DNA of 64,000 nt from Aliarcobacter vitoriensis (GTDB lineage: Bacteria > Campylobacterota > Campylobacteria > Campylobacterales > Arcobacteraceae), in contig NZ_PDKB01000010.1 of assembly GCF_003316695.1 (NCBI RefSeq), positions 1-64,000 on the forward strand, read 5' to 3'. Shown piece by piece: positions 1 through 64,000 of the stretch. A model generated the notes under the pieces. The model did no database searches. It was not told where the DNA came from and was given only the letters and a program-made list of their open reading frames with translations. Position 1 is the first letter of the stretch. Each line of letters starts with the position of its first letter. The position numbers and the translations under genes were made by a program.

Positions 1-117
1 AATAGAAAAATAGAAGATACTTCAAAAGAAAAACCTATAAAAACAACATCAAATATAAAATCAAAAGTAGAAGTTGTAAAAGAGAATACTAAAGATGATG
101 AGTGGGAAAGCTTTTAG
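1..117 (+). CDS. C-terminal end of a probable methyl-accepting chemotaxis protein (5' end outside window)
   Basis: An open frame enters from the left edge and stops with TAG at 115-117, giving 38 residues. They are lysine- and threonine-rich, low in complexity, and end in DDEWESF. Many chemoreceptors finish with a flexible linker and a tryptophan-containing acidic pentapeptide (NWETF in enteric bacteria) that docks the methyltransferase CheR; EWESF resembles it. The family assignment rests only on this tail, since no signalling domain is visible. The next genes belong to an unrelated iron-signalling pair. Confidence 0.45.
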   Translation, partial: NRKIEDTSKEKPIKTTSNIKSKVEVVKENTKDDEWESF

Positions 118-135
118 GCTTCCCCTTTAATCTTT
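104..135 (+). terminator. Hairpin overlapping the stop codon of the chemoreceptor-like gene
   Basis: GGGAAAGC at 104-111 pairs imperfectly with GCTTCCCC at 118-125 around the loop TTTTAG, followed by a T-rich tract to about 135. The stem begins inside the coding sequence. A rho-independent terminator is plausible but the stem has a mismatch or bulge. Confidence 0.45.
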
Positions 136-141
136 TATAAT
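136..141 (+). promoter_or_regulatory. Candidate -10 box for the ECF sigma/FecR operon
   Basis: TATAAT lies 66 bases before the sigma factor start, directly after the upstream hairpin. Campylobacterota housekeeping promoters are dominated by a strong -10 box, so a lone TATAAT is meaningful but not proof. No clear -35 element is seen. Confidence 0.35.
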
Positions 142-206
142 TTAAATAAGAAAGTATTAAGTATTTATTCAATAACATAACTCAAAATTACTATATAAAA
201 AAAGAT

Positions 207-680
207 ATGACAAAATATTATAAAGAGATATTAAACTACGTTTCAAAACTTACTGGAGATGCTGAAAAAGCAAAAGATGTTACACAAGAAACATACTTAA
301 GGGCTATTTCTGCCGAACAAGAAAAAGATATAAATAGATCTTTTTTATATAAAACTGCTAAGAATATTGTAATTGATTATATTAGAAAAAGAAATAAAGA
401 TAATCATGTAGAATTTATAGAAGAAATTATTACAAGTCCAAAAGATGAACAACCAGAAGAAGTTGTATTATCAGATAATCACTATGAAAATATTATGAAA
501 ATTGTAGATACTTTACCAAAAAGAAGTAAAGAAGCGTTTTTAATGCACTCAATAGATGGTTATGAAAGAAAAGAAATTGCACAAAAAATGGGAATAAGCC
601 AAAGTGCGGTTGAAAAGCTTATAAATAGAGCTATAAAAAATTTACAAGAAAAATTAATCACAACTCAGGAAGAATTTTGA
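207..680 (+). CDS. ECF (FecI-like) RNA polymerase sigma factor
   Basis: This 157-residue protein has the two-domain layout of extracytoplasmic-function sigma factors. Sigma region 2 is at about residues 5-65, with AKDVTQETYLRA and the DNA-melting helix ending FLYKTAKNIVIDYIRKR. Sigma region 4 is at about 100-150, with LPKRSKEAFLMHSIDGYERK and the helix-turn-helix EIAQKMGISQSAVEKLINRA. The stop overlaps the start of a FecR-like gene by four bases, the classic FecI/FecR pairing in which the membrane protein controls the sigma factor. The likely target is the STN-domain TonB receptor about 4 kb downstream. The ATG at 207 has only a weak purine stretch upstream. Family is well supported; the specific siderophore signal is unknown. 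Confidence 0.9.
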   Translation: MTKYYKEILNYVSKLTGDAEKAKDVTQETYLRAISAEQEKDINRSFLYKTAKNIVIDYIRKRNKDNHVEFIEEIITSPKDEQPEEVVLSDNHYENIMKIVDTLPKRSKEAFLMHSIDGYERKEIAQKMGISQSAVEKLINRAIKNLQEKLITTQEEF

Positions 681-1633
681 AAGAAATTATAAAAGATGAA
701 GCTATAAAATGGGCAACTTTAAAAAAAGAGGGTTTATCTCAAAATCAAGAAAAAGAGCTCGAATTATGGCTACAAAAAAGTGATTTACATAAAAAAGCTT
801 TTGAAGATGCAAATCTTATTTATAATATATTTAAAAATCTTCCAAAAGAACAATCTGAAATTTTAAGTAAACAAGCACATAAAGGTGCAAAAAGGACTAA
901 ATTTATAGAAAAAACTGTAAAACCTTTTATAGGTTTTGCAGCTGTTTTATCCTGTTTATTTATAGGGTATAAGTTTTTTGTACCAAACTATACTCAAAGT
1001 TACCATACAGCATTTAATACAGTTAAAAATGATTTACTTCCAGATGGTACAAAAATATCAGTAGATACAAATTCCAAAATGGAAATAAGCTTTTTTGACA
1101 ATAGAAGAAAAGTTTTGTTAGAAAATGGACAAGTTTTATTTGAAGTTGCCAAAGATGAAAATAAACCATTTATTATAAACTCTGGAAAAACTAAAATTGA
1201 AGTTGTTGGAACAAAATTTGAAGTTAGAAAATTGGATAATATTACTACTGTAAATGTAAAAGATGGAATTGTAAAAGTGAGTTTTGACATAAGTCCTATA
1301 AGACCAAACAAAGAAATTTCTACTTTGAAAATAGGTGATAAGGTAGTTATAAATGATGTTGGGGTTCTGGAATATATAGGTAAAACATCTATTGAAGAGA
1401 TAGCTCCTTGGGAAAATGATGAAATAATTTTTAATAAAATTACTCTAAAAGAAGCATTTAAAACTTTTTCAAGATATCAAGATTTGGAGATTAATTTTAA
1501 AAATAAAAAATTTGAAGATAAACTGTTTAGTGGAAAGTTTAATACTTTAGAAGTTGATAGATTTATTTTTGCTATCCAAAAAATATATCCTATAAAAGTC
1601 TTAAAAGATAAAAATAAAATAGTTATAAATTAA
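677..1633 (+). CDS. FecR-like anti-sigma/sigma-regulator membrane protein
   Basis: The 318-residue protein begins with a cytosolic DUF4880-type helix region (about 5-50, with WATLKKEGLS and ELWLQKSDLHKKAF) that in FecR relatives contacts the sigma factor. One membrane helix follows at about 84-105 and then a periplasmic FecR domain (about 110-205, with LLPDGTKISVDTNSKM and EVVGTKFEVR). The last 80 residues resemble the STN-like domain that meets the N-terminal domain of the receptor. Start is TTG at 677, overlapping the sigma stop; no better start is nearby. By family knowledge it relays ligand occupancy of a TonB receptor to the sigma factor. It ends nine bases from the convergent Rrf2 gene with no visible terminator between. 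Confidence 0.88.
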   Translation: MKEIIKDEAIKWATLKKEGLSQNQEKELELWLQKSDLHKKAFEDANLIYNIFKNLPKEQSEILSKQAHKGAKRTKFIEKTVKPFIGFAAVLSCLFIGYKFFVPNYTQSYHTAFNTVKNDLLPDGTKISVDTNSKMEISFFDNRRKVLLENGQVLFEVAKDENKPFIINSGKTKIEVVGTKFEVRKLDNITTVNVKDGIVKVSFDISPIRPNKEISTLKIGDKVVINDVGVLEYIGKTSIEEIAPWENDEIIFNKITLKEAFKTFSRYQDLEINFKNKKFEDKLFSGKFNTLEVDRFIFAIQKIYPIKVLKDKNKIVIN

Positions 1634-1642
1634 AGATTTATA

Positions 1643-2032
1643 CTATTTTAATTCAATAAGATTTAGCTCTAAGAAGCTTTTTTGTATTGTCTGCTTTGAT
1701 TCATCCCAAGTATCATGAAGCTTGCATTTATTTTCTTTATCACAAATACCATCTCCCAAAACACATTGCTTAAAACTTTCATCTTCTAAAGCAATAAGAA
1801 TATCTTTTAATTTGATATCTTCTTCATTTTTTGCTAGTTTAAATCCGCCATATCTACCTTGAATAGCTAATATCAAATCTTTTTTTGAAAGATTTGTCAT
1901 TATTTTTGAAAGATATTTATATGGAATTTCAAGAATTTCAGAAAGCTCTTTTACAGAATAAAGTTTTGATGTGTTTTTTGACATATGAAGTAAAACTTTA
2001 ATTGCATATTTTGATGTGGTAGAAAATATCAT
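1643..2032 (-). CDS. Rrf2-family iron-sulfur transcriptional regulator, probable NsrR-type NO sensor
   Basis: The 129-residue protein opens with the Rrf2 winged helix (MIFSTTSKYAIKVLLHMS; recognition region near 27-60; wing with GRYGGFKLAK). It carries three cysteines, C90, C97 and C103, in the loop where NsrR, IscR and RsrR hold an Fe-S cluster. It is divergent from a nitric oxide reductase gene and two near-identical palindromes lie between them, so an NO-sensing repressor like NsrR is the best reading. IscR is less likely because no isc/suf/nif genes are near. The symbol is left blank because cluster type and ligand are inferred from context. Confidence 0.85.
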   Translation of the reverse strand: MIFSTTSKYAIKVLLHMSKNTSKLYSVKELSEILEIPYKYLSKIMTNLSKKDLILAIQGRYGGFKLAKNEEDIKLKDILIALEDESFKQCVLGDGICDKENKCKLHDTWDESKQTIQKSFLELNLIELK

Positions 2033-2084
2033 ATTTTTTCCTTGAAATTTCTTTGATTTTATCAGATTAAAATTTAAACTTAAG

Positions 2085-2110
2085 TAAATACTATCTTTAA
2101 GTAGTATTTA
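2085..2110. promoter_or_regulatory. Palindrome 1, probable operator for the Rrf2 regulator
   Basis: TAAATACTA at 2085-2093 and TAGTATTTA at 2102-2110 are exact inverted repeats around an 8-base spacer. The site lies in the divergent region and covers the place expected for the -35 element of norZ if TATTAT at 2121 is its -10 box. Its inner sequence is nearly the same as that of palindrome 2. Binding by the adjacent regulator is inferred. Confidence 0.6.
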
Positions 2111-2120
2111 AAAAATAAAA

Positions 2121-2126
2121 TATTAT
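2121..2126 (+). promoter_or_regulatory. Candidate -10 box of norZ
   Basis: TATTAT sits between the two palindromes, 48 bases before the norZ ATG. A bound repressor at either side would be expected to block polymerase. It is the best -10 match in this gap. Confidence 0.4.
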
Positions 2127-2135
2127 AGTTCCAAA

Positions 2136-2157
2136 AATACTACTCCTAAGTAGTATT
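2136..2157. promoter_or_regulatory. Palindrome 2, probable operator for the Rrf2 regulator
   Basis: AATACTACT at 2136-2144 and AGTAGTATT at 2149-2157 are exact inverted repeats around CCTA. The element ends about six bases before the norZ ribosome-binding site (AAGGAG-like, around 2163-2168). It shares the outer AATACTA/TAGTATT and overall 22-base span with palindrome 1. Confidence 0.62.
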
Positions 2158-2173
2158 AAGAAAAGGAGCAAAA

Positions 2174-4408
2174 ATGAAGCCATCTTTAATGGAAAAAGTT
2201 ATGAGTAGAAAGAGTCTATATGCCTCTTTTTGGATCATTTCTATTTTTATGGTAACTATACTGATTTATTTTACTGCAAATCTTGCCAAAGAAGTACCAC
2301 CACTTCCTAAACAAGTAGTTTCAGTAGAGGGTGAAGTACTATATACTTATGATGATATAGTAAATGGTAAGGCAATGTTTCAACAATTTGACCTTATGGA
2401 TTATGGTTCACTTCTTGGAATGGGAGCATATTTAGGTCCAGATTTTACTACGGAATTTTTACATAAAAGGGCAGAATTTTTAAATAATTATTATGCCAAT
2501 GAAATTTATGGAACGGATTTCTCATTGCTTGATGAAATGAAAAAAGCTGCTATAAAAGCAAGAGTTATTCAAGATGTAAAACAGCAAACTTCTTTAAAAG
2601 AAGAAGGAGTAACATATACAAAAGGTTCTACTTTAGCATATAAAGCAAATAAAGAGTATTTAATCAATTTCTTAACAAAAGGAGATGAAAAAAGAGCATG
2701 GAGAGCTAATATAATTAGAGCTGATGAAGCTGCTCTTATTGCTGCATTCTTTGACTGGTCTCAACTTGTTTCTTCAACTATCAGACCAACAGCAGATGAT
2801 GGAAGAAGCTGGTCAAATAACTGGCCTCCTGAACCTTTGATTGATCAAGATCTTACTTTTACAAGTCATTTAGTATCACTTATTGAGTTTTTACTACTTT
2901 GGGCATTGACAATAGTAATAGTATTTCTAGCTTACGAATATATTTTTAATAAAGAACATCAAGATGGAGAATTAGCCGAACCTCTTAAAATTACTAAAAT
3001 TTTTCCTTCACAAGAAAAGTTACTAAAATATATTCCAATAGTTGCACTTTTTGTGCTTATTCAGATGGTTTTAGGTGGTTATTTAGCACATATTTATGCA
3101 GATCCAACTGATCATTTTATTATATCTCAAGATATTTTACCATTTAATGTAACAAGAGCCTTACATACAAATATAGCAATTATTTGGGTGGCTATTGGAT
3201 GGCTTGTTGGTGGATTATTAATTGCTCCTATTGTTGCTGGAAAAGATTTAAGATTTCCACGACTTGTTGATTTACTTTGGACAGCATTAATTGTTGTAGG
3301 AGTAGGTGGACTAGTAGGAATTTATATGGGTGCACAAGGTTATATGAGAGATACTTGGTTTTGGCTTGGAAATGAAGGTCGAGAACTTTTAAATCTTGCG
3401 AGAGTTTGGGATATTGGTTTGGTAATAGGTTTAGTTCTTTGGTTTGGTATGGTTTATAGCACTATACGAAATGCCAAAGGAAATAGACTTCTTATTGGGA
3501 CAATTATTTGGTCAGCATTTGGCATTGCAACTCTTTATTTAGCAGGAATGTATCCAATACATAAAATTGCACCAAACTATACAGTAGATGATTATTATAG
3601 ATGGTGGGTTGTTCATCTTTGGGTTGAGCTTACATTTGAACTTTTTGCCGCTGGTGTTATCGCATATCTTTCAGTTGCACTTGGACTTGTAAGAGAAAAA
3701 ACAGCAGAGAAAGTTATGTTACTAGAACTTGGTCTTATTATGTTTAGTGGGACTTTAGGAGTAGGACATCACTATTGGTGGCAAGGACTTGATGAATATT
3801 GGATAGCAATCGGTGGTATTTTCTCTGCACTTGAACCTCTTCCATTGGCTTTACTTATGATTGAGGCAATAAAAGAACAAAATCATATCAAATCTGAAGG
3901 GAAAAACTTTGATTTCGGAATACCATTTTTGTGGCTTGCGGGAAGTGCATTTTTAAACTGGTTTGGAGCAGGATTTTTAGGAATGGTTATAAATACTCCA
4001 ACAATAAGTTATTATTCTCATGGTACATATTTAATTATGCCTCATGCTCACGTTGCACTTTTAGGAGCATTTGGATATATCTCTATAGCGTTTATTTATA
4101 TGACTGCAAGAGCAAATTCTTTGGCAAAAGGTTTAGAATGGCATGAAACTATTAGTAAGTGGGCATTCTGGCTTATAACAATTGGAGTTCTAATATATGT
4201 ACTTCCTACTATGATAATAGGAGTAGAACAAACATCTACTGCTCATACATTTGGTTATTATGCAGCTAGAAGTAGAGAACTTCTTGAATCTATGACTGGA
4301 TGGATGTGGTTTAGAATTGTACCTGATAGTATGATGATATTAGGAGCATTACTATTATTTATAGATACTTTCAAAAAAGTTTATTTAGCAAGAAAAATAA
4401 TAAAGTAA
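2174..4408 (+). CDS. norZ: Quinol-dependent nitric oxide reductase (qNOR, single-subunit)
   Basis: NorZ reduces two NO to N2O at a heme b3/non-heme iron centre, taking electrons from membrane quinol. The 744 residues match the single-chain qNOR length. There is an N-terminal membrane helix (about 17-38), a periplasmic cytochrome c-fold domain without a CxxCH heme motif (about 40-225), then roughly 12 membrane helices. Metal-ligand motifs are visible: RALHTNIAIIW, VVHLWVELTFE near residue 480 (histidine plus the conserved FeB-site glutamate), HHYWWQG, and HAHVALLGAFG. Absence of CxxCH separates it from cytochrome c-linked NorC/NorB. It stands alone, divergent from the Rrf2 regulator, with a good ribosome-binding site and a hairpin after the stop. 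NO detoxification fits better than full denitrification because no other denitrification gene is in view. Confidence 0.93.
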   Translation: MKPSLMEKVMSRKSLYASFWIISIFMVTILIYFTANLAKEVPPLPKQVVSVEGEVLYTYDDIVNGKAMFQQFDLMDYGSLLGMGAYLGPDFTTEFLHKRAEFLNNYYANEIYGTDFSLLDEMKKAAIKARVIQDVKQQTSLKEEGVTYTKGSTLAYKANKEYLINFLTKGDEKRAWRANIIRADEAALIAAFFDWSQLVSSTIRPTADDGRSWSNNWPPEPLIDQDLTFTSHLVSLIEFLLLWALTIVIVFLAYEYIFNKEHQDGELAEPLKITKIFPSQEKLLKYIPIVALFVLIQMVLGGYLAHIYADPTDHFIISQDILPFNVTRALHTNIAIIWVAIGWLVGGLLIAPIVAGKDLRFPRLVDLLWTALIVVGVGGLVGIYMGAQGYMRDTWFWLGNEGRELLNLARVWDIGLVIGLVLWFGMVYSTIRNAKGNRLLIGTIIWSAFGIATLYLAGMYPIHKIAPNYTVDDYYRWWVVHLWVELTFELFAAGVIAYLSVALGLVREKTAEKVMLLELGLIMFSGTLGVGHHYWWQGLDEYWIAIGGIFSALEPLPLALLMIEAIKEQNHIKSEGKNFDFGIPFLWLAGSAFLNWFGAGFLGMVINTPTISYYSHGTYLIMPHAHVALLGAFGYISIAFIYMTARANSLAKGLEWHETISKWAFWLITIGVLIYVLPTMIIGVEQTSTAHTFGYYAARSRELLESMTGWMWFRIVPDSMMILGALLLFIDTFKKVYLARKIIK

Positions 4409-4416
4409 ATATTACG

Positions 4417-4442
4417 CAAAGGATTTATTCCTTTGTGTTTAG
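4417..4442 (+). terminator. Terminator after norZ
   Basis: CAAAGGA at 4417-4423 and TCCTTTG at 4429-4435 form a 7-base-pair stem with loop TTTAT, followed by a moderately T-rich stretch. It starts eight bases after the norZ stop. Confidence 0.6.
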
Positions 4443-4541
4443 TTTTATACTAAAAATAAATACAATAAAACTTTTTTATCCCAAAATTTACTATCATTTC
4501 TGATAAATTTCAACAAATTTCAAAATTTGCAAAAAAAAGTG

Positions 4542-4565
4542 TCCGATTTTTAAACTCTATTTCGT
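4542..4565 (+). promoter_or_regulatory. Candidate ECF-type promoter for the TonB receptor
   Basis: TCCGA (4542-4546), 16 bases, then CGT (4563-4565). Promoters of iron-starvation sigma factors such as PvdS have a -35 element, about 16 bases and a CGT -10 element, so the layout fits. TCCGA itself is not a known consensus for this sigma factor. Inference only. Confidence 0.35.
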
Positions 4566-4575
4566 TTTAATGTAC

Positions 4576-4590
4576 TAAGAATTATTCTTA
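4576..4590. promoter_or_regulatory. Fur-box-like 7-1-7 palindrome upstream of the TonB receptor
   Basis: TAAGAAT, one base, ATTCTTA is a perfect 7-1-7 inverted repeat. Its form, and the bases T.A.AAT/ATT.T.A, agree with the 7-1-7 view of the Fur box (TGATAAT-N-ATTATCA). It lies 11-25 bases after the candidate CGT element and 24 bases before the ATG, where a bound repressor would stop transcription in iron-rich cells. Confidence 0.5.
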
Positions 4591-4613
4591 CAATTAAACA
4601 AAAGGATGGAAAG

Positions 4614-6962
4614 ATGAAACAGTTCAAGGCAAAGTTTATAACTTCTGCTAGTGCAATTTTACTTTGTAGTGCTTTATTGGGACAAGAAGCATATACTATA
4701 AAAAATATGAGTTTAAAAAAGGCTTTAGAAAAAATCTCAAAAGAATCAAATCACTCTTTTATAGTAGATGAAAGTTTGGTAGATGGAAAAACAGCCCCAA
4801 ATATAGATAATGTACAAGGTCTAAAAAATGCTCTTGATAAAGTATTGGAAGGGAGTGGACTTGGTGCAACTATTGAAAACAATACTATTATTATAAAAGA
4901 AGTATCAACATATAAAATAATAAATGGAACATATATATTAGATGATGTTTCAGTAAAAAGTGCTTTAGGAAGTACAACAGAAGGAACTAACTCATACACA
5001 ACAGGAAGTATGAGAACAGCAACAAAATTAGATTTATCACTAAGAGAAACTCCACAATCAGTATCAGTAATAACTCAACAAATGATTGAAGATAAAAAAA
5101 TAGATGACTTTGATACCTTAATGAAAAATGTTACAGGTGTAAGAGTTGAAAAAGGTGTTTTAGATAGTAGGTCATCTTATTCATTAAGAGGTTTTAATCT
5201 CGATTATTATCAAATGGATGGTATTCCAATGGCTAAAAATGATCTTGCTATGTATAACTACAATATGGATAAGTTTGATAGAGTTGAAATAGTAAAAGGT
5301 GCAAATGGACTCACATCAGGTGCAGGAAATCCAGGTGGTGCTATAAATATGATAAGAAAACATGCAAATAGTAAAGTATTTAAAGGAGATATAGAAGTAA
5401 GTGCAGGTACTTGGGATACATATAAAATAAAAGCCGATATATCTACACCATTAAATAGTGATGGAAGTGTAAGAGCAAGATTAGTAGCAAGTCATAAAGA
5501 AACAGATACTTTTAAAGATAGAGTACACAATGAAAATGATTTAGTTTATGCAGTAATTGACGCTGATATTACAGATACTACTACAATTTCAGCAGGTGCA
5601 AGCTATGAGCTGGAAGATTTAAATGGTGATTCAAATAATCTACCAGCTTTTTATAGTGATGGAACAAAAACAAAATTTGATAGATCAAAAAACTATTCAC
5701 CTGATTGGAGTTCTTGGGATACAGAAAGATATTCATACTTTGTTGATTTTAAACAGTATTTACCAAATGATATATTAATAAATGCAGTTTACACTCATAA
5801 TGATATAAAAACTAAAGATAGATTTAATGGTTATTTAACTGTTTGGAATGGATTAAATAAAGATGGTTCGGGATTGGATTATAGTTGGATGTATGGACCA
5901 CAAGATATTGATGAAGATAATGTAGATATTTATAGTTCAATTCCTTTTAAACTTTTTAATAGAGAACATGAAATCATCGCAGGATTTCAATATAATAAAC
6001 AAAACTCAAAGCAAACATGGAAAGGAGATGGAGATCTTAGTATAGATAATCTATTTACTCAAAATGGAAGTGAACTTGCTAAACCAATAACTTCAACATC
6101 AGTTCCAGGTTTTATAGGTGAAACTAAACAAACAGCTTTTTATATTAATGGAAAATTTGAGATAGTTGATGATTTAAAACTTATTCTTGGTGGAAGATTA
6201 ACTAGCTATGATTTTGAAGAAATTAGTTCTAGATTTAATCAACGTACAAAATATGATGTTAAAAATGAATTTACACCTTTCGCTGGATTAGTTTATGATA
6301 TAGATGAAAATCACTCAGCATATGTAAGTTATACAGATATTTTTAAACCACAAAATGCAAGAGATAAAGATAATAAATTGCTAGACCCAATTCTAGGAAA
6401 AAACTATGAAGTTGGAGTAAAAGGAGAGTATTTTGATAAAAAACTAAATACAGGAATAACTTTATTTAGAATAGAACAAGATAATGTTGCTGAAGATACG
6501 GGGTTAATAAATCAAGCAGGAAATTCTATTTTTGAAAAAAAAGATGGTGTAACTTCAAAAGGAGTTGAACTTGAAATATCTGGAAAGCTTACTGATAACT
6601 GGGATTTAAGTGCAGGATATGTTTATTTTTCAGCTGAAGAGGCAAATGGAAACAAATTTAATACAAGAGCACCAAGAAGTAATATAAATATTTTTACAAA
6701 ATATAGTATGAATGATTTTAGTGTAGGTGCAGGAGTAAATTGGAAAAGCGATACTTATGTAGGTTCAGGAGCACGTAAAGTATCACAAGATTCTTATGCA
6801 ACTGTTGATTTGATGGCTTCATATGATTTTTCTAGAAATTTGACTGGACAGTTAAATATCAATAATCTGTTTGATAAAACATATTACTCTGGATATTCAG
6901 TTAATGCCTATGCTTATGGTGAACCAGTTAATGGAATGTTGAGTTTGAAATATAAATTCTAA
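4614..6962 (+). CDS. TonB-dependent siderophore receptor with N-terminal STN signalling domain
   Basis: The 782-residue outer membrane protein has a signal peptide (about 1-23, ending SALLGQEA). Next is a secretin/TonB short N-terminal domain (about 25-95, YTIKNMSLKKALEKISKESN). The plug lies at about 130-250, with the siderophore-receptor signature RETPQSVSVITQQMIED and VEIVKGANGL. A C-terminal beta barrel ends in the outer-membrane phenylalanine (LSLKYKF). An STN domain marks transducing receptors (FecA, FpvA, FoxA) that signal through FecR to an ECF sigma factor, and such a pair lies at 207-1633. Ligand class cannot be read; the plug looks most like hydroxamate/pyoverdine-type receptors. 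No tonB, exbBD or siderophore-processing gene is adjacent. Confidence 0.9.
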   Translation: MKQFKAKFITSASAILLCSALLGQEAYTIKNMSLKKALEKISKESNHSFIVDESLVDGKTAPNIDNVQGLKNALDKVLEGSGLGATIENNTIIIKEVSTYKIINGTYILDDVSVKSALGSTTEGTNSYTTGSMRTATKLDLSLRETPQSVSVITQQMIEDKKIDDFDTLMKNVTGVRVEKGVLDSRSSYSLRGFNLDYYQMDGIPMAKNDLAMYNYNMDKFDRVEIVKGANGLTSGAGNPGGAINMIRKHANSKVFKGDIEVSAGTWDTYKIKADISTPLNSDGSVRARLVASHKETDTFKDRVHNENDLVYAVIDADITDTTTISAGASYELEDLNGDSNNLPAFYSDGTKTKFDRSKNYSPDWSSWDTERYSYFVDFKQYLPNDILINAVYTHNDIKTKDRFNGYLTVWNGLNKDGSGLDYSWMYGPQDIDEDNVDIYSSIPFKLFNREHEIIAGFQYNKQNSKQTWKGDGDLSIDNLFTQNGSELAKPITSTSVPGFIGETKQTAFYINGKFEIVDDLKLILGGRLTSYDFEEISSRFNQRTKYDVKNEFTPFAGLVYDIDENHSAYVSYTDIFKPQNARDKDNKLLDPILGKNYEVGVKGEYFDKKLNTGITLFRIEQDNVAEDTGLINQAGNSIFEKKDGVTSKGVELEISGKLTDNWDLSAGYVYFSAEEANGNKFNTRAPRSNINIFTKYSMNDFSVGAGVNWKSDTYVGSGARKVSQDSYATVDLMASYDFSRNLTGQLNINNLFDKTYYSGYSVNAYAYGEPVNGMLSLKYKF

Positions 6963-6966
6963 GAAA

Positions 6967-6998
6967 TACAAAGAGAAAAAAACTCTCTTTGTACTTTT
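6967..6998 (+). terminator. Terminator after the TonB receptor
   Basis: TACAAAGAGA (6967-6976) and TCTCTTTGTA (6984-6993) make a perfect 10-base-pair stem with an A-rich loop, then CTTTT. It starts four bases after the receptor stop, indicating a monocistronic unit. Confidence 0.75.
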
Positions 6999-7116
6999 AG
7001 GTTTGGGTTTCAAAGTATTTATTTAATTTTGAGATTAAAATTTCGATACAAAAAATATACTTTCCTTTTTACTTTGGAACTCATACTTAAATGTATTGAT
7101 ATATAACTTTTTGAAA

Positions 7117-7536
7117 TTATATTTCAACATTTTTCATAATATTTAACCAATATCTATCAAAATTCTTTTTTATAAAATTTCTTTTATGTGGTATAACACA
7201 GTTTGAACAATCTTGATGGATATTATTTTCTACTTCAAAAATTGAGCCTTTTTTTGAGTTTATACTACAAAACGAATATAGGGTCTTATTATTTTCTTCT
7301 TTTATTCCCAAATCATTAAATCGAAAATATGGACAAGCACATAAATAACAATTCAAATCGTCTATATTATGGCATTTTTTATTCTCTTTATATAAAAGAC
7401 AAAAATCTTGTTCATTTTTTACCATATTTTCAAATTTGAAGTACTCTAAAATATCACTTGGAGTTTTATCTTCTAGCTTTTTTAAAATATTTTGATGTTT
7501 TTTAGCATGTTGCAAAAACCACTCTTTATAAGTCAT
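7117..7536 (-). CDS. Cysteine-rich small-domain protein (PF04071-like), probable metal binding
   Basis: The 139-residue cytosolic protein holds eight cysteines: C46, C55, C63, C66, C68, C90, C110 and C113. The block KKCHNIDDLNCYLCACPYF, followed later by HQDCSNCVIPHKR, follows the layout I know for the cysteine-rich small domain PF04071 (C-x7-C-x2-C-x-CP...KDCsnCxxPH), annotated as a probable metal-binding domain and often near cobalamin genes in archaea. No cobalamin gene is near here. The N-terminal 40 residues are helical and lysine-rich. It is divergent from the lipoprotein gene and stands alone. Function is unknown; structural zinc or an Fe-S cluster are both possible. Confidence 0.7.
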   Translation of the reverse strand: MTYKEWFLQHAKKHQNILKKLEDKTPSDILEYFKFENMVKNEQDFCLLYKENKKCHNIDDLNCYLCACPYFRFNDLGIKEENNKTLYSFCSINSKKGSIFEVENNIHQDCSNCVIPHKRNFIKKNFDRYWLNIMKNVEI

Positions 7537-7593
7537 AACTTCTCTTTAAACTAAATTGCTTTATCATACCAAATTAAGATAAAAAGGATAGAA

Positions 7594-8157
7594 ATGAATA
7601 TAAAAAATATGATAATTTTTTTAACTTTTCTTTTTTTTACAGCCTGTTCAACAACAAATTTAAACTTACAAAACAGTGAATTTACAAATACCAAGAAACA
7701 AAATACTTTTGATAGATGTACAAATTTTTCATATATTAGTTTAAGTGATGATGTAAATTATGGAAAGATATTTAGTGAATATATAAGTCTTGATAGTTCG
7801 TGTCGATGGAATGGTCTTTCAAGAGGATATTTTGTAGATTTGTTTAAAGATACTATAAAATCAAACTCTTTTAAACTTGTAGAAAGAGTAGAATTTGATA
7901 ATGTTGAATTAAGTACATATTTGGTAGATGATACTTCTTATGTGAATATTATAAGTAAATATAAAGTTTATGAAGATTTATTAATTATTGATTATAAAGG
8001 GATTTATTCTACAAATATTATTAAACAATTTGATGATTCTTATGTAAATAAATATTTGGATAAGCCTAGATTAGATGCAGATTATTTTAAAAGCTTGGTA
8101 AGAATGAATTTTATCAACTATTATTTTGTAAAAGAGAGCCAATCTTTTGCGAATTAA
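7594..8157 (+). CDS. Putative lipoprotein of unknown function
   Basis: The 187-residue protein starts with a lipoprotein signal: MNIKNM, a hydrophobic stretch and the lipobox FTAC, placing the acylated cysteine at residue 18. The mature part has one further cysteine pair (C42, C70) that could form a disulfide, and no domain I recognise. The 3' end overlaps the following MFS gene by 11 bases, so the two are probably co-translated. A ribosome-binding site (AAAAGGATAG) precedes the ATG. Confidence 0.7.
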   Translation: MNIKNMIIFLTFLFFTACSTTNLNLQNSEFTNTKKQNTFDRCTNFSYISLSDDVNYGKIFSEYISLDSSCRWNGLSRGYFVDLFKDTIKSNSFKLVERVEFDNVELSTYLVDDTSYVNIISKYKVYEDLLIIDYKGIYSTNIIKQFDDSYVNKYLDKPRLDADYFKSLVRMNFINYYFVKESQSFAN

Positions 8158-9280
8158 TCTTTTAATTATTATTTATTGCCTTATAGTTGTGATGTCTATT
8201 ATGTATGCTACTCAACCATTGCAACCACTTTTGGCAAGAGAATTTGATATTACAGTTATTCAAGCTTCTTGGTTTACAGCAGTAATATTACTTTTTATGG
8301 CAATTTCTCCAATCATATATGGATATATTTTAGAAAAAATGTGTGCTAAAAAAATGCTCATAAATGCTTCTTTGATTTTACTTGTAACAAATATATGTTT
8401 GGGATTATCTACAAGCTATGAGATGTTTTTATTTTTTAGAATTTGCGAAGCTTTAGTAATACCTGCAATATTGACTTCTTTGATGAGTATTTTGGCAAAT
8501 ATTGACAAAGAAAATGTAAAATTTAATATGTCAATATATGTAGCAGCTACTGTTTTTGGTGGACTTGTTGGACGGATATTCTCAGGATTTATAGCTACAA
8601 CTTTTGCCTATCAGTATGTATTTTATTCATTATCTTTGGCGATTTTATTGTCTATTATTCTCATAAAAAAGTTGGATTATAGTGGTGATGCAACTATGAT
8701 AAAACCAAAACTAAATGATGTTTTAAATATTTTAAAAGATAAAAGATTTGTGGTAGTTTATTTTGTAATGTTTTGTGTATTTTTTGTTTTTGCAGGAGTT
8801 TTAAATGTATTACCATTTAGAGTAAAAGATATATCAGAAAACTTCTCTGAATTTCAGATATCTTTACTTTATTTAGGATATGGTATGGGGATTTTGGTAT
8901 CTTTAACTGCAAAAAAAATCATCAAATTTTTTAAAGGTGAAGTAAATACTATTTTAGTAGCAGTTACCTTTTTTACGCTTGTAACAGTTGTTTTAACAAA
9001 TGAAAATATAATATACCTATTTTTACTACTATTTTTACTTTGTATTGGAATGTTTACTGCTCATACAGTTAGTACACAATTAGCAAATTCTATGAAATCA
9101 TCTCAAAAATCCTTAACTTCTGGAATGTATCTAACATTTTACTATTTAGGTGGTGCTTTAGGCTCTTTTATACCATCTATTATTTATAAAAGTTTTGGTT
9201 GGGATATTATGCTTTATCTATTTGGAGTTATATCTTTTATTGTTGTTTTAGTAGTGTTTTTAAATAAAAGATTGTTTTGA
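8147..9280 (+). CDS. Major facilitator superfamily transporter (YnfM/DHA1-like)
   Basis: The 377-residue protein has about 12 hydrophobic helices and MFS features: an early MYATQPLQPLLAREF segment typical of YnfM-like drug/arabinose efflux relatives, a loop-2 motif (GYILEKMCAKKMLI) in place of the GxxxDRxGRR signature, and RICEALVIPA in helix 4. The start is TTG at 8147, inside the lipoprotein gene. Substrate is unknown; proton-driven export of a small molecule is the family expectation. TATAAT right after the stop suggests the next gene has its own promoter. Confidence 0.82.
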   Translation: MRINLLIIIYCLIVVMSIMYATQPLQPLLAREFDITVIQASWFTAVILLFMAISPIIYGYILEKMCAKKMLINASLILLVTNICLGLSTSYEMFLFFRICEALVIPAILTSLMSILANIDKENVKFNMSIYVAATVFGGLVGRIFSGFIATTFAYQYVFYSLSLAILLSIILIKKLDYSGDATMIKPKLNDVLNILKDKRFVVVYFVMFCVFFVFAGVLNVLPFRVKDISENFSEFQISLLYLGYGMGILVSLTAKKIIKFFKGEVNTILVAVTFFTLVTVVLTNENIIYLFLLLFLLCIGMFTAHTVSTQLANSMKSSQKSLTSGMYLTFYYLGGALGSFIPSIIYKSFGWDIMLYLFGVISFIVVLVVFLNKRLF

Positions 9281-9286
9281 TATAAT
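9281..9286 (+). promoter_or_regulatory. Candidate -10 box for the SIMPL-domain gene
   Basis: TATAAT begins one base after the MFS stop and 32 bases before the next ATG, with a ribosome-binding site (AAAAAGGAAAA) between. A short leader would result. Confidence 0.45.
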
Positions 9287-9312
9287 ATTTTAAATTATAA
9301 AAAGGAAAAATT

Positions 9313-10029
9313 ATGGAAAAAATAAGTTTTAAATCAGCCTTTGTTTTAGGGTTTTTCATATTTATTGGATTGACAAGTTTAGGTTACTTTTTATCAACTA
9401 GTTTTATCAAATCAAAAGAGTTAGAAAGAACTGTTGTTGTAAAAGGATTATCGGAAAAAGAAGTAAATGCCAATATTGTTTTATGGCCTATAAGATTTAG
9501 TAGTACAACTGAAACTTTAGATGAATTGTCAAAAAAGGTTGAAAATGATACAGATAAAATATTAGAATTTTTAAATAAATATGGAATCAAAAAAGAGGAT
9601 ATTACTGTAAATTCTCCATCTATTGTTGATAAAATGGCAAATGAATATTCAACTAAAGATTATACATTAAGATACTTAGCAAATAGAACTATCAATGTTT
9701 ATTCTCAAGATGTTGAAAAAGTAAGAGAAGTAAGTGGAAAACTTTTTGAACTTTCACAACAAGGTATTTTATTTAGAGTTGATGATTGGGATTCAAAAAT
9801 TGAGTATTTATATACAAAATTAAATGATATAAAACCAACAATGATAGAAGAAGCAACGGCAAATGCTAGAGAAGTTGCACAAAAATTTGCTCAAGATTCA
9901 AAAAGTAAATTAGGAAAAATAAAAAAGGCAACTCAAGGTCAATTTGAGATAAATAGTAGAGATAAAAATAGTGAACATATCAAAAAAGTTAGGATTGTAT
10001 CAACTGTTGAGTATTATTTGAATGATTAA
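9313..10029 (+). CDS. SIMPL (DUF541) domain periplasmic protein
   Basis: The 238-residue protein has an uncleaved-looking N-terminal membrane segment (about 9-30) and then a SIMPL/DUF541 domain (about 38-235). Typical signs are RTVVVKGLSEKEVNANIVLW near the start, alternating strands, and the late block EATANAREVAQKFAQDSKSKLGKI. Relatives include Brucella BP26 and E. coli YggE, linked to envelope or oxidative stress, but the biochemical role is unsettled. It ends 29 bases before the end of convergent alaS, with a shared hairpin between. Confidence 0.85.
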   Translation: MEKISFKSAFVLGFFIFIGLTSLGYFLSTSFIKSKELERTVVVKGLSEKEVNANIVLWPIRFSSTTETLDELSKKVENDTDKILEFLNKYGIKKEDITVNSPSIVDKMANEYSTKDYTLRYLANRTINVYSQDVEKVREVSGKLFELSQQGILFRVDDWDSKIEYLYTKLNDIKPTMIEEATANAREVAQKFAQDSKSKLGKIKKATQGQFEINSRDKNSEHIKKVRIVSTVEYYLND

Positions 10030-10031
10030 AA

Positions 10032-10055
10032 AAGAGATAGTTAAAACTATCTCTT
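10032..10055. terminator. Bidirectional terminator between the SIMPL gene and alaS
   Basis: AAGAGATAGTT (10032-10042) and AACTATCTCTT (10045-10055) are perfect inverted repeats. On the minus strand the stem is followed by a run of Ts, so it should end alaS transcripts well; on the plus strand the tail is weaker. Confidence 0.75.
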
Positions 10056-10058
10056 AGA

Positions 10059-12614
10059 TTATAAATTTGCTTTTGCGTATTCTAAAGCTTTTTCTTTAGC
10101 TTCTTGTATTTTTGAACTATCTTTTCCACCAGCAGTAGCAAAATCTGGTCTTCCACCACCATTTCCACCAACAATTGTAGCTATATTTTTTACCCAATCA
10201 CCAGCTTTGATATTTGTATTCTTACTTCCAGCAGCCAATAAAACTTTGTCATCTTTTACTTGAAGAAGTAAAATAGCAACTTTCTCATTTGCATTTTTAC
10301 AATCATCTACTATTTTTTTCAAATCACCATTTTCTACTATTGAAACTATAACTTTTGTATCATTTATCATTGTTTCTTCAATAGGGCTTGAAGTTTGAGT
10401 TTGTGCATTTTGTAGCTCTTTTTTAAGCTCTTTTATCTCATTTTTAAGCTTTTTAATTCCTGCAATCATATCATTTGATTTAAGTTCAGATTGAACTTCA
10501 CCAAATTTACTTATAATATCTTTTGCATACTTGATAGCACTAGCTCCAACAACCGCTTCAATTCTTCTTATTCCAGCACTAACACCAGATTCTTTTACTA
10601 TATAAAAGCTCCCAATATCAGCTGTATTTTTTACGTGTGTTCCTCCACAAAACTCGATAGAAACATCTTTCCCAAAGCTTACAACTCTTACCATATCACC
10701 ATATTTTTCTCCAAACATAGCAATAGCACCTTTATTTTTAGCTTCTTCTAATGGTAACTCTTCTACAACTCCAGATAATGCTCTTGTTATCATAGAATTT
10801 ACTAAATCTTCAACTTCATTGATCTGTTCAGTAGTCATAGCTTTTGGATATGTAAAGTCAAATCTAAGTTTTAGATTATCGTTATATGAACCAGCTTGAG
10901 AAACACTATCTCCTAAAACCATTTTTAAAGCACTTTGAAGTAAGTGTGTTGCACTATGATGTTTTGCAACTTCATATCTGTGTATAACAACAGCATCAAC
11001 AATATCATTTTGAGATATTTTAGCTTCTTTTACACTAATTTTTGAAAGGTTCAATCCATGGAATTTTGAAGTATCTTCAACTATAATATTTCCATTTTGA
11101 ACTTCCAATGCTCCAATATCTCCATTTTGCCCACCACTTGTTGCGTAAAATGGAGTTTTATCTAACATTGCCCAACCATCTTGGTTTTGTAAAGAAGAAA
11201 CCTCTTTAAAATTTTCATCAAGTAAAGCTACAACTTTAGATTTATATGTAACATTTGTATATCCTACAAACTCATTTAAACCATATTTTTCCAGTAACTC
11301 TTTAAAATCACCATCATTTGTAGCATCTCCACTACCTTTCCAAGCTGCTTTTGCCATAGATTTTTGATTTGCCATAAGTTCATCAAATTTTATTAAATCT
11401 ACTTTTAACCCTTTGTCTTTTAGCATGTCTTCAGTTAAATCTAATGGAAAACCATAAGTATCATATAGTTTAAATGCCACTTCTCCACTAAATGTATCTT
11501 TTGTATTTGCTAACTCTTCACTAAATAAACTCATTCCTAAATCAATAGTTTTGAAAAATCTTTCTTCTTCTAGCGTTAATTGTTCTTTTATAAAATTTTG
11601 ATTTTCCACTAATTCTATATAGTGTCCACCCATAATTTCTATCAAAGTATCTACAAGTTTTGCCATAAATGGTTTTCTAAACCCTATTAAATAACCATGT
11701 CTTATCGCTCGTCTAAGAATTCTTCTTAAAACATAAGGACGACCTTCATTTCCAAATAAAATACCTTGAGATAACATAAATGAAGTTGCTCTTAAGTGGT
11801 CTGCAATAACTCTATATGAACCAATATTTTCTTTTGTTGCGTTTTTATTTGCTAAATTCTCAATTTTTTCTATAATTGGTTTGAAGTTTGAAGAATCAAA
11901 GTTATTTAAAACACCTTCTTTTATCGCAATAACTCTTTCAAGTCCCATTCCTGTGTCAATAGATGGTTTTGGAAGAGGAATTAATTCTCCTTTTGCAGTT
12001 CTTTCATATTGCATAAAAACTAAATTCCAAATTTCTAAGAATCTATCACCATCTCCACCCATTTTATCTTCAGGGCTATTAAAATGTTCTTCACCTTGGT
12101 CATAAAAAATTTCGCTACAAGGTCCACATGCTCCTGTATCTCCCATAGACCAAAAGTTATCTTTATCTCCAAATCTCATAATTCTTGAAGGATTAATATA
12201 TTTAGACCAAATATCAAAGGCTTCATCATCACTATCATGAACCGTAACCCACAATTTTTCAGGTGGTAAAGCCAGATTCTTTGTTACAAATTCCCATGCA
12301 TAAGCTATTGCATCTTCTTTGAAGTAATCTCCAAAAGAGAAGTTTCCTAACATTTCAAAAAGTGTATGATGACGTGCAGTGTAACCAACATTTTCTAAGT
12401 CATTGTGTTTTCCACCAGCTCTTACACAAAGTTGGCATGATGTTGCTCTTCTGTTTTGTGGGGCAGGGATATTTCCAGTAAAAATATCTTTAAACTGAAC
12501 CATTCCAGCATTTGTAAACATTAATGTAGGGTCATCTGGAACTAAAGGCATTGAAGATATAACTTCGTGACCTTTGCTTCTAAAAAACTCTAAATACTCT
12601 TTTCTAATATCCAT
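10059..12614 (-). CDS. alaS: Alanyl-tRNA synthetase
   Basis: The enzyme charges tRNA-Ala. The 851 residues match full-length AlaS. The N-terminal class II catalytic core starts with [20 protein letters not shown] and includes [21 protein letters not shown] and [14 protein letters not shown]. The tRNA-recognition helices follow, then the editing domain with HHSATHLLQ and CGGTH, and the C-terminal C-Ala domain with [15 protein letters not shown]. It stands alone on the minus strand, divergent from trxA. All key motifs are present. Confidence 0.97.
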
Positions 12615-12758
12615 AAAATTTTTCCATATTAAATATTTTTCGACTATGGTATCTAAAAAATCATTTAGCTTTGTTTATAAAATTTTTAAAATAACAGACT
12701 AAAAAAACAAAATTTAAGTTATGTAAAGATATAATCTTTCTGTTTTAATCATACAGAT

Positions 12759-12764
12759 TATAAT
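12759..12764 (+). promoter_or_regulatory. Candidate -10 box of trxA
   Basis: TATAAT lies 41 bases before the trxA ATG. A second TATAAT at 12730-12735 could be an alternative promoter. The leader has a clear AAAGGAAA ribosome-binding site at about 12791-12798. Confidence 0.45.
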
Positions 12765-12804
12765 TAGAACTTATGTTATTAAAAATTAATAAAAGGAAAT
12801 CAAA

Positions 12805-13122
12805 ATGGGAAAATATATTGAATTAACGGCTTCAAATTTTTCAGAAGTAACAAATAATGGTGTATCTTTAGTGGATTTCTGGGCTCCTTGGTGTGGACCT
12901 TGTAGAATGATCGCTCCAGTTATTGACGAGTTAGCTGGTGATTTTGAAGGAAAAGCAAATATTTGTAAAGTAAATACAGATGAAGAACAAGATTTAGCAG
13001 TAAAATATGGAATTAGATCTATTCCTACAATTATATTTATAAAAAATGGAGAAGTTGTAGATCAATTAATTGGTGCTACTTCAAAGCAAGCATTAACAGA
13101 TAAAATAAACTCTTTATTATAA
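12805..13122 (+). CDS. trxA: Thioredoxin
   Basis: A 105-residue cytosolic dithiol reductant. The active site WCGPC is at residues 29-33 in the usual FWAPWCGPCRM context, and the cis-proline loop RSIPTI follows at about residue 73. Length and motifs are standard. It is monocistronic, with a strong terminator after it, and lies just upstream of the thioredoxin reductase that would recycle it. Confidence 0.97.
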   Translation: MGKYIELTASNFSEVTNNGVSLVDFWAPWCGPCRMIAPVIDELAGDFEGKANICKVNTDEEQDLAVKYGIRSIPTIIFIKNGEVVDQLIGATSKQALTDKINSLL

Positions 13123-13144
13123 TTGTATAAATTATATATAGAGT

Positions 13145-13177
13145 AAAAAGGAAGGTGATTTTCATCTTCCTTTTTTT
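13145..13177 (+). terminator. Strong terminator after trxA
   Basis: AAAAAGGAAGGTGA (13145-13158) pairs with TCATCTTCCTTTTT (13162-13175) with one G-U pair and loop TTT, followed by a T run. Classic rho-independent form. Confidence 0.85.
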
Positions 13178-13277
13178 AATTAGTAAATTTACTTAAGATA
13201 GACATAAAATATTAAATGATAAAATTTTTCCTTAAATTTTGTTTGCTTTTATAGTAGCTTACAAAAGATTTTAGTAC

Positions 13278-13301
13278 CATTGCATTTATAAAATTGTAAT
13301 G
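13278..13301. promoter_or_regulatory. Imperfect dyad upstream of trxB
   Basis: CATTGCA (13278-13284), a 10-base spacer, then TGTAATG (13295-13301) form an inverted repeat with one mismatch, 30 bases before trxB. It could be an operator for a redox regulator, or chance in AT-rich DNA. No regulator is assigned. The rest of the 13178-13331 gap holds only AT-rich sequence and the AAGGAG ribosome-binding site. Confidence 0.25.
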
Positions 13302-13331
13302 AAATTTATATTAACGAAATAAGGAGTTAAG

Positions 13332-14261
13332 ATGTTGGATTTAGCAATTATTGGTGGAGGACCAGCTGGATTAACTGCTGGATTATATTCTACTAGAGGT
13401 GGATTAAAAAATGTTGTTATGTTTGAAATGGGAATGCCAGGAGGACAAATAACAGGCTCTTCAGAAATAGAAAATTATCCTGGTCAAGGTCAAGTTATGA
13501 CAGGTATGGATCTTATGGCATCTTGGCCAGAACAATGCCAAAAATTTGGTTTGAAACATGAAATGGCTCAAGTTGAAACTATTATACAAACTGGAAGTAC
13601 TTTTAAAATTTTAACAAATGATAATAGAGAATTTGAAGCAAGATCTGTTTTGATGGCTACAGGTTCAGTTCCTAGACGAGCAGGGTTTAAAGGAGAAGAT
13701 GAATTCTTTGGAAGGGGAGTTTCTACTTGTGCTACTTGTGATGGATTTTTTTACAGAGGTAAAGAAGTTGCTGTAATTGGTGGTGGAGATTCAGCTTTAG
13801 AAGAAGCTTATTATTTATCAAAAATGTGTAGCAAAGTATATTTAGTACATAGACGAGATACTTATAGAGCAGCTCCAAGTACAATTGAACATATTAAAAA
13901 AACTGAAAATATAGAAGAAGTTACAAATGTGAGTGTTGAAGAAGTTTTCGGAGATGCTAGTGGTGTAACTGGACTTAAAGTAAAATGCAATAAAACTGGA
14001 GAAATAAGAGATTTACCAACACCAGGTGTTTTTGTTTTTGTTGGAAGAAATGTATTAAATGCTCCTTTAAAACAATCTGATGGAAGTTTCTTATGTGATT
14101 TGAGTGCAACTGGAGAAGTTGTTGTTGATTTAAAAATGAGAACAAGTGTAAAAGGACTTTGGGCAGCTGGAGATATACGAATTGATGCGGCAAAACAAGT
14201 AGTTTGTGCAGCAGCAGATGGTGCAACAGCAGCAGTTGATATAATTGAATATTTAGGATAA
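13332..14261 (+). CDS. trxB: Thioredoxin-disulfide reductase
   Basis: This FAD/NADPH enzyme reduces thioredoxin. The 309 residues show the N-terminal FAD motif [10 protein letters not shown] (about 8-17), the redox-active CATC in [10 protein letters not shown] (about 133-136), the NADPH motif [10 protein letters not shown] and the C-terminal FAD contact WAAGDIR. A strong AAGGAG site precedes the ATG. dapB and purF follow closely on the same strand, so trxB probably leads a mixed housekeeping operon. Confidence 0.96.
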
Positions 14262-14272
14262 GGAATATTTTA

Positions 14273-15046
14273 ATGATTAAAATAGGTATATTAGGAAGTA
14301 CAGGAAGAGTTGGTTCGCTTTTAATTGATGATTTGAAAGATGATAAAGAGGCAGTATTGTCTTGTGTCCATGTTTTAAATAAATTAGAGAAAATTTTACC
14401 AGAAAATACAGTAGTTACAAATGATATAAATGTATTATTTGATGAAAGTGATGTAATTATTGATTTTTCTATACCAGTTGCAACAGAAGAACTTCTTAAT
14501 GCTGTTGTTGAAGGAGGAAAAAGAAAAGCATTAGTTATTGCTACTACTGGCTTAAATAAACACCAGCAAAACTTACTTCTTGAAGCTAGTAAGCTTGTAC
14601 CTATTTTATATGCAACTAATATGAGTTTAGGAGTTGCTGTTCTAAACAAACTTGTTTCACTTGCTTCAAAGACATTGAGAGATTTTGACATAGAAATTGT
14701 AGAGCAACATCATAGACACAAAGTTGATGCACCATCTGGAACAGCATTAACTTTAGCTGAATATGCTAGTAATGCAAGAGATTTAAATCTTGATGAAGTT
14801 AGAATTTCAGGTCGTGATGGACAAATTGGAGCTAGAACAAAAGATGAAATTTCTGTTATGGCTTTAAGAGGCGGGGATATAGTTGGGCGTCATACAGTTG
14901 GTTTTTATAATGATGGAGAGTTTTTAGAACTAAATCATACTGCAACAGCAAGAAACACATTCTCAAAAGGTGCAATTAAAGTTGCTAAATGGATAGTAAG
15001 AAAAGATGCTCATTTATATTCAATAAATGATGCTTTAGGTCTATAA
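14273..15046 (+). CDS. dapB: 4-hydroxy-tetrahydrodipicolinate reductase
   Basis: DapB reduces the dihydrodipicolinate precursor with NAD(P)H in lysine and meso-diaminopimelate synthesis. The 257-residue protein has the nucleotide motif [10 protein letters not shown] at the start, the cofactor-loop TTGLN, and the substrate/catalytic motif [16 protein letters not shown] at about residue 143. The gap from trxB is 11 bases and carries a ribosome-binding site (AAGGAAT), and purF follows after 11 bases. Confidence 0.95.
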
Positions 15047-15057
15047 GGAAATCAACA

Positions 15058-16404
15058 ATGTGTGCAATAGTAGGAATTTATGGAAATGATAATGCAGCAA
15101 GATTAGCTTCAATAGCTCTTTTTGCTATGCAACACAGAGGTCAAGAAGCAACAGGTATTTCATCATCATGTGATGGGAAAATATATACAAAAAAAGATAG
15201 AGGTTTAGTTTCTGAAGTTTTCAATGAGGAAGCATTATCATACTTAAAAGGTGATATGGCAATAGGTCATAATAGATATGCAACTGCTGGAAGAGATTCT
15301 GTTTTAGATGCCCAACCTATTTATGCAAAATATAAATTAGGTGAAATATCAATCGTTCATAATGGAAATTTAATAAATAAAGATGAAGTAAGACAAGATT
15401 TGATTGATAAAGGTGCTATTTTTCAAACTGGAATGGATACAGAAAACTTAATACATTTAATTGCAAAAAATACAAAAGATCATTTAAAAGATAGAATTGT
15501 TGAAGCTTTAAATAGAACTATTGGAGCATATTGTTTTATTGTTCAAAGTAGAAGTAAACAGTTTGTAATAAGAGATAGATATGGAATTAGACCTCTGTCT
15601 TTAGGAAAACTAAAGAGTGGTGGATATATAGTTGCTAGTGAAACTTGTGCTTTTGATTTAGTTGGAGCAGAGTTTATAAGAGATGTAAGACCTGGAGAAA
15701 TGTTGATTCTTGGTGAATCAGATGAACCTGAATCAATACAACTTTTTGAACCAGAATTCAGACCATGTGCATTTGAATATGTATATTTTGCAAGACCTGA
15801 TTCTGTGATTGATGGTAAAAATGTATATACAACTAGAGAAAATATGGGTAAAGCTTTAGCAAAAAATGATGTAAATAGTAAAATCAAATTTGATATGGTT
15901 GTACCTGTTCCAGATAGTGGAGTTCCTGCAGCTTTAGGATATTCAGCACAAAGTGGAGTTCCTTTTAAATATGGAATTATAAGAAATCACTATATTGGAA
16001 GAACATTTATAGAACCTACTCAAGAGATGAGAAACTTAAAAGTAAAAATGAAATTAAGCCCAATGGGATCAATTATTCAAGGTAAAACATTACTTGTTAT
16101 TGATGATTCAATTGTAAGAGGAACGACATCAAAAAGAATAGTAAGAATGTTAAAAGAAGCTGGAGCAAAAGAGGTACATTTTAGAGTTGCAAGTCCAGAG
16201 ATAAAATTTCCTTGTTTTTATGGAATAGATACTCCTACAAAAGAGGAGTTAATCTCTACACAAATGACAAAAGATGAAGTTTGTAAATATATTGAAGCAG
16301 ATAGTTTAGAGTATCTTTCAATAGATGATTTAGTTGGAGCAATAGGTGAAGATAGACATTATGCCCTTGAAAGTTTTGATGGAGATTACTTCGTAAAAGC
16401 ATAA
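15058..16404 (+). CDS. purF: Amidophosphoribosyltransferase (first step of purine synthesis)
   Basis: PurF makes phosphoribosylamine from PRPP and glutamine. The Ntn-type glutaminase domain has its nucleophile at Cys2 (MCAIVGIYG), with no propeptide; the phosphoribosyltransferase domain carries the PRPP motif VIDDSIVRGTTS. Length is 448 residues, close to the Bacillus-type enzyme, and RPCAFEYVYFARPDS and FPCFYGID are Bacillus-like. However the C-terminal CxxC pair that completes the [4Fe-4S] site in Bacillus PurF is absent: A436 and S439 occupy the places in YALESFDG. The start codon follows dapB by 11 bases and the stop shares one base with the next start. Confidence 0.95.
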   Translation: MCAIVGIYGNDNAARLASIALFAMQHRGQEATGISSSCDGKIYTKKDRGLVSEVFNEEALSYLKGDMAIGHNRYATAGRDSVLDAQPIYAKYKLGEISIVHNGNLINKDEVRQDLIDKGAIFQTGMDTENLIHLIAKNTKDHLKDRIVEALNRTIGAYCFIVQSRSKQFVIRDRYGIRPLSLGKLKSGGYIVASETCAFDLVGAEFIRDVRPGEMLILGESDEPESIQLFEPEFRPCAFEYVYFARPDSVIDGKNVYTTRENMGKALAKNDVNSKIKFDMVVPVPDSGVPAALGYSAQSGVPFKYGIIRNHYIGRTFIEPTQEMRNLKVKMKLSPMGSIIQGKTLLVIDDSIVRGTTSKRIVRMLKEAGAKEVHFRVASPEIKFPCFYGIDTPTKEELISTQMTKDEVCKYIEADSLEYLSIDDLVGAIGEDRHYALESFDGDYFVKA

Positions 16405-17369
16405 TGAATAAGGATTTACAAGAAGTTTTAACGATCGGAAGATATTTTAAAAATAAATTTGGTGAAAAAGTTTATAAAGTTCCTATTTCAATATCTGGGT
16501 TTACTTGCCCAAATATTGATGGAACAAAGGCAAAAGGTGGTTGCTCTTTTTGTGAAAATGACTCTTTTAGTCCAAATTTACAAGAGCGAAAACCAAAGTT
16601 TAAATTAAATCCAAATATAAAAGAAAATCCATTTTTAGAAAATCAACTAAAACAACTTGAAATGCAATTTTTATCTACTAAAAAAAGACTCCAAAATAAA
16701 TTTAAAGCACAAAAATTTATAGTTTATTTTCAATCTTTTACAAATACTTATGCACATTTAACAACTCTCAAAGTTTTGTATGAAAAAGCACTCAGTTTTG
16801 ATAATGTAATTGGGCTTAGCATAGGTACAAGAACAGATTGTGTAACAGATGAAATTTTAGACTATTTAGTTGATTTATCTAAACAAAAAGAGATTTGGGT
16901 TGAGTATGGAATACAAAGCTTTTTTCAAATAACACTTGACAGAGTAAATCGTGCAGATAGTGTAGAAAATATGAAGTATTGGATACAAAGGACAAAAGAT
17001 AAAGGATTGAATGTTTGTGGGCATTTAATATATGGTTTACCAGATGAAAATCAAGAAATGATGTTGGAAACTTTTAAACAAACTATCGAATTAAAAGTTG
17101 ATAGTATCAAATTCCACCCACTTTATGTAGTTAAAAATACTCTTTTGACAAATGAGTTTAGAAAAGGACGATTTACTCCTATTAGTGAAGAAGTTTACAT
17201 AGATACTGTTGTGAAATCTATTGTAAATTTACCACAAAATGTGTCTGTTCAAAGAATAACTGCTGGAATAGATGATGATACACTCTTATCACCTTTATGG
17301 TGTAAAGATAAACATCAACAAATAAAAAATATTAGACTTGCTTTGGAAAGAGTTGGTTTGAATTATTAA
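16404..17369 (+). CDS. TIGR01212-type radical SAM protein (YhcC-like)
   Basis: The 321-residue protein has the family's iron-sulfur motif: cysteine in FTCPNIDG, then after a GTKAKGG loop the pair CSFC (C-x11-C-x2-C). Later family blocks are VYFQSFTNTYA, WVEYGIQS and HLIYGLPDE. The fold is the Elp3-like radical SAM barrel (about residues 30-240) with a C-terminal HPLYVVKNTLL block. E. coli YhcC is a homologue whose substrate I cannot name. The TAATG overlap with purF implies translational coupling. Confidence 0.85.
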   Translation: MNKDLQEVLTIGRYFKNKFGEKVYKVPISISGFTCPNIDGTKAKGGCSFCENDSFSPNLQERKPKFKLNPNIKENPFLENQLKQLEMQFLSTKKRLQNKFKAQKFIVYFQSFTNTYAHLTTLKVLYEKALSFDNVIGLSIGTRTDCVTDEILDYLVDLSKQKEIWVEYGIQSFFQITLDRVNRADSVENMKYWIQRTKDKGLNVCGHLIYGLPDENQEMMLETFKQTIELKVDSIKFHPLYVVKNTLLTNEFRKGRFTPISEEVYIDTVVKSIVNLPQNVSVQRITAGIDDDTLLSPLWCKDKHQQIKNIRLALERVGLNY

Positions 17370-17387
17370 TCTTTATTTAGGTTAAAG

Positions 17388-17420
17388 AAATTAAATAGCA
17401 AATTTGCTATTTAATTTTTA
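17388..17420. terminator. Long hairpin terminator between convergent genes
   Basis: AAATTAAATAGCAAA (17388-17402) and TTTGCTATTTAATTT (17403-17417) form a continuous 30-base perfect palindrome with an A tract on one side and a T tract on the other. It overlaps the stop of the minus-strand LysR gene and can end transcription from both sides. Confidence 0.75.
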
Positions 17421-18303
17421 ATAAATAATCTACAACATTTTCGATAAATGCATCATGTTTTCTATCTTTTCTATAAGCGATATACAATTTTCTGAGCATT
17501 TTTTGATTTCCAATTCTTGATTCAAACAAAGCACCAGATTTTAGAAGTGATTCTATTGCATTTCTTGATACAATAGAAACAGCTGGAGTTGCATTTTTAT
17601 CAGAGTGTAAAACTGTTTGAACAATAGTTGTAGCACTTGTAACTTCGCTTGTAACTTCAAAAGTATCACAATCAGGATAATTTGCTTTTTCTAAACTCTC
17701 TTTAAAAATTTCTCCTGTGTTTGATTCTGGATTTCTACAAATCCATTTATAAGATAGTAAATCTTCGGGCTTTGCTTTAGCTGGAAGTTTTTGATTTGAA
17801 AATATTACTATTTCATCTTCCATCCATTCTCTATATATTATTTCATCATTAGGAATATAATTTTCTACTAAAGCAATATCAATTTTTTTACCAAGTAAAT
17901 CTTCTATTGCTTCGTGAGAAACTGATACATTTATAGATACATCATTGTGAATATTTTCTTTTAAATTATTTAAAAAACGCGGTAAAATATAATTTCCAAT
18001 TATAAAAGAAGCTCCAAATATAAATGTTACATTTTTGTTCATAATTTTTAGTAAATCTTTTTCAGCATTACTTATGCACTTCTCTATTTTAAGAGCTATT
18101 GCATGTAAAATTTGTCCTTCTTTAGTAAGCCTTATACCATTTTTCTTTCTATCAACTATTTGAACATCTAAATAATCTTCTATATATTTCATTTGTTGTG
18201 TTACAGCTGGTTGTGAAATACCTAACTTTGCAGATGCTTTTGAAAAAGATTTCTCTCTTACAACAGTTAAAAAAGTTTCTAATTTAGCGAAATCAGTAAG
18301 CAT
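17407..18303 (-). CDS. LysR-family transcriptional regulator
   Basis: The 298-residue protein has an N-terminal helix-turn-helix (about 5-65: LETFLTVVREKSFSKASAKLG, SQPAVTQQMKYIEDYLDV) and a LysR substrate-binding domain (about 90-295). The frame is open for 62 more codons upstream, but the ATG at 18303 has a good GGAGAA site, begins the LTDFAKLETF region expected of the family, and avoids running into the promoter and start of the divergent helicase gene. The effector is not readable, and the divergent gene is housekeeping, so its target may lie elsewhere or be itself. Confidence 0.88.
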   Translation of the reverse strand: MLTDFAKLETFLTVVREKSFSKASAKLGISQPAVTQQMKYIEDYLDVQIVDRKKNGIRLTKEGQILHAIALKIEKCISNAEKDLLKIMNKNVTFIFGASFIIGNYILPRFLNNLKENIHNDVSINVSVSHEAIEDLLGKKIDIALVENYIPNDEIIYREWMEDEIVIFSNQKLPAKAKPEDLLSYKWICRNPESNTGEIFKESLEKANYPDCDTFEVTSEVTSATTIVQTVLHSDKNATPAVSIVSRNAIESLLKSGALFESRIGNQKMLRKLYIAYRKDRKHDAFIENVVDYLLKIK

Positions 18304-18392
18304 TAAGTTCTCCAAAAATAAATTATCTAAATCATAACATTTATTTATATATAGAATAATTAAGAGAAATAAGCTATTTATAATATTTATGT

Positions 18393-18398
18393 TATAAT
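18393..18398 (+). promoter_or_regulatory. Candidate -10 box of the uvrD-truB-ispE-smpB run
   Basis: TATAAT lies 22 bases before the helicase ATG in the 116-base divergent gap shared with the LysR gene. A short leader with a GGGAGAAAAG ribosome-binding site follows. Confidence 0.5.
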
Positions 18399-18419
18399 CT
18401 TTAAATATTGGGAGAAAAG

Positions 18420-20474
18420 ATGTCTGATAATTTATTACAATCATTAAACAAATCGCAAAAAATTGCAGCAGAACATATCGATGGTCCATTACTTATTTTA
18501 GCTGGAGCTGGAAGTGGTAAAACAAAAACTATAACGACTAGATTGGCATATTTAATATCTATTGGCATTGATCCAAAATCTATTTTAACTCTTACTTTTA
18601 CAAATAAAGCTGCTACAGAGATGAGAGAAAGAGCTTTTTCTTTACTTGATAATTCTATGATAAATACTCCACCTCTTCTTTGTACTTTTCACAAGTTTGG
18701 ATTACTTTTTTTAAAGTTTTATATTAGTGAATTGGATAGAAAAAATAACTTTATTATAATAGATAGTGATGATAAAAAAAGAGTTTTAAAAAGTATAAAT
18801 AAAGATATCCCAACAGCTTTATTGACTTCTGAAATATCAAGATATAAGAATTCTATTTTATCTCCACTTGAGGTAAAATCTCAAGCACAAGGAAAGCTTT
18901 ACACTGAAATTGCAGATATTTACGCTTTATATGAAGAGCATTTATCAAAAAATAATCTTGTAGATTTTGATGATTTATTGCTTTTACCATATAAAATTTT
19001 GAAAAACAATGAAAAAATAGCAAAAGATACTAGTTCAAAATACCAGTATATAATGGTAGATGAGTATCAAGATACGAATGAATTACAGTATAGACTTTTA
19101 AAACTACTTTGTACAAATCATAATAATCTTTGTGTTGTTGGTGACGATGACCAATCTATTTATGGATGGCGAGGAGCAACTATAAAAAATATTTTGAATT
19201 TTTCTGATTATTTTCAAAATGCTGTGATTGTAAAACTAGAAGACAATTATCGCTCAACAGATACTATATTGCACCATGCAAATGCTTTAATAGAGCATAA
19301 TCGTGATAGGTTAGGAAAGAAACTTGTAGGAACAAGGCAAAAAGGTAGTTCTATAAAAGTCTATGAGTCTAATGATGAAAATGATGAAACAAGAAAAATA
19401 GTTGAAGATATAAAATCTTTAATATTAAGTGGAGAAAGTGCAAAAGATATAGCAATTTTATTTAGGGTTAATGCTTTAAGTCGTTCATTAGAAGAGGGAT
19501 TTAATAAATCTGGACTTAATTATAAGCTTGTTGGTGGAATGAAATTCTATGAAAGAGCAGAAATAAAAGATTTAATAGCATATTTTAGGATTTTAATAAA
19601 TTTAAGTGATAATTTTTCTATAAAAAGAGTTATAAATAAGCCAAAAAGGGGAATTGGAACAACAACAATAGAAAAACTTGAAGAAAAATCAACTGAACAA
19701 AATAAATCAATATTTGATTTAATTCAGGAATTAAATGCTGAAGAGTTAAGTTCTATTGTTGGTAAAAAGAATGCAAGAACATTGAAGGTTTTTGACGCAT
19801 CTATTTTAGATTTAAGAGAGATTATGAATACTTCTAAAATGCGATTATTAGATAGTTTTGAAGAAACATTTGATTATCGAGCATCTTATGATAATCTTCC
19901 AGATGGATTTGAAAGACAAGCAAATATAGATGAATTTTATGGATATATTAGAGATTTTTTTATACAAAATCCACATTTAGATTTAAAAGATTTTTTAAAT
20001 GAAATAGTATTAGAAAGTCAAAATGATGAATATAGTGGTGAAGCTGTATCAATGATGAGTATTCACGCTAGTAAAGGTTTAGAATTTAAACATCTTTTTA
20101 TCATAGGGCTTGAAGAAGGTTTTTTCCCAATAATTGGTGATGGAACTGATTTAGAAGAAGAGAGAAGATTGGGTTATGTTGCACTTACAAGAGCTATGGA
20201 TAATCTTACACTCTCTTTTGTTCATTCAAGATTTTACAAAGGTAAAAGAGCACAATTAAACAAAAGTAGATTCTTGGTTGAAAGTGGTTTAGTAAAAGGT
20301 AGTTTAGTTATAGAAAAACAATCTGGATTTAAAAAAGGTGATATGGTAAATCATAAAATTTTTGGTTCAGGAAGAGTTGAAAAAGTTGTAAACGCAGGTA
20401 AAGATTGTAAACTTACAATAAATTTCGGTGGTCAAAAAAGAGATATATTATCTTCATTTGTGGTAAAAGTTTGA
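18420..20474 (+). CDS. UvrD/PcrA-type superfamily 1 DNA helicase
   Basis: An ATP-dependent 3'-5' DNA helicase for repair and replication restart. Residues 1-684 carry the SF1A motifs in order: Q motif LNKSQKIAAEH, Walker A AGAGSGKTKTI, TFTNKAA, DEYQDTN (motif II), GDDDQSIYGWRGA, DNYRS and VALTRA. The last 50 residues (FKKGDMVNHKIFGSGRVEKV) match the Tudor-like tail of PcrA/UvrD. I chose ATG at 18420, after GGGAGAAAAG, rather than the TTG four codons earlier that lies within the binding site. uvrD, pcrA and rep cannot be separated by eye. truB follows after three bases. Confidence 0.93.
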   Translation: MSDNLLQSLNKSQKIAAEHIDGPLLILAGAGSGKTKTITTRLAYLISIGIDPKSILTLTFTNKAATEMRERAFSLLDNSMINTPPLLCTFHKFGLLFLKFYISELDRKNNFIIIDSDDKKRVLKSINKDIPTALLTSEISRYKNSILSPLEVKSQAQGKLYTEIADIYALYEEHLSKNNLVDFDDLLLLPYKILKNNEKIAKDTSSKYQYIMVDEYQDTNELQYRLLKLLCTNHNNLCVVGDDDQSIYGWRGATIKNILNFSDYFQNAVIVKLEDNYRSTDTILHHANALIEHNRDRLGKKLVGTRQKGSSIKVYESNDENDETRKIVEDIKSLILSGESAKDIAILFRVNALSRSLEEGFNKSGLNYKLVGGMKFYERAEIKDLIAYFRILINLSDNFSIKRVINKPKRGIGTTTIEKLEEKSTEQNKSIFDLIQELNAEELSSIVGKKNARTLKVFDASILDLREIMNTSKMRLLDSFEETFDYRASYDNLPDGFERQANIDEFYGYIRDFFIQNPHLDLKDFLNEIVLESQNDEYSGEAVSMMSIHASKGLEFKHLFIIGLEEGFFPIIGDGTDLEEERRLGYVALTRAMDNLTLSFVHSRFYKGKRAQLNKSRFLVESGLVKGSLVIEKQSGFKKGDMVNHKIFGSGRVEKVVNAGKDCKLTINFGGQKRDILSSFVVKV

Positions 20475-20477
20475 GGC

Positions 20478-21350
20478 TTGATATTGCAAAAGAGGTTTTA
20501 TGAAAAGAGTGAAGTAAATAAACTTTTAGTTGTCAATAAACCTATTTTTATTAGTTCAAATTTTTATTTAAATAAGATAAAAAGAAAGTATAAAAATAAA
20601 AAAGCTGGATTTAGTGGTACACTTGATCCTTTTGCAAAAGGTTGTTTGATAGTAGCATTTGGACAGTATGCAAAACTTTTCAAATATATAGAAAAAGCTC
20701 CAAAAATATATAAAGCTGTTATTTGGTTGGGTGCTCAATCTGAATCTTTTGATATTGAAAGAGTTGAAAAAATAGGCTTTGAAAAAAAGCTTAATGAGAA
20801 ACTTCTAATTGAGCAAATTAATAGTTTAAAAGGGGAAATTGAATATATTCCTCCAAAATTTTCAGCAAAAAGAGTAAATGGTTCAAAAGCTTATGAATTA
20901 GCACGAGATGGTTTGGATTTTGAACTTGGAAAATCAACAATGAGCATTTTTGATATAAAACTCTTACGATACAATCACCCTTTTATAACTTTTGAAGCAA
21001 CAGTTAGCGAAGGAACATATATACGTTCATTAGCACAAATTTTACTTGAAAAGTTAGGAGTAAAAGGTACATTATCATATTTGGAAAGAATAAAAGAAGG
21101 AAAATTTTTTTATCAAAATGAAAAAGAGTTAAATCCACTTGATTTTATAAATTTACCACAAAATATATATTTTGGTACACAAAAATGGCTTGAAGATGGG
21201 AAAAGAATAACAGTTGAGTATTTGGAGAATAAAGAAGATGGTAAATATCTCATAATTTGTCAAGATTTTTTTTCTATAGTAGAAATAGAGAATAAAGAGG
21301 TAAAATATCTTTTAAACAAAATACCAAAAATAAAGGAAAGAATTGACTGA
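20478..21350 (+). CDS. truB: tRNA pseudouridine-55 synthase
   Basis: TruB makes pseudouridine at position 55 of the tRNA T-loop. The 290-residue protein has the N-terminal LLVVNKPIFISSN, and GTLDPFAKGCLIVAFG with the catalytic aspartate at about residue 51. YIPPKFSAKRVNGSKAYELAR and SEGTYIRSLAQ follow. The C-terminal part is divergent, as is usual in this phylum. The start is a TTG three bases after the helicase stop; a second TTG two codons later is possible. Confidence 0.92.
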   Translation: MILQKRFYEKSEVNKLLVVNKPIFISSNFYLNKIKRKYKNKKAGFSGTLDPFAKGCLIVAFGQYAKLFKYIEKAPKIYKAVIWLGAQSESFDIERVEKIGFEKKLNEKLLIEQINSLKGEIEYIPPKFSAKRVNGSKAYELARDGLDFELGKSTMSIFDIKLLRYNHPFITFEATVSEGTYIRSLAQILLEKLGVKGTLSYLERIKEGKFFYQNEKELNPLDFINLPQNIYFGTQKWLEDGKRITVEYLENKEDGKYLIICQDFFSIVEIENKEVKYLLNKIPKIKERID

Positions 21351-22107
21351 AAAATCTTATGCTAAAGTAAATATCTTTTTAAAAATTGCTGGTTTGAGAG
21401 GAAATTATCACGAACTAGCTTCAAGATTTGTAAAGGTGCATAGTTTGTATGATACTATAAGTTTTGAAAAAGAAAAAGTTGATAATTTTACTTTGATTGG
21501 GAATTTTTCTTGTAACTTAGAAAAAAATACAGTTTATAAAGTATATTTAGAACTTAAAAAGTTTAGTTGTGTTGAAGAATTTTTTAAAAATTACATTGTA
21601 AGAATAGATAAAAAGATTCCAGAATTTGCAGGACTTGGTGGTGGAAGTTCAAACGCAGCAGTTTTTTTAAATATGGTAAATAATTATTGTAATTTAGCTT
21701 TGAGTAAAGATGAGTTATCAAAAATAGGTGAAAAAATAGGAGCAGATGTTCCTTTTTTTGTTTATGAGTATGATAGTGCAAATGTTAGTGGAATAGGTGA
21801 AATTGTTGAGAAATTTGATGAAGATATTTTAGATATTGAAGTTTTTACTCCAAGGATTGAGTGTAATACAGGAGAAATTTTTAAAATATTTAGAGAAAAA
21901 TTTTATAAAGAAATCAGTCAAGAAGATAGCAAAAAATTATTTTCTTTATCATCAAAAGAGATTTTAAGCAATTTTGATATAAAAAGTGCAAATGATTTAT
22001 ACGAACCAGCTCTTAGTTTATATTCAAATTTAGAAAAATTTGCACAAAAAGGTTGGTTTTTTAGTGGAAGTGGAAGTTCATTTTTTAGGATAAATAATGG
22101 CAAATAA
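21343..22107 (+). CDS. ispE: 4-diphosphocytidyl-2-C-methyl-D-erythritol kinase
   Basis: IspE phosphorylates CDP-methylerythritol in the non-mevalonate isoprenoid pathway. The 254-residue GHMP kinase has the N-terminal [11 protein letters not shown], the ATP loop [18 protein letters not shown] (about 94-111), GADVPFF and the late motif FSGSGSSFF. The TTG start overlaps truB by eight bases and follows AAAGGAAAG. It overlaps smpB by 11 bases. The pathway's last gene, ispH, is also in this window at 48 kb. Confidence 0.94.
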
Positions 22108-22573
22108 AAAAGATACAAAAAGAAATTTAGTTTTTAGAAATAAAAAAGCATTTCATGATTTTACTATTTTAGATAGTTTAGAAGCTGGAATTATGCTTGA
22201 AGGTAGTGAAGTAAAAGCAATAAGAGAGGGAAGAGTTAATTTAAAAGACTCTTTTGTACGAATAATAAAAGGTGAAGTGTTTTTACTAAATGCACATATA
22301 TCACATCTTAGTACAGCTCATACTACTTATCGACCAGATGAAAGAAGATCAAGAAAACTTCTTTTGCATTCAAAACAAATAGATAAAATGTATTCAAAAG
22401 TTACTAAAGATGGTATGACTTTAATATGCACAAAACTCTATTTTAATGATAAAAATATGATAAAAGTTGAAGTCGCTACGGCTCAAGGTAAAAAGTTACA
22501 TGATAAAAGAGAAGATTTAAAAATTAAGAGTATGAAAAGAGATACTCAAATAGCTTTAAAAAATTATAAGTAG
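22097..22573 (+). CDS. smpB: SsrA-binding protein (trans-translation)
   Basis: SmpB carries tmRNA to stalled ribosomes. The 158 residues have the standard layout: [41 protein letters not shown], the tRNA-mimic barrel and the basic C-terminal tail with [19 protein letters not shown]. It closes the helicase-truB-ispE run; the terminator hairpin starts on its stop codon. The tmRNA gene itself is not in the window. Confidence 0.96.
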
Positions 22574-22598
22574 GATAATTTTTATCCTAATTTTTTTG
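22571..22598 (+). terminator. Terminator after smpB
   Basis: TAGGATA (22571-22577) and TATCCTA (22583-22589) form a stem around ATTTT, followed by a run of seven Ts. The stem uses the smpB stop codon. Confidence 0.75.
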
Positions 22599-22659
22599 TA
22601 AAAAATATGCTCTAAAGTGCAAATAATCGTTAATTAATTGTTAATTTTTTTGTTTATTT

Positions 22660-22735
22660 TAAGTTTCTCTTAGATATTATTTTAGCTAATAAGTGACATT
22701 TTGTGACTTGTATATAAATTTGTAGGAGGAAATTG
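22660..22735 (+). promoter_or_regulatory. Upstream control region of the cbb3 oxidase operon
   Basis: TATTAT at 22675-22680 is the best-placed -10 box. Downstream, GTGAC occurs at 22693-22697 and again at 22703-22707, exactly ten bases apart on the same strand, as direct-repeat sites for response regulators can be. AGGAGG at 22724-22729 is the ribosome-binding site and fixes the start at ATG 22736. No canonical FNR palindrome is seen. Confidence 0.35.
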
Positions 22736-24202
22736 ATGCAAAACGGTGCACAGATTGAGTATGATTACTCAGTTGCTAAGTGTTTTACATTTACAACAAT
22801 ATTGTTTGGTATCATTGGTATGACTATTGGTGTTGTACTTGCTTTTCAATTAGCTTTTCCAGAGCTAAATTATTTAGCAGGGGAATATGGTACATTTAGT
22901 AGATTAAGACCATTGCATACAAATGGAGTTGCATTTGGATTTACACTAAGTGGTATTTTTGCAACATGGTATTATATATCTCAAAGGGTATTGAAAGTTT
23001 CATTAAAAGAGTCACCTTTTTTAATGGTAATTGCTAAATTACACTTTTGGTTATATTTTATAACTATTCTTGTTGCTGTTGTAACTTTATTTATGGGAAT
23101 TACAACATCAAAAGAATATGCTGAGTTAGAATGGCCAATAGACATCTTAGTTGTTGTTTGGTGGGTTTTATGGGGTATTTCTATTTTTGGAATAATTGGA
23201 ATTAGAAGAGAGAGAACTTTATATATCTCTATTTGGTACTTTATTTCAACATTTATTGCTGTTGCTATGTTATATTTATTTAACAATATGGCAGTTCCGA
23301 CATATTTATTCACTGATTATGGTTCATGGATTCACTCTGTTTCTATGTATTCAGGTACTAATGATGCTTTAGTTCAATGGTGGTATGGACACAATGCTGT
23401 TGCGTTCTTATTTACTACACCAATTATTGCTATGATTTACTACTTCTTACCAAAAGAATCTGGTCAAAATGTTTATTCATATAAATTATCTATCCTAGCA
23501 TTCTGGGGATTATTGTTTGTTTATTTGTGGGCTGGTGGACACCACTTGATTTATTCAACTGTTCCAGATTGGATGCAAACTATGGGTTCTGTTATGTCTG
23601 TTGTTCTTATTTTACCATCATGGGGATCTGCAATTAATATGCTTTTAACTATGAAAGGTGAGTGGAATCAATTACAAACAAATACATTAATTAAGTTTAT
23701 GGTTTTAGCTTCAACATTCTATATGTTATCTACAATTGAAGGACCAATTCAGTCTATTAAATCTGTTAATGCAATTGCACACTTTACAGATTGGATTCCA
23801 GGACACGTTCATGATGGTGTTTTAGGATGGGTTGTATTTATGATTATGGCAGCACTATTCCATATAGTTCCAAGAATGTTTAAAAGAGAGTTATATTCTA
23901 AATCTTTAATGGAAACTCAATTCTGGTTACAAATAGTTGGAATTGTTTTATACTTTACATCTATGTGGATTGCAGGTATTACTCAAGGTATGATGTGGAG
24001 AGCTTATGATGAGTATGGATCATTAGTTTATTCATTTATTGATACAGTTACAGTATTACATCCATACTATACAATTAGAGCAGTTGGTGGGTTATTATAC
24101 CTAATAGGATTCTTTATATTTACTTATAACATTTACAAAACAATTAGATGTGGAAGAGTTCTTGATAAAGAACCAGTAAATGCAACTCCAGTAGCTGCTT
24201 AA
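22736..24202 (+). CDS. ccoN: cbb3-type cytochrome c oxidase subunit I
   Basis: The catalytic heme-copper subunit of the high-affinity terminal oxidase. The 488 residues form about 12 membrane helices. Histidine ligands are visible in RPLHTNGVAFG, QWWYGHNAVAFLF, AGGHHLIYSTVPDW and DWIPGHVHDGVLGW. The ATG at 22736 has AGGAGG six bases upstream and is preferred to the TTG one codon earlier. ccoO follows after 14 bases. This oxidase is the usual terminal oxidase of microaerophilic Campylobacterota. Confidence 0.97.
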   Translation: MQNGAQIEYDYSVAKCFTFTTILFGIIGMTIGVVLAFQLAFPELNYLAGEYGTFSRLRPLHTNGVAFGFTLSGIFATWYYISQRVLKVSLKESPFLMVIAKLHFWLYFITILVAVVTLFMGITTSKEYAELEWPIDILVVVWWVLWGISIFGIIGIRRERTLYISIWYFISTFIAVAMLYLFNNMAVPTYLFTDYGSWIHSVSMYSGTNDALVQWWYGHNAVAFLFTTPIIAMIYYFLPKESGQNVYSYKLSILAFWGLLFVYLWAGGHHLIYSTVPDWMQTMGSVMSVVLILPSWGSAINMLLTMKGEWNQLQTNTLIKFMVLASTFYMLSTIEGPIQSIKSVNAIAHFTDWIPGHVHDGVLGWVVFMIMAALFHIVPRMFKRELYSKSLMETQFWLQIVGIVLYFTSMWIAGITQGMMWRAYDEYGSLVYSFIDTVTVLHPYYTIRAVGGLLYLIGFFIFTYNIYKTIRCGRVLDKEPVNATPVAA

Positions 24203-24216
24203 GAAAAGGAGAAAAA

Positions 24217-24882
24217 ATGTTTCATTGGTTTGAACAAAGACCGTTTTTCTTTGCGGTGCTAGTATTTATATTTGTTGCATTTGCAGGGATTATAGAAGTT
24301 ATTCCAGATTTTGCAAAACAATCAAGACCTACTGTTGGTACAAAACCTTACAGTGTGTTAGAGTTAGCAGGAAGACATGTTTATATTAAAGATTCATGTA
24401 ATGCTTGTCACTCACAATTAATTAGACCATTTAAATCAGAAACTGATAGATATGGTATGTATTCTTTATCTGGAGAGTATGCTTATGATAGACCATTCTT
24501 ATGGGGATCAAAAAGAACTGGACCAGATTTATTAAGAGTTGGAAATTATAGAACTACAGACTGGCATGAAAACCATATGTGGGATCCAAAAGCAGTTGTA
24601 CCTGGAAGTATTATGCCAGCATACAAACACCAATTTTCAAATAAAGCTGATATAGAAACAGCTTATGCAGAAGCATTAACTGTTAAAAAAGTATTTAACA
24701 CTCCTTATGATCAAGAAGGTATGCCTCAACTTGGTACTTGGGAAGAAGCAAAAGCAGCAGCTTTAGAAGAAGCTAAACTTATTGTAGCTGATATGAAAAA
24801 TGAGAGTGTTAAAAAAGCTGTTGAAAATGGTGAAGTTCCTGAAATAGTTGCATTAATTGCATATTTAAATTCTTTAAAATAG
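24217..24882 (+). CDS. ccoO: cbb3 oxidase monoheme cytochrome c subunit II
   Basis: The 221-residue subunit has one N-terminal membrane helix (about 10-30) and a periplasmic cytochrome c domain with CNACH at residues 61-65 in the standard DSCNACHSQLIRPF context. The later GSIMPAYKH supplies the methionine ligand. It passes electrons from CcoP to CcoN. Its ribosome-binding site is AAGGAG. Confidence 0.97.
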   Translation: MFHWFEQRPFFFAVLVFIFVAFAGIIEVIPDFAKQSRPTVGTKPYSVLELAGRHVYIKDSCNACHSQLIRPFKSETDRYGMYSLSGEYAYDRPFLWGSKRTGPDLLRVGNYRTTDWHENHMWDPKAVVPGSIMPAYKHQFSNKADIETAYAEALTVKKVFNTPYDQEGMPQLGTWEEAKAAALEEAKLIVADMKNESVKKAVENGEVPEIVALIAYLNSLK

Positions 24883-24891
24883 AGGTTTGTT

Positions 24892-25116
24892 ATGGAATAC
24901 GAAACACTTTTAACAGTACAAGGTTATGCTAAATTCTTTTTGGTTTTAGTTGTATTCATTCTATTTTATTCTTATGCTTTTTCTATTTATAGAAGAGATA
25001 AAAAAGGAGAAAGAGATTTTGAAAAATACTCAAAGCTTGTACATGATGATTCAAGTGTTTCGACTCCTCTTGAAGAGATAAAAAGAGAAAAAGATATAGG
25101 TAATAAGGAGAAATAA
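24892..25116 (+). CDS. ccoQ: cbb3 oxidase small subunit CcoQ
   Basis: A 74-residue protein with one membrane helix (about 13-31: FFLVLVVFILFYSYAFSIY) followed by YRRDKKGERDFEKYSKL, the charged tail expected of CcoQ/FixQ. It helps stabilise the complex in other bacteria. Position between ccoO and ccoP confirms the call. Confidence 0.92.
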   Translation: MEYETLLTVQGYAKFFLVLVVFILFYSYAFSIYRRDKKGERDFEKYSKLVHDDSSVSTPLEEIKREKDIGNKEK

Positions 25117-25117
25117 G

Positions 25118-26011
25118 ATGAAATCTATGGTTATAGGTGGAATAATTCTTATCATCGCATTAATGGCAGGAACTTACTTTGTTGCGGGTGATGCTTTTAT
25201 TAGTGATGATTATATTAATGCATTAACATTCTTAGGTGCAGCAGCAATTATTACGATTAGTACATTTGTTGTTCTAAAGTATGTTAATCAGATGAAAAAT
25301 GATACAGCAAGTGGTGAACTTGCTGATGAAAATTGGGATGGTATTGGTGAATATAAAAACCCTGTTCCAACAGGTTGGGCATTAGCATTCATAGGAACAA
25401 TACTATGGATGTTCTGGTACTTTACAATTGGTTATCCAATTACTGGGTTCTCTCAAATTGGACAATGGAATGAGGAAACAAATGAGTATAATGCTAAATT
25501 TGAGCAAAAATGGGTAAATGCAAATGAATCAACTTTAAATGCAATGGGGCAATCACTATTCTTAGTACAATGTGCACCTTGTCATGGTGTTGATGCAGAA
25601 GGAATTGCAGGAAAAGCTCAAGATTTAACAAAAAGAATGAGTAAAGATCAAATTATTTATACAATTAAAAATGGTTCAAATCATTTAACTCAATCTTATC
25701 CAGCTGGAATGCCTCCAATGATGCTAACAGAAGATGCTGATATTGAAGCAGTTGCTACTTATGTTGCAGGTGGGTTTAAAGGTGAGCAGCCAGTAGCTTA
25801 TGCAACTTGTTCAGCTTGTCATGGTGATAATGGTGAAGGTATGCCTTTTGTTGGTCCAAATATCAAATATTATGATGATGCAATTGTTTTTGCAGTATTA
25901 AAAGAAGGTAAAAAAGGTCTTTTAGGGCAAATGCCAAGCTTTAATGAGAGATTGAATGAAACTCAAGAAAAAGCTTTAGCTTCATATATTAGAAGTTTAG
26001 GAGATAAATAA
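25118..26011 (+). CDS. ccoP: cbb3 oxidase diheme cytochrome c subunit III
   Basis: The 297-residue protein has three hydrophobic segments before the soluble part (about 5-25, 36-54 and 87-105), one or two more than the simplest CcoP. The conserved GIGEYKNPVPTGWA precedes the last helix. Two heme motifs follow, CAPCH at 152-156 and CSACH at 231-235, each in a cytochrome c domain with a methionine-bearing MPP or MPS segment. It receives electrons from the bc1 complex or a soluble cytochrome. Confidence 0.96.
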   Translation: MKSMVIGGIILIIALMAGTYFVAGDAFISDDYINALTFLGAAAIITISTFVVLKYVNQMKNDTASGELADENWDGIGEYKNPVPTGWALAFIGTILWMFWYFTIGYPITGFSQIGQWNEETNEYNAKFEQKWVNANESTLNAMGQSLFLVQCAPCHGVDAEGIAGKAQDLTKRMSKDQIIYTIKNGSNHLTQSYPAGMPPMMLTEDADIEAVATYVAGGFKGEQPVAYATCSACHGDNGEGMPFVGPNIKYYDDAIVFAVLKEGKKGLLGQMPSFNERLNETQEKALASYIRSLGDK

Positions 26012-26259
26012 TGTCAAATAATACACAAATGAATGAGAACGAAAGAGGTATTTTTAAATTAAATGGTATTAGTGGAATGTTAGTTGCTGTTGTACTACTT
26101 TTAACTATTCTTGCTGTTTTAGTTACAAATGCTGTTTTAGTTCAACAAAGAGAAGCTACAAACGCATATAGCATTAATCAAGATTTACAAGGATTAAAAG
26201 CTAATAGCCCTGAAAACCATAAACAGTACCAATTAGTTGGTTCTGAAAATAAGGAGTAG
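26011..26259 (+). CDS. DUF4006 family membrane protein of the cbb3 operon
   Basis: The 82-residue protein has one membrane helix (about 24-46: MLVAVVLLLTILAVLVTNAV) flanked by polar ends. FKLNGISGM before the helix and VLVQQREATNAYSINQDL after it match the DUF4006 family, which I know from behind ccoP in Campylobacterota. The start shares one base with the ccoP stop (TAATG), implying coupling. Role is not established; a supernumerary oxidase subunit or assembly helper is likely from position. Confidence 0.8.
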   Translation: MSNNTQMNENERGIFKLNGISGMLVAVVLLLTILAVLVTNAVLVQQREATNAYSINQDLQGLKANSPENHKQYQLVGSENKE

Positions 26260-26262
26260 AGT

Positions 26263-26355
26263 ATGGATAAAATTATTGGTATTTTACTTTTAGTTGCCGC
26301 TATTATGACTGCATACTATGCATATTTCGACGCAGCAAAAGTATATGTTGGTTAA
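26263..26355 (+). CDS. Small single-helix membrane protein, 30 residues, in the cbb3 operon
   Basis: ATG at 26263 opens a 30-codon frame ending TAA at 26353-26355. The product begins MDKIIGILLLVAAIMTAYYA and continues with a short polar tail ending in YVG: one membrane helix with an aromatic girdle. AAGGAG sits seven bases before the ATG (26251-26256), over the end of the DUF4006 frame. The next ATG follows the stop directly. Precise packing and the ribosome-binding site argue for a real gene. Small helices such as CcoM, CcoQ and FixS accompany cbb3 oxidases elsewhere, but I cannot match this one to any of them. Confidence 0.7.
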   Translation: MDKIIGILLLVAAIMTAYYAYFDAAKVYVG

Positions 26356-26985
26356 ATGAAAGATTTTAAATTTATAAAAGTAGGAGTGATTTTTTCACTT
26401 CTACTTTTTTTATATACAAATAGCTTTGCACAAAATTATATTTTAAATGATGATAGTTTAATTGATGATAGAGCAAAGGTGAAAATCACTCAAATAGGTG
26501 AAGAAGTTAAATCTAAATTAGGTGTTAATATATATATCTATGCAAAATCTAATTTAGGTTTAGATGCTAATATTACAACAAAAGATAAAATAGAAATAGT
26601 TAAATTACATGAAAATGAAATTTTAAAAACTTTACAAACCCCTTATGTGCTAATTACAATTTATGTTGAAGAAAATATGGTAAATTTGAATTTCAGTGAT
26701 AATTTAAAAGATTCTATAGATAAAAATGATATTTTAAATGGATATGTAGTACCATTGCTTGCATCAAAAGATAAAAATACACTTTATGCAAAAGTTAGTG
26801 CTGCAACTTTAAACGGATATGCAGCTATTGCTGATAAATTAGCTGAAAAACAAGATATAAAACTCGAAAGTAGTATTGGAAGTGCTGGAAAAATATCTAG
26901 TACAATTTGGAGAGTTTTTATGTATTTTTTAATTATCAGCGGACTTTTAGCATATACTTATGCAGTATTAAGAAAGAGAAAGTAA
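26356..26985 (+). CDS. TPM-domain-like membrane-anchored periplasmic protein
   Basis: The 209-residue protein has a signal peptide (about 1-25, ending SFAQ), a periplasmic domain (about 26-165) and one C-terminal membrane helix (about 187-205) with a basic tail. The start of the domain, NDDSLIDDRAKVKITQIGEE followed by a GVNIYIYAKSNLG strand, looks like the TPM (YgcG-type) fold, as does VLITIYVEENMVNL. That family includes proteins tied to photosystem or respiratory-complex maintenance, but the match is by eye. It lies between the small membrane peptide and the CcoH-like gene, so a role in oxidase assembly is plausible. Confidence 0.55.
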   Translation: MKDFKFIKVGVIFSLLLFLYTNSFAQNYILNDDSLIDDRAKVKITQIGEEVKSKLGVNIYIYAKSNLGLDANITTKDKIEIVKLHENEILKTLQTPYVLITIYVEENMVNLNFSDNLKDSIDKNDILNGYVVPLLASKDKNTLYAKVSAATLNGYAAIADKLAEKQDIKLESSIGSAGKISSTIWRVFMYFLIISGLLAYTYAVLRKRK

Positions 26986-26986
26986 T

Positions 26987-27544
26987 ATGAAAAGAAATTA
27001 TTGGCCACTATTTTTTATAGGTATATTTAGTTTTGTTTTTTCAATGATAATATGGACAGTATCTAAAGCGATTAAAGCTCCAGTTATTGAAGATAGAAGT
27101 TTTTTGTTAAAATACCAAGATGTTGATGAAAATTATAATAAATTGATGGAAGCAAATGAAGAATTTCTATCAAAATATAATTTATCTTTTATACTAAATG
27201 ATAAAGATTTTGGTCTTACAACGGAAGATATAAAATATGGACAAAGAGTTATTGAAAAATACTCTAATCATAAAGATACATTAAAGATTGGTAATAATAC
27301 TTTAAAAGTTGTCGCTACATCAAAAGATAGCAATGAGAAGCAAGATATTAATATTGATTTAGTTATTACAAAAACAATGACAAATGACAATGACGTAGTA
27401 TTAAAACAAGATAAATTTGAAAATGTAAATAATGATTTTATATCAGAATTTGAAATAAGCCAAGAGACAAACTGGAATATTACAGGAAGTTTCAAAGTTA
27501 ATGATAGCATAGGCTATATTTTCATAAAGACTAATGCTAGATAA
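26987..27544 (+). CDS. CcoH/FixH-like cbb3 oxidase assembly protein
   Basis: The 185-residue protein starts MKRNYWPLFFIGIFSFVFSM, the basic-aromatic entry to a single N-terminal helix that characterises FixH/CcoH. A short periplasmic segment, VIEDRSFLLKYQDVDENYNK, is followed by a soluble domain that is more diverged and longer than classical CcoH. In other bacteria CcoH is needed for cbb3 maturation and stability. The 3' end overlaps the AddB-type gene by 11 bases. Confidence 0.65.
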   Translation: MKRNYWPLFFIGIFSFVFSMIIWTVSKAIKAPVIEDRSFLLKYQDVDENYNKLMEANEEFLSKYNLSFILNDKDFGLTTEDIKYGQRVIEKYSNHKDTLKIGNNTLKVVATSKDSNEKQDINIDLVITKTMTNDNDVVLKQDKFENVNNDFISEFEISQETNWNITGSFKVNDSIGYIFIKTNAR

Positions 27545-29888
27545 AAAGACTCTTTTTGTATTTCCTACAAGTAGAGCAGTAAAAGAGTATATTTTTGATT
27601 TTAAATCAAAAAATACTCTTCTTCCAACAACACTAACAATCGATGAATTTTTAAAAAAATCTATATCATTGAATTCTTATATATACGCTCAAGATGAACA
27701 AAGAGTTATATTTTTACATGAAGCTATAAAAAGTATTGATATAAAAAAACTTGGTATTTCAAATAGTTTTGTTAAGTTTTTAAAGCAAGGCGAGTATATA
27801 TATAGATTTTTTTTAGAGTTAAGTAGTGAAAAAATAGAAATTTCTAATTTGCAAAGAGCTGATACTTATGAATTTTATAGTGAGCATTTAGATATTTTAA
27901 ATCAAATATATAAAAATTATTTAGAGATTTTGGAAAAGAATTTATATGTTGACAAAGTAAATTTAGATAAGTTTTATACTATAAATGAGAGTTTTATAAA
28001 AAGATTTGATGAGATAACAATAGTTTATGAAGGATATTTTACAAAACAAGAGTATGAAATAATTAAAAAGATTTCACAAAAAACAAAAGTTTTTATAAAG
28101 TTTTATTCAAATATATACAACAAAAAATCTATAGAACTTTTTAAAGACTTCAACTATGATTTTAAAGTAGATTTTGAATATCTTATAAATTTGAGTTCAC
28201 TCGAAATTATAGAAGAAATATCTTCAAATAAAAAATTAGAAAATTTTGATATAAAAGGTTTTTCTACAAGATTTAATCAAGTTGCATATATAAAATCTAC
28301 CATCGTAAATTTGATAAATAAAGGTATAAATCCACAAAATATAGCTGTAATATTACCAAATGAGAATTTTGCACAAATTTTAGAGTTAAATGACAATGAA
28401 GAGTATTTTAACTTTGCAATGGGAAGAGATATAAAAAACAAAAAACTTTACCAACGAGCAAATAGTATATTTTTATATATAAATTCACCTGAAATTGAAA
28501 CTATGGAAGCTTTAAAATATTTTGACATAGATAAAAAATATGTAGATGAAAATATAAAATCAATTTGGAATATTCATATATCAAAAGAAACTTTTGAAAA
28601 TATTTGTGAATTTATAAAAAAAGATGAAGAAAACATTGAATTAGTAGAAAAATTTGATGAGTTAATATATAGATTAAATATCATATTTTTTACAAATCAT
28701 AATAATTTACGTCTAAAAGATGCTTATAAAATTTTTTTACAAAAACTAGATGAGATAAAACTAGATGATGCACATTCTGGTAAAATAACAGTTATGGGGC
28801 TACTTGAAACAAGAGCTATAAAATTTGATGCAGTTATAATTTGTGATTTTAATGACTCATATATTCCAAAAATATCTATAAAAGATAAGTTCTTATCCAC
28901 AAAAGTAAAATATTTAGCAAATTTACCTACAAAAAATGATAGAGAGAACTTACAAAGATATTACTACAAAAGATTGACAGATAACAGTAAAAATCTTTAT
29001 ATTTCATATGTTAGTTCAAATGAAGATGAAATTTCAAAATTTGCTTATGAACTTTTTACAAATATTAAAATTTCAACAAATGATGAAGATTATAAAGATA
29101 TCTTATATAAAAGTAAGAAATTAGAATATATTGAAGAAAATATATCTAAGGATATAGATTTAACAAAACAAATATGGTCTGCAAGTGGCTTGAAGACTTT
29201 TTTAGAGTGTAAAAGAAGATGGTACTTTAAATATATATTAAAATTAAATGAACATACTATTTCAAGACTTCCTAAAGCTTTTGAACTAGGTGATATTGTG
29301 CATAAAGTTTTGGAAGAATTTTACAAATATTCACAAAGAGATATAAACAAAGTTGATGAACTATTTTTAAAATACAAAAGTGATAATCCTTTTTTAATAC
29401 TCGATTTGGAAGTTTACAAACAAAAGTTAAAAGAGTTTTTAAAGCTCGATAAAGATAGATTAAAAACTAGAGATATTGTAGAAATTGAGAAAAAATTTAG
29501 CACAACTTTTAATGATTTTAGAATAACAGGAGTTATAGATAGAGTTGATAAATTTGAAGATGGTTTTGAACTCATAGATTATAAAACTTCAAGAACTTTG
29601 AAAGTAGATACTATAAATACTTATCCTAAATCTTATGATTTTCAGTTGGAGTTTTATTTTCTAGCTATTAAAGATTTGTATAAAAGTTCAAATATTAAGG
29701 CTTTTTATTTTGATTTATTTGAAAACTCTTTAAAAGAAGAAGTTGTATTAGAACAAAAACTAGAACTTTTAAAAACTATTTTTGATGATTTAAAAGAACA
29801 AAGTAAAGAAACAATAGATTTTTGTAAAACTGATGATAAAAGTATTTGCGAATATTGTACTTATAAAACTATATGTAATAGGGATTAA
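27534..29888 (+). CDS. addB: AddB-like PD-(D/E)XK nuclease/helicase-related protein with iron-sulfur cluster motif
   Basis: The 784-residue protein fits the AddB half of an AddAB double-strand-break resection complex. The N-terminal part has an inactivated helicase-like fold (LFVFPTSRAVKEYIFDF; RFNQVAYIKSTIVNLI). The C-terminal part opens with WSASGLKTFLECKRRWYFKY and carries the nuclease core (ELGDIVHKVLEEFY; ITGVIDRVDKFEDGFELIDY with its DYK). Four cysteines fit the AddB/Cas4-type Fe-S site: one near residue 557 in LECKRRW and C772, C775 and C781 in SICEYCTYKTIC. AddA is not in the window. The ATG lies inside the CcoH-like gene. Confidence 0.75.
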   Translation: MLDKKTLFVFPTSRAVKEYIFDFKSKNTLLPTTLTIDEFLKKSISLNSYIYAQDEQRVIFLHEAIKSIDIKKLGISNSFVKFLKQGEYIYRFFLELSSEKIEISNLQRADTYEFYSEHLDILNQIYKNYLEILEKNLYVDKVNLDKFYTINESFIKRFDEITIVYEGYFTKQEYEIIKKISQKTKVFIKFYSNIYNKKSIELFKDFNYDFKVDFEYLINLSSLEIIEEISSNKKLENFDIKGFSTRFNQVAYIKSTIVNLINKGINPQNIAVILPNENFAQILELNDNEEYFNFAMGRDIKNKKLYQRANSIFLYINSPEIETMEALKYFDIDKKYVDENIKSIWNIHISKETFENICEFIKKDEENIELVEKFDELIYRLNIIFFTNHNNLRLKDAYKIFLQKLDEIKLDDAHSGKITVMGLLETRAIKFDAVIICDFNDSYIPKISIKDKFLSTKVKYLANLPTKNDRENLQRYYYKRLTDNSKNLYISYVSSNEDEISKFAYELFTNIKISTNDEDYKDILYKSKKLEYIEENISKDIDLTKQIWSASGLKTFLECKRRWYFKYILKLNEHTISRLPKAFELGDIVHKVLEEFYKYSQRDINKVDELFLKYKSDNPFLILDLEVYKQKLKEFLKLDKDRLKTRDIVEIEKKFSTTFNDFRITGVIDRVDKFEDGFELIDYKTSRTLKVDTINTYPKSYDFQLEFYFLAIKDLYKSSNIKAFYFDLFENSLKEEVVLEQKLELLKTIFDDLKEQSKETIDFCKTDDKSICEYCTYKTICNRD

Positions 29889-29889
29889 A

Positions 29890-30255
29890 ATGATAAATAT
29901 TTTAAATTTAGATCATCTTGTATTAACTGTAAAAAATATAGATAATACAGTTGAATTTTATGAAAAACTAGGAATGAAAAAAGAGATTTTTGGTGAAAAT
30001 AGAGTAGCTCTTAAGTATTCAAATCAAAAGATTAATCTTCACAAATTGGGTAATGAATTTGAACCAAAAGCACAAAATGTAAAAGAGGGAAGTGCTGATT
30101 TGTGTTTTATCATAGAGCAAAAATTAGAAGATATTATTTTATACCTACAAGAAGAATGTATTACAATAGAAAATGGAATAACTGAGAGAACAGGTGCAAA
30201 TGGAAAGATAAAATCTATCTATTTACGTGACCCTGATTTTAATTTGAAGTTGTAG
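29890..30255 (+). CDS. VOC (glyoxalase/dioxygenase superfamily) protein
   Basis: A 121-residue single-domain protein: [25 protein letters not shown] is cut here only for brevity to its start [11 protein letters not shown] and later FYEKLGM, the first half of a VOC fold; the second half ends [11 protein letters not shown]. The usual DPxGNLIE metal ligand glutamate is missing at the end (NLKL). The frame is open further upstream, but ATG 29890 starts just after the AddB-like stop and gives the expected VOC length. The last 17 bases overlap the convergent prfB gene. Substrate unknown. Confidence 0.8.
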
Positions 30256-31336
30256 CTATTAAAACATCTTCCATCATTTTTGTAATATCACCATCTAGTA
30301 TAGCTTCTACATTTGAATATCCAATATTACTTCTACTATCTTTTACTTGTTGGTATGGTTGTAAAACATAAGAACGGATTTGATGTCCCCAACCAATCTC
30401 ACTTTTATCACCACTATCTTTAGATGCTCTTTGTTTTTCGAGTTCTAATTCATAAAGCCTTGATTTTAGCATTTTTAGAGCACTTGCTTTATTTTTATGT
30501 TGGCTTCTATCATTTTGACATTGAACTACAATATTTGTAGCAATATGAGTAATCCTTATAGCACTTTCTGTTTTATTTACATGTTGTCCACCAGCTCCAC
30601 TTGCTCTATAAGTATCAATTCTTATATCTTTATCTTCAATTACAATATCAATATTATCATCGATTTCAGGACTTACCATAACAGATGTAAAAGATGTATG
30701 TCTTTTTGCATTTGAATCAAAAGGAGATATACGAACAAGTCTATGAATACCATTTTCAGTTTTCATATATCCATATGCATTTTCTCCACGAATAATGAAA
30801 GAAACATCTTTTATTCCTGCTTCATCTCCAGCTTGATAATCAAGAAGTTCAACTTTAAAATCATTTCTTTCAGCCCATCTTAAATACATTCTATATAAAA
30901 TCGAAGCCCAATCTTGGCTTTCTGTTCCACCAGCTCCTGGGTGAATTGTAACAATAGCATTTAAAGAATCATCAGGATTTGAAAGCATTACAGATATTTC
31001 AGTTGATTTTATTAAATTTTCTAAATCAAGAGCTTCTTCATAAAGAAGTTCTAAAGTATCTTCATCTTTATCACTATTTGCCATTTCGTATAGTTCGTTT
31101 GTTCCTTGAAGTGATTCATAGGCTTTGTTAAATTTATTTAATTTTCCTAAAATTCTATTTTTTTCAATACCAATTTTAGTTGCATTTTCAACATCATTCC
31201 AAAAATCTTGACCAGCTTCAAGCTCAATAATTTCTTGTAATCTTTTATTTAAATCATCAGGTTTTAGAATACCTTTTATATTGTTCAATTTTGTATTTAG
31301 TAGTTTTAGAAGTTCTGAATATTCATAGGCATCCAT
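30239..31336 (-). CDS. prfB: Peptide chain release factor 2
   Basis: RF2 ends translation at UGA and UAA. The 365-residue protein has the N-terminal helical domain, the catalytic GGQ in [16 protein letters not shown] (about residue 245) and the stop-codon region with [15 protein letters not shown]. The usual internal UGA frameshift site near codon 25 is absent: [17 protein letters not shown] reads through in one frame, so the autoregulatory frameshift is missing here. It ends inside the VOC gene on the other strand. Confidence 0.96.
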
Positions 31337-31384
31337 TTAGATTTTATCCTTTAAGTTATATATATTTTTAGTTTTTGAAGAGAA

Positions 31385-31414
31385 AATTAAAAAAGGCAAA
31401 GACCTTTTTTAATT
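31385..31414. terminator. Hairpin between the cytochrome c gene and prfB
   Basis: AATTAAAAAAGG (31385-31396) and CCTTTTTTAATT (31403-31414) pair perfectly around CAAAGA. Both neighbours are transcribed leftward, so it ends the upstream cytochrome transcript; it overlaps that gene's stop codon by two bases. Confidence 0.65.
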
Positions 31415-32015
31415 ATTGAATACTATCTAAATAAGCTTTTATACCTTTTATACTTTTGTCATTTAAGAAGTTGATATGAACAGGTGCATACACTGAACTA
31501 GCTTTTTCTCCAACTCCTAGTTTATACTCTCTTAAAGCTTCTTGCATATCAGCAATTGTTAAATCTTTAAGTCTTGAGTTTCCTTTTCTTGATTCACCTT
31601 TCTCTCCATGACAATTTTGACATTGAGCTACATATAAATCTTGTGCTTCAACTCTTAATTCTTCTGATTCTTTTTCAACTCTTGCTGTCTCTTCTGCTTC
31701 TTTTTTTGCTTCTAGTTTAGCCATAATATTTGCTTCCATTTGCTCTTGGCTAATTCCTGATGGAGTTATAGCTTTTGCATTGTCTGGAGTTTTTAATATA
31801 TAAATATAGCTATTACCATTGATTTTTATATCATCAACTAGCCAACCTTTCTTTTTCATATCATTAATAGAGTATTTTCCTGCACATGCTCCACCATTTA
31901 GTGGTGTACTTTCGATAGTTGCAATAGATGGATGATTTTCTTTAAAACACATAGTTGTGTCAGCTAAAAGAGAGCTTCCTAAGAGTATAAATGTAGAAAT
32001 AATCGATTTTTTCAA
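31413..32015 (-). CDS. Periplasmic monoheme cytochrome c with an N-terminal extra domain
   Basis: The 200-residue protein has a signal peptide (about 1-18, ending SSLLAD), then an N-terminal domain (about 20-85) with C23 and C44 that I do not recognise. A charged coiled-coil-like stretch follows (about 90-122), then a class I-like cytochrome c domain with CQNCH at 132-136 and a short C-terminal helix. Standing alone between prfB and folB, it could carry electrons between the bc1 complex and an oxidase or reductase, but partner and function are unknown. Confidence 0.8.
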   Translation of the reverse strand: MKKSIISTFILLGSSLLADTTMCFKENHPSIATIESTPLNGGACAGKYSINDMKKKGWLVDDIKINGNSYIYILKTPDNAKAITPSGISQEQMEANIMAKLEAKKEAEETARVEKESEELRVEAQDLYVAQCQNCHGEKGESRKGNSRLKDLTIADMQEALREYKLGVGEKASSVYAPVHINFLNDKSIKGIKAYLDSIQ

Positions 32016-32071
32016 GATAAAATCCTTTTTTTAAAAATGCAAGATTTTACCATAATTTGACTAAATCTTTT

Positions 32072-32383
32072 TCAAGATGATAGGCTTACGACACAATCTT
32101 TTAAAATATTAGGTTTAGATATTTTTAATTTTAGGTTTTTTATATCATAAGTATCATATAAAAGTTTTTCAATAGTTTTTATAGCATCTTCCAAAAGTTC
32201 AAATTTTTCTTTTTTCATAGTTTTTTTTACTAAAATAGAAACTTCACTATAATCTATAAAAGAGTTATCAACAAAATCATATTCAAAAGATATATTTAAT
32301 ATAACTTTTTGTTTTTTTACTCTTTCAAAATTTAAAATACCAATAATACATTTAAAAGTAAGATTTTCAATCTCTATTTTCAT
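32072..32383 (-). CDS. folB: Dihydroneopterin aldolase-like protein
   Basis: FolB converts dihydroneopterin in folate synthesis. This 103-residue protein is at the short end of the family. It opens IEIENLTFKCIIGILNFERV, the FolB pattern with glutamate in the place of the catalytic residue of the loop, has a central LLEDAIKTIEKLL helix and ends with the KISKPNIL strand. Sequence is diverged. It overlaps plsY by four bases, matching the plsY-folB pairing known in many proteobacteria. Confidence 0.8.
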   Translation of the reverse strand: MKIEIENLTFKCIIGILNFERVKKQKVILNISFEYDFVDNSFIDYSEVSILVKKTMKKEKFELLEDAIKTIEKLLYDTYDIKNLKLKISKPNILKDCVVSLSS

Positions 32384-33003
32384 ATTACTTTTTTCTCTTC
32401 ACCTTTTACTATTCTAATAATATTTGGAATATGCTTGTATAGAATAATAAATGCAATTAAATACATAGGTACATTTGAACCTACATTTAAGCCATCATAT
32501 ATAAATGTAGCACTTATAACAGCAGCAATAAGTCCCAAAAGAGAAGATAAAGAAGATATTTTTAAAACTTTTGCACAAACTATCCAAACAATAGCACCAA
32601 TTAAAGTAGCATAAGGAATAAGAACTATATAAACTCCAAGTCCAGTAGCAACGCCTTTACCACCTTCAAGCCCTAAATAAATAGAGTAACAATGTCCTAA
32701 AACACTTAAAACTGCCATTGCCCATAAAGTTTCATAGCTAAGGTTTAAGTATAAACCAATGATTAAAAGAATAGTTCCTTTTAAAGCATCAAGTATAACT
32801 GTTGCGATACCTAATTTTTTTGCTAGTTTAGGGTCTTTTTCTTTTACAACTCTTAGAACATTTGTAGCTCCTATACTTTTACTTCCTTGTGATTTTATAT
32901 CAACTCCTGCAAAAGTTTTTGCTAAAATTAATCCAAAAGGAATAGAGCCTATAAGATAAGCTAAAAGATAAAATATTATGTTTTGATTTGTAAAAAATTC
33001 CAT
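32380..33003 (-). CDS. plsY: Glycerol-3-phosphate acyltransferase PlsY
   Basis: PlsY transfers an acyl group from acyl phosphate to glycerol-3-phosphate in phospholipid synthesis. The 207-residue membrane protein has five to six hydrophobic helices and the family motifs YLIGSIPFGLILAK, GSKSIGATNVLR, GHCYSIYLGLEGGKGVATGLG. It is divergent from nadA. Confidence 0.94.
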   Translation of the reverse strand: MEFFTNQNIIFYLLAYLIGSIPFGLILAKTFAGVDIKSQGSKSIGATNVLRVVKEKDPKLAKKLGIATVILDALKGTILLIIGLYLNLSYETLWAMAVLSVLGHCYSIYLGLEGGKGVATGLGVYIVLIPYATLIGAIVWIVCAKVLKISSLSSLLGLIAAVISATFIYDGLNVGSNVPMYLIAFIILYKHIPNIIRIVKGEEKKVI

Positions 33004-33094
33004 TTATAACCTTTGATTTTTGACTAAAATAAATGAGATTATAACTAAAATTTTGCTATATTCCCACTTAATAAAAATATTAAAAGGTTTTATT

Positions 33095-34084
33095 TTGAAT
33101 TTAAAAGAAGAGATTTTAAAACTAAAAAATGAGCTTGATGTTACACTAGTAGCACACTTTTATCAAAGAGATGAAGTGTTTGAATTGGCTGATATTACTG
33201 GTGATTCTTTGGAATTAGCAAAAAAAGTTATGAATACAAATACAAAATTTGTAGTATTTTGTGGTGTTGGATTTATGGGTGAAAGTGTAAAGATAATGAG
33301 TCCCCAAAAAAGAGTTTTAATGCCACGTATTGCCTGTTGTGCAATGGCTAGAATGATTGATGAAGGCTATTTTGAACAAAATCTAAAAATTATAAATGAA
33401 GCTGGAATTAAAAATGAAGATATTTTACCTATTACATACATAAATTCAAGTGCAAGGGTAAAAGCAAGAGTTGGAATGATGGGTGGAATGGTTTGTACTT
33501 CTTCAAATGCCTATAAAATAATAGAAAAAGGTTTAAAAAGTGGTAAAAAAATATTTTTTGTTCCTGACCGTTGTTTGGGGCAAAATTTTGCAAAATCACT
33601 AAATTTAAAATCAGCAGTTGTTGGTGATGGAACAAATTTAAATGAAGCAGATATTATTTGTTACAATGGATTTTGTAGTGTTCATCAACAGTTTAATGTT
33701 GATGATATAGATTTTTATAGAGAAAAATATCCAGATATTTTAGTTGCTGTTCATCCAGAGTGTGACCCAAAAGTTTGTGATAAAGCAGATTTTGTTGGTT
33801 CAACTTCGCAATTAATAACATATATAAAGAATCTACCAGTTGATCAAAAAGTTGTTGTTGGAACAGAGTTTAATATGGTAAATAGACTTAGAGAAAAAAA
33901 TACATATATTTTAAGCTCTACAAAACCAGAGTGTCCAACAATGAATGAAACAACTTTAGAACATGTTTACAATACATTAAAATCTATTAAAGATGATAAC
34001 ATTTCTAAAGAGTGTGAAATTTTTGTAGATGAAGATACAGCAAAATGGGCAAAAATAGCACTAGAAAGGATGTTTGAAGTATGA
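33095..34084 (+). CDS. nadA: Quinolinate synthase A
   Basis: NadA condenses iminoaspartate with dihydroxyacetone phosphate to quinolinate using a [4Fe-4S] cluster. The 329-residue protein has VAHFYQRDEVFELAD, CGVGFMGESVKIMSP, VPDRCLGQNFAKSL and the C-terminal SSTKPECPTMNETTLE. The frame is open for 25 more codons, but that extension is hydrophobic and covers the likely promoter; TTG at 33095, eight bases after AAAAGG, gives the family N-terminus LKEEILKLKNEL. The stop overlaps nadC by four bases. Confidence 0.93.
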   Translation: MNLKEEILKLKNELDVTLVAHFYQRDEVFELADITGDSLELAKKVMNTNTKFVVFCGVGFMGESVKIMSPQKRVLMPRIACCAMARMIDEGYFEQNLKIINEAGIKNEDILPITYINSSARVKARVGMMGGMVCTSSNAYKIIEKGLKSGKKIFFVPDRCLGQNFAKSLNLKSAVVGDGTNLNEADIICYNGFCSVHQQFNVDDIDFYREKYPDILVAVHPECDPKVCDKADFVGSTSQLITYIKNLPVDQKVVVGTEFNMVNRLREKNTYILSSTKPECPTMNETTLEHVYNTLKSIKDDNISKECEIFVDEDTAKWAKIALERMFEV

Positions 34085-34902
34085 TAAATATACGAAAGTT
34101 CGTAAAAAATGCAATTAATGAAGATAATGGAAGAGGGGATTTGTTTTTTGACATTGCTCCAAAAGGTGATTTTACAGCAAAGATAATCTCAAAGAGTGAT
34201 GGAATTTTAGCTGGAGTTAAATATGTTGAAATTTTAGCTAGAACAGAGAAAATAGATATTGAATTTTTAAAAAAAGATGGTGATAAAATAGTAGTTGGAG
34301 ATATTTTAGCTACATTGGAAGGTAAGGCTTCCAAACTACTTTCTAGTGAAAGAACTATGTTAAATATGTTACAACATGCTTCAGGTATTGCAACAATGGC
34401 AAATAAATATGTAACAATGCTTGATGGAATAGATGTTGTACTTTTAGATACTAGAAAAACAAGACCACAATTGAGAGATTTTGAAAAATATGCTAGTAGA
34501 ATTGGTGGAGCTATAAACCATAGACTTGGTCTTGATGATTGTTTAATGCTAAAAGATACTCACCTTCGAACTATTGATAATCTTGCAGAATTTGTAAAAA
34601 AGGCTAGAAAAAGAATATCTTGGGTTACAAAAATAGAGATTGAATGTGAGACTTTTGAGCAGGTAAAAGATGCAATGAGTGCTGGTGGAGATATTATAAT
34701 GTGTGATAATATGAATCCAGAACAAATAAAAGAAGTTGTTGATTTTAGAAATAAAAATTATCCACATATTATGCTTGAAGCTAGTGGAAATATAAATATA
34801 AAAACTATTAGAGAATATGCACAAACAGGTGTTGATGCTATTAGTAGTGGAAGTATTATTCATCAAGCAACTTGGCTTGATTTTTCTATGAGAGTTGATT
34901 GA
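34081..34902 (+). CDS. nadC: Nicotinate-nucleotide pyrophosphorylase (carboxylating)
   Basis: NadC turns quinolinate and PRPP into nicotinate mononucleotide, the step after NadA. The 273 residues show EDNGRGDLFFD, the LLSSERTMLNMLQHASGIAT helix, LLDTRKTRPQLRDFEKYA and the C-terminal MLEASGNINI and DAISSGSII. ATGA overlap with nadA indicates coupling; the start to stop matches the family length. Confidence 0.96.
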   Translation: MINIRKFVKNAINEDNGRGDLFFDIAPKGDFTAKIISKSDGILAGVKYVEILARTEKIDIEFLKKDGDKIVVGDILATLEGKASKLLSSERTMLNMLQHASGIATMANKYVTMLDGIDVVLLDTRKTRPQLRDFEKYASRIGGAINHRLGLDDCLMLKDTHLRTIDNLAEFVKKARKRISWVTKIEIECETFEQVKDAMSAGGDIIMCDNMNPEQIKEVVDFRNKNYPHIMLEASGNINIKTIREYAQTGVDAISSGSIIHQATWLDFSMRVD

Positions 34903-34907
34903 TATTT

Positions 34908-35894
34908 ATGAAAAAAGATTTTATCTTAAATAATAAAGTTGATACAAATGAGTTATCAAAAGCTTTGAAGCTTATAGAAAAAAGTAGATATATTTTGATA
35001 ATTACTCATGTAAATCCTGATCCAGATTCTATTGGATCAGCTTTGGCTCTATCAAATTTATTTTCAGAAAATAAGATAAAACATAAAGTTTTTAATGTTA
35101 GTAGTGATTTACCACAAAATCTTAAATTTATACCTAGATTTGAAAAAATGACACATATACTACCACCATTTTATGATTTAGCAATTAGTGTAGATTGTGG
35201 AACTTATAAAAGAATAGGATTTGAATTACCAAAAGATATTCCACTTATAAATTTTGATCATCACGCTTCAAATGAAAATTTTGGAGTAGTTAATATTGTA
35301 GATCCATATAAAAGTTCAACAGCAGAACTTGTTTTTGAATTTTTTAAATATAATGGATTGAATATCTCAAAAGCTAGTGCGATAGCACTTTATGTAGGAA
35401 TCTATGATGATACTTTGGCATTTTCTTTAAATAGATGTGATGAGCAAACATTTACTAAAATTAATTTTTTAGTTGAGTGTGGAGCAAGTCCTTCTTATAT
35501 TGCAAATAAGCTTTTAAGAAGTGATAGTTTGGCAAAATATAGAATTATTCCAAAAGTTTTAGATAGTTTGGAACTTTACAAAGAAGGGGAAGTTGCTATT
35601 ATCTATGCATTACCAGAGTGGTTCAAACAAACAGGTGCTCATAGCCGTGATTGTGAAGATGCTTTAGATATGATTATGAGTATGGCAGTTGTAAAACTAG
35701 CATATTTTGTAAGAGCGATTGAAGGTTTTTGTAGAGTCTCTTTACGTTCAAAAGGTAGCATTGATGTGTCAAAAATTGCTATGGCTTTTGATGGTGGAGG
35801 TCATTTTAATGCTTCAGGTTGTACAATAGAAGTAAAAGATGTAATTGAAGCAAAAAATTTAATATTAAAGGAAGTTTTAAAAGTCTATGGATAA
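34908..35894 (+). CDS. DHH/DHHA1 phosphoesterase (NrnA-like nanoRNase/pAp phosphatase)
   Basis: The 328-residue protein has the DHH-family metal motifs THVNPDPDSIGSALALS, VDCGTYKR and NFDHHASN, and a C-terminal DHHA1 domain with SLRSKGSIDVSKIAMAFDGG and GGHFNASGCT. NrnA relatives degrade short RNAs and 3'-phosphoadenosine 5'-phosphate. The ATG at 34908 begins the conserved part, but an in-frame TTG at 34899 overlapping the nadC stop is also possible; neither has a strong binding site. It overlaps the next gene by eight bases. Confidence 0.87.
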   Translation: MKKDFILNNKVDTNELSKALKLIEKSRYILIITHVNPDPDSIGSALALSNLFSENKIKHKVFNVSSDLPQNLKFIPRFEKMTHILPPFYDLAISVDCGTYKRIGFELPKDIPLINFDHHASNENFGVVNIVDPYKSSTAELVFEFFKYNGLNISKASAIALYVGIYDDTLAFSLNRCDEQTFTKINFLVECGASPSYIANKLLRSDSLAKYRIIPKVLDSLELYKEGEVAIIYALPEWFKQTGAHSRDCEDALDMIMSMAVVKLAYFVRAIEGFCRVSLRSKGSIDVSKIAMAFDGGGHFNASGCTIEVKDVIEAKNLILKEVLKVYG

Positions 35895-37269
35895 AAAAAG
35901 TGGATTATTATACATAAGTATAGCTATTATGGTTGTTGCCGTTGTTGTTTTAAGTGTTATTTTAACTATGGATAGAGAAAATCCAAATATTTATATTCAA
36001 AAAGAGATAAATCAAAAGGATATTTTCTGGAATTTACAAGCACCTATTAAAGTTGAAATTTCTGATAAAAATAAGATAAAATCTTTTGAAGCTATTGTAA
36101 TTGATGGACAAAAAGAGTTAATTATTGATAGTGAACTTGTATCTGAAGATAAAAATAGTGGAATTTTAACTTATGAATTAAAGCCTTTTAAATTTAATGA
36201 AATTAAATCTTCAAATGTTATTTTAAGAGTAAAAGCAAGAGATAATAGTAGTTGGAACTTTTTTAGTGGGAATGAGGCTATTCTTGATACAAATCTTATA
36301 ATAGATAGAAGAAGTCCTATTACAAGCGTTTTATCAAACTCTTATATGTTAAAACAAGGTGGAAGTGGGATTTTAATAACAGAGATAAAAGATGATAATT
36401 TAAAAGACTATTATGTAACTTTTAATGATGAGGTTATTTTTGAACTATTTCCATTTTATAAAAGTGGTTATTATATATCTATAATCACATGGCCTATTGA
36501 TATAAAAGAGTGGAAAGGGGTAAATGTAGTTGCTGTTGATATGGCTGGAAATAAATCTATTACAAAAGTACCATATTACATTCAAAGTTTTAAAGAGAAA
36601 GTTGATAACTTGAATATTAGTGATGAGTTTATCTATAGTGTTAGTAAAAATGTTTTAGAGTTAAGTAATATGGATATCCCTACAAATCCAGTTGATATTT
36701 TTGTAAAAGCAAATAAAGATTTAAGAGAACAAAATCTTAAAACAGTTAAAAATGTAGTTGTTAAAAATTTCCAAGATAGCCAAAATATGCCTTTTGAAGT
36801 AAAAACTTTTGTAAGGATGTCAAATGCAAAAACTTTTGCAATGTTTGGAGAAAGAAGACACTATTTTTATAATGGTGAAAAAATAGATGAAGCATGGCAT
36901 TTAGGTATGGACTGGGCTAGTGTAAGAAGAGCTGATATTGTAGTTTCAAATCCTGGAAAAGTTATTTTTAAAGATTACTTGGGAATTTATGGTGAGAGTG
37001 TTATTGTTGATCATGGTTTAGGTTTGGCCTCACTTTATGCTCACACAAGTAGCCAAGATGTTGAAGTAGGAGATTTTGTAAAAGCTGGGCAAAAAATAGC
37101 AAATACAGGAGCAACTGGAGCTGTATTTGGAGACCATTTACATTTTGGTATTTTGGTTCAAGGTATAGAAGCAAATCCAAATGAATGGTTAGATAGCAAT
37201 TGGATGAAATTAAATCTTACAAACACTATAAATGATGCAATTAAAATTATAGATGGAAATAAAAAATGA
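35887..37269 (+). CDS. M23-family peptidoglycan endopeptidase, membrane anchored
   Basis: The 460-residue protein has an N-terminal membrane helix (about 7-28), a long beta-rich periplasmic region (about 35-320) and a C-terminal LytM/M23 zinc peptidase domain. Zinc-ligand motifs are HLGMDW near residue 337 and HLHFGI near 417, with LYAHTSS between. From memory a gene of this type precedes lpxC in Campylobacter, and helical-cell-shape peptidases of Helicobacter (Csd1-3) belong to the same family. It may shape or remodel the wall; the exact counterpart is not assigned. Confidence 0.85.
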
Positions 37270-38171
37270 AACAAAGAACATTAAAAAAGAGTGTTGAAAT
37301 AGTAGGAATAGGGCTACATAAAGGAGTTCCTGTTAAAATGAGGTTAGAACCTCTTCCTGAAAATAGTGGTATAGTAATATATAGGAGTGATGTAGGAGTT
37401 ACAATTCCACTTAAAAAAGAGTATGTAGTAGATACTAAAATGGCAACTGTTTTAGGAAAAGATGGAGTTGTTGTATCTACAATAGAGCATCTTTTAAGTG
37501 CTGTGTATGCTTATGGAATAGATAATTTAAGAATAGTACTTGATAATGATGAAATACCTGTTTTAGACGGAAGTGCATCTGGATATTGTATGCTTATAGA
37601 AGAGGCTGGAATTGCTGAACTTGAAGCGAGTAAAAAAGCAATAAAAATTAAAAAAGAAGTTGTTGTTGAAACAGAAGATGGTAAAAAAGTTTCTTTAAAA
37701 CCATCAGATAGAATAGTTTATGATTTTGAAATAAAGTTTAGCCATCCAGCTATTGGGACTCAAAAATTTCACTTTGACTACTCAATAGAAGAGTATAAAG
37801 AAAATATAAGCAAAGCTAGAACATTTGGATTTTTACATGAAGTTCAATACTTGCGAAGTATTGGTTTAGCTTTAGGTGGAAGTATGGAAAATGCTATTGT
37901 TTTAGATGAAACAAAGATTTTAAATCCAGAAGGTTTAAGATATGAAGATGAATTTGTAAGACATAAAATCTTAGATGCTATTGGAGATATGGCACTTTTA
38001 GAATATACACTTATAGGTGAATATGATGCTATTGCAGGAAGTCATCATCTAAATCATCTTTTGACAAAAAAACTTTATGAAGATAAAGATAATTATGAAA
38101 TTATAGATTTAGAAGAGGCAAATAGTGAAGCTGTAATTTTTGAAATGGCTTATGCAAAAGAGAGCGTTTAA
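37266..38171 (+). CDS. lpxC: UDP-3-O-acyl-N-acetylglucosamine deacetylase
   Basis: LpxC catalyses the committed step of lipid A synthesis. The 301-residue protein has [13 protein letters not shown], the zinc-site helix [34 protein letters not shown] and [14 protein letters not shown] with histidine and aspartate ligands. It overlaps the peptidase stop by four bases and abuts the next gene. Confidence 0.96.
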
Positions 38172-38624
38172 TTGATTGAAGTTTTAGTTATAACTATTTC
38201 TAATCCTTTATTAATAGGTATTTATAAGAATAAACAACTTTTAAAAGAGTATAAATTAGATGGATTAACTTCTGATAAATTGCCACTATTATTTGAAAAT
38301 TTATTAAAAGAGTTTGATATAAATAAAATTATTTATGTAAATACCCCTGGTTCTTTTATGTCTATAAAAATTGCATATATATTTTTAAAAACATTAACTA
38401 TGGTAAAAAATATAGAATTTGAAGCAATAGATGGATTTTTATTTAATCAAAATTCTCCAATAAAAGCCTTAGGTAAAAAATATTTTATAAATGAACAAAG
38501 TAATATTAAAGTAGATTTTTTGCCAAATGAGTGTAAAATCTCGGATTTTGAATTACCAAAGAGTATAGAAGATTATAAATTTAATGTTGATACATTACCA
38601 ATTTATAATCTTCCAGCAGTATAA
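38172..38624 (+). CDS. TsaB-like protein, short and diverged
   Basis: The 150-residue protein has a diverged form of the TsaB N-terminal domain: an opening strand, [15 protein letters not shown]-like region (written [13 protein letters not shown] in the protein), then [13 protein letters not shown], and [18 protein letters not shown] in the place of the TsaB motif GPGSFTGLRIG. It stops about 80 residues short of E. coli TsaB, lacking most of the second domain. TsaB dimerises with TsaD in t6A tRNA modification. Start is TTG directly after the lpxC stop; position between lpxC and thrB is, from memory, conserved in Campylobacter. Confidence 0.65.
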
Positions 38625-38637
38625 AAAAGGAGAATAT

Positions 38638-39519
38638 TTGAGAGTAAGCGTTCCAGCTACAAGTGCAAATTTAGGACCAGGATTCGATTGTTTAGGTTTA
38701 GCAGTAAGTTTAAAAAATCAAGTAATTATAAAACCAGCAAAATTTCACAGTGTATCATTAAAAGGTGAAGGTTCAAATAACCCAGCACTAAAAGATAACA
38801 ATATGTTTATCTCTATTTTTAATGATTTTTATTATAACTTGACACAGAAAAAAAGACATTTTAGATTTGAATTTTTTAATGAAATTCCACTTTCAAGGGG
38901 GCTTGGAAGTTCATCAGCTGTTATTGTATCAGCAATAGCTAGTGCTTATGCGATTGAAGGAATTAAAGTAGATAAAAATAAATTGTTAAATTTATCTTTA
39001 GCTTATGAAAGTCATCCAGATAATATAACACCAGCTGTTATGGGTGGTTTTAATGTTGCTTGTGTTCAAGAAAATGAAGTTAAATATATAAATAAATCTA
39101 TTCCAAAAAGTTTAAAAGCTGTAATAGTTGTACCAAATAGACCTATTTCAACACAATTATCAAGAAAAACATTGCCATTTAAATATTCAAAAGAAGATGC
39201 TGTATTTAATATATCTCACTCTTCACTTTTAACGGCAGCATTTATGAGTGAGAATTGGGATATGCTAAAACATGCTTCACAAGATGTAATTCATCAAAAA
39301 TATAGAATGAAACATATGCCAGAGCTTTTTGAAGTTCAAAAAACATCTTTAAAAAGTGGTTCATTGATGAGTACATTATCAGGGTCTGGTTCAACACTAT
39401 TTTCCATTGCTTATAGCGAAGATGCAAATAAAATTGAACAAGCTTTAAAAGAAAAATTTCCACATTTTAGAGTTTTTACAGTAGATTTTGATAATTATGG
39501 TGTAAAAATTGAAATTTAG
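38638..39519 (+). CDS. thrB: Homoserine kinase
   Basis: ThrB phosphorylates homoserine for threonine synthesis. The 293-residue GHMP kinase starts with [20 protein letters not shown] and has the ATP loop [17 protein letters not shown] and the late [10 protein letters not shown]. The TTG at 38638 follows AAGGAG by six bases and places the family's first strand at the N-terminus; the open frame continues upstream into the tsaB-like gene but that extension does not resemble the family. Confidence 0.95.
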
Positions 39520-39556
39520 CAATTTTTTATGATTAAGAAAATTTTAGGTATAATGT

Positions 39557-39823
39557 TTGGCTAATTTAAAAATAATCTTAAGAACTTGCATTTTTTGTAG
39601 AGGAAAATTTGAGCAAAAAGAGCTAATAAGATTGAAATGTTTAAATAAAAAATTATCACTTTATGATAATTTTGGAAGAAGCTTTTATATTTGTGAACCT
39701 TGCAGTTTAGGAACAGACAATATAAAAGATAGTAAGAGATTTGAAAAAGCACTTTGTAAAGAGTGTAAAAATAAAGATGAGTATGTTATACAACTTAAGG
39801 AGATTCTAACAGATGTCAGATAA
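39557..39823 (+). CDS. YlxR (DUF448) family RNA-binding protein
   Basis: An 88-residue protein with RTCIFCRGKF and ELIRLKC near the start, then GRSFYICEPC and a C-terminal cysteine pair, matching the YlxR/DUF448 family. The family regularly precedes infB and is thought to bind RNA or nucleoid DNA. TTG at 39557 is the only start before the conserved part. The stop overlaps infB by 11 bases. Confidence 0.9.
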   Translation: MANLKIILRTCIFCRGKFEQKELIRLKCLNKKLSLYDNFGRSFYICEPCSLGTDNIKDSKRFEKALCKECKNKDEYVIQLKEILTDVR

Positions 39824-42488
39824 AGTAAGAGTTTTTGAGATTGCAGAAGAAGCTGGTTCAACTAGTGCTGAAGTAATGCAAAAAGCAAAAGAGTTAGGGA
39901 TAGATTTAAAAACAGCACAAGCAACTGTAACATTTGAAGATGCTGAAGAGATTACACAATATATTATGACAGGTAAAAGTTCAAGATTGAAAAAAGTATC
40001 TACGCCAAAGATTGTGAAAGCAAAAAAAGAGAATATTGCTGAAGATAATATAATTGAAAGCATAGAAGAAGTAGAAGTTGAAGAAATTTCATCTGAAGTA
40101 AAACCTAAAGAAACAGTAAAAAAAGTTGAAGTTAAAAAACCAGTAATCGCAAAACCAAATGTAAAAACTCAATTAAATGACTCAGTTTTAGATGAAAAAG
40201 AGACACAAGATAGTCAAAATAAAATAATGCCAAAGAGAAAAGGTTTGGTGATTATTAAAAAGAAAAGACCAAATGAAGAAGTTGTTAATGAAATTAAAAT
40301 AGAAGAAACGGCTAATAAAAAACCTCTAAAATCTTTAAGTGATATATTTGGAGATGATGATAACACTGCATCAACAAATGAACGACAATTTAAAAGTCAA
40401 AATCAAGAAGAATTAAATAGACAAAGAATAAAAAAAGAAAAGAAAAAAACTGCTGTGAAAGCTCAAGATCATGGGAAAAGATTAGATGTCGCTAGAAATT
40501 ATGATGAATTCTCAAGTAGTGAAGATTCACTTTTAGGAGAAGAAGTAGTTTTACTTGATATGGATTTAAGTGATACTTATAAAATATTTGATGAGCCAAA
40601 GCCAGTAAATACTACAAATCATTCAAGAAGTTCTAAACCAGCTGCATTTGGTAATACACCAGTTGGACTTCAAAGAGGAAAAAGAAAGAAGAGAGTTATA
40701 AGAGTCCAAGAAAAACTTGAAATAAAAGAGGTAACAATTCCTGAGGATATAAGAGTTTATGAGTTTGCAGAAGCTTGTGGAAAATCTCCAGCGGATGTTA
40801 TAAAAGTTTTATTTAGCCTTGGTATGATGGTTACAAAAAATGACTTTTTGAAACAAGATGAACTTGAAATTCTTGGAGAAGAATTTGGAATATCTGTAAC
40901 AGTTAAAGATGCTTTAGAAGATGTAAATTATGAGGAAAATTATGATGAAGAAATTGATACAAGTTCTTTTGTGATAAGACCTCCAGTTGTAACTATTATG
41001 GGGCATGTTGATCATGGTAAAACATCACTTTTAGATAAAATTAGAAGCTCTAAAGTAGCTGCAGGAGAAGCTGGTGGAATTACTCAACATATTTCATCAT
41101 ATACAGTTATAAAAAATGGGCAAAAAATTACTTTTGTTGATACTCCAGGTCACGAAGCATTTTCATCTATGAGAACAAGAGGAGCAAATGTTACGGATAT
41201 TATTATTATCGTTGTTGCTGCTGATGATGGAGTAAAAACTCAAACTGAAGAAGTTATTTCTCATGCAAAAGCTAGTGGTTGTCCAATAATTGTGGCTATG
41301 AATAAAATGGATAAAGAAACAGCAAATCCAGATATGGTAAAAGCTCAAATGGCTGAAAAAAACCTAACTCCTGTTGATTGGGGTGGCGATATAGAGTTTA
41401 TTCCTGTTTCAGCTAGAACGGGTGATGGAATAGAAGATTTATTAGAAAATATTTTAATACAGTCAGAATTATTAGAACTAAAAGCTGATCCTACTGCAAA
41501 AGCAAAAGCAACTGTTATTGAATCATCTTTAGAAAAAGGAAGAGGACCAGTTGCAAATATTATTGTACAAAATGGAACTTTAAGAGTTGGAGATAATATA
41601 GTTTGTGATACAACTTTTGGAAGAGTAAAAGCTATTACAAATGATATGGGTGAAATTGTAAAAGAACTTGGACTTAGTGAAACTGGAACTGTTTTAGGAC
41701 TTAATGAAGTTCCTACAACTGGATCTAGTCTGATTGCTATGGATAGTGAAAAAGAAGTAAGAGATATCGCAACTACTAGAGCTGAACATGCACGTGCAAA
41801 AGAGTTATCAAAATCTACAAAAGTTTCTCTTGAAGAGATGAGTGGATTAATAGCAGAAGGTAAAATCAAACAACTACCAGTTATTATAAAAGCTGATGTT
41901 GGCGGGTCATTAGAAGCTATTAAAGGTTCATTAGAAAAAATTGCAAATGATGAAGTAAAAGTAAAAGTTGTTCATTCTGCTGTTGGTGGAATTACGGAGT
42001 CTGATATTGTATTGGCAAGTGCTAGTGAAGGTTGTATAATTTTAGGATTTAATGTAAGACCAACTGGAGCAGTTAAAGCAAAAGCAAAAGCTGATGGAGT
42101 AGAGATAAATACGTATTCAATCATTTATGATTTACTTGATGATGTAAAAGATGCATTGTCTGGAATGATGAGTGCAGTTATTAGAGAAGAGAATACTGGA
42201 CAAGCTGAAGTTAGAGATACATTTGTTGTTCCAAAAATTGGAACAGTTGCTGGATGTTTAGTAACAGATGGAAAAGTAATCAGAGGTGGTCATGCTAGAA
42301 TTATTAGAGATGGTGTTGTTACATACACAGGTAAAATATCATCATTAAAACGATTTAAAGATGATGTTAAAGAAGTTGTAAATGGATTTGAATGTGGTAT
42401 TATGTTTGAAAAATTTAATGATATTAAAGTTGGAGATTATATAGAAACATTTATTCAAATTGAAGAGAAAGTTTCAATAGATAACTAA
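39813..42488 (+). CDS. infB: Translation initiation factor IF-2
   Basis: IF-2 brings initiator tRNA to the small subunit. The 891-residue protein has one IF2_N domain at about 1-50 (VRVFEIAEEAGSTSAEVMQK), a long charged lysine/glutamate-rich linker, a second IF2_N domain at about 308-360 (DIRVYEFAEACGKSPADVIK), and the GTPase core: GHVDHGKTSLLDKI near residue 396, VDTPGHEAFSSMR and NKMDKE. C-terminal domains with VVHSAVGGITESD end the protein. rbfA begins at its stop codon. Confidence 0.97.
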   Translation: MSDKVRVFEIAEEAGSTSAEVMQKAKELGIDLKTAQATVTFEDAEEITQYIMTGKSSRLKKVSTPKIVKAKKENIAEDNIIESIEEVEVEEISSEVKPKETVKKVEVKKPVIAKPNVKTQLNDSVLDEKETQDSQNKIMPKRKGLVIIKKKRPNEEVVNEIKIEETANKKPLKSLSDIFGDDDNTASTNERQFKSQNQEELNRQRIKKEKKKTAVKAQDHGKRLDVARNYDEFSSSEDSLLGEEVVLLDMDLSDTYKIFDEPKPVNTTNHSRSSKPAAFGNTPVGLQRGKRKKRVIRVQEKLEIKEVTIPEDIRVYEFAEACGKSPADVIKVLFSLGMMVTKNDFLKQDELEILGEEFGISVTVKDALEDVNYEENYDEEIDTSSFVIRPPVVTIMGHVDHGKTSLLDKIRSSKVAAGEAGGITQHISSYTVIKNGQKITFVDTPGHEAFSSMRTRGANVTDIIIIVVAADDGVKTQTEEVISHAKASGCPIIVAMNKMDKETANPDMVKAQMAEKNLTPVDWGGDIEFIPVSARTGDGIEDLLENILIQSELLELKADPTAKAKATVIESSLEKGRGPVANIIVQNGTLRVGDNIVCDTTFGRVKAITNDMGEIVKELGLSETGTVLGLNEVPTTGSSLIAMDSEKEVRDIATTRAEHARAKELSKSTKVSLEEMSGLIAEGKIKQLPVIIKADVGGSLEAIKGSLEKIANDEVKVKVVHSAVGGITESDIVLASASEGCIILGFNVRPTGAVKAKAKADGVEINTYSIIYDLLDDVKDALSGMMSAVIREENTGQAEVRDTFVVPKIGTVAGCLVTDGKVIRGGHARIIRDGVVTYTGKISSLKRFKDDVKEVVNGFECGIMFEKFNDIKVGDYIETFIQIEEKVSIDN

Positions 42489-42856
42489 TGAAAAGTATAA
42501 ATCTTCAAAGAACAGAATCTTTATTGATGGAGTTAATTCCACAAGCTTTATCTCAACTAGCTGATAGTAGAATTAACTCATTACCAATTACAGGTGTTAA
42601 TTGTAAAAATGGTAAATATGATGCTATTGTTTACTTTGATGGAAGCGATTTTAATAAAGAAGAAACAAAAGCAGTAATTCAAGCTTTAAATAAAGCAAAT
42701 GGTAGAATAAAAAGTGATGTTTTAGCAAGTACAAGTTGGTATAAGTGTCCAAATTTTAAATTTGAAGCAGATACAACTTTGGAAAAATCAAAACATCTTG
42801 AAGATTTATTTGCTCAAATAAAAAAAGATAAAAATAAAAAAAGTGATGAAGAATGA
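42488..42856 (+). CDS. rbfA: Ribosome-binding factor A
   Basis: RbfA assists 16S rRNA 5'-end maturation. The 122-residue KH-fold protein has [33 protein letters not shown], and [17 protein letters not shown], the late strand of the family. The infB stop and this start share one base, and the end overlaps rimP by four, fitting the infB-rbfA-rimP ribosome-assembly cluster. Confidence 0.9.
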
Positions 42857-43281
42857 ATTTAGAAGAACAAATAAGATTAATTGTTGAAAATAATGGTTTA
42901 AAACTTTATGATATTGTTACAGTAAGAGAAAATGATAGAAATGTTTTTAGAGTTGTTGTAACTTCTCCTGAAGGAATTAATCTTGATAAATGTGCAGAAG
43001 TTTCAAGAATGATATCTCCAATTTTAGATATTGAAGAACCAATGAATGGAGTTTATAATTTAGAAGTAAGTTCTCCTGGAATTGAAAGAAAACTAAAGAA
43101 AAAAGAGCATTTTATTGCAAGTGTTGGTGAACTTATAAAAGTTAAAAACCTTGGAACTGAAGTCCTAAAAGGTAAACTTTTCAAAGCTGATGAAGAAAAG
43201 ATAGTAATTCTTACAGAGTTTGGAGAAGAAGAATTAGCTTATGATAATATCCTAAGTGCATCAACATATTTTGAGTGGTAA
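42853..43281 (+). CDS. rimP: Ribosome maturation factor RimP
   Basis: RimP helps assemble the 30S subunit. The 142-residue protein shows [15 protein letters not shown], the central [38 protein letters not shown] and a C-terminal SH3-like domain. It follows rbfA with an ATGA overlap; in many bacteria it lies before infB instead, so the order here is the Campylobacter-type one. Confidence 0.93.
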
Positions 43282-43293
43282 GAAAAGAATAAA

Positions 43294-44304
43294 ATGAAAA
43301 TTGATGATAATTTCTATATGAAATTAGCCATTGATGAGGCTTGGAAATATCAACTTTTAACTTATCCAAATCCAGCTGTTGGCTGTGTTATTGTAAAAGA
43401 TGGAAGAATTTTAGCAATAGAAGCACATAAAGAAGCTGGAATGCCACATGCTGAAATAAACGCTTTAAAAACTGCATTTTTAACAAAAGAATCAAATTCA
43501 CTTCTAAAAATAAAAAATGATTCAACTGAAATACATAGATTTTTAATGGAAAACCATGATGGTTTTTTTGAAGATTGTGAAATTTTTGTAACTTTAGAGC
43601 CTTGCAATCATATAGGAAAAACTCCATCTTGCGCAAAACTTTTATCTATTTTAAAACCTAAAAGAGTGATTGTTAGTGTTGAAGACCCAAATAAACAAGC
43701 AAGTGGTGGAATAGAAACCCTAAAAAATGTAAATATTGAAGTTATAATTGGAGTTTTAAAAAAAGAAGGAGAAAATTTAATTCTTCCTTTTAAAACTTGG
43801 CAAAATAAAACTTGTATATTTTTTAAAATGGCACAAACTTTAAATGGAATGATAGACGGTCAAATCTCTACACATAGAGCAAAACTTTATGTGCATACTA
43901 TAAGAGATAAAATAGACCTCCTTATGGTTGGTGGGAACACTGTAAGAATTGATAAGCCAACTTTAGATACTAGATATGTATTTGGTAAAGATCCAGATGT
44001 ATTTATATATAGTAAAAATAAGGTTTTTAGCCAAAATATACCACTTTTTAATATAGCTAATAGAAAAGTTATAGTTTCAGATGATTTGTTTAAATTACTT
44101 GATTATAAGTTTATTATGGTTGAAGGAGTTTATAATCTTCTTAATATTTTAAAAGATAAGATAGATTTTATTGTTTTAATTGTAAATCCAAAGATTAGAA
44201 GTGGAATAAATGCTATAAATGATATTAATTTAGATTTTGAAATATTACACGAAAATTATTTGGGAGATGAAAAAATAGTTTTTCTAAAAAGAAAATATAT
44301 ATAA
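43294..44304 (+). CDS. ribD: Bifunctional riboflavin deaminase/reductase
   Basis: RibD deaminates and then reduces the pyrimidine intermediate of riboflavin synthesis. Residues 1-150 are the deaminase, with zinc/catalytic HAE at 52-54 (PHAEINAL) and LEPCNHIGKTPSC. A 25-residue insertion (about 62-90) separates these. Residues 155-336 are the reductase domain (LNGMIDGQISTHRAK; LLMVGGNTVRIDKPTLDTR). Length 336 is slightly below the 360-370 usual. A strong hairpin follows. Confidence 0.93.
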   Translation: MKIDDNFYMKLAIDEAWKYQLLTYPNPAVGCVIVKDGRILAIEAHKEAGMPHAEINALKTAFLTKESNSLLKIKNDSTEIHRFLMENHDGFFEDCEIFVTLEPCNHIGKTPSCAKLLSILKPKRVIVSVEDPNKQASGGIETLKNVNIEVIIGVLKKEGENLILPFKTWQNKTCIFFKMAQTLNGMIDGQISTHRAKLYVHTIRDKIDLLMVGGNTVRIDKPTLDTRYVFGKDPDVFIYSKNKVFSQNIPLFNIANRKVIVSDDLFKLLDYKFIMVEGVYNLLNILKDKIDFIVLIVNPKIRSGINAINDINLDFEILHENYLGDEKIVFLKRKYI

Positions 44305-44308
44305 TAAA

Positions 44309-44338
44309 AAACCCAAATCTTTATGATTTGGGTTTAAA
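44309..44338. terminator. Bidirectional terminator between ribD and efp
   Basis: AAACCCAAATC (44309-44319) and GATTTGGGTTT (44325-44335) form an 11-base-pair stem with loop TTTAT, with A-rich and T-containing flanks on both strands. It separates convergent ribD and efp. Confidence 0.82.
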
Positions 44339-44351
44339 AGATACTTTAATT

Positions 44352-44912
44352 CTACTTTACTTTTTCTAAGTATTCACCAGTTCTTGTATCAACTCTAATA
44401 GTCTCACCCTCTAAAATATGAAAAGGTATTTGAACTACTGCTCCAGACTCTAAAGTAGCTGGTTTTCTTCCACCTTGAGAATCACCTTTAAAGTTTGGTG
44501 GAGTCTCTACAATTTTTAGTTCAACAACCATCGGTGGTTCAACTGTGATAGCTTTACCATTAAAGTACATCATATCACAACTCATACCATCTATAATCCA
44601 ATCGAATGCTTCACCTACTTGATCATAAGTTAAACCTTCTTGCTCATAAGTTGTTGTATCCATAAATTGTAACAATTCACCATCATCATATAAAAATTGC
44701 ATCTGTTTTTGTTGTAAATTTGGAACTTCGCATTTATCACCAGCATGGAAAGTTTTTTCAATAACTTTTCCATTTAAAAATGATTTTATTTTGCATCTAA
44801 CAAATGCTGCACCTTTTCCTGGTTTTACGTGTTGGTATTCTGTAATTTTATAAGGAATACCATCAACTTCAATCTTCAAACCTTTTTTTAATTCACTCAT
44901 TCCTATTGCCAT
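44352..44912 (-). CDS. efp: Elongation factor P
   Basis: EF-P rescues ribosomes stalled at polyproline. The 186-residue protein has three beta domains; the loop [12 protein letters not shown] carries the conserved lysine (K33) at the tip that is modified in many bacteria. No EpmA-type modifying gene is in the window. It is the last gene of a minus-strand series, nine bases after serA. Confidence 0.96.
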
Positions 44913-44921
44913 ACTCTCTCC

Positions 44922-46508
44922 TTAAATTTCAGCATAAGCAATAGCTATTGAAGCCTCAAGACTTTCAAGCTCTGCTATTACTTTTGAACTAGCTTTTTCA
45001 TCTATTAAAATTACTGCTAAAGCAATACCATCCTTACCTCTTGATAGTCTAAAGTCAGATATATTGATGCCGTGATTTCCAAGAATATTTCCAACTTTGC
45101 CAATAACACCTGGAATATCTTTATTTCTCATAATGATCATTTTACCTTTTGGTTCAATATCAATAGCAAAACCATCAAAATCAATAACTCTTTGAACTTC
45201 ATCTCCAAAAACAGTTCCTGATATAGTTTTAACACCTTTTGAAGTTGTAATTTTTATAGTAACTTTGTTTTTATATCCATTGCAATTTGAAGAAGATTTA
45301 GTAACTAAATCAATACCTTTTTCTTTTGCTATGAAGTTTGCATTTACATAGTTTACACTTAAACCAGAGCTTACGTTTAGTACTCCAACGCTTGCAAAAG
45401 TTTGTAGTGAATCAACAAAATCTCCTAATTCACCTTCAGCATTTACTTCAATAGCTCTAATTTCACTTTTACTTATTTGTGCTAGTAAAAATGCCATTTT
45501 TTGAGTTAATTCAATATATGGTTTTACAAAAGATGGTATTTTACTCTCATCAATTGGTAAATTTAAAGCATTTGGATATGCAATTCCTCTTGCACTTTCT
45601 ATAGCATTATTAGCACTTTGAACAGATATTTCTCTTTGAGATTCTTTAGTATTTGCACCTAAGTGAGCAGTAACAGTAACATTTGGTAAATCTAAAAGAG
45701 GATGAGAAGTAGCTGGTTCTTTTTTGAATACATCAATTCCAGCCATAGCAATTTTACCAGATTTTAGATTTTCCACTAAAGCTTCTTCATTGTACAATCC
45801 ACCTCTTGCACAATTTATTAAAACAACTCCATCTTTCATTTTTTTAATTTCATCAAAACTTATCATATCAATAGTTTCTTTGTTTTTTGGAGTATGAATT
45901 GTAATAATATCACAAGCTAAAATATCATCAAAATTAGTAGTATATTTTATACCTAAATCTGTAGCTTTTGTTGAAGGAATATATGGATCATAAGCAATAA
46001 CATCCATCTCAAAACCTTTTGCTCTTAGTGCTACTCTATGACCAATATTACCAAAACCAATAACACCTAGTTTTTTTCCATAAAGTTCATTTCCATACCA
46101 ATCTTCTCTTTTCCAAACTCTATCGTTTTTAAGTTGATTATGAGCATAAGGAAATTTTCTCATACAAGAAAGCATATGAGCCATAGTAAGTTCAACTGCT
46201 GCTATAGTGTTTGCAGTTGGAACATTCATAGCAATTATTCCTCTTTTACTACAACCATCTATATCAACATTATCATAACCAACACCAGCTCTAATAATAG
46301 CTTTTAAATTTGTTGCAGCATTTAAAAATTTTTCATCAACATCTGTTGAAGATCTAGTAATTGCAACATCTGCATCTTTTATAATATCTAATAGTTTTGT
46401 TTTATCAATATCAGCTGCATATACATAATTTATATCTTCTGTATTTTGTAAAATATTTAAACCAGCTTCATGAATATGATCACAAACTACAATTGTATTT
46501 TTATTCAT
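44922..46508 (-). CDS. serA: D-3-phosphoglycerate dehydrogenase
   Basis: SerA starts serine synthesis. The 528-residue long form has the substrate domain, the NAD domain with LGVIGFGNIGHRVALRAKG, catalytic motifs NCARGGLYNEEAL and HLGANTKESQ, an intervening domain (about 320-450) and a C-terminal ACT domain (about 455-528, MRNKDIPGVIGKVGNILG) that usually gives serine feedback. rpsA ends 12 bases before it. Confidence 0.95.
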   Translation of the reverse strand: MNKNTIVVCDHIHEAGLNILQNTEDINYVYAADIDKTKLLDIIKDADVAITRSSTDVDEKFLNAATNLKAIIRAGVGYDNVDIDGCSKRGIIAMNVPTANTIAAVELTMAHMLSCMRKFPYAHNQLKNDRVWKREDWYGNELYGKKLGVIGFGNIGHRVALRAKGFEMDVIAYDPYIPSTKATDLGIKYTTNFDDILACDIITIHTPKNKETIDMISFDEIKKMKDGVVLINCARGGLYNEEALVENLKSGKIAMAGIDVFKKEPATSHPLLDLPNVTVTAHLGANTKESQREISVQSANNAIESARGIAYPNALNLPIDESKIPSFVKPYIELTQKMAFLLAQISKSEIRAIEVNAEGELGDFVDSLQTFASVGVLNVSSGLSVNYVNANFIAKEKGIDLVTKSSSNCNGYKNKVTIKITTSKGVKTISGTVFGDEVQRVIDFDGFAIDIEPKGKMIIMRNKDIPGVIGKVGNILGNHGINISDFRLSRGKDGIALAVILIDEKASSKVIAELESLEASIAIAYAEI

Positions 46509-46520
46509 CAGAAATCCTAC

Positions 46521-48173
46521 TTATTTTATTTGATCTTTTAAAATATCACCAAGAGTCATAGAAGAGTCATCATTCACTGATTTTAACATTTCTCTTTCTT
46601 GTTGTTGCTCTAATCTTTTTACAGATAATCTAACTCTATTTTTCTTAGTATCAATGTTAATAATTACAGCTTCAATTTCATCACCATTTTTAACATCATC
46701 AATATTTAATGGTCCAAAATCTTCATTTCTGATTAATCCATCAAGATTATTTTCAAGTTTTATGAATACTCCAAACTCTTTTTTGTCTTTCACTATACCT
46801 TTGATAATATCACCAACTTTATAGTTGTCTTGGAATTTTTTAGCTGGTGATTCTGCAATATCTTTTATTGAAAGAGATATATTTTCTTTTTCTCTATCAA
46901 TTTTGATAATTTTTACTTCTACTTCGTCACCTTTTTTAAATAATGTTTTACATTTTACATTTGGTTCCCAAGAAGCTTCCTCATTATGTAACAATCCATC
47001 AACTTCACCTAAAGTAACAAATGCACCAAATTCAGTTAAAGTTGCAATTTTACCTTTTAACACATCACCAACTTTATTAGAATTTATAAATTTTGTAAAT
47101 GGTTTTTCTTGAAGATTTTTTAAAGATACTCTTAATCTTTTTTGGTCAAAATTTAGTTCAATTACTTCAACATTAATTTCATCACCAATATTTAAAATCT
47201 CTTTTGGATTTTTAATATTTTTATTCCAAGATAGCTCAGAAATATGTAATAACCCTTCTATATCATTACCTAAATCAACAAACGCTCCATAAGATTCAAA
47301 ATTAGAAACAGTAACAGTGATTGTATCTCCCACTTCTAATTTATCTTTTATCTCTTCCCATGGATTTGATAAAGCAGCTTTAATTGAAAGGCTTAAGTGT
47401 TGTTTTGTTTTATCATAAGATAACACAACAACTGAAACAGTATCACCTTCGCTAAAATAATTTGCAGGATTAACTGGTCCTTTGTAAGATATCTCATTAT
47501 AGTTTACTAAACCATCAATTCCACCTAAATCAACAAACATTCCATAAGAAGTAATTTTTTTAACAATACCATCAATAGGTGATTTGTTTTCTAAAATTTC
47601 AGTTACCTTAGTATCTTTAATTGATTTTGATTCTTCAATTAGTTTTTTTCTTGAAACAATTATAGAAGCTTGATTTGTATTTACTTTAATAACTTTAGCT
47701 TTTACTGTTTTTCCAATAGCTCCAATAGTTTTCATGTAAGATTGTGCTAGTGGCATAAAATATTCACAACCATCTATATCTTCTATTGTAAATCCACCTC
47801 TTTGTTTAACAGCTACAACTTTACCTTCTATTGTTACATCTTCAAAATTATCACCATGCGCTTTTACAAAATTATCAAATTTTTCTTTTTGAAGAACTTT
47901 TTTATGTGAGATATTTGGTCTTTCACCTTTATTCCCCATAAGCATTACAGGGATTGTGTCACCAACTTTATATTTTACTTCACCATTTATAGTAATTTCA
48001 TTTAAAGATAGTAATCCTTCAATTTTTTGACCAACATCAACTAAAACTTTTTCGTCTGTAATTTCAACAATTACACCATCAACAACAGAGTTATTCTCTG
48101 CTTGTTCAAAAGATTCATTAAGTAGTTGCTCAAAGTCAAATTCTTCGCCTAAATCTATATCATCCATATGCAT
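46521..48173 (-). CDS. rpsA: 30S ribosomal protein S1
   Basis: S1 binds mRNA to the small subunit. The 550-residue protein carries six S1 RNA-binding repeats, seen as recurring patterns such as GMFVDLGGIDGLVNYNE, GAFVDLGNDIEGLLHISELSW and GAFVTLGEVDGLLHNEEASW. I start it at the ATG at 48173, with AAGAAGG upstream, giving MHMDDIDLGEEFDFEQLL; the frame runs 17 codons further but without a better site. ispH follows upstream in the same direction. Confidence 0.95.
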   Translation of the reverse strand: MHMDDIDLGEEFDFEQLLNESFEQAENNSVVDGVIVEITDEKVLVDVGQKIEGLLSLNEITINGEVKYKVGDTIPVMLMGNKGERPNISHKKVLQKEKFDNFVKAHGDNFEDVTIEGKVVAVKQRGGFTIEDIDGCEYFMPLAQSYMKTIGAIGKTVKAKVIKVNTNQASIIVSRKKLIEESKSIKDTKVTEILENKSPIDGIVKKITSYGMFVDLGGIDGLVNYNEISYKGPVNPANYFSEGDTVSVVVLSYDKTKQHLSLSIKAALSNPWEEIKDKLEVGDTITVTVSNFESYGAFVDLGNDIEGLLHISELSWNKNIKNPKEILNIGDEINVEVIELNFDQKRLRVSLKNLQEKPFTKFINSNKVGDVLKGKIATLTEFGAFVTLGEVDGLLHNEEASWEPNVKCKTLFKKGDEVEVKIIKIDREKENISLSIKDIAESPAKKFQDNYKVGDIIKGIVKDKKEFGVFIKLENNLDGLIRNEDFGPLNIDDVKNGDEIEAVIINIDTKKNRVRLSVKRLEQQQEREMLKSVNDDSSMTLGDILKDQIK

Positions 48174-48242
48174 TTTCGTACCTTCTTGTTTACCAGTTTT
48201 ATTTAAAATAGGACGATTATACAAAAAAAAGGCTTAAATTAC

Positions 48243-49079
48243 CTATTTGAAATTTTTGATTTTATCTACGACTTTTTGAATTACCCAATCTGGTGTACTT
48301 GCTCCTGCAGTTATTCCACAAAACTCTTTATTTTTGAACCAAGAGCTATCTATATCATCTTCATTTTCAATTAAATATGAATCATGGCAATTTTCAAGGC
48401 AAATAGAGTGAAGTTGTTTTGTATTTGAAGAGTTTTTACCTCCAATAACAATCATAATATCTGCTTTTATTGAAATATCCCTTGCTGCATCTTGATTCTC
48501 AAATGTTGCATCACAAATAGTATTAAAGACTCTAACTTCTTTATTTCTTAAAATTAGATGATTTACTATTTCCAAATAAGTCTCTTTTTTCTTTGTTGTT
48601 TGTGCAACACAAGCAATCTTTTTATGCTTAAAATTTATATTTTCTAAATCTTCAATCCCTAAAACAATATGAACATCATCTAAATCAGAAGCATAAGATT
48701 GCACACCTTTTACCTCGGGATGTTCTTTATCTCCAAAAATTAGTATTGAGTAACCATCTTTTGACATATCTTTTACAATGTTTTGTGGTGTTGTAACAAA
48801 TGGACAAGTAGCGTTTATCACTTTTGTATTCATAGCTTTTAAATTTTTTAAATCATTTTTTGGAATACCATGTGTTCTTATAATTACTGTATCGTTCTCT
48901 TTTACATCATTTAAGTTTGAATAAAGACCAACATTAAAATCATTTTTTAAACGATTTATCTCGTCTTGATTGTGAATTAATGGTCCCATTGTTGCAGAAT
49001 TTGTATATTTTTGAGCAATATTTATAGCTCTTTTAACTCCAAAACAAAAACCATAATTTGATGCTAATTCAATTTTCAA
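48243..49079 (-). CDS. ispH: 4-hydroxy-3-methylbut-2-enyl diphosphate reductase
   Basis: IspH makes IPP and DMAPP in the last step of the methylerythritol pathway, using a [4Fe-4S] cluster held by three cysteines. These are in GFCFGVKRAI (C12), INATCPFVTTPQ and FNTICDATFENQDA. The 278-residue length is the short single-domain form. aroA ends nine bases upstream. Confidence 0.96.
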   Translation of the reverse strand: MKIELASNYGFCFGVKRAINIAQKYTNSATMGPLIHNQDEINRLKNDFNVGLYSNLNDVKENDTVIIRTHGIPKNDLKNLKAMNTKVINATCPFVTTPQNIVKDMSKDGYSILIFGDKEHPEVKGVQSYASDLDDVHIVLGIEDLENINFKHKKIACVAQTTKKKETYLEIVNHLILRNKEVRVFNTICDATFENQDAARDISIKADIMIVIGGKNSSNTKQLHSICLENCHDSYLIENEDDIDSSWFKNKEFCGITAGASTPDWVIQKVVDKIKNFK

Positions 49080-49088
49080 AACTTATCC

Positions 49089-50369
49089 TTATATATATAA
49101 AGAGTCTAAAATCTCTTTAAAATTAGGAAAAGAAGTCTCTATACAGTCTATATCTTCTATATTCATATCACAATTTAATCCAGCAATTGCAAAACTCATA
49201 GCAATTCTATGATCACCATATGAATTTATAGTTGATTTTTGTAAACTTCCACCAGTTATTTCATATCCATCTTCAAATTCTGTAAATTTAACACCACAAA
49301 GTTTCAAATTGTTTACAACACTTGATATTCTATCACTTTCTTTTACTCTAAGTTCTTTTGCATTTGAAACTTTTGATGTTCCTTTTGCCAAACTCATAGC
49401 AATAGATAGTGCAGGAAGTTCATCTATTAGCCATGAAATGTTTTCACTAACATCAATACCATTTAACTCATTGTTTATTACTTCGATATCTCCAATTGGT
49501 TCATAAATATTTTCTTTTTCTATAAAGTTTACGATTACACCCATTCTTTTTAAAACTTCATAAGCCTCAATTCTTGTAGGATTTAATGTAACATTTTTTA
49601 TTAAAACTCTTGAATTTGGAGTAATTGCTGCTGCAACTGCAAAGAAAAAAGCTGAGCTTGGATCTGTTGGAACAGTTATATTTAAAGGGTCTAAATGAGC
49701 TTTTAAAGGATGAATATTTATAAATCCTTCATTATCATATTCTAAAGTTGCCCCCATACCTTTTAACATTCTTTCTGTGTGATCTCTTGTTAATTCATTT
49801 TCTTTATATTTTGAAACTCCATTTGCTCTAAGTGCAGCCAAAATCATAGCTGATTTAACTTGTGCTGAATCAACAGGAGAGTGATAAATGAAAGGTTCTA
49901 ATTCTTTTACCCCTCGTATAAAAAGGGGGGCTTTATTCCCATTTTCTCTTCCATCAATATTTGCTCCAATACTTCTTAGTGGGTCAGCAACTCTTTTCAT
50001 TGGACGATTTCTTAAATATTTATCTCCAGTTAATATAAAGCTTCCCTCAATACTTGCTAGCAGTCCACAAAATAATCTCATAGCTGTTCCAGAATTTCCA
50101 CAATCAAGAATGTTTGAAGGTTCAGTTAGAATATCTTTTGGAGTTATTTCAACATTACTTCCAACTCTTTTTATAGTTGCACCCAACTGTTCAACAATAC
50201 TTAGAGTATTTAGAGTATCTTCAGCTGTTAGATAGTTTTTTATATATGAAGTTTGGTTTGAAAAAAGTGAAAACATCGCACATCTATGAGATATAGATTT
50301 ATCACTTGCTATAGTTGATATTGTAATATCAAAAGGTTTTACTAATCTATTAATGCTAAAATTTTTCAC
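49089..50369 (-). CDS. aroA: 3-phosphoshikimate 1-carboxyvinyltransferase (EPSP synthase)
   Basis: AroA adds enolpyruvate to shikimate-3-phosphate on the way to chorismate. The 426-residue protein has [14 protein letters not shown], the [13 protein letters not shown] motif, [13 protein letters not shown] with the active-site region, LRVKESDRI and [16 protein letters not shown]. It lies between pheT and ispH in a minus-strand run. Confidence 0.96.
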
Positions 50370-50380
50370 TTTTTTCCTTT

Positions 50381-52699
50381 TTATCTAATAGTAATTGACA
50401 ATCTTTCTTTTAAAACATCTAAAATAGAGTTCATTATAGAGTTAATATCATTATCATCCAAAGTTTTTTCATCACTTTGTAAAATAAATCTTATAGTTAA
50501 ACTCTCATTATCTCCTAACTTTTCATCACTATAAATATCTATTAAATTATATTGTTTAATAATATTATTATTTAATGAATCAATAGCTTTTTTTATCTCT
50601 TTAAATTGTATTGATTTTGGAGTAATAATACTTAAATCTTTTCTTGAAACTTGAAATTTCGAGTAAGGATTTGCTTTTATTAAATCATTTTTTATACTCT
50701 CAAAATCAACTTCTGCCATAAAAGTATCACTTAAATCAAAATCATTAGTTACATTTGGATGTAGTTTAAATATATGTCCAACAATATTTCCATCTATTAA
50801 AATATTTGCATTTTGATATGGATGAATAAAATCATTGTTTATTTCTATCATTGGCTCTAAATCAAATTCTCCAATACTATTTAAGACCTTTTTAGCAAAT
50901 GAAAAAAACTCGATATTCTTTGGTTTTCCTGCATTGCTTACATCTTCAATTTCAGATGCTCCACTATAGATAAAACTAATTTTTTTAGATTCATTTCTAT
51001 TCTCATCAAAAACTGTTCCAATTTCAAAGAAAGATGTTTTTCTTGCACCCACTTTAAAATTATTTGAACAAGCTTCAACTAGATTATAAAATAGAGTAGT
51101 TCTATATGTATTTAACTCTTTTACTATTGGATTTATTAAATCTAGTTCATTTTTAACTGTTTTAAATCCATACTTTTCTAAACCTTCTTTTGAAGTGAAT
51201 ACATAAGTTAATGTTTCAAAAAAGCCATTTTCTATCGCTTTTGCTCTTATTTTATTTTTCTTAATTAAATCATTTGATGTTTTATTTATTCTTTTTACTT
51301 CATCAATTGCTAAAGGCTTTGCTTGTATTTTGTCAATGCCTATCATTCTTATAACTTCTTCCGTTATATCTGCAATATTTTTTACATCATGTCTATATAA
51401 AGGTACTTTGATAAGTAGAATATCATCTAAAGACTCTTTTATTTCAAAATCTAAAGCTGTTAATATTCTTTCAATTTCAAATTTATCGATTTCTTCTCCA
51501 ATAATAGAGTTTATTTTATTTACACTAACACTCAAAGTAGTTTTCTCTATTTCTTCTAAAAACTCTTTTGTTCCAGAGTATATAGTTGCACCTAATTTTG
51601 ACGTAAAATTTGCAAAGTAGTCTAAACCAAACTCTAAATTTGGTTCACTTCCTCTTGAAGATTTATAAAAAACATCACTAGTTTTAATTTTTGTATCAAA
51701 AACCTTTCTTGATATAACTTCTGGATTTATATATGAAGCTTCAACTAAAAAATCTTTACAATCTTCTTCAAAATCTTTATGCTCAACACCAATAGTACTC
51801 AAAATCTCACCTTGAGAATAAAGACTATCAAATCCTAATCCATTTTTCTTTAAATCCCAAACATAAAGTTCATTTTTCAATGTAGCCTTATCTTTTGGAT
51901 AGGCGTTGAAAATAACTCCTACAGAGTGTGTAAGATAACTCAAAGTATTTTTAATATCACTGTTGTTTTTTAATTTTCCAATAGTAGCTAATCTTAAATT
52001 TGTGATTAAATCTAGATTAAAATTTGTAAAATTTATTGCTTTGTATGCCAAAAATGAGTCAATATTGCTACTAGTAATATCAAACAATTGACCTATACTT
52101 AGTTCGTTATAGTTTACTTCTTTATCAAGTTCAATTAAAGGAATCTCATAATAAGCACTTAATTCTCTTGCTACTCCTAAAATACTTAAACAATCTCCTC
52201 TATTTGGAGTAAGTCCAATTTCGATAATGGTATCATTTAAACTTTTATAATCTTTTAGTTCTTTTCCTAAAATAAGTTCTCCAATAGAGTTATCAAGTAA
52301 CATAATTCCATCATTTAGCTTTGGAAGACCAATTTCCGTAGAAGAACAAATCATACCATTTGATTCTACTCCTCTTAGTTTTGCAGCTTTGATTTTTAAA
52401 TCACCTAAAGCAGCTCCAACAGTAGCAACTACAACAAACTGTCCTATATCAACATTTGTTGCACCACAAACAATTTGTTCTATTTTGTCTCCTAAGTCTA
52501 CTTGACAAATATTTAATTTATCAGCATCAGGATGTTTCTCTTTTTCTAATATTTTACCTACTACAACTTTTTGTGCAATTGATATATTATTTACACTATC
52601 TACCTCTAGCCCAATAGAATTTAGAGTTTTACAAATCTCTTCAATACTTAGATGAGATATATTAATGAATTGTTCTAACCAATTTTTCGTAATTATCAT
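50381..52699 (-). CDS. pheT: Phenylalanyl-tRNA synthetase beta chain
   Basis: The beta chain of the (alpha-beta)2 synthetase. The 772 residues include an N-terminal tRNA-binding domain (about 40-150, [32 protein letters not shown]), the B3/4 editing region, B5 (about 390-460), and a C-terminal anticodon-binding FDX-ACB domain (about 680-770, [14 protein letters not shown]). It overlaps pheS by four bases, matching the fixed pheST pairing. Confidence 0.95.
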
Positions 52700-53688
52700 T
52701 TAAATTGTCCTAATAATCTTGTATCACTTTCAAATAAAGATCTTAAATCACCAATACTATGAATTAACATTGCAAATCTCTCTATTCCTAATCCAAAAGC
52801 ATACCCTGATTTATTTTTATATCCTACTGCATCAAAAACATTTTGATCTACAATACCGCAACCTAGTACTTCAAGCCAACCTGTTTGTGAACATACACGA
52901 CAACCATTTCCTTTACAAAATACACATGAAATATCAACTTCAGCTGATGGTTCTGTAAATGGAAAATATGATGGTCTAAATCTAACTTCAACCTCTCCAA
53001 ACATATGTTGTAAAAATTCGACTAAAACATGTTTTAAATTTGCAAATGATATTTTGTCTGCTTCATCAACTACAAGTGCTTCTATTTGATGAAACATTGG
53101 AGTATGAGTTATATCAAAATCTCTCCTAAAAACAGTTCCTGGAGCAATCATTCTAATAGGAGATTTTTGAGAAAGCATAGTTCTTATTTGAACAGGTGAA
53201 GTGTGAGTTCTTAAAAGTGTATAATCTTTGTTGTAAAAAGTATCTGCCATATCACGTGCTGGGTGGTACTTTGGAAGGTTTAAAGCTTCAAAATTATGAA
53301 AATCATCTTCTACTAAAGGACCCTCTTCAACTGCAAAATTTAGATTTTGAAAATAAGTTATTATTCTATTCATCGTTTCAGAAACTGGGTGAACTGCACC
53401 ACATGACAGTTCTTTGTTGAATTTAGTAACATCTATTTTTTCAGATTCTAATTTTTTATTCAAACTCTCTTTTTCAAGTTCTAATTTCTTTTCTTCAATA
53501 GCATCTGTGATAGCTTCTTTTTGCTTATTTAGATTTTCTGCAAATGATTTCTTTTCTTCATTTGGTATATCTTTCATCTTTGCAAACTCAATAGTCAAAA
53601 CACCTTTTTTACCTAATATTTCAACTCTTACACTTTCCAAATCTTCAAGTGTTTTTGTATTTTGTATTTTTTCAATCCAAAGATTCAC
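52696..53688 (-). CDS. pheS: Phenylalanyl-tRNA synthetase alpha chain
   Basis: The catalytic chain, 330 residues. It has an N-terminal coiled-coil tRNA-binding arm (about 1-85), then class II motifs: [41 protein letters not shown], and the C-terminal [13 protein letters not shown] cysteine-rich insertion [18 protein letters not shown] is present, as in some other bacterial PheS. It heads the pheST-aroA-ispH-rpsA-serA-efp series, divergent from the HIT gene. Confidence 0.96.
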
Positions 53689-53746
53689 TTTTGTTTCCTA
53701 ATTCTAAATTCATATTATATTTATCTAATTCAAAGTAGCGATTGTA

Positions 53747-53763
53747 TCTAATACTTTATTAGA
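53747..53763. promoter_or_regulatory. Perfect inverted repeat in the pheS/HIT divergent gap
   Basis: TCTAATA (53747-53753), CTT, TATTAGA (53757-53763) form a 7-3-7 palindrome that ends seven bases before the TATAAT at 53771, in the spacer/-35 region of the HIT promoter. It could be an operator; no cognate regulator is adjacent. Confidence 0.35.
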
Positions 53764-53770
53764 GTTTGGT

Positions 53771-53776
53771 TATAAT
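53771..53776 (+). promoter_or_regulatory. Candidate -10 box for the HIT gene
   Basis: TATAAT lies 45 bases before the HIT ATG, with TTTGG just upstream. The HIT gene is monocistronic, so it needs its own promoter in this gap. Confidence 0.55.
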
Positions 53777-53815
53777 GGTATTTACAGCAAATGCAACAAA
53801 TTAAAGGATAATCAT

Positions 53816-54154
53816 ATGTGTATATTTTGTAAAATAGTAAATAAAGAGATACCTAGTAATATAGTATTAGAAGATGAAAATTTTTTAGCTTTTCATGATA
53901 TTAATCCAACTAGAAAGGTTCATGTTCTAGTTATCCCTAAAATTCATTTTGACTCATTCCAAGTAACAAATTCTGACATTATGCGGGATATGACAAAATT
54001 TATTCAACAAGTAGCAATTGAATTAAATATTGATAAAAGTGGATATAGACTAATTACAAATATTGGAAATGATGGTGGACAAGAAGTATCTCATTTACAT
54101 TTTCACTTAATAGGTGGAGAAAAAGTTGGAAGATTAGTAAGAGAAAGAGAGTAG
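53816..54154 (+). CDS. HIT-family (HINT-like) nucleotide hydrolase
   Basis: A 112-residue histidine-triad protein. The catalytic HxHxH is H93, H95 and H97 in SHLHFHLIGG. The N-terminal MCIFCKIVNKEIPSNIVLED and the C-C pair (C2, C5) are typical of HINT proteins, which hydrolyse nucleoside phosphoramidates. Physiological substrate is unknown. It lies alone on the plus strand between two minus-strand blocks. Confidence 0.92.
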   Translation: MCIFCKIVNKEIPSNIVLEDENFLAFHDINPTRKVHVLVIPKIHFDSFQVTNSDIMRDMTKFIQQVAIELNIDKSGYRLITNIGNDGGQEVSHLHFHLIGGEKVGRLVRERE

Positions 54155-54178
54155 GCTAAACTAAGATGTTTAGCTTTT
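54155..54178 (+). terminator. Terminator after the HIT gene
   Basis: GCTAAAC (54155-54161) and GTTTAGC (54168-54174) form a stem around TAAGAT, followed by TTTT. It begins at the base after the HIT stop codon and overlaps the end of convergent accA slightly. Confidence 0.6.
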
Positions 54179-55112
54179 ACTCTTGAAATGAACCAAGATT
54201 CATTATTTTTTGATATTTTCTTTCTTGTCTTTCTTTTGGTGTTAGTTTTTTTAACTCTTCAATTGAACTTAAAAAATATTCTTTTAACGCTATTATTGCT
54301 TCATCTTTTTTTCTATGTGCACCAATCAATGGTTCATTAATAACGTCATCTACCAAATTTAACTGTTTTAAATTTTCAGCTGTAATTTTCAGTGCTTGTG
54401 CTGCTGTTTCAACCTTTGTTGGATCATTCCACAAAATAGCACTACATCCTTCTGGAGATATAACTGCATATACCGAATATCTCATCATCGCAAGTTTATC
54501 AGCAATAGAAATAGCTAAAGCACCACCACTTCCACCTTCTCCAATTACAACTGAAATAGTTGGTGTTGTAAGATTTGCAAATTCAAATAGGTTTCTAGCA
54601 ATTGCTTCACTTTGATTTCGCTCTTCAGCACCCAATCCTGGATATGCACCTGGAGTATCAACTAACATTAACACTGGAATTTGAAATTTTTCAGCCATTT
54701 GAGCAGCTCTTAATGCTTTTCTATAGCCTTCAGGATTTGGCATACCAAAATTTCTTTTTAATTTTTCTTTAGTTCCTCTACCTTTTTGCTCTCCAATTAC
54801 TAGAACTCTTTGTGTTCCAATAAATCCTAAGTAGCACACAATAGCATGATCATCAACAAAATGTCTATCACCATGAATCTCATAAGCATTTGTAAGAATT
54901 CCTAAAATATAATCAAGAGCATATGGTCTATCAGGATGTCTTGCTAATTGAAGTTTTTGATAATCATTTAAATTTTTAAAAGTTTTTTCAACCTCTTTTT
55001 CCAATTTTTTTTCTAAAATATCAACAGCATGTTCATCTGCTTTAGTTTTTGCGATTATTATCTCTTCTTCAATTTTTTTGATTTTTTCTTCAAATTCTAA
55101 GTAAGTTGCCAA
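54177..55112 (-). CDS. accA: Acetyl-CoA carboxylase carboxyltransferase subunit alpha
   Basis: AccA with AccD transfers the carboxyl group from biotin to acetyl-CoA in the first step of fatty acid synthesis. The 311-residue protein has [69 protein letters not shown] and [20 protein letters not shown] strong hairpin between fabF and accA suggests it is transcribed separately. Confidence 0.96.
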
Positions 55113-55126
55113 TTTTTTTCCTCAAT

Positions 55127-55154
55127 AAAAAAGGGATTTTTTCATCCCTTTTTT
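55127..55154. terminator. Strong terminator between fabF and accA
   Basis: AAAAAAGGGAT (55127-55137) and ATCCCTTTTTT (55144-55154) pair around TTTTTC. It lies 7 bases after the fabF stop in the minus-strand direction and should end its transcript, leaving only a short stretch before accA for a promoter or read-through. Confidence 0.78.
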
Positions 55155-55160
55155 ATATAT

Positions 55161-56420
55161 TTATTTCGTATATTTTTTGAATATTATAGAACCGTTTGTT
55201 CCACCAAAACCAAAATTATTACTCATAACTGTTGTTAATTCAGTTTTTCTTGCTACATTTGGAACTACATCTAAATCACACTCTGGATCTTGATTTATAA
55301 CATTTATTGTTGGAGGAATAATACCTTCATTTAAAGCCTTAATAGCCATAATAGCTTCAATAGCTCCTGCTGCTCCTAAACAATGACCTATTTGTCCTTT
55401 TGTCGAAGAAACTGGTGGACAGTTCTCTTTTCCTCCAAATAGTGCTTTAATTGCAGCGGTTTCATTTTTGTCACCAACTGGAGTTGAAGTTCCATGAGTA
55501 TTAATATAGTCAATTTTTGGATATTCTCCTGTTATATTTTTTGTCATTTCAAAAGCTGCTTTCATAGCTCTTAGCGGTCCATCAATAACTGGTGAAGTGA
55601 TATGATTTGCATCACCGCTTTCTCCAAAACCAATAATTTCACAATATATTTTTGCATTTCTTTCTAATGCACTATCTAAAGTTTCAACAACTAAAGCTCC
55701 AGCACCTTCTCCCATAACAAAACCATCTCTGTCAATATCAAAAGGACGAGAAGCAGTTTTTGGGTCATCATTTCTTGTTGATAATGCTTTCATTGCCGCA
55801 AATCCACCAACTCCAGCACCACAAATAGCACTTTCTGCTCCAACAACCAATATTCTATCTGCACCATTTAACATAATAGTTTTAACAGCATCACTTAAAG
55901 CGTGAGTTGAAGCTGCACAAGCTGTAACATGTCCTAATGAAGGTCCTTTCAAATTGTGTTCAATAGATATAAAACCACTCAACATATTAGCTAATGATGA
56001 AGGTATAAAAAAGGGAGATATTTTTCTTGAACCTCTAGTATCACATATTGTAGAGTTCTTTTGAATTGTTGATAATCCACCAATTCCAGAACCAGAAATA
56101 ATTCCAAATCTATCTGCAATAGTAGAATCTACTTTTTTATTTTCAATTGTTACAAATCCACTATCAATCATTGCTTCTAAAGCAGCTTTAATACCTAATT
56201 GGATAAATCTATCAGCTTTTTTTACCTCTTTTTTGTCCATTACAGTTTCTGGATCAAAATTTTTAACTTCTCCTGCAATTTGTACAGTAAAATCATTTGT
56301 GTCAAATAGTGTTATCTTGTCTATTCCACAAACACCATTTACAATTGCATCGAAAGATTCACTTACATTATGTCCTGTAGAATTTATAGTACCTAGACCT
56401 GTAATAACAACTCTTTTCAT
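55161..56420 (-). CDS. fabF: 3-oxoacyl-[acyl-carrier-protein] synthase II
   Basis: FabF elongates acyl chains by condensing malonyl-ACP. The 419-residue thiolase-fold protein has the nucleophile C168 in VTACAASTHAL, catalytic histidines in NTHGTSTPVGD and in the QIGHCLGAAGA region, and the C-terminal NNFGFGGTNGSI. The ATG at 56420 with GGAG nine bases before it is preferred to a TTG five codons upstream that overlaps the GGAG. acpP is the next gene upstream on the same strand, with a terminator between. Confidence 0.96.
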   Translation of the reverse strand: MKRVVITGLGTINSTGHNVSESFDAIVNGVCGIDKITLFDTNDFTVQIAGEVKNFDPETVMDKKEVKKADRFIQLGIKAALEAMIDSGFVTIENKKVDSTIADRFGIISGSGIGGLSTIQKNSTICDTRGSRKISPFFIPSSLANMLSGFISIEHNLKGPSLGHVTACAASTHALSDAVKTIMLNGADRILVVGAESAICGAGVGGFAAMKALSTRNDDPKTASRPFDIDRDGFVMGEGAGALVVETLDSALERNAKIYCEIIGFGESGDANHITSPVIDGPLRAMKAAFEMTKNITGEYPKIDYINTHGTSTPVGDKNETAAIKALFGGKENCPPVSSTKGQIGHCLGAAGAIEAIMAIKALNEGIIPPTINVINQDPECDLDVVPNVARKTELTTVMSNNFGFGGTNGSIIFKKYTK

Positions 56421-56496
56421 ATAGTTATGCTCCAATATATTAGTATTCTTATTTTATTTATTCAATTTTTACAATAAAAACTCAATAGAAAAAATT

Positions 56497-56524
56497 TTAA
56501 ATGAAAGAAAAATCTTTCATTTAA
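56497..56524. terminator. Terminator after acpP
   Basis: TTAAATGAAAGA (56497-56508) and TCTTTCATTTAA (56513-56524) pair perfectly with an AAAA loop. Read on the minus strand the stem is followed by a T run, as expected after acpP. Confidence 0.75.
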
Positions 56525-56537
56525 TCAAAGTATAAAA

Positions 56538-56768
56538 TTACTTGTTATTTTCGATGTATGCTATTGCATCACCAACAGTTAAAATTTTCTCAGCTTCTTC
56601 ATCTGGGATTTCGATTTCAAATTTTTCTTCTAGTGCCATTACAAGCTCAACAACATCTAGTGAATCTGCTCCTAAATCTTCAATAAATTTTGAATCTTCT
56701 TTAACTTCTGCTGGATCACAATCTAATTGCTCTACAACAACTGCTTTTACATCATCTAATAATGCCAT
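56538..56768 (-). CDS. acpP: Acyl carrier protein
   Basis: A 76-residue acidic protein that carries the growing acyl chain on phosphopantetheine. The attachment serine is S36 in [11 protein letters not shown]. Length and composition are standard. It lies between fabG and fabF, with a terminator downstream giving it a short, abundant transcript as commonly seen for acpP. Confidence 0.97.
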
Positions 56769-56861
56769 TTTTAATTCCTTTAATAAAATTGTCCTCTAAT
56801 TATACAAAAAAGTTTTTAAAACTCATTTAAAATTTAAAAATATATGTTTAAAAACTATATT

Positions 56862-57605
56862 TTAAACATATAATCCACCATTTACTTTTAAAATTTCACC
56901 AGTAATATAAGATGAATGATCACTCAATAAAAATGCTACTGCATCAGCTATTTCACTTGGATTTCCAAATCTTGAAAGAGGTATATTTTTTTCATAATCA
57001 GCTTTTACTTCAGCTTTTAATAAATCAGTCATATCTGTTTGGATAAATCCAGGAGTTACACAATTGTATCTGATATTTCTACTTGCTGCTTCTTTTGCAA
57101 ATGATTTTGTCATTGCATTTAATCCACCTTTTGATGCACTATAATTAGTTTGACCAGGATTTCCCATTTCTCCAACTATTGAAGATATATTTACTACTGA
57201 ACCAAATCTTTTTTTACTCATAGTTTTTAAAGCTTCTCTACAACCAATAAATGCAGAAGTTAAATTTGCATCAATTACAGATGTAAAATCTTCAACACTC
57301 ATTCTTAAAGCTAATTTATCTTTTGTAATTCCAGCATTATTTACTAAATATGCTAATTCTCCATCACTATCAATAATAGTTTTTATCATATTTATAAACT
57401 CTTCTTCATTTGTAACATCAGCTTTTATTATTGCAGCTTGTCCACCATTTTTTTCAATCTCTTCTTGAACTTTTTGTGCTTCCTCAATTTTACTTCTATA
57501 ATTAATCCACACTTTTAGACCATAAGATGCTAAAGTTTTTGCAATTTGCTCTCCAATTCCTCTACCTGCACCAGTTATAAGTACATTGCCACCAGAAAAT
57601 TTCAT
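56862..57605 (-). CDS. fabG: 3-oxoacyl-[acyl-carrier-protein] reductase
   Basis: FabG reduces 3-oxoacyl-ACP with NADPH. The 247-residue short-chain dehydrogenase has VLITGAGRGIGEQ, NNAG, the catalytic serine in NISSIVGEMG and YSASKGG (about residue 152). Two ATGs lie side by side; the second (57605) is seven bases from AAGGA and is chosen, the first adds one methionine. It is followed by acpP after 93 bases. Confidence 0.95.
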   Translation of the reverse strand: MKFSGGNVLITGAGRGIGEQIAKTLASYGLKVWINYRSKIEEAQKVQEEIEKNGGQAAIIKADVTNEEEFINMIKTIIDSDGELAYLVNNAGITKDKLALRMSVEDFTSVIDANLTSAFIGCREALKTMSKKRFGSVVNISSIVGEMGNPGQTNYSASKGGLNAMTKSFAKEAASRNIRYNCVTPGFIQTDMTDLLKAEVKADYEKNIPLSRFGNPSEIADAVAFLLSDHSSYITGEILKVNGGLYV

Positions 57606-57661
57606 CATTAATCCTTATTATTTTTTAAATAAAGCTAGATTATAGCAATATTTATATTATA

Positions 57662-58426
57662 TTAAACACCTCTTTTATTATTCCAAACTCTTATATGGAG
57701 TCTATCAGAGTATTTAAAACCATATTTTATAGCCAGATTTATAACTTTTATAGAGTTATTATCTATCTGTTTTGAAGTGTCACCTAAGGGCATTAAATAA
57801 ACATCACACTTTGGAATATCTTTTAAAATATCATTTATTTCATCTATGGCTTGAGTTAAAAAATCATCTCCAATGACAAATTTCAAATATGATTCACTAG
57901 AATTTTGTAAAACAGTTGTTAACGTTGCTATATTTACTCTTTTTTTTAAAGGTTCTAAAGAGTTACTTAATTTTACACTCATAGAAAATATAAGTTTTTT
58001 TTGAAATTCTTCTTTAAAGTTTATATCTAAAGAACCATTCGTTTCAATAGTAACTTTATGATTTTTTTCTATATAGTATCTAAGTAGATTTTGAAATTCT
58101 ACTTTATTCCAATATAAAAGTGGTTCTCCTCCAGTTATTACAATATCAATTTTATATTTATAATCAAAATTTTCAAGAAGTTTATTCACTTCATTTATAA
58201 TATCAAGATGTGATTCATATTTATACCAATTATCTTTAAACTCTTTATCAACAGCATAATACGAATCACAAGCACATTTTTTTATTCCACTTGGAGTTTC
58301 ATACTCTACACCAAAACCAACACAAGAAAAATTACACTTACCAAATCGAATAAATATGGAAGGTGATCCTACAAATTTACCTTCTCCTTGTATTGTTGGA
58401 CCAAAAATCTCATTTATCTCAAGCAT
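57662..58426 (-). CDS. queE: 7-carboxy-7-deazaguanine synthase (radical SAM)
   Basis: QueE contracts carboxytetrahydropterin to carboxydeazaguanine in preQ0/queuosine synthesis. The 254-residue protein begins INEIFGPTIQGEGKFVG. Its cysteines are C31, C35, C51 and C53 (KCNFSC, then 15 residues, then KKCACDSYYAV), unlike the standard C-x3-C-x2-C. The later TGGEPLLYW and the LMPLGD strand are normal QueE features. It overlaps queD by eight bases. The cluster spacing is odd, but QueE enzymes with an enlarged loop are known. Confidence 0.88.
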   Translation of the reverse strand: MLEINEIFGPTIQGEGKFVGSPSIFIRFGKCNFSCVGFGVEYETPSGIKKCACDSYYAVDKEFKDNWYKYESHLDIINEVNKLLENFDYKYKIDIVITGGEPLLYWNKVEFQNLLRYYIEKNHKVTIETNGSLDINFKEEFQKKLIFSMSVKLSNSLEPLKKRVNIATLTTVLQNSSESYLKFVIGDDFLTQAIDEINDILKDIPKCDVYLMPLGDTSKQIDNNSIKVINLAIKYGFKYSDRLHIRVWNNKRGV

Positions 58427-58940
58427 AAAAAGTGCTTTTACTTTTTGGGGTTTCCAAAAATTCTATATGAGAAACTTTGATATTTATCTCTTTCATTTTA
58501 TTTTGGACAATTTTTAAAAGCCAAGCTGATAGATTTTCACTTGTTGGAACAAAATCAACGATAATAAAGCTCTCATAAAGCTCTAAAAATTCATCTCTAA
58601 AAGGAGTTAAATCAACTAAAGAATAACCATCATCAAATTTTTTTAAATTTTCTTTTTTGATATTTGGTACAATAGTTGAAAATAGTGGGTCATTTATATC
58701 TATTATAAACTTATGGTCTAAAATATCATCTAAAAAAGCTTTAAACCAATTTAGATGTTTAAAATCTGTAACCATTCCATCTTTTAGTGTTGTTGCTTCA
58801 AGATATACTATTACTTTTCCTTGATGTCCATGAAGATGGCGACACATAAGACAAGCATCAAGAGAAAAATCAACATTTAGTGTTTGTGACCAAACTCTAT
58901 GACCATAACAAAAATCAAACTCTTTTGATATTTTCCACAT
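58419..58940 (-). CDS. queD: 6-carboxy-5,6,7,8-tetrahydropterin synthase
   Basis: QueD makes carboxytetrahydropterin from dihydroneopterin triphosphate. Zinc ligands are in FCYGHRVWSQ and RHLHGHQGKV; the catalytic cysteine is in MCRHLHGH (CxxxHGH). At 173 residues it is longer than the 120-residue E. coli protein, like QueD of several other phyla. It lies between queC (next base upstream) and queE. Confidence 0.92.
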   Translation of the reverse strand: MWKISKEFDFCYGHRVWSQTLNVDFSLDACLMCRHLHGHQGKVIVYLEATTLKDGMVTDFKHLNWFKAFLDDILDHKFIIDINDPLFSTIVPNIKKENLKKFDDGYSLVDLTPFRDEFLELYESFIIVDFVPTSENLSAWLLKIVQNKMKEINIKVSHIEFLETPKSKSTFYA

Positions 58941-59624
58941 CTAAAATTCCTTGTATTTTATTGGGTCTATACTATTTGCTTGTGTAAAACCATTTAATCT
59001 TAATCTACAAGAGTCACAAACTCCACAAGCTTCATGTTCTTCTTTATAGCATGACCAAGTAAGTTCAAGTGGAACACTAAGCTCAATAGCTTTTTGTACA
59101 ATTTGAGATTTACTCAAATGTACTAAAGGAGTTATGATTTCTATTTTTGTATCCTCTTTTGTACCTTCATTGATAGCTTTAGAAATAGAACCTATAAAAC
59201 TATCAGTACAATCAGGATAACCTGAACTATCTTCTTGAACAACTCCTATATACATAGCAGTTGCACCTTCTTTTTCTGCAACAGCAGTAGCAATACTTAA
59301 AAAAATACCATTTCTAAAAGGAACATAAGTTATAGGTACACCATCTTCTAAACCATTTGTTGGTACATCTATATTTAAATCAGTTAAAGCATTTGCACCA
59401 ATTTGTGTAAAAAATGGAATATCTATTTCATATTTATTGACAACATTTAGCTCTTTGCAAATATCTCTAAAAGCTTTTAATTCTTTGTTTTGTGTTCTTT
59501 GTCCATAATTAAAGTGTACAGCTATTAATTCATAGCCATCAGTTTTTGCAATGTATGAACTTAAAGTTGAATCCATTCCACCACTTAAAATTACTATAGC
59601 TTTTTTATTTAAATTGTTATTCAT
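58941..59624 (-). CDS. queC: 7-cyano-7-deazaguanine synthase
   Basis: QueC converts carboxydeazaguanine to preQ0 using ATP and ammonia. The 227-residue protein has the PP-loop [14 protein letters not shown] and the zinc-binding tail with [18 protein letters not shown]. The open frame extends 26 codons upstream, but that part is unlike the family; the ATG at 59624 with AAGGA nine bases before it fits. It is the first gene of the queC-queD-queE unit. Confidence 0.95.
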
Positions 59625-59729
59625 ATTAAAAAATCCTTTTGTCATAAAAAATGTATTGAATTTGGAAATTATAAACTTATGACAAGTTGGATATAATAGC
59701 AAAATTTTTTAAAAGTGAGATAAACTAAT

Positions 59730-60134
59730 ATGGATTTAATGCAAGATGCAATATCAGTACACATTTATGCAATATATATTTTTCTAGCAATTATGCTTTT
59801 TAATTTATACTATGTTTTTAGAAAAAAAGATTTTATATCTTTGGCAAAAAAACTAAGATTTATGACTCCTATTTATCATCTAAGCAATGCAATTGTGATT
59901 TATACAGGTACAATTGTGGCTTTTTATGCACAATATTTTAGTTTAACTATTGCTTTAATGATACCAGCTTCAATATTCTTATTGGTAATTGAGATAAAAA
60001 GATATAAAAAAATGAGAGTTATAAAAGTTGCAGATGTAGAACTTCAAGAAAAATTTTATGTTTATGCAAAAAAAATATATCTTATTGAAATAGCTGTTTT
60101 GATCTCTGTTTTTGCTATAAGCAAGGTTTTTTAA
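59730..60134 (+). CDS. Four-helix membrane protein of unknown function
   Basis: The 134-residue protein has four hydrophobic helices (about 10-29, 48-67, 70-87 and 112-131) and a basic loop in the middle (KRYKKMRVIKVADVELQEKF). I recognise no catalytic motif or domain. The stop shares one base with the rsmE start, so they are co-translated, but a function in rRNA modification is not implied. It starts a plus-strand pair divergent from queC. Confidence 0.75.
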   Translation: MDLMQDAISVHIYAIYIFLAIMLFNLYYVFRKKDFISLAKKLRFMTPIYHLSNAIVIYTGTIVAFYAQYFSLTIALMIPASIFLLVIEIKRYKKMRVIKVADVELQEKFYVYAKKIYLIEIAVLISVFAISKVF

Positions 60135-60805
60135 TGCAATTTGTTTACGAACCTTCAAGTGGAAATGAAACTTTAGAGATAAAAGATGAGGTTTATAATT
60201 ATATTATCAAAGCTAGACGGCATAAAATTGATGATGAGATATATTTTAGAAATTTAAAAGATAAAAATATTTATCTTTATAAATTAAACTTTGTTGATAA
60301 AAAAAAAGCTATTTTAAATCTAATATCAAGTGAAGAAAAAGAGTGTGAAAATTTAAGAAAATTACATTTAGCTTGGTGTGTTGTTGATCCAAAAACAATA
60401 GAAAAAACAATAGCATCTCTAAATGAAATTGGAGTTGATAAAATCACTTTTATTTATAGTGATTTTTCTCAAAATAACTTTAAGGTAAATATTGAAAAGT
60501 TAGAAAAAATATTGATAAATTCATCATCTCAATGTGGAAGAAGTAGTATAATAAAACTAGATATTTGTAAAAATATTGATGAATTTATAAAAAACAATAA
60601 AAATATATACTTTTTAGATTTCTCAAATCAAAAAATTGGAGATAAAAAAAGTGATATAAAAACTTTGGTTATTGGAACAGAAGGTGGATTTTCAAAAAGA
60701 GAAAGGGAACTTTTTAATAAAAATTTTGTAGTTGGGTTTGATAGTAATTTAATTTTAAAATCTGAAACTGCAATAATTTCTGCTGGTGCACAAATTATTT
60801 TATAG
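60134..60805 (+). CDS. rsmE: 16S rRNA m3U1498 methyltransferase
   Basis: RsmE methylates uridine 1498 of 16S rRNA. The 223-residue SPOUT protein has an N-terminal PUA-like part (IIKARRHKIDDEIYF) and the knotted C-terminal domain with SQNNFKVNIEKLEKIL, SSQCGRSSI, TLVIGTEGGFSKRERELF and LKSETAIISAGAQII. The N-terminal arginine-histidine motif is typical. Co-transcribed with the small membrane protein upstream. Confidence 0.92.
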   Translation: MQFVYEPSSGNETLEIKDEVYNYIIKARRHKIDDEIYFRNLKDKNIYLYKLNFVDKKKAILNLISSEEKECENLRKLHLAWCVVDPKTIEKTIASLNEIGVDKITFIYSDFSQNNFKVNIEKLEKILINSSSQCGRSSIIKLDICKNIDEFIKNNKNIYFLDFSNQKIGDKKSDIKTLVIGTEGGFSKRERELFNKNFVVGFDSNLILKSETAIISAGAQIIL

Positions 60806-60822
60806 TTGTAAAATTTATATAT

Positions 60823-60859
60823 AAAAAAAGGGATAGATATTAAATCTATCCCTTTTTTT
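60823..60859. terminator. Bidirectional terminator between rsmE and petC
   Basis: AAAAAAAGGGATAGAT (60823-60838) and ATCTATCCCTTTTTTT (60844-60859) pair perfectly around ATTAA. A and T tracts on both sides make it suited to both converging genes. Confidence 0.88.
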
Positions 60860-60876
60860 ATTGCGAAAAGATGTTC

Positions 60877-61905
60877 TTAATGAACATCTCTCCATCTACT
60901 TGCTTTCCATAAGAATGCAAATATTGCAAACACTACAAGATAAATTAAGAATTTAGGTCCTAACTCTTCTCTTTGTGCTTTTTTAGAATCACCAACTTCT
61001 TCTAAGTAGTTTATAACTTGTTGTTGAGATTCTTGACTTAAACCAACTCTTGGCATAGCTGTACCTTCAAGTTGTTTTTGCGGGTCGTTTATAAATGTTT
61101 GTAAGAAATCAACACCTCTACTTCTGATATGTTGAGATAAATCAGGAGGTAATTTACCCATATAATTTTTAATATCAGCATTTGTTGTAAATGCAGACAT
61201 TGAACCATCTTTCATATCAGCATATTTTATACCGTGACATCTTTGACAAGCATCAGTAAATATCTCTTTATTTGTCATTTCATTTGGTGCAATAGATTTT
61301 AAATATGCAACCATATCTGCAACTTCTTGTGCTGGCATCCAGTCGTATCCTGGCATTGGATGAACTTTACCATCTACAAATTTATGCGATGTTTTTGAAG
61401 CAAGTGCAGGATTATTAATGAACGCAACTAAATACTCTTTTGTATAAAGTTTTCCAGCACTTCCTAAATCAGGAGGAGTTACTCCATAAGCTGATCCAGC
61501 AGTTGCATTATCCATAATTTGTGGGAAGCCTTTTGACTCAATACTATGACAAGCAGTACAGTTTGTAGTTACTAACATTTCACCATTTGCTATATCACCA
61601 GTTGCTTTGATAGCTTCTTCATTTGTAGCCCAAAAAGCATTTATAGTTTTTTCAAACTCCACTTTTTCATCTAAAGTTACTTTAGCACCATTGATATTTT
61701 TTTCTACTCCAGCTTTTTCAGCATCTGCTAAATCTTTTTGAGCTTTTTCAATACCTTCTTTTGCTGATTCTTTATCAGCAGCGGCAAAATCAAAATTTGC
61801 AGGTGAAACATGTGGATGCATTTGTGAGTGAGCAAATGGCTCAACTCCCCAGTAAGTAATAAGTGTTAAAGCTACTACTACTGCTAATATTTTTAATTCT
61901 CTCAT
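60877..61905 (-). CDS. petC: Ubiquinol-cytochrome c reductase diheme cytochrome c subunit
   Basis: The 342-residue subunit replaces the monoheme cytochrome c1 of the classical bc1 complex. It has an N-terminal helix (about 5-20), a charged insert (about 42-88) rich in Ala/Lys/Glu, then two cytochrome c domains with CTACH at 116-120 and CQRCH at 220-224, and a C-terminal helix (about 322-338). Methionine ligands are likely in GYDW/MPG and TAMPRVG. It receives electrons from the Rieske protein and passes them to oxidase cytochromes. ATGA overlap with petB. Confidence 0.94.
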   Translation of the reverse strand: MRELKILAVVVALTLITYWGVEPFAHSQMHPHVSPANFDFAAADKESAKEGIEKAQKDLADAEKAGVEKNINGAKVTLDEKVEFEKTINAFWATNEEAIKATGDIANGEMLVTTNCTACHSIESKGFPQIMDNATAGSAYGVTPPDLGSAGKLYTKEYLVAFINNPALASKTSHKFVDGKVHPMPGYDWMPAQEVADMVAYLKSIAPNEMTNKEIFTDACQRCHGIKYADMKDGSMSAFTTNADIKNYMGKLPPDLSQHIRSRGVDFLQTFINDPQKQLEGTAMPRVGLSQESQQQVINYLEEVGDSKKAQREELGPKFLIYLVVFAIFAFLWKASRWRDVH

Positions 61906-63152
61906 AGTGTTCCCCTTCTTTTTGCATCAATTTTTGTGATAAGTGGAAGTAGAACGAACAGTAAAATAAATGTAACAGCCGCAAAGAACCCTACCCACGC
62001 ATTTGTACCCGTTGGAGGAAGTTTACCCCAAATAGTTAATACAATTAAATCAGCCATTAATATCCAGAACCAAATAAAGAACGCTGGTCTTTTATGTGCT
62101 GGTAATATTTTTGGATCTCTATCTAGCCAAGGTAACACTAAGAAAATACCATTTGCAAATGCAAATGCCATTAAACCAATATCAAATGCTTTAATTCCAG
62201 CTATATCAAAGAAGAATCCTCTTAATACTTCATATGACCACAAGAAATACCATTCTGGATAAATATGTGCTGGTGTTACCATTGAATCAGCAGGATCAAA
62301 GTTTACTGGATCCATAGCAAAGTTATAATGGAAGAATACTAAATAGAAATAGAAAATTAAGAAAATTCCAAGAACTGCTAAATCTTTAGAGATAAATACA
62401 GGCCAGAAAGGAATAACTTTTGATTCTTTTTTCTTACCACTTAAATATTTTTCAGCTTCAGCATCAAAATCTAATTCTTCAGAACTTTGATTATTTACGT
62501 GAGGAATTCTTAAAGTATAGAAGTGTAGACCAATAAGTCCCATAATAGTGATTGGTAATAAGAATACGTGTAACATAAAGAATCTTGTTAATGTTGCATC
62601 AGCAACGTTAAAATCACCTCTAATCCATACAACTAAAGCATCTCCAATAACAGGAACTCCACCAAATAAATTTGTAATAACCATAGCAGCCCAGTAAGAC
62701 ATTTGTCCCCAAGGAAGCATATATCCAGAGAAACCAGCAGCACTAAATGTCATAAATAATAACATTCCAGAGATCCAAATCATCTCTCTTCCTTGTTTAT
62801 AAGAACCATAGTAAATTCCTGTAAGCATATGAATATAGATAATCAAGAATACAACAGAAGCTGCAACTCCATGCATATGTCTAAATAACCAACCAAAAGC
62901 AACTTCTTGCATAATTGTATAATTAACTGAATCAAATGCCAAAGCAACATCTGGCTTATAATACATCATTAAAAATAGTCCAGAAATAACTAAAATACCA
63001 AATGTAGTAGCTAAAAGTACACCCATTGCCCATAAGAAGTTAATATCTTTTGGAATCCAGTATTCAGTCATCATAACTTTATTAAACGTAGTTAAGTTTA
63101 ATCTTTGGTCTAACCACTCTCCAACAGAGTTAGCTTTTTCAAATTTTGCCAT
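61902..63152 (-). CDS. petB: Ubiquinol-cytochrome c reductase cytochrome b
   Basis: Cytochrome b of the bc1 complex with both quinone sites. The 416-residue protein has eight or so helices; paired histidine ligands are in WLFRHMHGVAASVVFL and FFMLHVFLLPITIMGLIGLH, and the Qo-site motif appears as PEWYFLW. It forms one reading unit with petA (11 bases upstream) and petC. Confidence 0.96.
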   Translation of the reverse strand: MAKFEKANSVGEWLDQRLNLTTFNKVMMTEYWIPKDINFLWAMGVLLATTFGILVISGLFLMMYYKPDVALAFDSVNYTIMQEVAFGWLFRHMHGVAASVVFLIIYIHMLTGIYYGSYKQGREMIWISGMLLFMTFSAAGFSGYMLPWGQMSYWAAMVITNLFGGVPVIGDALVVWIRGDFNVADATLTRFFMLHVFLLPITIMGLIGLHFYTLRIPHVNNQSSEELDFDAEAEKYLSGKKKESKVIPFWPVFISKDLAVLGIFLIFYFYLVFFHYNFAMDPVNFDPADSMVTPAHIYPEWYFLWSYEVLRGFFFDIAGIKAFDIGLMAFAFANGIFLVLPWLDRDPKILPAHKRPAFFIWFWILMADLIVLTIWGKLPPTGTNAWVGFFAAVTFILLFVLLPLITKIDAKRRGTL

Positions 63153-63162
63153 CTCTTCCTCC

Positions 63163-63663
63163 TTACGCCATCATCGCATCAGCGATTTGTTTATATTCAG
63201 GTCCTTCATTTCCAAGAACGATAGTATTCCCTTTTACTTCAAATGGAGGTAAATCTAATGGTCTTGGTGGAGGTCCAAAAGTTTGTTGTCCACTCGCATT
63301 AAATTCTCCACCGTGACATGCACATTTCCATTGATCTTTTTTCCAAGCTGGAATACACCCTAAGTGTGTACAAAGACCAATAGCAACAGTATATCTATCA
63401 CTACCAACAACTAAATCTCTTTTGTTATCTTCCATATCAGATGTTTTTTTAAGAACAAAGATAGGTTTCCCTCTCCATGTAAAAGTTTCTGGTTCACCAG
63501 CTTTTAATACACTTAAATCAACTTCTGTAAATCCACCAGCTAGAACGCTAGGAAGTGGATCCCATACTTGCTTCATACCAACAAGAGACGCGGCACCACC
63601 AACTGCAGCCACAGCAGCAAATGAGTAACCAATAAAATCTCGTCTATTTGTATCTTTAGACAT
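63163..63663 (-). CDS. petA: Ubiquinol-cytochrome c reductase Rieske iron-sulfur subunit
   Basis: The 166-residue protein has a twin-arginine-type signal anchor (NRRDFIGYSFAAVAAVGGAA, residues 6-25) and a Rieske domain. Cluster ligands are CTHLGC at 98-103 and CACHGG at 114-119, the latter with alanine where mitochondrial proteins have proline. It carries electrons from quinol to the diheme cytochrome c1. First gene of petABC, probably expressed from the gap at 63664-63805. Confidence 0.96.
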   Translation of the reverse strand: MSKDTNRRDFIGYSFAAVAAVGGAASLVGMKQVWDPLPSVLAGGFTEVDLSVLKAGEPETFTWRGKPIFVLKKTSDMEDNKRDLVVGSDRYTVAIGLCTHLGCIPAWKKDQWKCACHGGEFNASGQQTFGPPPRPLDLPPFEVKGNTIVLGNEGPEYKQIADAMMA

Positions 63664-63805
63664 ATTTGGCTTCCTTTTTTTAAAATTAGAATCAGGCTAG
63701 ATTTTATTATAAAATTACTTAAATAATATTGATTTAGGTCATAAATAAGTATCTTTAAATATATTAATGAGTAGAAAAGTAGTAAATAATATTTATTAGA
63801 AAATC

Positions 63806-64000
63806 TTATGACTTTCTAATAAATTTAACAATTTCAGATTCTATATTTTCTTTATTTATTACTAAATCATGATTGATTTTTGAACTAAATAAATCTTTAA
63901 TAGCCTGTGGCAAAGTTGCTTTGTATTTAGATGAAATCTCTTCTAAAGCCTCTTTATCAGCATATTTCAAAGAATTCTCATTTAAAGCATTTAGTACTGT
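63806..64000 (-). CDS. C-terminal end of an unrecognised protein (start outside window)
   Basis: A minus-strand frame is open from the right edge to a TAA at 63806-63808, giving 64 residues. It contains LKYADKEALEEISSKYKATL and INHDLVINKENIESEIVKFI, and ends in IRKS. It is helical and charged. I do not recognise the family. The gap to petA is 142 bases and AT-rich, with possible TATAAT-like boxes only. The gene is transcribed in the same direction as petABC. Confidence 0.6.
   Translation of the reverse strand, partial: TVLNALNENSLKYADKEALEEISSKYKATLPQAIKDLFSSKINHDLVINKENIESEIVKFIRKS

Follow-up and report, generated by a model that had tools for sequence, protein, structure and literature searches.

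A 30-residue membrane-protein gene in the cbb3 oxidase operon of Aliarcobacter vitoriensis is an ortholog of Campylobacter jejuni ccoY

Results

The window, a stretch of 64,000 nucleotides from Aliarcobacter vitoriensis, carries a cbb3 oxidase cluster on the forward strand in the order ccoNOQP-X-Y-Z-H. The catalytic subunit gene ccoN (22736–24202) matched TIGR00780 above its cut-off (E 3.4e-210), and ccoQ (24892–25116) matched Pfam FixQ above cut-off (E 6e-8), with a score of 51.7 bits against TIGR02736 (NCBIfam) that lies under the cut-off of 61.55. We assigned ccoO (24217–24882) by its position and CxxCH haem motif only, and ccoP (25118–26011) likewise only by position and two such motifs. 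The following gene, ccoX (26011–26259, 82 residues), encodes a DUF4006 protein (PF13179, E 1.2e-27, 96.1 bits versus a cut-off of 22). Downstream lie a ccoZ homolog (26356–26985, 209 residues), which falls in a common iterated profile family with C. jejuni Cj1484, and a ccoH homolog (26987–27544, 185 residues) recognized by its blastp similarity to Cj1483 of C. jejuni (29% over 72 residues, E 3.3e-6). The ccoZ homolog in the window by itself matched no Pfam or NCBIfam model, although Cj1484 has been described as a member of TPM/DUF5130. The end of ccoH is overlapped by an open reading frame of 784 residues (27534–29888) with a cysteine cluster close to its C-terminus, presumably resembling that of AddB-type nucleases; this frame may be the counterpart of cj1482c, which has been termed a possible helicase.

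Between ccoX and ccoZ, a frame at 26263–26355 on the forward strand opens with ATG, comprises 30 codons in total, ends with TAA and encodes MDKIIGILLLVAAIMTAYYAYFDAAKVYVG. The ccoX stop codon (TAG, 26257–26259) is followed by a gap of 3 bases and the ATG, about 6 bases upstream of which stands an AAGGAG, so that ribosome binding site and spacer (26250–26262) overlap the end of ccoX, and the TAA (26353–26355) directly abuts the next ATG at 26356. These letters confirm what the sequence-only reading had described, namely a frame with its own AAGGAG fitting exactly between the DUF4006 gene and the next start codon. No model in Pfam or NCBIfam matched the frame. The same reading had proposed a single hydrophobic helix as the product, in agreement with AlphaFold2, which predicted one helix spanning residues 2–29 with a mean pLDDT of 91.6. 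A search for a conserved helix face found none (conservation moment at 100 degrees, p 0.27 and 0.38), and neither the single protein nor two CcoY profiles matched a solved structure in the PDB at E≤10.

Frame length is uninformative here, given that 66 open reading frames of at least 25 residues overlap the surrounding 8.5 kb. This abundance of similar frames would fit a chance open frame in AT-rich DNA; the evidence for a gene comes from conservation. A single-sequence search of 60 genomes detected the open frame in 37 of the 37 genomes of the same family (own genome counted), and the two matches among 23 genomes of other families were at chance level (E 0.46 and 0.70; total 39/60). In 38 family loci, all frames had 30 codons and ended with TAA. 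Among 35 distinct sequences, the median dN/dS was 0.34 over the 584 unsaturated of 595 pairs, with values of at least 1 in six pairs, and the remaining five reading frames were broken by stops in 29 to 35 of the 35. In 30 disjoint nearest pairs drawn from 70 distinct sequences, with one member dropped where a pair differed at fewer than 2 positions, pS was 0.263 and pN 0.083 (pN/pS 0.317; Fisher p about 5e-29, approximate since site counts were rounded). Residues M1, I5, L9, A13, and G30 were invariant in the 70 distinct sequences, and an AGGA/AGGG-type core was present within 18 nucleotides upstream of all 70 homologous frames, by a lenient pattern. We conclude that 26263–26355 is a protein-coding gene under purifying selection at the amino acid level. 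Given this selection, the conservation in 37/37 genomes and a position kept throughout the phylum (see below), we reject a chance frame, the probability of which we consider negligible. A short translated leader that couples ccoX and ccoZ translation, with an irrelevant peptide, would account for a frame that fills its gap exactly and whose starts and stops abut or overlap those of its neighbors; yet the strong amino acid constraint, the membrane-helix character kept across loci of the phylum, and the persistence of the frame where its upstream or downstream neighbor differs make a leader highly improbable. Conservation and selection thus led us to reject a chance frame and a coupling leader, and a toxin-like lone peptide was set aside on account of the fixed genomic context.

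In C. jejuni, ccoNOQP is followed by cj1486c (ccoX, DUF4006), cj1485c (ccoY), cj1484c (ccoZ), and cj1483c (ccoH), and cj1485c, encoding 33 residues and one helix, was named ccoY and deleted in 2021 (PMC8267372). We recognized the C. jejuni genome in our set (G148; loci L051 and L187) by five primers from that study that matched without mismatch; its L051 locus has the order ccoP-ccoX-ccoY-ccoZ-ccoH as in the window, and its CcoY has 33 residues, in agreement with the publication. A profile of 33 non-Arcobacteraceae sequences matched a single frame of the entire A. vitoriensis genome at E≤10, the one at 26263–26355 (E 3.7e-4), and in each of the 15 Arcobacteraceae genomes searched the corresponding frame ranked first (E 1.7e-5 to 0.01). 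In the genome profile search, the alignment covers positions 3–22 only, so that the last third of the Arcobacteraceae protein lies outside the match to the C. jejuni-type profile. Profile-profile comparison (hhalign) joined the Campylobacter and Arcobacter types with a probability of 96.1%, and was weaker for the Helicobacter type against either Campylobacter (84.1%) or Arcobacter (71.9%) types, so that much of the case for the identity of the Helicobacter-type CcoY is its identical gene position. These type names were assigned by reading the sequences, the Arcobacter type being backed by named records.

The window gene thus shares with C. jejuni ccoY the position between ccoX and ccoZ downstream of ccoNOQP, the size class of about 33 residues with one helix, and sequence similarity by profile over the N-terminal two-thirds. 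It differs in having 30 rather than 33 residues and in its C-terminal end, which is FFDxxKVFVG-like in the Arcobacteraceae protein and LTPNHLFIG-like in the C. jejuni type. We conclude that it is the Arcobacteraceae ortholog of ccoY, a known kind of gene and not a new subunit. The suggestion that the frame could be an overlooked cbb3 subunit therefore stands insofar as this is a real small membrane-protein gene of the cbb3 operon, and falls as regards its having been overlooked, since ccoY (cj1485c) was named in 2021 (PMC8267372). In the library searched, that paper alone treated ccoY as an oxidase gene, and none of the matches listed, which for cbb3 and Arcobacter were 10 of 340, described CcoY in Arcobacter. 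The main text of PMC11955535, as far as available, does not name Cj1485 with ribosome profiling evidence.

Across 150 Campylobacterota genomes, ccoX (DUF4006) was found above cut-off in 142, and in all 142 CcoY adjoins ccoX or sits one gene further: directly behind ccoX in 136, and behind an inserted ccoG-like gene, identified by eye, in six. Conservation of the frame behind DUF4006 genes and synonymous substitution in excess (pN/pS 0.317 over the 30 disjoint pairs), both of which the sequence-only reading had proposed to check, were borne out. At the level of loci, a hydrophobic frame of 29–41 residues lies directly behind ccoX in 135 of 141 (131 of 137 distinct, L182–L185 duplicating L059, L065, L058, and L046), and in the other five ccoX genomes (G003, G009, G025, G031, and G036) the frame adjoins ccoX by coordinates. 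The six exceptions (L078, L092, L107, L129, L136, and L141) belong to two families, and profile search placed ccoY and then ccoZ behind their ccoG-like gene. In the eight genomes without ccoX above cut-off, no CcoY was found (best E 0.165); among 12 genomes checked for ccoN, it was present in none of these eight versus four of four genomes with ccoX. Named records had the frame in 80 of 80 loci, these being the 80 retained from 312 ccoX relatives, and included sequences between the Arcobacter and Campylobacter types.

Two genomes, G022 and G029, have second cbb3 clusters, the genes of which we named by reading their sequences. That of G022 runs ccoN-O-Q-P-X-Y, that of G029 runs ccoN-O-P-X-Y without ccoQ, and in both a sulfite/nitrite reductase-like gene follows. 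These second clusters of two Arcobacteraceae genomes are loci L032 and L035, of which L032 is the one without ccoQ. Both keep ccoX-ccoY without adjoining ccoZ or ccoH, so ccoY is tied to ccoX and the core of the oxidase; products of ccoZ, ccoH, and ccoQ missing from a second cluster might still come from the first cluster of the same genome.

These second clusters bear on the possibility that CcoY and CcoZ together link the oxidase to the cytochrome bc complex. All 135 loci that we examined carry a ccoZ-family member downstream of ccoY, as do the six loci split by a ccoG-like gene; the two genes overlap in C. jejuni, and their published deletions behave alike (PMC8267372). However, two paralogous clusters keep ccoX-ccoY with a sulfite/nitrite reductase-like gene in place of ccoZ, even if CcoZ from the first cluster could serve both, and the similar phenotypes may reflect the design of the deletion constructs. 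On balance, we regard a partnership with CcoZ as rather unlikely.

In C. jejuni, neighboring genes overlap: ccoX/ccoY and ccoY/ccoZ each share an ATGA. We placed the printed primers of PMC8267372 on L051. In the construct for ccoY, the left arm stops immediately upstream of the ccoY ATG, with loss of the ccoX stop codon, and the right arm starts 4 bases within ccoZ, with loss of the ccoZ ATG; judged by eye, a GTG in the printed adaptor may be in frame and substitute for the lost start codon. The ccoX construct, as printed and placed on L051, removes the ccoY ATG. At the ccoP-ccoX-ccoY-ccoZ junctions, which lie on the reverse strand of L051, the printed ccoX and ccoY constructs each remove the stop codon of the preceding gene and the start of the next. 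The cassette is said to permit downstream gene expression, a statement that does not address start codons, and the available text of PMC8267372 yielded no description of genetic complementation of the ccoY deletion strain. As the constructs are printed, the phenotype of the sole published ccoY knockout is confounded: with the ccoZ start and ccoX stop lost, the CcoY phenotype is inseparable from CcoZ, and may stem from CcoZ or CcoX, while the total loss of activity in the ccoX mutant is not attributable to CcoX alone, since that construct loses the ccoY ATG.

Discussion

We propose that the frame is a translated Arcobacteraceae ccoY ortholog, the product of which is a single membrane helix lying against the oxidase core or CcoX and aiding assembly or stability, a reading that we consider likely. 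CcoY would be made as a single membrane helix, alongside CcoNOQP and CcoX in a constant order, and would probably insert with its N-terminus inside and its aromatic C-terminal end and final glycine in the periplasm. Given that it is a lone helix without catalytic residues, encoded in the operon of a membrane enzyme, CcoY most likely packs on a partner helix, of the oxidase core or CcoX, within the membrane. There it would help the oxidase assemble or hold together, and oxidase activity without it would be lowered but not abolished. We infer translation in A. vitoriensis, binding of CcoY to the oxidase, and the choice of partner. In C. jejuni, the only organism in which full cbb3 activity has been reported to need CcoY, and by a confounded deletion construct, deletion of cj1485c reduced oxidase activity, though not to zero, and copper gave no rescue (PMC8267372).

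Other small proteins that are real oxidase parts support, by analogy only, a candidate role of CcoY as an oxidase part. CcoM of the Pseudomonas cbb3 oxidase is likewise a small one-helix protein tied to a cbb3 oxidase, and is described as needed for its stability and not its activity (PMC8267372, introduction); CcoY profiles match no PDB chain at E≤10, and the searched PDB set may lack a CcoM chain. CioY of the C. jejuni CioAB oxidase (34 residues, one helix) is encoded, like CcoY, beside an oxidase operon in a member of Campylobacterota, and binds its own oxidase by co-immunoprecipitation (PMC11955535). The likeness to CioY is one of description, and the partner of CioY is a bd-type oxidase, in contrast to cbb3 for CcoY.

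CcoY might instead be a transient assembly factor that stays outside the finished oxidase complex, as other genes beside cbb3 operons encode such factors (PMC8267372, introduction), the deletion leaves a lowered activity, and the nine proteins that mass spectrometry detected in putative supercomplex bands did not include CcoY, as reported in the available text (PMC8267372). However, so small and hydrophobic a peptide easily escapes detection, mass spectrometry after trypsin being ill-suited to it, and the tie of CcoY to every cbb3 cluster, paralogous ones included, fits a subunit equally well. We therefore hold a transient factor to be possible and less probable than a helix that stays with the oxidase. 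A broader proposal, which in our judgment could just as well hold as fail, is that CcoX and CcoY form an obligate pair of small membrane subunits defining the cbb3 oxidase of the whole Campylobacterota, with no cbb3 oxidase lacking the pair, neither protein occurring in the absence of cbb3, and both kept despite duplication of the oxidase cluster and loss of CcoQ.

Our analysis broadens the known range of CcoY from a single species to a phylum, as sampled by 150 Campylobacterota genomes, and associates it with the oxidase and CcoX, not with CcoZ. At 30 residues, the gene is of a size readily lost in annotation; it is strongly selected and accompanies the respiratory oxidase of microaerophiles in the genomes sampled, and the sole published ccoY knockout needs a clean repeat. 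Expression of cj1485c changes in one published data set (−1.68; PMC7099621).
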